Below are positions 1-21,553 of a DNA stretch of 21,553 bases, piece by piece. The notes under the pieces are model-generated. The model saw only the letters and a list, made by a program, of their open reading frames with translations, had not been told where the DNA came from and ran no database searches. Source of the stretch: a virus; the IMG/VR virus record IMGVR_UViG_3300043410_000756, positions 1-21,553 of that record; one strand, 5' to 3'. The stretch's first letter is position 1, and each line of letters begins with the position of its first letter. Position numbers and translations under genes: made by a program.

Positions 1-13
1 ACAAAGCAGATAA

Positions 14-556
14 ATGATTGACCCCGTATCCATAGGTCTAGCCGTAGCGGGCGCTAAAACCGCGATAGGTTACATCAAAGAGGCAATTGCCATTGGGCAT
101 GATATTGCTTCTATGGGTAAGGAATTGTCGTCGTTTTTCACGGCGCAAGGAGAAGTTGAAGCTGCTGCCAAAGAAGCGGAAGCAATCCGCAAAGACCCCA
201 AGCGTAATAAGGAAAAGTCTGCCACGGCAATAGCAATGGACTGTGTGTTGAGGGCTGAAGAACTGCGTATAGCCGAGCGTGAATTGCGGGATATGTTCGC
301 TATGCAAGGCAAGCTGGATATGTATAAGAAGATGTGCCAGATCAGAGCCGACATCATCAATTCGCATACCCAAGAGATAAAGGATAGGGAACGCGCCATA
401 CGCGCCAAGATAGAGAAAAAAAAAGACTCATACGATATATACAAGATTCAATCTTCACCGTTTTCGTTGTCCTTTTTGTATGCTCGATTTTTCTTGGTTC
501 GGTATATCTGTTTATCATTTGCTACATCAATTGGCACGAAATACATTTTCTGTTGA
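14..556 (+). CDS. Phage membrane-associated protein, C-terminal end probably frameshifted
   Basis: The zero-frame product is 180 aa. Residues 1-45 are a mildly hydrophobic Ala/Gly/Ile stretch opening MIDPVSIGLAVAGAK, and residues 46-137 are a charged helical region. From memory, many tailed phages carry proteins of this plan (MIDP start, charged helix, basic stretch, C-terminal membrane helix) near their structural or lysis genes; their role is not established. After three lysines (135-137, an A9 run at 416-424) the zero frame continues into a 43-residue tail unlike the family and stops at 554-556. The -1 frame instead gives a basic patch and a strong membrane helix. The start is the only good ATG; its ribosome binding site is weak. 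It may overlap the stop of an upstream gene lying outside the window (TAA at 11-13, or TGA at 15-17). The N-terminal part is secure as coding; the zero-frame tail is doubtful. Confidence 0.7.
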   Translation: MIDPVSIGLAVAGAKTAIGYIKEAIAIGHDIASMGKELSSFFTAQGEVEAAAKEAEAIRKDPKRNKEKSATAIAMDCVLRAEELRIAERELRDMFAMQGKLDMYKKMCQIRADIINSHTQEIKDRERAIRAKIEKKKDSYDIYKIQSSPFSLSFLYARFFLVRYICLSFATSIGTKYIFC

Positions 557-585
557 GATCTACATTTCCAGAACTGTATAGGTGA
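415..585 (+). other. -1 frame extension of the preceding gene encoding a membrane helix
   Basis: In the -1 frame the sequence is open from 388 (TAG at 385-387) to a TGA at 583-585 and contains no ATG, GTG or TTG start, so it can only be read by continuing from the gene at 14. Slippage on the A9 run at 416-424 (type A AAA AAA) would give a product of about 190 aa: Lys-Lys-Lys, then RLIRYIQDS, then a very hydrophobic segment of about 27 residues (roughly 147-173) and a short polar end. The -1 stop lies three bases before the next ATG and inside its ribosome binding site, as tight as other junctions here. The zero-frame stop leaves a 32-base gap. Programmed frameshifting, transcript slippage or a one-base homopolymer error would all explain this. 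Confidence 0.6.
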
Positions 586-588
586 TTT

Positions 589-852
589 ATGAACTGGCAG
601 GACATTCTCAAGGCAGTCATACCTATAGTGGTAGCATCTCTCGCTTGGCTGCTTGGGGAAGTCTCGTCGTTTAATACTCGCTTGACCAAGATCGAGGGCC
701 AGATGCCAGCCCTGATTACCCCGCAAGGTGTTCCGACCGACAGCCCGTTGTCAGCAGAGCATAGGCACAAACTCAAAGAAGATATTTACCGCGATATCCA
801 CGATTTGCAGGTTCGCGTCAAACTGATGGAAGAAAGGCAAAAGGTCAAATAA
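589..852 (+). CDS. Small single-TM protein, possible holin or lysis accessory
   Basis: The 87-aa product has one hydrophobic segment near the N-terminus (about residues 7-23, containing IPIVVASLAWLLG) followed by a polar, charged region likely to form a coiled coil at 60-87. The start ATG follows AGGTGA at good spacing, and the stop overlaps the next ATG as TAATG. Its place directly before a holin-like gene and an endolysin suggests a part in lysis, for example as a small holin, antiholin or inner-membrane accessory. No lipobox or spanin pair was seen, so a spanin role is not supported. The lysis role is inferred from topology and position only. Confidence 0.75.
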   Translation: MNWQDILKAVIPIVVASLAWLLGEVSSFNTRLTKIEGQMPALITPQGVPTDSPLSAEHRHKLKEDIYRDIHDLQVRVKLMEERQKVK

Positions 853-1358
853 TGTTTACTCTGCTTACCACGGTTGTATCTTTCCTGTCTGGCGGATTGC
901 CTAAACTGCTGGATTTCTTCCAAGACAAGTCTGACAAAAAGCACGAACTTGCTTTGGCTCAATTGCAGACTGAGCGTGAACTTGCGCTAAAGAAAGCGGG
1001 GCTTGAGGTAGAAGAACGGATTGCTCATATCCAGACCGAGCAGGTGCAGATCAACGCAGATGTATCCAACAACCAGACTGCGTTTCAGGAACGGCAGGCG
1101 CTATACGCGCACGACATAGCTATCGGTCAGGGTGCAAGCCAGTGGGTTATCAATCTTCGTGCAATGGTGCGCCCTGCGATCACTTACGGCATGTTTTTCA
1201 TGTTTGCATTCGTAGAGATATTCGGCTTTGTCTACGCATGGAAAACCGGTGTTGCTTTTGATGTGGCCCTCAACAACCTTTGGGACGATGATACCCAGAC
1301 CATATGGGCGTCTATTGTGTCGTTCTGGTTTGGAACTCAGGCTTTCGGTAAAAAATGA
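852..1358 (+). CDS. Holin-like membrane protein
   Basis: The 168-aa product has an N-terminal hydrophobic or amphipathic stretch (1-22), a long charged coiled-coil region (about 25-95), a clear membrane helix after VRPAITYGMFFMFAFVEIFG (about 106-132), and a second, weaker hydrophobic segment near the C-terminus (about 148-164, WASIVSFWFGTQAFG). This plan, with an RP-ITYG-type entry into the first strong helix and a W-x-S-x-x-x-FWFG end, resembles the three-TM holins found in gene transfer agents and many tailed phages. A holin makes inner-membrane lesions through which the endolysin reaches the wall. The gene overlaps its upstream neighbour by one base and the endolysin start by four (ATGA), so the three are likely translated together. 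No experiment or search supports the pore function here. Confidence 0.7.
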   Translation: MFTLLTTVVSFLSGGLPKLLDFFQDKSDKKHELALAQLQTERELALKKAGLEVEERIAHIQTEQVQINADVSNNQTAFQERQALYAHDIAIGQGASQWVINLRAMVRPAITYGMFFMFAFVEIFGFVYAWKTGVAFDVALNNLWDDDTQTIWASIVSFWFGTQAFGKK

Positions 1359-1807
1359 GAATGCGCGATAAAAGCGTGACAATGCTGATGCACCACGAGG
1401 GTGTGCGGTGTAAGCCTTATCAGGATTGCATTGGCTTGTGGACTGTAGGTGTTGGGCATCTGATTGGTAAAACCCTGCCGCCTGAATGGGACAAGACCTT
1501 TTCAATGGAGGAAGTCCGTGAAATGCTTAAGAAAGACCTTGCAAGATTTGAAGCAGGGGTATGCAGATTATGTCCTGATGGCCTTACTGCTGGCCGTTTT
1601 GACGCACTTGTTTCATTCGCGTTTAATGTTGGTCTAGGCCGCTTACAGAGTTCCAGTATCAGGATGAAGCATAATCGCGGTGATTATGAAGGCGCTGCCG
1701 ATGGCTTTTTGCGGTATAACAAGGCGGGCGGTAAGGTTTTCAGGGGTCTTGTTAACCGCCGTAATGACGAGCGAGCGGTTTATTTAGGAGTAAAGGAATT
1801 TAAATGA
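1355..1807 (+). CDS. Endolysin, T4-type lysozyme (GH24)
   Basis: This is a muramidase cutting the beta-1,4 bond between N-acetylmuramic acid and N-acetylglucosamine. The catalytic triad is visible: E15 in HHEG, D24 in YQDC, and T30 in LWTVGVGH. The E-to-D (9) and D-to-T (6) spacing equals that of T4 lysozyme E11/D20/T26. Downstream, the FDALVSFAFNVG helix and the GLVNRRNDERAVY end are typical of phage GH24 enzymes, and 150 aa is a normal length. There is no signal peptide or N-terminal anchor, so export should depend on the holin-like gene just upstream. The start overlaps the previous stop (ATGA); a second in-frame ATG two codons later is possible. It ends in an ATGA overlap with the adaptor gene, joining lysis to tail genes. 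Confidence 0.95.
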   Translation: MRMRDKSVTMLMHHEGVRCKPYQDCIGLWTVGVGHLIGKTLPPEWDKTFSMEEVREMLKKDLARFEAGVCRLCPDGLTAGRFDALVSFAFNVGLGRLQSSSIRMKHNRGDYEGAADGFLRYNKAGGKVFRGLVNRRNDERAVYLGVKEFK

Positions 1808-2439
1808 CCACTGCCTCTGTAATGACTTACGATTCGCTGGTGTTGAATATCCAGCAATATCTTGAACGGACGGATGAGCAAACTATTGCTCAGATTCCTA
1901 ATTTCATCATGTTGGCAGAGCAGGTTATTGCCAGCCAGATCAAGTTTTTGGGTAATTTGACGGTTGCAGAAAGCACGATGACCACTGGTAATCCGGTGCT
2001 GGATAAGCCTGTGCGGTGGCACAAGACTGTTTCCATGAATGTAACGGTAGATGGTCAGCGTCAGCCTATTTTCCTGCGAAAGTATGAATACCTGCGGGAA
2101 TATGCGCCTGATTCTACGTCTACGGATGTGCCGAAATATTATTCGGATTATGACTACACGCACTGGTTAGTAGCCCCGACTCCGGATCAGGATTACTCTT
2201 TTGAGGTTCTTTATTACGAGCGAGTCCAGCCGCTGGATTCAACTAATCAGACTAACTGGTTTACGATTTATGCGCCGCAAGCACTGCTTTACGGGTCACT
2301 TTTGCAGGCAATGCCTTATCTTAAAAACGATGAGCGCATACCTATGTGGCAGCAACAATACGATTTGATTATCAACACGCTCAAGCAAGAAGACATTCTC
2401 CGCACTGGGGATCGTCAAGCGGTTGCAATGGATAGCTAG
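1804..2439 (+). CDS. Head-tail adaptor protein (SU10 adaptor-like)
   Basis: The 211-aa product begins with a helical region (residues 5-50, with FIMLAEQVIASQIK) and continues with beta-rich segments holding PIFLRKYEYLREYAP, the acidic-aromatic YYSDYDYTHWLVAPTP and a C-terminal helix pair. This is the pattern I associate with the adaptor family named after phage SU10, which forms a dodecameric ring under the portal and passes DNA to the nozzle. The nozzle-like gene two positions downstream fits. The ATG overlaps the endolysin stop and is preceded by AAAGGAATTT. Family assignment is from memory of the motif pattern; a tail-tubular-A or gp4-like connector is the main alternative, with much the same role. 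Confidence 0.75.
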   Translation: MTTASVMTYDSLVLNIQQYLERTDEQTIAQIPNFIMLAEQVIASQIKFLGNLTVAESTMTTGNPVLDKPVRWHKTVSMNVTVDGQRQPIFLRKYEYLREYAPDSTSTDVPKYYSDYDYTHWLVAPTPDQDYSFEVLYYERVQPLDSTNQTNWFTIYAPQALLYGSLLQAMPYLKNDERIPMWQQQYDLIINTLKQEDILRTGDRQAVAMDS

Positions 2440-2447
2440 GAGTAAAT

Positions 2448-3689
2448 ATGTCTTATAACTCGCCGTTTACGGGAAACGTAATCCAGCCGACTGACGTTTC
2501 TTTTGAGTCGATTACACTCACTGAGAATACGCAGCTTTTCTGGCCTTTTGACGGTAATGGAACTGAAACTTACGCAGCAAGGATTATGGAGGTTTCTGCT
2601 AATTCAGCAGGTCTAGAATTGTGGATGCCGCCTGCTAATCAGGCTTCTGTAGGGCAAGATGCTCTTATTCGTAATGTTGGTAGTTATTCTTTTACGGTCA
2701 AAGATTATGATGGGACTAATACCATCATTACAATTGGAACGAGTGCTACTGCCAATTCTGAGTATATTTACATCACTGACAATGGTGATGAACAGGGAAC
2801 TTGGGGAAGAATCGCATTTGGCGCAGGAACTTCGAGCGTAGATGCTGCGACGCTTGCCGGATATGGATTGGTCGCGCAAAACACTACGCTTAATCAATCT
2901 TCGCCCGTTACCACCACATCTAGTAACGCAACATTAACTTCTACTGATCGTGGTGGACTTCTTGTGTGGACTGGTGGCGCTGGCACTATTACGCTTGATG
3001 CTGCCTCTACGCTTGGAAATAACTGGTTTACTCAAGTAAGAAATAGTGGAACAGGTCTTTTGACGATTGCTTGTAGTGGGTCTGATGAATTTAACGGCTC
3101 TGCATCTGTTGGTTTGCAGCCTAGTGATTCTTGTTTTATTGCCTGTTCTGGTAACTCTTTCTATTCTGTAGGGCTTGGTAGAAACACGCAGTTTAACTTT
3201 AGCTTGTTGGTCAAAACTGTTAGCTCTGGGACTTATACCCTTACGTCTTCTGAAGCCTCTAACGTCATTCAGAAGTATGTAAGTAGTGGATATTTGACTG
3301 GTAATGTGACGATTATTGTCCCGCCGACCATTCAAGTTTATTACATTGAAAATGCAACTACTAATAGCCCGGGAAACACTTACACGGTAACGATTACCAC
3401 AAATACTGGCGGTTCTACGGCGAGTTTAACCCCTGGTCAGCAAGCTACGCTTATTTGCGATTCTCAGAATATTCTGAATGCAAATAACGTGATTGCTGGT
3501 GCGGCTTCTTATAGCCTACCTGATGGAAATGTAACCTCCCCAGCATTGTATTTTGGATCAGAAACTAATACGGGCGTTTACAGAGCAAGTTCTGGCAATT
3601 TTAATATTGCAATTCTTGGCACAAATCAATTTACACTTACATCTTCCGGACTCACTATTCCTAGCGGGATTTCCGGTGGGACGTTTTAA
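2448..3689 (+). CDS. Tail fibre or decorating virion protein
   Basis: The 413-aa product is rich in Ser, Thr, Asn and Gly, with very few charged residues and many short beta-type stretches, as in trimeric fibre shafts. Residues 1-135 form a region that many phages place next to the adaptor gene (LFWPFDGNG, then PPANQASVGQDALIRN, then DAATLAGYG) and that probably anchors the protein to the virion. The C-terminal segment around 366-413 carries SPALYFGSETNTGVYRASSG, a motif recurring in tail fibre ends. The start has a good binding site (TAGGAG) and the stop overlaps the nozzle ATG by one base. No intramolecular chaperone peptidase or enzymatic depolymerase motif is visible. The receptor-binding role is inferred. 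Confidence 0.7.
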   Translation: MSYNSPFTGNVIQPTDVSFESITLTENTQLFWPFDGNGTETYAARIMEVSANSAGLELWMPPANQASVGQDALIRNVGSYSFTVKDYDGTNTIITIGTSATANSEYIYITDNGDEQGTWGRIAFGAGTSSVDAATLAGYGLVAQNTTLNQSSPVTTTSSNATLTSTDRGGLLVWTGGAGTITLDAASTLGNNWFTQVRNSGTGLLTIACSGSDEFNGSASVGLQPSDSCFIACSGNSFYSVGLGRNTQFNFSLLVKTVSSGTYTLTSSEASNVIQKYVSSGYLTGNVTIIVPPTIQVYYIENATTNSPGNTYTVTITTNTGGSTASLTPGQQATLICDSQNILNANNVIAGAASYSLPDGNVTSPALYFGSETNTGVYRASSGNFNIAILGTNQFTLTSSGLTIPSGISGGTF

Positions 3690-5500
3690 TGACTAAAAAA
3701 GTCTTTGCTCTTGACACAAAGTCAGGCATACAGCGTGACGGAACTGTTTTAGATAAGCAGTTCTATAACGATGGTGAGTGGGTAAGATTCCAGCGTGGGC
3801 GTCCGCGTAAGGTGGGGGGTTATCGTCAGATGACCAACCAAATTACCGGATATTCCCGTGGTATTTATCTGGACTCAGAAAACGGCGTAAACCGCGTATT
3901 TAACGGGTATAGCGGTGGTTTACAGCGGTTTGAATGTGACAATAATGGTATTGGTTCAGGGGTGACGGATTACACGTTTGCATCGCATTTTACAGCGTCT
4001 GACAAGAATCTCTGGCAGTTTGATGGATTCTTCGATGCTACGGGTGGGAATAATAATCTATTGCTTGCTCATCCGGGGCAAAACCTTGCGGCCATTGACA
4101 ATACAATCAATACGACTGTTTTGGCGGGTGATCCTGCTGGCACCACCATGTCACCCCTTCAAGATACGCAGGGGACGGCTCCTACCAATGACTATATAGA
4201 CGTATCTGGCGGGGTTGTAGCCTTACATCCGTATGTTTTCGTTTACGGCAATAACGGGCTTATCAAAAACTGTTCCGCTGGTAACGTATTTGACTGGAAT
4301 TCACCTGAATCTAACGAGGTAAACGTAGCCAGCCAGAAGATTGTAAAGGGTTTGTCTGTTCGTGGCGGCTCTAACGCGCCTTCTGGCCTTTTCTGGGCGC
4401 TTGATTCGTTGATCCGCGTTAGTTATACGCCTACCACGATTACTACTGGTTCAGGATCACAACAGCTTTACTGGCGTTACGACATTATTGGTAGTTCATC
4501 TATTCTTTCCAGCCAATGCGTTATTGAGTATGACGGCATTTACTTCTGGATTGGTAGTGATCGGTTTTTTGCTTATAACGGCACTATTGTTGATTTGCCG
4601 AATAACATGAACCAGAACTACTTTTTTGACAATTTAAATTACGCGCAACGTCAGAAAGTATGGGCTTCTAAGGTTACCCGTTTCGGTGAGATTTGGTGGT
4701 TTTACCCTCGTGGGAATTCTACCGAGTGTAATGACGCTATTATTTATAATGTCAGGGAAAAGATTTGGTATGACGCTGGGCAAGCTTTAGGAGCTTACAG
4801 GACTGCCGGATATTACTCTCAGGTCTTTCATTACCCTATCTGGGCTGGTGAGGATTTAACGGAGCAAGAAACCGTTATTACACAAGATATTGATATTACC
4901 AATGGTAGTGATGTGATTGTTACCGATATCAGCAATGCTTTATATGTTGGGATGATTATCGTTGCTAATGGAGTTCCGGATGGGGCTACTATTGTCGCCA
5001 TAGAGCCTAGTGCAACTAAGGGTAAATACGATATTACAATCTCAGATAATTGCATAGATACAAATACGGTATCTGCTCAATTTCAATCTGTCCCAAATCT
5101 TATAAGCCTGTGGCAGCATGAAATTGGTACTGATCGTGTAATAGGCCAGAACGAATACGCTGTCAGGTCATCTTTTGAGACTAACGACTTGGGGTGGGTT
5201 TCTGGTGGGCCTTCTCAGCCTTCTCCTGTTGGGGAGAATAAGTGGTTACATCTGGAACGGGTAGAGCCTGATTTTATTCAATCAGGCGAAATGGAAATGT
5301 ATGTTACTGGTCGTCCTTTTGCTCAGTCTGAAGATAAGACTACTGGCCCTTATCCGTTTGATCCTGACACAAATAAAATTGACCTACGGGAACAGCGTCG
5401 GGAATTGCGGTTAAAGTTTGTAAGTGATGTGCAGGGCGGGAATTATCAGCTTGGCACGCTCTTGTTGAATGCTGATTTTGGCGATACGAGACCTTACTAA
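3689..5500 (+). CDS. Tail nozzle / DNA-stabilisation protein (P22 gp10-like)
   Basis: This 603-aa protein begins with SGIQRDGTVLDKQFYNDGEW and a Gly-Gly-Tyr turn (RKVGGYRQM), the opening of nozzle or packaged-DNA-stabilisation proteins in podoviruses. It continues through repeated beta-propeller-like blades with tryptophans and aromatic-Gly turns, such as GIYFWIGSDRFFAYNG and EIWWFYPRGNSTECNDAIIYN. Such proteins close the portal-adaptor channel and form the short tail tube. Residues about 390-468 look like an inserted domain (VGMIIVANGVPDGATIVAIE), after which the propeller-like pattern resumes. The protein ends with LREQRRELRLKFVSD. The start overlaps the fibre stop as TAATG and the end overlaps the next gene the same way. 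Confidence 0.8.
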   Translation: MTKKVFALDTKSGIQRDGTVLDKQFYNDGEWVRFQRGRPRKVGGYRQMTNQITGYSRGIYLDSENGVNRVFNGYSGGLQRFECDNNGIGSGVTDYTFASHFTASDKNLWQFDGFFDATGGNNNLLLAHPGQNLAAIDNTINTTVLAGDPAGTTMSPLQDTQGTAPTNDYIDVSGGVVALHPYVFVYGNNGLIKNCSAGNVFDWNSPESNEVNVASQKIVKGLSVRGGSNAPSGLFWALDSLIRVSYTPTTITTGSGSQQLYWRYDIIGSSSILSSQCVIEYDGIYFWIGSDRFFAYNGTIVDLPNNMNQNYFFDNLNYAQRQKVWASKVTRFGEIWWFYPRGNSTECNDAIIYNVREKIWYDAGQALGAYRTAGYYSQVFHYPIWAGEDLTEQETVITQDIDITNGSDVIVTDISNALYVGMIIVANGVPDGATIVAIEPSATKGKYDITISDNCIDTNTVSAQFQSVPNLISLWQHEIGTDRVIGQNEYAVRSSFETNDLGWVSGGPSQPSPVGENKWLHLERVEPDFIQSGEMEMYVTGRPFAQSEDKTTGPYPFDPDTNKIDLREQRRELRLKFVSDVQGGNYQLGTLLLNADFGDTRPY

Positions 5501-5748
5501 TGGCTCTATCGCTTATTTATGATCAGAGATACCATTCGTTTGAATCGTGGTCTTCTCTTATGGTCGAGGCATATGCAGGGCAGCAATTGGCTATTGGGAT
5601 ACCAGAAAACCAGTGGAAAGATTGGGCAACTGGATTGATGGCTATTGATATATTTCAGACTGAAGCATTGCCATCGCCTAATTTGTTTAATGATTGGCGT
5701 GATTGGGTAGATGCCATCAGGAATGCTGTTAATCAAAAAGTGCAATAA
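5500..5748 (+). CDS. Small conserved virion-region protein, function unknown
   Basis: The 82-aa product is rich in Trp (five, including SFESWSS, NQWKDWATG and FNDWRDWVDAI). It has no membrane segment and no zinc knuckle. Its start overlaps the nozzle stop by one base, and the sequence ends in a short helix (WVDAIRNAVNQKVQ). Small proteins of this kind often sit between nozzle and ejection-protein genes in short-tailed phages; a minor tail component is possible, but no function can be read from the sequence. Codon use matches the flanking structural genes, which supports it being real. Confidence 0.7.
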   Translation: MALSLIYDQRYHSFESWSSLMVEAYAGQQLAIGIPENQWKDWATGLMAIDIFQTEALPSPNLFNDWRDWVDAIRNAVNQKVQ

Positions 5749-5765
5749 ATTATGAGTATTCAGCC

Positions 5766-7955
5766 ATGATTAATTACGGCGATCTTTACAATAAAGCTGC
5801 TTCTAGTTTTGAAAATTTGTCTCAACAAGACAAAATGGCTAGTCAAGGTCTTTATTTGCAGTTTGTAGATGAAAGTGGGAACCCTCATTATGTAAATGCG
5901 GCTGGAGAGACTGCCCAAACAGGAGATATGTCTACCGCCGAATTTGCGAATCAACAGGTTCCATTTAACTCTCAAGATTGGTTTAACCAGCAAGGAATAA
6001 TTCCTGTAAGCGGACGATTTGACCCTAATATTAGAGAAGGCATTCAAGATGCCGTTGCTCAAAAGTATGGGTTCCCTAACTATGATGTGATGCTTAGATA
6101 TACAACCGGCCCCGGTCAGTATGTAAATGATCCATCATTAGGATTGCTTTGGGTTCCAAATAATAAAGATTATCAATCTTGGAATCGTGATTATGTAGGG
6201 GCTTTGAACCAAAGCATAAGAGACCCTATAACCAGTTTTGTTGATAGGGGCGGTCTTGTAGCCGCTCTTGCAAGTGGAATTGGTGGGCTTTCCGGTGCTA
6301 TAGGTGCTGCTCCTGCTGCTGAAGCTGCTGTTGCTCCAACCTCTATTGTTGACCAGATTGTTAGTAATCTACCCTCTGTATCAACGATGGCTAAGAATGC
6401 TGCCATTAATGCAGTTACTCAGCTTGCAACCACTGGTAATGTAGACCCCGCAAAAGTATTGACCTCTGTTGCCACTGGTGCTGTAGGAACGGCTGTAGGA
6501 GCAACTGTTGGGCAAGACGTATTATCGGCAACTGATAGTGCTTTAGCGGCTTCTGTAGCTTCTGGTGCTGCTAAAGGAGCATTACAGGCTGTAATTACAG
6601 GGGCAGACCCTCTTCAGACTGCTTTGGCGTCTGGAGCGGCTTCTGGGCTTGGTTCCGTCGCTAAAGATGTCGGAATTAATGTCCCGCAGTCTGTTATTAA
6701 TTCCGTAGTCAATTCTGTAGCGAGTGGAGCGCCGCTTAGTCAAACACTGACAGGTGCCGCACTTACAATTGGTACGGGATTGGCTAAAGACGCAGTACTT
6801 GGCACTCAGGCTCCAGCGCCTGTGGATACTGGCGTTCCGTCTATTCCAGATCAATCTGCTGTTCAAGTATCAGCGGCACCGCAAGCTGAACAGCCTGTTG
6901 ATGTTGCGCTTGATAGTGCTGGTCAACAAACTGTTGCTCAATCGTCTGGTGCGCTGCCGTCTGGGGCTGATCAAGTTGCAGAACAGCCAGCTAATAAAGT
7001 AATAGATGTCCAAAATAATCCAGACAATACGTCAACATATACTTTTGATGATGGATCGACAATAACCTCTGATACGAGTGGTAATGTCGTGTCTGTAACA
7101 AATGCAATCACAGACACTTCTGCTCAAAATGTAGCGGATACTGGTTCTCAATATCATAATGAATATACCGGAAGCTATGTAACCGATACTGGTCAAGGCA
7201 CTCAGGTTATTGGGGATTACGTACAGCCTTCTACAACAACAGATCAGTCTGCTGGGGCGCTTCCTACAAGGCTTCCAGTTGTGGATGTAACGGCTAATGC
7301 AACAGATAATCCGTACGATACTGGGGAAAATTTAGTTAATAATTTCACCACGACTGCTCCTGTTGTTACTACTACAGTTCCTGTTTCTGGTAGTTCTACG
7401 GCATCTTCAGCGGCATCTACAGGGACGGCGGCAAGTAACGCAGCTACTACTCCAAAAGCATCAGATATATCTACTTACATACCGCCTATTCCGGGCTATT
7501 TGCGGCCTACAGAACTATCTACAGGCGCTGTTTCTCAGGCTCCTCCGTTATGGGCTGGTATTGACCCCAGACTAGCGCAAATACTGACGCAAAGGGCGGC
7601 TCATGGGGGTCAAATTCATCCTCGGTTGATGAAGGTGTTACATGAAAGGGGCGGGGAGTTAGTGCCGGGGCCGGAAAACAGGCTCTACATGCGCCATGCC
7701 AAGAGGGGATTTGCGGTAGAAGGCCCGGGGACTGGGCAATCTGATGATATTCCGACCATGCTTTCTCAGGATGAATATGTAATTGACGCGGATACCGTGG
7801 CGGCTTTGGGGGATGGTTCCTCTAAAGCTGGTGCGGAGGCTTTGGACAAAATGCGTGAAGAAATCAGAAGGCACAAGCGGTCTGCCCCTGTTGATAAAAT
7901 ACCCCCAAAGGCCAAAAGTCCTTTGGAATACTTGAAGATGGCTAAAAGGAAATAA
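5766..7955 (+). CDS. Large internal virion / ejection-like protein
   Basis: The 729-aa product has three parts. Residues 1-160 are mixed and soluble (many Gln, Asn and aromatics). Residues 160-345 are almost wholly Ala, Gly, Val, Ser and Thr with repeated short helices (for example AAINAVTQLA, ASGAAKGALQAVITG), as in proteins that insert into membranes during genome delivery. Residues 345-590 are a Gln/Thr/Ser/Ala-rich disordered linker. The C-terminal domain carries GPGTGQSDDIPTMLSQDEYV (starting at residue 653) followed by IDADTVAALGDGS, a motif common at the ends of phage internal or tail proteins. Spacing to the previous gene is 17 bases with a weak binding site. Ejection function is inferred from composition and position; no transglycosylase motif is visible. 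Confidence 0.7.
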   Translation: MINYGDLYNKAASSFENLSQQDKMASQGLYLQFVDESGNPHYVNAAGETAQTGDMSTAEFANQQVPFNSQDWFNQQGIIPVSGRFDPNIREGIQDAVAQKYGFPNYDVMLRYTTGPGQYVNDPSLGLLWVPNNKDYQSWNRDYVGALNQSIRDPITSFVDRGGLVAALASGIGGLSGAIGAAPAAEAAVAPTSIVDQIVSNLPSVSTMAKNAAINAVTQLATTGNVDPAKVLTSVATGAVGTAVGATVGQDVLSATDSALAASVASGAAKGALQAVITGADPLQTALASGAASGLGSVAKDVGINVPQSVINSVVNSVASGAPLSQTLTGAALTIGTGLAKDAVLGTQAPAPVDTGVPSIPDQSAVQVSAAPQAEQPVDVALDSAGQQTVAQSSGALPSGADQVAEQPANKVIDVQNNPDNTSTYTFDDGSTITSDTSGNVVSVTNAITDTSAQNVADTGSQYHNEYTGSYVTDTGQGTQVIGDYVQPSTTTDQSAGALPTRLPVVDVTANATDNPYDTGENLVNNFTTTAPVVTTTVPVSGSSTASSAASTGTAASNAATTPKASDISTYIPPIPGYLRPTELSTGAVSQAPPLWAGIDPRLAQILTQRAAHGGQIHPRLMKVLHERGGELVPGPENRLYMRHAKRGFAVEGPGTGQSDDIPTMLSQDEYVIDADTVAALGDGSSKAGAEALDKMREEIRRHKRSAPVDKIPPKAKSPLEYLKMAKRK

Positions 7956-7957
7956 TC

Positions 7958-9100
7958 ATGGCTGGATTGACTGATCCGACACTAAATCCTCTTGCGACCA
8001 CTACGCAGACGACTTCTACGACTGCGCCTGATTTTTATAATAATGCAATGAGTAATCTATTTTCTGACGCTCAGAAGGCCATTACTTCCGGTGGTGTTGC
8101 GGGGCCGAGTGCGCTACAGACTCAGGCTTACGAGATGGCTCCCACCGCTATTAATGCTGGTAAGGACGCCCTCACATCTGCCACAAATATTGCTACAGGT
8201 GCTGCTGGTGCGCCGGATATTAATCAGTACCTTGATCCATTTAGGACTAACGTAGTCGATGAAATGGGGCGATTGGGGCAGCGTAATTTTAATGAGCTTC
8301 TGGCTCCTGCTGCTACTGCTGGCGCTGCTGGATCTGGTCAGTTTGGCTCTCGTCGCGGGATGCAGGTATACGGTAATGTGGCGCGTGATGTTGCGGCAGA
8401 TATTCTTGGTAAGCAGTATGGTGCTTTGTCTACTGGATATCAAAATGCTGTAACTGCCGCGCAAAATGAACAAAATATTCAAAACCAGCTTGCTCAGACT
8501 CTTGGCAGTCTTTCTGGTGCTGCATATACGCAAGGTGTTGGTGGGCTTGATGTCCTGTCTAAATTGGGCGCGCAGCAACAAGCTACAGAGCAGGCTAAAT
8601 TAAATTATCCTATGACTGCTTTGCAAAATGCGGCGACTGTAATGCGTGGCTTTACAATTCCAACATCTGTTAGCCAGACAACTACGCAGCCTGCCGGTGT
8701 TGGTCAGATTCAATTGTCTCCATTGAGTCAAATTGGTTCATTGATTGGAACTTTGGGAACTGTTGCAAATCAAAAAATTTCAGGAGTTACTGGGGATAAG
8801 ACACTGGGTCAGTGGCTGGGATCAAAACTTAGCGATTTGTTTGGAAGTCAAGCACAGCCTGAATTTACAATTAAATCTCCACAAGGGACGGATATTACTT
8901 GGGATCCAACTACTAAACAATGGCTAGATAAACAGTATGGAATTCCGTATACAAATTACAGTTCTGCTACTAGCGGCAGTGATACAACAACATCAAGTGG
9001 CGGTGGAGGAAACATTGATACTGGATCAATTTCAGGTGGCCAAGCATCAACTGGAACAGACCAATTGGCTTACGATGAATTCGGAAATCTTATTGAGTAA
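7958..9100 (+). CDS. Putative internal virion / DNA-transfer protein
   Basis: The 380-aa product starts two bases after the previous stop, with AAAGGAA as binding site. It is dominated by Ala/Gln/Gly helices. Residues 91-135 contain YLDPFRTNVVDEM, a helix, and SGQFGSRRG, a pairing I recognise from phage virion proteins of the 'YxxPY ... GxFGSxR' type that lie beside other ejection-protein genes. Residues 140-230 form a long helical region with QNEQNIQNQLAQ. The C-terminal 60 residues are Ser/Gly/Thr-rich and probably disordered. No enzymatic motif is seen. A role in genome delivery is inferred from the neighbours on both sides. Confidence 0.65.
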   Translation: MAGLTDPTLNPLATTTQTTSTTAPDFYNNAMSNLFSDAQKAITSGGVAGPSALQTQAYEMAPTAINAGKDALTSATNIATGAAGAPDINQYLDPFRTNVVDEMGRLGQRNFNELLAPAATAGAAGSGQFGSRRGMQVYGNVARDVAADILGKQYGALSTGYQNAVTAAQNEQNIQNQLAQTLGSLSGAAYTQGVGGLDVLSKLGAQQQATEQAKLNYPMTALQNAATVMRGFTIPTSVSQTTTQPAGVGQIQLSPLSQIGSLIGTLGTVANQKISGVTGDKTLGQWLGSKLSDLFGSQAQPEFTIKSPQGTDITWDPTTKQWLDKQYGIPYTNYSSATSGSDTTTSSGGGGNIDTGSISGGQASTGTDQLAYDEFGNLIE

Positions 9101-9114
9101 TAAAGGAATAAATC

Positions 9115-10893
9115 ATGGCCGAACAAAATCCCGGCGCTCTTGCCAGTGTTGTTCCTAATGCTGGTGATCAACAATCTGCCGATACTCAGGCTGAAATTAA
9201 AAAGCCTTCTGTGCTTGATGATTTACAATCAGAGAGGGCTAAGCTTTATCAAATTCAAGCTGAGTTGATGAAGCAGATTGAAGAACGCAGCAAGCCTGAT
9301 CCTTCTGCTTTCTGGGCTGCTATGGCGCGTGGATTTGGTAATCCTGCTACACCTTCATTTGCTGGTGGTGCTGCTGGTTTTGCTGGCAATCTTCAGGCCG
9401 CACAAGAAGAAGAACGTAAGCGTGCTATTGAAACGGCGCAGATGCGGATGCAGTTGGCGCAAGCGCAATTAGCTATGAAACGGTCTGATGTTATTGGTCA
9501 GGCATTGTTTGGTGAGCCGCCAAAAGAAGAACCAGCGGTAAAGGGACAAATTGATTCTGTTGCTCAGGCTGCTGGAGTTTCTCCTAATGTCGCTCGTGCA
9601 ATGCCTCCGGACTTGAAAAAGGCCGTGATGTTGCAATGGATGCAAGGCGACGAAAAAGGCGCTATTGAAACAATGGCAAAATTTGCTCAGAAAAATGCAG
9701 AAATTCCTGATGAATTAAAAGTATTAGAAAATACAATTAGCCAATTTCCACCAGAGCAGCAACCTTTGGTCAGAAAGTTTTATGCTATGTCTAAGGTGTT
9801 TGGCTCTCAAGAAGCTAGGCTTAGGCTAGTTCTTGATATTAAAGATAGAATTGATCAAGGAAAGATGACGCCAAAAGAGGGTAATTCTTTAATAAATTCT
9901 ATGAACCCTTTGGAAAATAAAACTTTCCCTGATTCTGTTGTTCCCCCTATTGCACCTGCTCCTGCCCCTAAACCTGCTGCTACTGGCGCTCCCACTGGAT
10001 TTCCGCGTGTAAGTGCTAAAGATCAGCGTCAAAGAGATGCTGACAGGACTCAACTTTTGAGTAAAGAATTGGATCAAGAAAGGCAAAAACTTGCGGCAGC
10101 AACTACTCCTGATCAGCGCAAGATTCATGAACAAAACATTGAAAGTATAAATCGTGAACTGCGTGCAACTGGTGTTTCAGAAAAACCTACAGTAGAGATT
10201 GCGCCTTCAAGTTTGTCGCCTGAAGCTCAACGTAAACTTAATGCAGAAATTATTACTAAAAATGTAGAGGCCGCTACTGCGCCTTTTAGGGAAAAAGGTA
10301 GCTTTATTCTCAGTAATTTTATGCCCCAAACGATTGAGCAAAATAAAGCTGAATTGCGTGAATTGGGCAAAATTGCAAACGGAAATAACAAAGATGTTTT
10401 TGGTATTTTGCAAGAAAGTGGATGGATAAATGCTGCTGCTACCGCTATTGCAAAAGGCGTTCAATCCCCTACAGGAAATTATGGAATGCCTGCGGTTGAA
10501 GATTTTATTGGAAATTTAAGACTTCCAAGAGAAAAAAGACAGGCTCTCGTAAGGGCTTCTCAAATTCTTGGTAGTCAATTTCTACAAAACGTAAAATCTA
10601 ATAAAGGACTTCTTGGAGTAAATCCAACTGATAATGATGCAAGATTGTTGCAAGCACCAATGGCTAATGTTAGCCAAACTGCGGCATCTGTTCTTTATTG
10701 GACTCAGCATCAAATGAATAATCAATATGCTTACGAATCACTTTTTAATTCGTATAATGATTATTTAAAGAAATATGGTAAATCCGCTGATCCTAGTAAT
10801 TATTTTACAGATATTAATAGCGGCTATAACAATACCATAAGAAATTGGCGTGGTGGATACGATACTTTGGTAAATAAATACGCGCCTTTTTGA
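9115..10893 (+). CDS. Putative ejection / internal virion protein
   Basis: The 592-aa product begins with a polar segment, then a helical region (about 30-60, LDDLQSERAKLYQIQAELMK), a Gly/Ala-rich hydrophobic patch (FWAAMARGFGNPATPSFAGG, about 67-86) and a long coiled coil of Gln, Ala and Arg (95-125). A Pro/Ala linker lies near 280-300 (VVPPIAPAPAPKPAATG), and the C-terminal half is mostly helical and asparagine-rich. The binding site AAAGGAA precedes the ATG. From about 9.7 kb on, the gene becomes visibly A/T-richer than the adaptor and nozzle genes. No catalytic motif was recognised. It is assigned to the ejection block by size, helical content and position. Confidence 0.6.
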   Translation: MAEQNPGALASVVPNAGDQQSADTQAEIKKPSVLDDLQSERAKLYQIQAELMKQIEERSKPDPSAFWAAMARGFGNPATPSFAGGAAGFAGNLQAAQEEERKRAIETAQMRMQLAQAQLAMKRSDVIGQALFGEPPKEEPAVKGQIDSVAQAAGVSPNVARAMPPDLKKAVMLQWMQGDEKGAIETMAKFAQKNAEIPDELKVLENTISQFPPEQQPLVRKFYAMSKVFGSQEARLRLVLDIKDRIDQGKMTPKEGNSLINSMNPLENKTFPDSVVPPIAPAPAPKPAATGAPTGFPRVSAKDQRQRDADRTQLLSKELDQERQKLAAATTPDQRKIHEQNIESINRELRATGVSEKPTVEIAPSSLSPEAQRKLNAEIITKNVEAATAPFREKGSFILSNFMPQTIEQNKAELRELGKIANGNNKDVFGILQESGWINAAATAIAKGVQSPTGNYGMPAVEDFIGNLRLPREKRQALVRASQILGSQFLQNVKSNKGLLGVNPTDNDARLLQAPMANVSQTAASVLYWTQHQMNNQYAYESLFNSYNDYLKKYGKSADPSNYFTDINSGYNNTIRNWRGGYDTLVNKYAPF

Positions 10894-10902
10894 AAGAAAA
10901 TC

Positions 10903-12222
10903 ATGGCAGAAAAAAAATTATTAGATGATCCGTTGTTTAATGTTGATGCGGATAAAAATAAATCAGAAGATGTTAATAATTTATCTAAAATGGATGACAT
11001 ATTTAATGTAAATCCACGATCATTGGTAAGCCAAAATAATAATGTTCCATCTTCTGCTACTCGTCCAACAATAGAAGATGTTGTTTCTGGCGTTGGGGGT
11101 GCGGTTGCTGGAGCCGCTTTTGGAAAGGCTCTTTCAGGTTTTAAGCCGCCTGAATACAGCACTAAAGCAATGGATGTTGCCAGAGAAAATCTTCAAAAGG
11201 CAAACTCTGCATTAGAAACAATTAAAGAATCAATAGAGGCGCACAAAAACATTCCGCGGCCTCAATTGCAGGCTTTGGAATATGAATACATTTTGCGTAA
11301 AGAGGCGTTTAGGGCTGCTGAAGAAAATTTACATAGGGCTATGGTTGAGGCTGCATCTGTTCCGAGACCTGTTACAGAAAAAGCTATTCAAGCTACGGTT
11401 TCTGAAGGATTGGTTCCTACTCCAGAGCAACACGCCAGAGGTTTTCAAGGAACCATGAAAGAAGTTCAAGGTGGCGCTCCAATTACAGGCAAAGCGTCAA
11501 TGCAAACTTTTAATGAAAATACTGCTTGGCAGGCTCTTTCAAAAGAGCAGCAAGAAGCTCAAATAGCTAACATGGTTCGCAGAGGTTTGATAACTCCGGA
11601 AGGAGCAGATCAAATGCGTCTCAGATTGGGTAAATTAGCCTCAACACCAAGCGGAAATGTGATCCCTGCTAATGTTGCTATGGATATTGAAAGCCAAGCA
11701 TCATCTGCCGCATCAAAAGCCGCATCTGAAGAAGCTATTAGGAAAGCTGAACTTGAAAGGCTAAAACAAGAATTAATTCTTCGTAGGCGTGAAATGGGTG
11801 AAGCCAAATCAGCATTTGGCGCAGAAAAAAAACCAATTTCCGCTACTGAAGCAAGGCTTTCAGGTAAATTATCTGATGCGGAAATGAAGGCTAATCTTGC
11901 AACTAAAGAATTACAAAGAATTACTGCTGAAGCGCCATCTGAAGGTTTTTTGAAAAAGACAGGTAGGTTTATTTCTTCATCGCCTAAACTTGCTGGTGCT
12001 TTGGGTGGCGCTGGAATTGGTCTTTCTGTTGCAGAAGCAATCGACAGATATAACTCAGGGGATAGGTCTGGCGCTGTATTATCTGCTCTTTCAGGTGTTC
12101 TTGGGGGTATGTCTATGGTTCCCCCAATAGGCCCAGCAGCATTGGCTGTAAAAGGCATTGGAACCCTTGGTGGGCTGGGTATGATACCCGTAATGATGGC
12201 CCATGATTACATAAAGCGTTAA
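10903..12222 (+). CDS. Putative internal virion protein with Gly/Ala-rich ends
   Basis: The 439-aa product has a charged N-terminus, a Gly/Ala hydrophobic stretch near 62-80 (VVSGVGGAVAGAAFGKALSG), long charged helices from about 85 to 350, and a C-terminal region rich in Gly/Ala/Leu/Met (about 365-435, with LAGALGGAGIGLSVAEAI and VLGGMSMVPPIGPAALAV) that could enter a membrane. This arrangement of coiled coil flanked by glycine-rich amphipathic segments suits a protein ejected with the DNA. Nine bases separate it from the previous gene. Its TAA shares the GTTAAC palindrome with the stop of the convergent gene on the other strand. A long minus-strand open frame inside it (11610-12158) is taken as a codon-bias shadow. 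Confidence 0.6.
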   Translation: MAEKKLLDDPLFNVDADKNKSEDVNNLSKMDDIFNVNPRSLVSQNNNVPSSATRPTIEDVVSGVGGAVAGAAFGKALSGFKPPEYSTKAMDVARENLQKANSALETIKESIEAHKNIPRPQLQALEYEYILRKEAFRAAEENLHRAMVEAASVPRPVTEKAIQATVSEGLVPTPEQHARGFQGTMKEVQGGAPITGKASMQTFNENTAWQALSKEQQEAQIANMVRRGLITPEGADQMRLRLGKLASTPSGNVIPANVAMDIESQASSAASKAASEEAIRKAELERLKQELILRRREMGEAKSAFGAEKKPISATEARLSGKLSDAEMKANLATKELQRITAEAPSEGFLKKTGRFISSSPKLAGALGGAGIGLSVAEAIDRYNSGDRSGAVLSALSGVLGGMSMVPPIGPAALAVKGIGTLGGLGMIPVMMAHDYIKR

Positions 12223-12356
12223 CGATTCTGTTCCCAAGCAGCAATAAGCTTTTCCGCGAATTCCAGAAGGTCTATCTCCTCAGTGGGGTAAAGTCCTTCT
12301 GGATTTTTGTTTTCGCAGTAGAAGTACACCTGCTTTACCAGTTCTTCTAATTCCAT
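12219..12356 (-). CDS. Small acidic protein, function unknown (45 aa)
   Basis: This gene was found by reading the minus strand below the 73-aa gene. The ATG (12356-12354) overlaps that gene's stop as TAATG and is preceded by CAGGTAA at about eight bases. The 45-aa product is acidic, opens MELEELVKQVYFYCENK and ends in an amphipathic helix (LLEFAEKLIAAW). It is the last gene of the minus-strand operon, and its TAA overlaps the TAA of the convergent virion gene. Function unknown. The overlap and binding site make it likely to be expressed. Confidence 0.65.
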   Translation of the reverse strand: MELEELVKQVYFYCENKNPEGLYPTEEIDLLEFAEKLIAAWEQNR

Positions 12357-12577
12357 TATGCGTTACCTGCCGTAAGGAATAAGAGTTTACGCATCTCTGT
12401 TGCTTTTGCGCCTTCTTCAAATCCGCGCTCGAAACATTCACGTTGAATGATTGAGATGAGTTTGCCCATTTCGGCATCCATGTTGCGGTGACCTCTGTCA
12501 TACATATTGGAGTTCATACGTACTTCATCCCAATCTATAACAATTTCATCGTCATTCATGTGCGCCCAAGTAAACAT
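12356..12577 (-). CDS. Small protein, function unknown (73 aa)
   Basis: The ATG at 12577 is preceded by AGGTGA, which overlaps the stop of the RecB-like nuclease gene, so the two are likely translated together. The product is polar with an acidic N-terminal part (NDDEIVIDWDEV) and a helical second half (MGKLISIIQRECFERGFEEG) ending KLLFLTAGNA. No zinc knuckle, helix-turn-helix or membrane segment is evident. A start at the second Met (12559) is possible. It belongs to the recombination operon by position only. The overlapping minus frame at 12280-12501 is a shadow. Confidence 0.65.
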   Translation of the reverse strand: MFTWAHMNDDEIVIDWDEVRMNSNMYDRGHRNMDAEMGKLISIIQRECFERGFEEGAKATEMRKLLFLTAGNA

Positions 12578-12580
12578 AGA

Positions 12581-13339
12581 TCACCTGAATTTGTTTTTGG
12601 CTTGCCAGAATTCCAAAAGGTTTGTGAACATTGTCCAGCCGCGAGCAATTTCTGCCTCCGTCCAGTGCTTGAAGACTACGAGACCGGGTACGGTGCGGGA
12701 GACAAAAAGATTAGAACATTTTGCCTTATGCACCCCTAATCCTACACGATACGCGGCTAATTGCATCATATGCTCGTCGTAGGCATCGACCTTATCAGGA
12801 TCGGTGAATTCCTTGCTCTTGATATCCACTACCGCTGGTATATCTGTCGTAAACAAGTCTGATTTGCCGCCGAATCCGAGGTCGTGGGCAAAAGACCTTT
12901 CTGCGATCCATTTAACGTCACCAAAATGCGTTAGGAGAGCTTCTCTGACGGCTTTTACGTGTTCCTGATGCCTACCTATATCCCTGCCCTCAAAAGACGC
13001 CTGAATCGCAGCGTGGATGTCTGTGCCGGCATCCGCAGCGTCCTTTCCCTGCTGCTTGCTGTCCTGCAAAACCCTGTCTAACCATGCGTCTTCAGATTCC
13101 TCTTGGAGTCTTGGTAGAGTGAGGGCTGCGAGGACTGCTTGCTTCTGCAACCACGCGGTAAGGCCGTGTTTAGCGGCTACGTTGATGATTGTGGTCACAG
13201 ATGGGACTAAGCCGTATTCACGAGCATCGCGGAGATTGGTGTTCCTTTCCTTGCCGTTTTTACCGATAACGGTATAGGCAGGAGCGCCATCACGGTTATA
13301 CCAGTGTCCAGATTCGGAAGTGTAGCCTTTAACGATCAT
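12581..13339 (-). CDS. PD-(D/E)XK exonuclease, RecB/Cas4-like
   Basis: The start is chosen at 13339 because it overlaps the upstream stop as ATGA and has AAAAGG six bases ahead; a start two codons earlier would put the binding site against the ATG. The product is 252 aa. Motifs follow the RecB nuclease order: GTDIHAAI with H109, an E147 in AERSF, D161 in FGGKSDLF, D172-x-K174 in AVVDIKSKEF, and Q193-xxx-Y197 in MMQLAAYRVG. These should bind metal and cut DNA from ends. Beside the ERF annealase and the SSB-like protein, the natural role is resection for single-strand annealing recombination. Two extra minus-strand genes follow it closely. The family call is strong; exonuclease polarity cannot be read. 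Confidence 0.85.
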   Translation of the reverse strand: MIVKGYTSESGHWYNRDGAPAYTVIGKNGKERNTNLRDAREYGLVPSVTTIINVAAKHGLTAWLQKQAVLAALTLPRLQEESEDAWLDRVLQDSKQQGKDAADAGTDIHAAIQASFEGRDIGRHQEHVKAVREALLTHFGDVKWIAERSFAHDLGFGGKSDLFTTDIPAVVDIKSKEFTDPDKVDAYDEHMMQLAAYRVGLGVHKAKCSNLFVSRTVPGLVVFKHWTEAEIARGWTMFTNLLEFWQAKNKFR

Positions 13340-13797
13340 TTCCATCCTTTTAATTGATTTTGATTGAGAGCATACCCTTCGCCATGCCCCAAATTTGTTT
13401 TGTTTTCTTGTCTAAATAGTAAATCTTTTGATACCCATCCTATTACATCGCCTCCTTTATCATCGACAATAACCAAGATATAAATATCGCAAGGGTTGTC
13501 GTTTTTTTTGAGGGTTGCTAGCAGGCGTCCGTCTTTATATCTTGTAGATTTAACGTCTATTGTTTTGCCTTTGCAGACTAAATCTGCACCACCCCGCCTT
13601 ACTGATATTGTGAGGTCTGGGCAAACATTAAGCAGCTTTGCGGCACAGAATTCTGCAACCATTCCATCAATGTCGATAGCCCACGTATCCTGATTGCCCA
13701 TCTGTTGATCAGATACCTTGTTCATGGCCTCCGATCTACGCATAACTCCAAGAGTGCGACAGATAAACAATTCAGAATACGTGAGGTCTATTCTCAT
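13336..13797 (-). CDS. Small PD-(D/E)XK nuclease-like protein
   Basis: The 153-aa product shows a short PD-(D/E)XK core: E49 in the helix DGMVAEFCAAK, D72 in RRGGADLV, and D81-x-K83 in TIDVKS, followed by a beta-rich part (DIYILVIVDDKGG, then VIGWVSKDLL). The order E, D, D-x-K is that of Holliday-junction-resolvase-type and restriction-type folds. The ATG overlaps the SSB-like gene stop as TAATG and the end overlaps the RecB-like start as ATGA, so it lies in the middle of the recombination operon. Internal starts at Met19 or Met25 are possible because the binding site for the first ATG is weak. It could resolve branched DNA, but substrate is not deducible. Confidence 0.65.
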   Translation of the reverse strand: MRIDLTYSELFICRTLGVMRRSEAMNKVSDQQMGNQDTWAIDIDGMVAEFCAAKLLNVCPDLTISVRRGGADLVCKGKTIDVKSTRYKDGRLLATLKKNDNPCDIYILVIVDDKGGDVIGWVSKDLLFRQENKTNLGHGEGYALNQNQLKGWK

Positions 13798-14054
13798 TAA
13801 AACGGCACATCCGGAAGATCATCAAAATTTGTTTTTTGTGGTTTTGATTGATTTTGTGATTTTTTAAACTTTTCTTTTGGCGTAAATGACAGGGATTGCC
13901 ACGGATCACCGTTTTTGTCAGTTTTTGTCCACGCGGAAATCCAATATTCTTTCCCTTCAATAAGGCATGATCCTTTTACGTTAGGATGGCTATCTTTTTC
14001 ACGCTTTTTGTTTTTAAAGAGCGATCCACTGAGTTCTTTCATTTCGTATGCCAT
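13797..14054 (-). CDS. Small SSB-like phage protein with acidic C-terminal tip
   Basis: The start is placed at 14054 because GAAAGGAA lies just upstream; an earlier in-frame ATG would run into the ERF gene. The 85-aa product has a compact beta-rich core (KGSCLIEGKEYWISAW, then PWQSLSFTPKEK) and a Lys/Gln/Ser linker ending FDDLPDVPF. An acidic tip with a terminal Pro-Phe is the hallmark of single-stranded DNA-binding proteins that recruit partners. The core resembles a small phage family with HP-V-GS and EYW-SAW motifs, which I believe is OB-like. In the operon it sits between the ERF gene and the two nucleases. ssDNA binding is inferred. Confidence 0.65.
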   Translation of the reverse strand: MAYEMKELSGSLFKNKKREKDSHPNVKGSCLIEGKEYWISAWTKTDKNGDPWQSLSFTPKEKFKKSQNQSKPQKTNFDDLPDVPF

Positions 14055-14064
14055 ATTATTCCTT

Positions 14065-14679
14065 TCAGTTAGATAAATTTTCTTTTCGCCATTTAGCCAT
14101 TGCATTTTTGGTGGCGCTATCAAAAAGCGTCTGAAGCCCAGCCCGTTCTTCTTCTGAAAGACTTGCCTCATCCAAAATTTCGTATGCGGACTCGTAATCC
14201 TGATGTTTGCAACGCTCTTTCATGGCATCTGCAATGTCAGTTAGCAGGCTTTTTTGTTTTTCCGTAAGAGAGTCCCATGCCGTAGGTGTTTTAACTTTTG
14301 GAGCAGCCTTTGCAGCAGCATTGCCGTCATCGTCCTCGGCACCCACTCCGCAAGCCGCCGCCAGACCATAACGACGAGCATAGGTCAAAGCCGACCCAAA
14401 TCCCTGCGCGTCATGCTTACTAACAGGCACCACAACAGCGCCACAGCTAAGACTTTGGCCGCTTTCGTGCCAAATAACGGTTTCTACCTTAACTGCGTCC
14501 GGAGCGTCGTGGCAGTGCTGAGTGAAGGCAAGACCGTGTTTCGCAAATGCCGGTTTAACTACCCCCATAACGCTGTTCAGGTCTGCGTATTTAGACTTAA
14601 AAAACGGATTGTCTTTATCTTTAGACGCCGATCCAATCTCCGCTTGCGCCTTAACCAGCGCCGTTGCCAGTTCTTTCAT
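14065..14679 (-). CDS. erf: ERF-family single-strand annealing recombinase
   Basis: The 204-aa protein starts at 14679, preceded by AGGAGG at good spacing and overlapping the upstream small gene as ATGA; the open frame extends further but without a fitting start. The N-terminal core has PFFKSKYADLNSV and then the diagnostic GFGSALTYARRYGLAAACG followed by an acidic EDDDGN stretch, both hallmarks of the ERF superfamily. A Lys/Ala/Pro linker leads to a C-terminal helical domain (about 130-204). ERF proteins anneal complementary single strands during phage DNA circularisation and recombination, working with an exonuclease and an SSB, both present downstream. Length is typical for the family. Confidence 0.92.
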   Translation of the reverse strand: MKELATALVKAQAEIGSASKDKDNPFFKSKYADLNSVMGVVKPAFAKHGLAFTQHCHDAPDAVKVETVIWHESGQSLSCGAVVVPVSKHDAQGFGSALTYARRYGLAAACGVGAEDDDGNAAAKAAPKVKTPTAWDSLTEKQKSLLTDIADAMKERCKHQDYESAYEILDEASLSEEERAGLQTLFDSATKNAMAKWRKENLSN

Positions 14680-14822
14680 ACAGCCTCCTTTTTTCTTACC
14701 CCGCATTCGTAACGTATGATTGCCCAATCCTCTTGGGTTGCCTTTCCCTCTTCTGCCCTGTCCAAAGCCTCCTCTAGTTGCTGGAACCGCTCTAACATTA
14801 ATTGATTGAATTCCCCATCCAC
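14676..14822 (-). CDS. Small acidic protein, GTG start, first gene of recombination operon
   Basis: This 48-aa gene starts with GTG (14822-14820), eight bases after AGGAGG (14831-14836 on the minus strand), and ends in a TGA overlapping the ERF ATG (ATGA). An internal ATG at codon 9 is an alternative. The product is rich in Glu and Gln (MLERFQQLEEALDRAEEG) and likely forms one helix, with a polar end (DWAIIRYECGVRKKEAV). The strong binding site and exact overlap argue for translation coupled to the annealase. Function unknown. It is the first gene after the minus-strand promoter. Confidence 0.7.
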   Translation of the reverse strand: MDGEFNQLMLERFQQLEEALDRAEEGKATQEDWAIIRYECGVRKKEAV

Positions 14823-14840
14823 TGGTATTCCCTCCTATTC

Positions 14841-14893
14841 GACAAGTATACAAGATTTAATTTTATGATACAATAAAAATTCCGTGTTGTATA
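14841..14893. promoter_or_regulatory. Candidate operator cluster in the divergent control region
   Basis: The element ATACAA occurs at 14848-14853 and 14868-14873 (20 bases apart, about two helical turns) and its complement TTGTAT at 14887-14892. The second and third copies form an inverted repeat with a 13-base spacer. A tandem ACAAG at 14842-14846 and 14850-14854 adds a direct repeat. The cluster overlaps the minus promoter and lies just upstream of the Cro-like gene, the expected place for its operators. No good plus-strand promoter was fixed; TATAGA at 14890-14895 is a weak -10 candidate. Confidence 0.4.
14845..14873 (-). promoter_or_regulatory. Probable sigma70-type promoter for the minus-strand recombination operon
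   Basis: On the minus strand TTGTAT (14873-14868) is followed after exactly 17 bases by TATACT (14850-14845), a five-of-six match to the -10 consensus. The -35 matches three of six. Transcription would begin near 14838, just before the AGGAGG of the GTG-start gene. The -35 hexamer coincides with one of the repeated TTGTAT half-sites, so a repressor bound there would block it. Confidence 0.5.
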
Positions 14894-14917
14894 GAAATTT
14901 TAATTGAAAGGTAGACA

Positions 14918-15121
14918 ATGAAGTTGAGGATGTATTTTTCAACTCTGCCAAGAGGGTCAAAATTAGCCATGTCGCATACGCTTGGTATCACTAAAACATG
15001 GCTCTCTTTGCTGATAAATGGCAGTAAAAAGCCCAGTGCGAAGCTGGCGATTGCGATAGAAAAATATACGGACGGCGTGGTGAAGCGTAAAGACCTGCGT
15101 CCTGATCTTTTTGGGGATTGA
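14918..15121 (+). CDS. Cro-like / YdaS-family DNA-binding regulator
   Basis: The 67-aa product is a compact helix-turn-helix protein. The order LPRGSKLAMSHTLGITKTWL, SLLINGSKKPSAKLAIAIEK, then RKDLRPDLFGD matches the YdaS/Cro family, which often opens with a YFSTLPRG-type segment and ends in RKxLRPDxF. The recognition helix is probably TKTWLSLLING. It is the first rightward gene, preceded by AAAGGT, and faces the leftward recombination operon across a 95-base region with repeated half-sites. By analogy it should repress one or both early promoters. No partner CI-like repressor gene is in the window, so lysogeny cannot be judged from this alone. In prophages the family has also been described as an antitoxin. 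Confidence 0.8.
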   Translation: MKLRMYFSTLPRGSKLAMSHTLGITKTWLSLLINGSKKPSAKLAIAIEKYTDGVVKRKDLRPDLFGD

Positions 15122-15122
15122 T

Positions 15123-15434
15123 ATGAAAAGCTACAAATTCCATGTCACAGCTTATCGTAAAAAGACGATCCACCTTCAGGATGCAGATGACCTAGCCTTA
15201 CGCCGGATGATTGATATTTGCTTCCAAACGGAAAAGCCCCTGCCGCTGGATATTGACGAGGTTGTGGATTTGGTCAGGCTGGACAGGGATATCGTAGAAC
15301 CCGTTTTATTTGAGTTCTTCTACGTTGCCGAGGACGGCTGGCACAATCTAGGGGTAGAAAAACAGATCGCAAAGTGGCGTAAATTGCAGGCCAGAAACAT
15401 CAAGAATATCTCAAAAAGATGGCAAAAGCAGTAA
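15123..15434 (+). CDS. DUF1376-like replication-region protein (short form)
   Basis: The 103-aa product starts at an ATG just past the regulator's stop, after GGGGA; an in-frame TTG four codons earlier is less likely. The sequence ALRRMIDICFQTEKPLPLDI, then VDLVRLDRDIVEPVLFEFF and EDGWHNLGVEKQIAK follows the DUF1376 (YdaU) pattern, a winged-helix-like domain found at the N-terminus of phage replication proteins. Here it stands alone and ends in a basic helix (KNISKRWQKQ). A second protein with a related domain lies 280 bases downstream, suggesting duplication or a truncated initiator. DNA binding is inferred. Confidence 0.65.
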   Translation: MKSYKFHVTAYRKKTIHLQDADDLALRRMIDICFQTEKPLPLDIDEVVDLVRLDRDIVEPVLFEFFYVAEDGWHNLGVEKQIAKWRKLQARNIKNISKRWQKQ

Positions 15435-15447
15435 ACATATAGGGTGC

Positions 15448-15490
15448 CTATGGGGGGCTATAGGGGGGCTATAGGGGGGCTATAGGGGGG
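15448..15490 (+). repeat. G-rich 11-bp tandem repeat (CTATAGGGGGG), four copies
   Basis: Four tandem units run from 15448 to 15490, the first lacking one A. A degenerate related stretch (ATATAGGGTG) precedes them at 15437. Each unit ends in six Gs, so the plus strand has four G6 runs separated by five-base CTATA loops, matching the classic G-quadruplex pattern. The 11-bp period puts the G runs on about the same face of the helix, as in iterons bound by a replication initiator. It lies between two replication-type genes, outside any open frame with a start. Confidence 0.9.
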
Positions 15491-15559
15491 TTATACAACC
15501 GAATAACGAGCGTAATACGTCCGTATAAAGAACTATTGCAAATACCTAAAGAGGAGAAT

Positions 15560-15604
15560 ATGATTCTTCTCAGCGCCGTAAGAAGCGCAAAAGGTGGTAT
15601 TTGA
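15560..15604 (+). CDS. 14-codon leader peptide upstream of the replication initiator
   Basis: A strong binding site (GAGGAG, 15551-15556) is followed by ATG at 15560 and a short open frame encoding MILLSAVRSAKGGI, ending in TGA at 15602-15604. The stop overlaps the first base pairs of the large hairpin (15603-15713) that hides the next gene's Shine-Dalgarno sequence. A ribosome stopping there would cover roughly the first dozen downstream bases and so melt the 5' strand opposite the initiator's binding site. The leader's own GAGGAG can pair with CTTCTC (15566-15571), giving another possible control point. This short frame is supported by its binding site and position, not by conservation data. 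Confidence 0.55.
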   Translation: MILLSAVRSAKGGI

Positions 15605-15713
15605 AATAGTCTCCATCGGGGACGGTCTCAGATACCGTAATTTCACACCCGCAATGGGTGGATACCGCCCGGTAATTCTTACACTGGGATCGTCCACCGA
15701 TGGAGATTGTTTT
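15603..15713 (+). promoter_or_regulatory. Long leader hairpin sequestering the initiator's ribosome binding site
   Basis: Bases 15603-15619 pair with 15697-15713 (17 pairs), then after one bulged A (15696) bases 15620-15631 pair with 15684-15695 (12 pairs). Of the 29 pairs five are G-U wobbles and none is a true mismatch. The interior can add TACCG (15633-15637) with CGGTA (15670-15674), and CACCC with GGGTG around a GCAAT loop (15646-15660). An alternative local hairpin, ACGGT with ACCGT (15622-15638), competes with the upper stem. The 3' strand contains GGAG (15702-15705), the binding site of the ATG at 15714, paired to CTCC (15611-15614). Wobbles only work in the plus-strand RNA, so the structure is probably functional as RNA in the initiator transcript. 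Confidence 0.75.
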
Positions 15714-16469
15714 ATGAAACGCCCATCATTTCAGTTTTACCCTAGCGACTGGCTTAGGGATACTGCCCTTCGTACTTGTTCTGTAAGCGCACGCGGATTA
15801 TGGATTGACATGATCTGCTATATGCACGAAGGAACCCCATACGGATACCTTAAGGTTAACGATAAGGTTATCCTTCCATCAAACCTTGCAGCTATGTGCG
15901 GGGCAACCTTAGAAAATGTTGAAGGATGGCTAAAAGAATTGGAAGTCGCTGGAGTTTTCAAAAGGGACGAAAACGGCGTTATCCATTCAAAACGCATGAT
16001 AAGGGATGAAGATGTAAGAAATTCAAGGGCTTCCGGTGGAAAACTTGGTGGTAATCCTGCCCTATTAAAGACCTCAAAGGTTAACCATAAGGTTAATTCA
16101 AAGGTTCAAAATAAGGATAAGCAAAATCCAACCCCTTCATCTTCATCTTCTTCTTCATCTTCTTCTTCATTAGAAACAATAAAACCCTTGTCGAATAAAT
16201 TCGACGAATTCTGGTCTACTTGGCCTTCCAGTACTCGCAAGGTAGGAAAAATGGCTTGTCTGAAAAAATGGGAAGCCAGAAAACTTGATTCTATTGGTGA
16301 CAGAATTATTGCCCATGTGAAGTCGATGAAGAACTCTAAGGCTTGGGCTTCTGGATTTGAGCCTGCGCCATTGACGTACATAAATCAGAGCCGGTGGGAG
16401 GATTCTCAGGATCAAGTTGCAGACCCTAATGTCCTTTTTGGTCGCCGTCTTATTTCGGGAGGGGAATAA
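15714..16469 (+). CDS. Phage replication initiator / replisome organiser (O-like)
   Basis: The 251-aa product starts at 15714 (MKRPSFQFYPSDWLRD), the usual opening of this family; an in-frame GTG at 15594 would only translate the hairpin. Residues 1-125 form a winged-helix type domain (FYPSDWLRDTALRTCSVSAR, then GVFKRDENGVIHSKRM and ASGGKLGGNP). A linker with eleven consecutive serines (142-152) leads to a C-terminal domain with KFDEFWSTWP, KKWEARKLD and PAPLTYINQSRWED (163-230), typical of phage helicase-loading or replisome-organiser proteins. It should bind the origin and recruit the helicase encoded two genes downstream. Translation is likely controlled by the leader hairpin. The stop overlaps the zinc-finger gene as TAATG. 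Confidence 0.8.
   Translation: MKRPSFQFYPSDWLRDTALRTCSVSARGLWIDMICYMHEGTPYGYLKVNDKVILPSNLAAMCGATLENVEGWLKELEVAGVFKRDENGVIHSKRMIRDEDVRNSRASGGKLGGNPALLKTSKVNHKVNSKVQNKDKQNPTPSSSSSSSSSSSLETIKPLSNKFDEFWSTWPSSTRKVGKMACLKKWEARKLDSIGDRIIAHVKSMKNSKAWASGFEPAPLTYINQSRWEDSQDQVADPNVLFGRRLISGGE
16137..16169 (+). repeat. TCT/TCA trinucleotide run encoding eleven serines
   Basis: Eleven codons, all TCA or TCT, form a short microsatellite in the linker of the replication initiator. It is in frame and changes linker length without changing the domains on either side. The codons are unmixed with other serine codons, suggesting slippage rather than old conservation. Confidence 0.9.
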
Positions 16470-16882
16470 TGGAACTTGAGGCTTTTCTTTCGCGGCTGGA
16501 GAAGGTGCGCGGCAAGAACGGTAGCTTTACCGCCTGCTGCCCTGCTCATCGTGATAATTCACCAAGTCTTGCGATCCGGCAGGATGGGGAGCGCATTTTG
16601 TTGCATTGCTTTGCCGGTTGTGATGTCAATTCGGTCGTTTCTGCGGTAGGTTTGACTTTGGGTGACCTGTTCCAAGAGGAAAAAAAGTGGCATCGCCAAA
16701 AACCAGCGAAACGGCAGTTTTACGCGACTGATCTGCTGCGGATTATCAACAAGGAAGCCCTGATCGTGGTTATTTGCGCCATTGATATGTCTAAGGGCAA
16801 AACCATGTCCGAGGCCGATTTGGAGCGCCTTAAGGTAGCGGCTGGCCGTATCGAAGAGGCTGTGAGGTGCAACGGTGGATAG
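16469..16882 (+). CDS. Stand-alone primase zinc-finger protein
   Basis: The 137-aa product opens with a primase-type zinc ribbon: CCPAHRDNSPSLAI (C24, H27) and LLHCFAGC (C47, C51), followed by VGLTLGDLF. This matches the CHC2-like N-terminal domain of phage primases, which reads template and recognises start sites. No TOPRIM or AEP catalytic core follows: the rest is a Lys/Arg linker and a C-terminal helix (MSEADLERLKVAAGRIEEAV). So it is either a primase subunit whose catalytic partner is elsewhere, or a zinc adaptor for the helicase next to it. It overlaps the initiator stop by one base and the helicase start by eight. Confidence 0.75.
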   Translation: MELEAFLSRLEKVRGKNGSFTACCPAHRDNSPSLAIRQDGERILLHCFAGCDVNSVVSAVGLTLGDLFQEEKKWHRQKPAKRQFYATDLLRIINKEALIVVICAIDMSKGKTMSEADLERLKVAAGRIEEAVRCNGG

Positions 16883-17870
16883 TCTACTCGAAGACCGCGC
16901 CGCGCAGCTTGATGAAATGCGACGCATACGTGTCGTAACGAACAAGGATGTGGATTTCGAGAAGTGGGTCAATGCCACCGATCCTAGCAAGGATATACGT
17001 GACGTTTCCGTGATTCTGGACGAGCTTAAAGAATCGCTGATGGCAGGCCAGCCAGAGGTCACGTACACCATGCCGTGGGCGTCAACCAAGAAAACCTTCC
17101 AATACCGCTTAGGGGAGGTTACAGTCTACGCAGGCGCAAACGGCGGGGGGAAGTCCCTAATTACCGGACAAATCGCTCTAGGACTCATTAGACAAGGCGT
17201 AGGGGTATGTATTGCATCCTTTGAGATGAAGCCCAAAAGAACGATCCAGCGTATGTTGCGGCAGTTTAGCGGTCAGAACCTTGAGCATACCCATTTGATG
17301 GGTGGGGATATTAGTCCTTATTTTGATCGGCTGGAATCATACGCTGGCGGGAAGTTATTTTTATATGACCAGCAGGGGACGGTAAATTGCAAGCAGGTTT
17401 TGGGGGTTGCCAGATATTGTGCTGTGGAATTGGGGGTTAAACATTTCATCATTGACAGCTTGATGAAGTGTGTAGCTGGGGAGGATGACTATAACGGCCA
17501 GAAGGCTTTTATTGACGAGTTATGCTCTCTGGCGCGGGATCACAATATCCACATTCACCTTGTTCACCACATCCGAAAGCAGGATTCTGACGAGACTAAA
17601 CCCAACAAGAATGACCTGAAGGGAACGGGTGCTATCGCTGATCAGGTGGACAACATTTTCCTGATGTGGCGAAACAAGAAAAAGGAACACGATCTACAGT
17701 TGAACGGCGAAGCCGATTCCAAGCAGCCGGATGCCGTTTTAATGTGCGAGAAGCAGCGAAATGGCGAGGCCGAGGATTGGTATTCTTTGTGGTATCACGC
17801 AGATAGTCAGCAATTTCTGGACTCCTTTGGTGGGCATACAATAGACTTTGATGGTTATGGAGACTTCTGA
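16875..17870 (+). CDS. Replicative helicase, DnaB/RepA-like ATPase
   Basis: The 331-aa protein starts with GTG and overlaps the zinc-finger gene by eight bases. A Walker A motif GANGGGKS (K93, S94), a catalytic Glu in ASFEMKP (E117), a Walker B HFIIDS (D194), the sensor-like HLVHHIRKQ (H231/H232) and LKGTGAIADQVDNIFLMWRN form the RecA-fold core of DnaB-type helicases. The first 75 residues are short and lack the helical N-terminal domain of full DnaB (about 470 aa), so this is a single-core form. It should unwind DNA 5' to 3' at the fork with the initiator and zinc-finger proteins. An ATG at codon 15 is an alternative start. Confidence 0.88.
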   Translation: MDSLLEDRAAQLDEMRRIRVVTNKDVDFEKWVNATDPSKDIRDVSVILDELKESLMAGQPEVTYTMPWASTKKTFQYRLGEVTVYAGANGGGKSLITGQIALGLIRQGVGVCIASFEMKPKRTIQRMLRQFSGQNLEHTHLMGGDISPYFDRLESYAGGKLFLYDQQGTVNCKQVLGVARYCAVELGVKHFIIDSLMKCVAGEDDYNGQKAFIDELCSLARDHNIHIHLVHHIRKQDSDETKPNKNDLKGTGAIADQVDNIFLMWRNKKKEHDLQLNGEADSKQPDAVLMCEKQRNGEAEDWYSLWYHADSQQFLDSFGGHTIDFDGYGDF

Positions 17871-18081
17871 AGAAAAATTCAGGCACCAATGTCTAGTCCG
17901 CTGGCTCTTAAAAAAGAGGCTGGAAGATAAAGATGCCGCTCATCGTTTTTTGCATGGTTATACGGAAAACGGTAAACATAAAAAGGGCTGGAACGAACTG
18001 CATCCTGAATCTACTCTTGAGCGTGACGCTAGAGACCAATGGGAATTGGGGAACCGAGGTAATTACGGAGATTGGCGATGA
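17851..18081 (+). CDS. Conserved small phage protein (DUF7696-like), function unknown
   Basis: The start overlaps the helicase gene; ATGs at 17851 and 17857 are both possible, and no strong binding site separates them, so translation is probably coupled. The 76-aa product has FRHQCLVRWLLKKR, FLHGYTENGKHKKGWNELHP and LERDARDQWELGNRGNYG. This pattern (His-rich loop, W-N-x-LHP, LERD-R-QW-GNRG) recurs in phage replication regions in memory, with no known activity. It ends in ATGA with the next gene. Confidence 0.75.
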   Translation: MVMETSEEKFRHQCLVRWLLKKRLEDKDAAHRFLHGYTENGKHKKGWNELHPESTLERDARDQWELGNRGNYGDWR

Positions 18082-18386
18082 CGCCGACACAACGAAGCCT
18101 TAAATATTTACGAGAGCAGGGATACACGGTTGCCATCGTTGAAAGATGGAATGCCTTTGCCCGAATCAGGCAGGATTTATTCGGGTTCATTGATCTGCTG
18201 GCAATCAAGCCCGGTGAAACTCTTGCCGTTCAAACTACAGCTTCAGGCGTATCCGCAAGGCTTAAAAAGATTGCAGAGTCTCCGCTATTGCCAAAAGTTA
18301 GGGAGGCCGGATGGAAGATTCATGTGCATGGCTGGCGTAAGAATGCAGCAGGTAAATACGTCATGCGGATTGTGGATATTTCATGA
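18078..18386 (+). CDS. PD-(D/E)XK-fold nuclease-like protein, atypical active site
   Basis: The 102-aa protein starts at 18078 by ATGA overlap; an in-frame TTG two codons earlier is not needed. It has VERWNAFARIRQDLFGFIDL, LAIKPGETLAVQTTASG and SARLKKIAES, then REAGWKIHVHGWRKN. The order of a basic strand, D in FGFIDLLA and a following strand recalls the small Holliday-junction-resolvase and VRR-NUC fold. Where a catalytic E-x-K is expected the strand reads AVQTT, without the lysine. Relatives I recall carry the same QTT or QVT, so it may use another residue or only bind DNA. Its place after the helicase suits DNA repair or branch processing. Confidence 0.65.
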   Translation: MTPTQRSLKYLREQGYTVAIVERWNAFARIRQDLFGFIDLLAIKPGETLAVQTTASGVSARLKKIAESPLLPKVREAGWKIHVHGWRKNAAGKYVMRIVDIS

Positions 18387-18396
18387 AAAATATTTC

Positions 18397-18425
18397 TTGC
18401 TTTATCTGAAAATCTAATTCAGAAT
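18397..18425 (+). promoter_or_regulatory. Weak promoter candidate before the small-gene train
   Basis: In the 59-base gap after the nuclease-like gene, TTGCTT (18397-18402) and CAGAAT (18420-18425) are 17 bases apart. The same stretch holds a 5-bp inverted repeat CTGAA/TTCAG. Each hexamer is a partial match only. The gap ends in AGGAGG before the next ATG and is one of the few real breaks in the plus-strand operon. Confidence 0.25.
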
Positions 18426-18445
18426 TACATAACAGGAGGTAGTAA

Positions 18446-18769
18446 ATGACAGACCCAAACAAGGCAATAGATTTCATTTTTGAGAATGGTAAAAAGTTTG
18501 CGAAAGCAAAAGCGGAAAGGATTTATCTGGAGGAATACAGGAAATCTTTAAAAGCGATCCTGATGAAACGGAGTATGGAAACGGCTATTGGGGCGCAGGA
18601 GCGAGAAGCTTACGCACATGAGGAATATAGGCAGCTACTGGAGGGGCTTAAAGTCGCAGTAGAAGAAGAGGAGGAATTGAGGTGGTCGTTAGTGGCAGCA
18701 CAGGCCAGAGTAGAGGTCTGGAGGTCTCAAGAAGCAAGCAACAGAGCAGAAGGGAAGTCTTTTTCATGA
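18446..18769 (+). CDS. Conserved helical phage protein, function unknown
   Basis: AGGAGG precedes the ATG. The 107-aa product is almost all helix, with AKAKAERIYLEEYRKSLKAI, GAQEREAYAHEEYRQLLEGL and LRWSLVAAQARVEVWRSQEA. I recognise this pattern as a small protein widespread in tailed phages, usually near replication or recombination genes, but without an assigned role. It has no membrane segment or cysteine knuckle. A Glu run (AVEEEEELRW) lies mid-protein. It ends in ATGA with the zinc-ribbon gene. Confidence 0.8.
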   Translation: MTDPNKAIDFIFENGKKFAKAKAERIYLEEYRKSLKAILMKRSMETAIGAQEREAYAHEEYRQLLEGLKVAVEEEEELRWSLVAAQARVEVWRSQEASNRAEGKSFS

Positions 18770-18930
18770 CGGAAAAAACAGCAAATCCATTATGTCAAAC
18801 TTGTCAACGAGAAAGGGCATATAAAAAAGTACTTACAGCAAACAAAAAATCAAAAAGATGGAAATGTTTAAGTTGTATAAAAAAACAATCTATCAGTTTT
18901 ATAAAGATTAAAGGAGATAAAAAATTATGA
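18766..18930 (+). CDS. Small zinc-ribbon protein (54 aa)
   Basis: The start is set at 18766 by the ATGA overlap with the preceding stop and AGGGAAG upstream; the longer frame starts inside the previous gene. The 54-aa product has two CxxC knuckles, C10/C13 (CQTC) and C34/C37 (CLSC), spaced as a treble-clef or zinc-ribbon, and ends in many lysines. The gene is strikingly A-rich compared with both neighbours, suggesting recent arrival. It ends in ATGA with the next gene. It could bind nucleic acid, but partner and role are unknown. Confidence 0.7.
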   Translation: MTEKTANPLCQTCQRERAYKKVLTANKKSKRWKCLSCIKKQSISFIKIKGDKKL

Positions 18931-19130
18931 AAGGCTACACAGCGTATCACCAGCAACAATTGAAGAAAGCGATTGCATACTTACGCGAACGCAAGATATA
19001 TGTTGCCGACTATGGCAATAAATTTGTCCCTACCAACGCAGCAACCACGGACGTAGCTGCAACGATGGCAAGGTATCGGCAGCAAACACAAGGTCAACAG
19101 ATCATCAGAGAAGTCCGTAAATTTAAATAA
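18927..19130 (+). CDS. Small basic protein, function unknown (67 aa)
   Basis: AAAGGAGAT lies before the ATG, which overlaps the previous stop. The product is basic and Gln-rich (YHQQQLKKAIAYLRERKIYV, MARYRQQTQGQQIIREVRKF). It probably has a helix at 8-22, a short strand (YVADYGNKFV) and a C-terminal helix. The pattern of a helix followed by a basic strand suggests nucleic-acid contact, but no family was recognised. Confidence 0.65.
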   Translation: MKGYTAYHQQQLKKAIAYLRERKIYVADYGNKFVPTNAATTDVAATMARYRQQTQGQQIIREVRKFK

Positions 19131-19141
19131 GGAGAAATGAA

Positions 19142-19399
19142 ATGAAAAAGATCGTAAATGAAGTGCAAGGTGAGGGTCTGGAAAAGCTTTTGGGCGAGCG
19201 CGTCACGTTGTTCTGCATGAATTACATTTACACGGGGGTTCTTACCGGCGTAAACGATTCGTGTGTGTTGCTGACGGATGCAGCAATCGTTTATGAGACG
19301 GGTGCGTTTACCGAAACAAACTGGAAAGACGCTCAAAAACTACCACATGACTGGTATGTTCAGACTGCCAGCATTGAGAGCTTTGGAAAGCTTAAATGA
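19142..19399 (+). CDS. Conserved small beta-rich phage protein
   Basis: AAGGAG precedes the ATG. The 85-aa product has GERVTLFCMNYIYTGVLTGV, then CVLLTDAAIVYETGAF, WKDAQKLPHDWYVQTASIES and FG. I recall this as a small, well-conserved protein in many tailed phages with a barrel-like strand pattern (similar to Sm folds), and no assigned role. It has no signal peptide. Its stop overlaps an ATG (19396) that opens the frame running through the GGTCGN array. Confidence 0.8.
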   Translation: MKKIVNEVQGEGLEKLLGERVTLFCMNYIYTGVLTGVNDSCVLLTDAAIVYETGAFTETNWKDAQKLPHDWYVQTASIESFGKLK

Positions 19400-19563
19400 G
19401 AGGCTTAAAGCAAAAATATAGGTTGGGGTCGTGGTCGGGGTCGTGGTCGCGGTCGGGGTCGCGGTCGGGGTCGGGGTCGTGGTCGTGGTCGCGGTCGGGG
19501 TCGTGGTCGTGGTCGGGGTCGCGGTCGCGGTCGTGGTCGGGGTCGTGGTCGGGGTGTCAATAA
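19396..19563 (+). CDS. Doubtful 55-aa frame through the GGTCGN array
   Basis: An ATG overlaps the preceding stop as ATGA, with GGAAAG six bases ahead. It opens MRGLKQKYRL followed by alternating Ser and Gly, Trp or Arg to a TAA at 19561-19563. The variable base of the repeat falls on the first codon position in this frame, so each change alters the residue. That is unlike a conserved protein, and the reading may be accidental. Another frame reads the array as Gly-Arg repeats in phase with the next gene but has no start codon. Confidence 0.25.
   Translation: MRGLKQKYRLGSWSGSWSRSGSRSGSGSWSWSRSGSWSWSGSRSRSWSGSWSGCQ
19421..19558 (+). repeat. Hexanucleotide array GGTCGN, 21 intact copies
   Basis: Twenty-one consecutive GGTCGN units run from 19427 to 19552, flanked by degenerate GGTTGG (19421-19426) and GGTGTC (19553-19558). 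The first five bases never vary; the sixth is T eight times, G eight times, C five times and A never. The plus strand has no A over about 130 bases. Runs of two to four Gs every six bases allow two-layer G-quadruplexes. In one frame every unit codes Gly-Arg, with the variable base at the synonymous third position. Confidence 0.97.
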
Positions 19564-19576
19564 TCAGGAGAGCGAA

Positions 19577-19927
19577 ATGAGTGATCTGATGCGAAAGCAG
19601 ATTGAACATCAAGCAGGACAAAACACAGACCGCGAACTGTGGCGTGAGCGCGAGGGCGATTATTACGCCGATAGCATCCATGTCACGAAGGGCGGAGGAA
19701 TCGGCATTGATTGCGGCGGCAGCGTAATCGTGATGCCGTTGCGTAAGTGGCACGACATGGCCCTGCGCGCCGAAGCCGCCGAGCGCAAACTAGCCGAGGC
19801 CGTGGCTGCGGAACGGGAGGAGTGCGCGAAGGTGTGTGAAAACGATGTAATGGCTTGCACAAACTTTGAGCCAGAAATACGGGCTTGCGAAGAGTGTGCC
19901 GCCGCAATCCGAGCGAGGGCGAAATGA
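19577..19927 (+). CDS. Conserved-type small phage protein (116 aa), function unknown
   Basis: CAGGAGAG precedes the ATG at good spacing, giving the start. The product is acidic/basic mixed, with HVTKGGGIGIDCGGSVIVMP as a central beta-type part and a C-terminal coiled coil (LRAEAAERKLAEAVAAEREE) leading to paired cysteines (CAKVCEN, CEECAAAIRAR). C-terminal 'EREECAKVCE ... AAIRAR' modules recur in small phage proteins. The Gly-Arg frame of the upstream repeat is in phase with this gene, but no start codon lies before it. It is G/C-richer than the preceding small genes. It ends in ATGA with the next gene. Confidence 0.7.
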   Translation: MSDLMRKQIEHQAGQNTDRELWREREGDYYADSIHVTKGGGIGIDCGGSVIVMPLRKWHDMALRAEAAERKLAEAVAAEREECAKVCENDVMACTNFEPEIRACEECAAAIRARAK

Positions 19928-20085
19928 AAAAGAGAGACGAAGAAATACTTATCTCGCATCTTGAGTATCTGGCCGAGCGAAACAAGGATATTGCTACGTC
20001 TTTGCGTAACATATTAAGCCGCATTGACGACCAAGGCGCTGCGCTCAAGGCCATGCTGGACAAATTATCGAAGGACAAGCCATGA
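19924..20085 (+). CDS. Small coiled-coil protein (53 aa)
   Basis: The start at 19924 comes from the ATGA overlap and GAGGGCGAA; the longer frame begins inside the upstream gene. The 53-aa product is one charged amphipathic helix pair (EILISHLEYLAERNKDIATS, RIDDQGAALKAMLDKLSKDK). It overlaps the next ATG by four bases. Function unknown; it may oligomerise. Confidence 0.65.
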   Translation: MKKRDEEILISHLEYLAERNKDIATSLRNILSRIDDQGAALKAMLDKLSKDKP

Positions 20086-20390
20086 CCAAAGACGAATCCG
20101 CGCTGTTCTTGCCACGCAGATGGAAACTTTCCGATGATGGTTTCGGCGTCCAGCGTGATGACAAAGACGGCAACTACGTTTACGCGTCCGACGCCCTAGA
20201 AGTAATCGAGCGCATCGTTGCCGAGCGGGATGCGGCGGAGAAGGATGCCGAAAGATTACGCAACGGCGAGGTTATCGGATTTCGCAAAGACGACTACAAA
20301 GGGCGCGCATGGTGGTCGGGTGGAACGTGGCTGAACAAAGGACAAGAAGTTATCGTTGTTGATGCAATCGACGCACAGGAGCCGAAATGA
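20082..20390 (+). CDS. Hypothetical protein (102 aa)
   Basis: The ATG overlaps the upstream stop (ATGA). The product opens with PRRWKLSDDGFGVQRDD, then YVYASDALEVIERIVAERDA leading into a coiled-coil part, and finishes beta-rich (RAWWSGGTWLNKGQEVIVV). No recognised family, no membrane segment, no cysteines. It is G/C-rich like the two genes before it, so the three may have arrived together. Confidence 0.65.
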   Translation: MTKDESALFLPRRWKLSDDGFGVQRDDKDGNYVYASDALEVIERIVAERDAAEKDAERLRNGEVIGFRKDDYKGRAWWSGGTWLNKGQEVIVVDAIDAQEPK

Positions 20391-20533
20391 CCGATGAGAA
20401 GTATGAATACAGGGTATACAAGGTGGGGTTTGTTGAGCTAGAGGCGGGGAAGTACACAAGGAAAGATTTACAGGAGTTAATCGAGATGCTCGACAAAATG
20501 AACGAAGCTAACGAACGGAGCATGAAAAGATGA
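20387..20533 (+). CDS. Small acidic/basic helical protein (48 aa)
   Basis: This gene was found by reading the overlap at 20387: ATGA joins it to the preceding gene and another ATGA joins its stop to the next. The 48-aa product starts MTDEKYEYRVYKVGFVELE and ends in a charged helix (DLQELIEMLDKMNEANERSM). The exact overlaps on both sides are the main evidence. Function unknown. Confidence 0.65.
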   Translation: MTDEKYEYRVYKVGFVELEAGKYTRKDLQELIEMLDKMNEANERSMKR

Positions 20534-20733
20534 TTGCAGATGGATACTACGTAACATTGCAGTGTGATTTTTGCCCGCCGGATATGCCGCCGCATGTCAG
20601 TAACTTCTACGGCTACACGCAGAAGCAGGCATACGATCTTGTACGCGGGGCGGGCTGGAAGGTTTACCAAGCGCAGCATAAGGCCAAATGCCCTGATTGT
20701 TTTAAGTCGCAACGCAAAGCGAGTAAGAAGTAA
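20530..20733 (+). CDS. Small zinc-ribbon protein (67 aa)
   Basis: The ATG overlaps the previous stop. Two CxxC pairs, C12/C15 (CDFC) and C54/C57 (CPDC), separated by a helix (YTQKQAYDLVRGAGWKVYQ), form a likely zinc ribbon with a basic tail (SQRKASKK). The helix ending in an AGW turn is common in such small phage proteins. Role unknown; a nucleic-acid or protein adaptor is plausible. A 32-base gap follows before the next gene. Confidence 0.7.
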   Translation: MIADGYYVTLQCDFCPPDMPPHVSNFYGYTQKQAYDLVRGAGWKVYQAQHKAKCPDCFKSQRKASKK

Positions 20734-20765
20734 AACCTGATTTAAATCGACAAGGATTACGAGAA

Positions 20766-21074
20766 ATGGCAACACACACAGATCATCCAATGCGTCACTG
20801 GGATAGAACTTGCCCAGCGTGTCAGGAAAAAGACAAAAAAATATCCCAATTAACCGCAATGACAAAAGAACCCACAAAACTTATGGCAATACCGGAAATT
20901 ATGGAAGCGGCTGGATGGGTGCGGAAGAAAGAGTGGGTTGGGCTGACGGATGAGGAACGACACGAAATTCGTGAGTGGCAAAGGATTCAGGAAGAACTTG
21001 GCCCTGTATGGTCTCCAATGATGATGTATTTGTATCTCGCCATCGAAGCCAAACTGAAGGAAAAAAATTTGTGA
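20766..21074 (+). CDS. Small phage protein with N-terminal CPAC (102 aa)
   Basis: The product has DRTCPACQEKD near the N-terminus, a single knuckle, then a helical body with WVGLTDEERHEIREWQRIQE and a final helix (LYLAIEAKLKEKNL). The 'EWVGLTDEER' segment is common in small phage proteins of unknown role. The binding site is weak (GAGAA), and one more cysteine pair would be needed for a full zinc site, perhaps by dimerisation. It shares GTGA with the next gene. Confidence 0.65.
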   Translation: MATHTDHPMRHWDRTCPACQEKDKKISQLTAMTKEPTKLMAIPEIMEAAGWVRKKEWVGLTDEERHEIREWQRIQEELGPVWSPMMMYLYLAIEAKLKEKNL

Positions 21075-21301
21075 AACACGGCGTTAATTGGCGCAAATCC
21101 TATTGCAAAATAGGAGATGAAATTCCTGTATATCCATTTAATTGGAGAAGAAAACCATTTATTGGGATTGTGAGCAAAATCAAAAAGAATAAATATGGCA
21201 GGATTAGTTATGTTATTTCCGGAATGGATGTTTTTACTGAGGAACTTTGGCCTGCAAAAAATCAAGAGAAATTGAAAATCAAACTAAAGGTAAAAATATA
21301 A
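21071..21301 (+). CDS. Small basic protein, GTG start (76 aa)
   Basis: The start is placed at the GTG overlapping the previous TGA (GTGA), with AAGGAA eight bases ahead. The frame stays open upstream, but that part is out of phase with the real preceding gene. The 76-aa product is very basic and beta-rich (IGDEIPVYPFNWRRKPFIGI, YGRISYVISGMDVF, ending in KIKLKVKI). It is A/T-rich. The strand pattern suggests a small barrel; no family recognised. Confidence 0.6.
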   Translation: MKHGVNWRKSYCKIGDEIPVYPFNWRRKPFIGIVSKIKKNKYGRISYVISGMDVFTEELWPAKNQEKLKIKLKVKI

Positions 21302-21302
21302 A

Positions 21303-21509
21303 ATGACATTAAAAATAGTTTATGAAATGACCTGTGATTTCTGCGGTGTAAATATAGGAGGCGTGGATACTTACACACTAGCTCCTTACGCTCCGGCACA
21401 GGATATTAGATTGCCTGCACCGAGAGTTTCAGGATATGGGATTGGGGAATACATGGGATGCTCTGATTGTATATACAAAGCTAGGGAAGCATTAAAGGAA
21501 AAAACATGA
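21303..21509 (+). CDS. Small zinc-ribbon protein (68 aa)
   Basis: The product has CDFC at C11/C14 and CSDC at C53/C56 around a Pro/Ala/Tyr-rich insertion (YTLAPYAPAQDIRLPAPRVS), and a basic C-terminal helix. It is the third zinc-ribbon type gene of the train after those at 18766 and 20530. Its stop overlaps the next ATG. Role unknown. Confidence 0.65.
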   Translation: MTLKIVYEMTCDFCGVNIGGVDTYTLAPYAPAQDIRLPAPRVSGYGIGEYMGCSDCIYKAREALKEKT

Positions 21510-21553
21510 CCCGCGAAGAAGCTCGTGTATGGCGCAAGCTGGAGGACTACATC
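21506..21553 (+). CDS. Start of a further small gene, cut by the window end
   Basis: ATGA overlap opens a frame (MTREEARVWRKLEDYI) that runs off the window end. AAAGGAA lies upstream. Sixteen codons are visible, helical and charged; nothing more can be said. Confidence 0.5.
   Translation, partial: MTREEARVWRKLEDYI

Follow-up and report, generated by a model that had tools for sequence, protein, structure and literature searches.

The gene for a replication initiation protein in the virus record analyzed here (21,553 bases, all of which we call the window) is preceded by a structured RNA, and sequence comparison places this RNA in a family of phage 5' leader RNAs that has not been described before. 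With moderate confidence, we read it as a riboswitch-like leader, transcribed from a promoter of its own, that switches translation on or off at the head of the replication genes. Two mutually competing folds, both with compensatory changes, carry this reading: a long stem, P3, that buries the initiator's Shine-Dalgarno sequence, and a compact domain closed by helix PK1 (Table 1).

Table 1. Features of the leader RNA and its surroundings, in window coordinates
Feature	Position	Strand	Basis
Sigma-70 promoter (putative): TTGCAA 15536-15541, 17-nt spacer, TATGAT 15559-15564	15536..15564	+	sequence match
Whole structured leader RNA	15573..15709	+	R1 covariance-model match, 101.5 bits, full length
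P1: GCGC 15573-15576 : GCGC 15585-15588	15573..15588	+	outer pair G-C/A-U/G-U, one A-C
PK1, closing helix: GUAAGAA 15578-15584 : UUCUUAC 15676-15682	15578..15682	+	covariation
P2: GGUGGUAU 15593-15600 : AUACCGCC 15662-15669	15593..15669	+	covariation
P2', alternative to P2	15595-15603 : 15629-15637	+	covariation simulations
P3, the earlier reader's stem: 15602-15631 : 15684-15714	15602..15714	+	computed fold
H1, hairpin in 5' arm: GUCUCC 15609-15614, loop AUC, GGGGAC 15618-15623	15609..15623	+	invariant in 16 members
P5 hairpin: CACCC-GCAAU-GGGUG	15646..15660	+	4/5 pairs covary
Weak local hairpin in 3' arm: UCCA-CCGA-UGGA	15693..15704	+	computed; covers Shine-Dalgarno GGA when P3 is absent
Shine-Dalgarno GGAG of the initiator	15702..15705	+	GGAG or GGGG in 16/16 distinct members
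Replication initiation protein, 251 aa (PHROG 270)	15714..16469	+	gene/protein-family analysis

Genomic setting

The window has no end repeats. Among the genes read leftward are those for an exonuclease and an Erf-like annealing protein; the rightward genes run in the order YdaS-like regulator, short DUF1376 protein, initiator, CHC2-type primase fragment and DnaB-like helicase, with the leader element placed between the short DUF1376 gene and the initiator gene. The initiator's ATG is its true start, as MKRP is nearly invariant in an alignment of 23 relatives. We rejected an N-terminal extension from GTG 15594 because relatives begin at MKRP and the frame is not kept. Within the initiator gene, CTTCAT/CTT repeats at 16135-16170 code for a poly-serine linker, and their number is unlike that in contig L056. 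Between the short DUF1376 gene and the promoter lie 5.4 tandem copies of a G-rich 11-mer, TATAGGGGGGC (15438-15495), of which the near-identical contig L057 has one fewer; these repeats are possible iterons of an origin.

A long stem buries the initiator's Shine-Dalgarno sequence

An earlier note on this DNA had described a 29-bp leader hairpin of 17 and 12 pairs around one bulge, with five G-U wobbles and no mismatch. This hairpin is real. Folding of 15540-15730 with RNAfold gives -82.7 kcal/mol, against -47.7 +/- 4.5 in dinucleotide shuffles (z -7.8; 0 of 200 shuffles as stable). The computed fold keeps the described stem and adds one outer pair, the weakest, giving 12 pairs, bulged A15696 and then 18 pairs (30 in total, with five G-U and no mismatches). 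The initiator's GGAG is buried as had been claimed, through pairing with CUCC 15611-15614, and the ATG begins 8 nt beyond it. Across the family P3 is 25-30 bp long, and in all 16 distinct members the Shine-Dalgarno sequence lies within it and the start codon just after it.

The note's further claim, that selection has acted on the pairing of the plus-strand RNA, is borne out by the relatives: P3 cells in the 16 distinct sequences hold 56 G-U against 2 A-C, so the pairing is kept on the plus strand only. In the same comparison the two arms evolve very differently, with 2 changes inferred over the 24 positions of the 5' arm and 21 over the 26 of the 3' arm, as is expected if the 5' arm serves two folds. 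Mismatches are tolerated in lower P3 in L141, L142 and L144, and the changes that break P3 in these members are located in the loop of the weak local hairpin at 15693-15704, which may be the form that the 3' arm takes in the other state.

A second, compact fold covaries best

The plain hairpin is nevertheless only half of the object, as the best covariation lies in four helices that had gone unnoticed, namely PK1, P2, P2' and P5. The loop of P1 (GUAAGAA 15578-15584; 7-8 nt across the family) is the 5' strand of PK1, which is formed entirely of standard pairs in 16 members, has three covarying pairs and carries the 3' strand consensus UUCUYAC. P2 joins the strand after P1 to the strand before CGG by eight pairs, and P2' pairs the inner half of the same 5' strand with the last stretch of the 5' arm. 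The hairpin H1 and P3 are mutually exclusive, and covariation is silent on H1 because its sequence never varies. The loops and the internal-loop sequence (CGG-AA, GCG) are very conserved across members. With its compensatory changes, the element has a conserved, receptor-like domain, as translational riboswitches do. The competing local hairpin that the earlier note had placed at 15622-15638 is present as well; the three pairs at its core are invariant, and the fifth is broken in 8 of 16 members.

Covariation was assessed on a hand-made block alignment of the 16 distinct sequences. Since these are related, the null was tree-aware, with columns evolved independently along the inferred tree, each with its own number of changes. 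No single base pair is significant alone among 16 related sequences, and the covariation test that the earlier note had proposed was therefore made at the level of helices, where it is positive. Covarying pairs per 5-bp window number four in P5, four in P2, three in PK1 and two in upper P3. The maximum per window in 400 null alignments was 0 in 349, 1 in 49 and 2 in 2, so that none reaches three while the value for upper P3 is matched by 2 of 400. P2' has 26 doubly changed standard cells, and 0 of 1000 simulations had as many standard or doubly changed pairs, a result somewhat flattered by a register picked by eye for each sequence group. Shuffle and slide controls on six sequences agree with the helix-level covariation.

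The two folds compete

A single strand can enter either P2 or P2', and some nucleotides of P2' and of H1 also belong to P3. In computed folds made before the 3' arm of P3 exists, PK1, P2 or P2' and P5 form in most members, and nearly all have H1; P3 replaces this structure when the 3' arm has grown by 13-25 nt. This alternative pairing, which in the computed folds occludes the Shine-Dalgarno sequence as in a translational riboswitch, is 10-21 kcal/mol more stable than the compact fold, and thus any switch must be settled while the RNA is being made, or else by strong binding. In the modelled compact fold the Shine-Dalgarno sequence still sits mostly in the weak hairpin, with a free fraction of 2-28% in most members and 69% in L153; 'on' therefore describes a site that opens far more readily, not one that is free. 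P2 and PK1 might also coexist with P3, their loops stretched along the stem, as far as geometry alone is concerned.

A putative promoter precedes the element

The earlier note had accepted that a transcript starting downstream of 15620 would count against its hairpin, and the promoter-like site lies upstream instead. From its sequence, transcription in the window is expected to start near 15571. We sought sigma-70-like promoters in a narrow window upstream of every distinct member, and the mean score was 10.0, against 6.18 +/- 0.31 in shuffled sequence (16 members). The site is placed alike in nearly all of the 16: the -10 box ends 6-8 nt before P1 and the spacing is 17 nt in most members, with a weak match in L174 and L144. 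We infer from these matches that a dedicated promoter starts transcription at the element's first base; read-through from earlier genes is possible as well.

The element travels with replication clusters

Pattern scans that used the loop sequence, the 3' arm, the 5' arm and the PK1 strand as DNA queries found the element in about 20 viral contigs, comprising 16 distinct sequences after removal of duplicates. The loop sequence matched L058, another phage in which the next gene is a different replication protein, and the other three queries added L139-L150, L153-L156, L174-L176 and L178. Both arms served as search patterns and the sample is biased towards them, though members found via the 3' arm still have an unbroken 5' arm. 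Widening the scan with TCTCCATCGGGGACGG brought in no further members. The covariance model R1, built from six distinct sequences, found 17 loci at 90-162 bits, with the next best at 19.7, in 595 kb that included most other initiator relatives. A scan of host genomes gave 14 matches, all chance on inspection, and the isolated phages and plasmids scanned gave no real match. In isolated Pseudomonas, Shewanella, Vibrio and Acinetobacter phages, DUF1376 genes abut or nearly abut the preceding gene, which leaves no room for the element.

The earlier reader had recognized no RNA family here, and no Rfam family matches: there was no Rfam 15 covariance-model match at E<=5 in the window and L139, and L174 had only chance matches, far below gathering. 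No published description was found in the literature searched, which took in few subscription journals.

The flanks of the element are unlike among contigs, yet it always stands just before the first gene of a replication cluster. What follows is a gene for a DUF1376/primosomal protein or for an initiation protein, or else an inserted homing endonuclease gene ahead of one. Among nine downstream proteins scanned, seven were DUF1376/primosomal, while L141 has a GIY-YIG and L150 an HNH endonuclease. These two genes (L141 3116-3406 and L150 1892-2467, both on the minus strand) are inserted at the exact junction of the leader RNA with the following gene, which implies that they use the leader's ribosome-binding site; each insertion precedes a further early gene, DUF1376-like in L141. 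Between the window and L058 the element is 97% identical, whereas DnaB is 70% and the initiator gene only 48% identical. We also compared the leaders of related initiator genes, as the earlier note had proposed. We fetched 54 relatives, and then 80 loci with the alignment of 23 (the two sets overlap); only the nearest share the element, and most lack it, having other leaders or none. By these comparisons, the element travels with replication clusters rather than with the PHROG 270 protein.

Regulatory RNAs seem to occupy the slot before the initiator habitually, since an int-alpA RNA and further, different hairpins are also seen there. In another phage, L033, the int-alpA RNA (Rfam RF02996, 39 bits) at 2907-2975 immediately precedes a homologous initiator; our element does not match RF02996 at all. 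L003 (~2885-2960) and L028 (~2907-2990) share a second, unrelated RNA upstream of the initiator, terminator-like, with a long stem, a three-way junction (CTGGTRTTRCCCAGTCCGCCAAC), a T-run and compensatory-looking differences. Within roughly the 140 bases before the initiator, L035, L037, L038 and L030 have another hairpin followed by T-runs, and a GGTTCTA strand inside this hairpin is complementary to an earlier loop, TAGAACC; this may be a pseudoknot or an anti-terminator. L007, too, has a different hairpin in this slot.

Discussion

We propose that the growing transcript would first fold compactly, with PK1 closing P2 or P2', H1 and P5, an order that comes from computed folds and, for PK1, P2, P2' and P5, from covariation. 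While this state lasts, H1 would tie up the strand complementary to the ribosome-binding site, and the initiator could be translated through the weak local hairpin. Once complete, the 3' arm is predicted to invade its 5' partner and close up as P3 over 25-30 bp, burying the Shine-Dalgarno sequence and turning the gene off. The gene would stay on if some signal held the compact domain, perhaps a metabolite or a host or phage factor that members have in common, and the switch would thereby set when, or how much, initiator is made. Sequence and computation give the family, its covarying helices, the mutually exclusive pairings, the occluded Shine-Dalgarno sequence and the promoter-like sites; we infer that translation occurs from the compact fold, that something stabilizes this fold, and that the timing of replication is under control.

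Translational riboswitches resemble the element in joining a conserved 5' domain with covarying helices to an alternative stem that hides the Shine-Dalgarno sequence; the element differs in the unusual length of its occluding stem and in occurring only in phage contigs, ahead of replication genes. By this analogy it may work like a translational riboswitch or a kinetic leader, and status as a riboswitch needs a ligand.

Other readings start from the same features. The phage lambda N leader has a long RNase III hairpin in the early leader next to the Shine-Dalgarno sequence. Our element shares this arrangement but adds a second covarying fold and highly conserved sequence. Host RNase III might likewise cut the 25-30 bp stem and remove the occluding arm, which would turn initiator translation on, and the stem's length (uninterrupted for at least about 20 bp, as in RNase III-processed leaders), its plus-strand pairing and its position between promoter and Shine-Dalgarno sequence all fit. 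We nonetheless consider this unlikely, because such cleavage needs none of PK1, P2, P2' or P5, the helices that covary best, does not require the roughly tenfold stronger conservation of the 5' arm over the 3' arm, and sits poorly with the mismatches tolerated in lower P3. The MS2 maturation-gene leader and hok mRNA are systems in which competing folds formed at different times decide translation, and they are like the element in this, with unrelated sequence and structure. A ligand-free timer, in which the initiator is translated until P3 forms irreversibly so that each transcript gives one initiator pulse, would account for the strong downhill step to P3 and for a takeover that comes only late in synthesis, but does not demand invariant loops or internal-loop sequence (CGG-AA, GCG), and we give it a low probability.

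Such conserved loops and internal loops are also a feature of ribosomal-protein leaders, and a host or phage protein that recognizes the compact domain might repress or activate translation. The downstream protein cannot be the common regulator, as it may be a PHROG 270 protein, a diverse DUF1376 protein or a homing endonuclease, and a protein-binding leader seems improbable to us. We regard it as very unlikely that the element acts as DNA or as a free small RNA, whether as origin structure, mobile palindrome or antisense RNA. Its own promoter, its near-identical copies in unlike contexts and the G-rich iterons at 15438-15495 would suit such a role, but the excess of G-U over A-C speaks against it, as do an orientation that is always sense to the next gene, an end that falls at that gene's Shine-Dalgarno sequence and the lack of a conserved U-tract to end a small RNA. 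There is also no 12-nt match to the element elsewhere in the window, which is a partial genome; for this reason, and with no Rfam C4 match, we rejected a C4/P4-type antisense immunity RNA. An intrinsic terminator or attenuator was set aside because the U-tract after the stem is absent in L142, L174, L175 and L176. A leader peptide, MILLSAVRSAKGGI, ending at 15604, was rejected since L056 has lost its ATG and other members have their stops elsewhere; its apparent coding conservation is that of the RNA itself. Distances between conserved blocks differ among members by numbers not divisible by three, which shows the element to be non-coding, and as there is no shared stop position either, a leader-peptide attenuator was likewise rejected.

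Descriptions of structured leader RNAs by which a phage gates its own replication genes are rare. This one is notable for its dedicated promoter, for two competing folds that both show compensatory changes and for an RNA sequence far better conserved than the surrounding proteins. It is also a small natural case of switching that is settled while the RNA is transcribed, and it gives Rfam a new family. More tentatively, and at odds we hold to be short of even, it could be an orphan phage riboswitch that senses a ligand and so ties the onset of genome replication to some metabolite or state of the host, in a promoter-plus-leader cassette passed between unrelated phages. The element probably decides when the phage begins copying itself, and if it senses something, then what the phage measures before committing to genome copying becomes directly testable.
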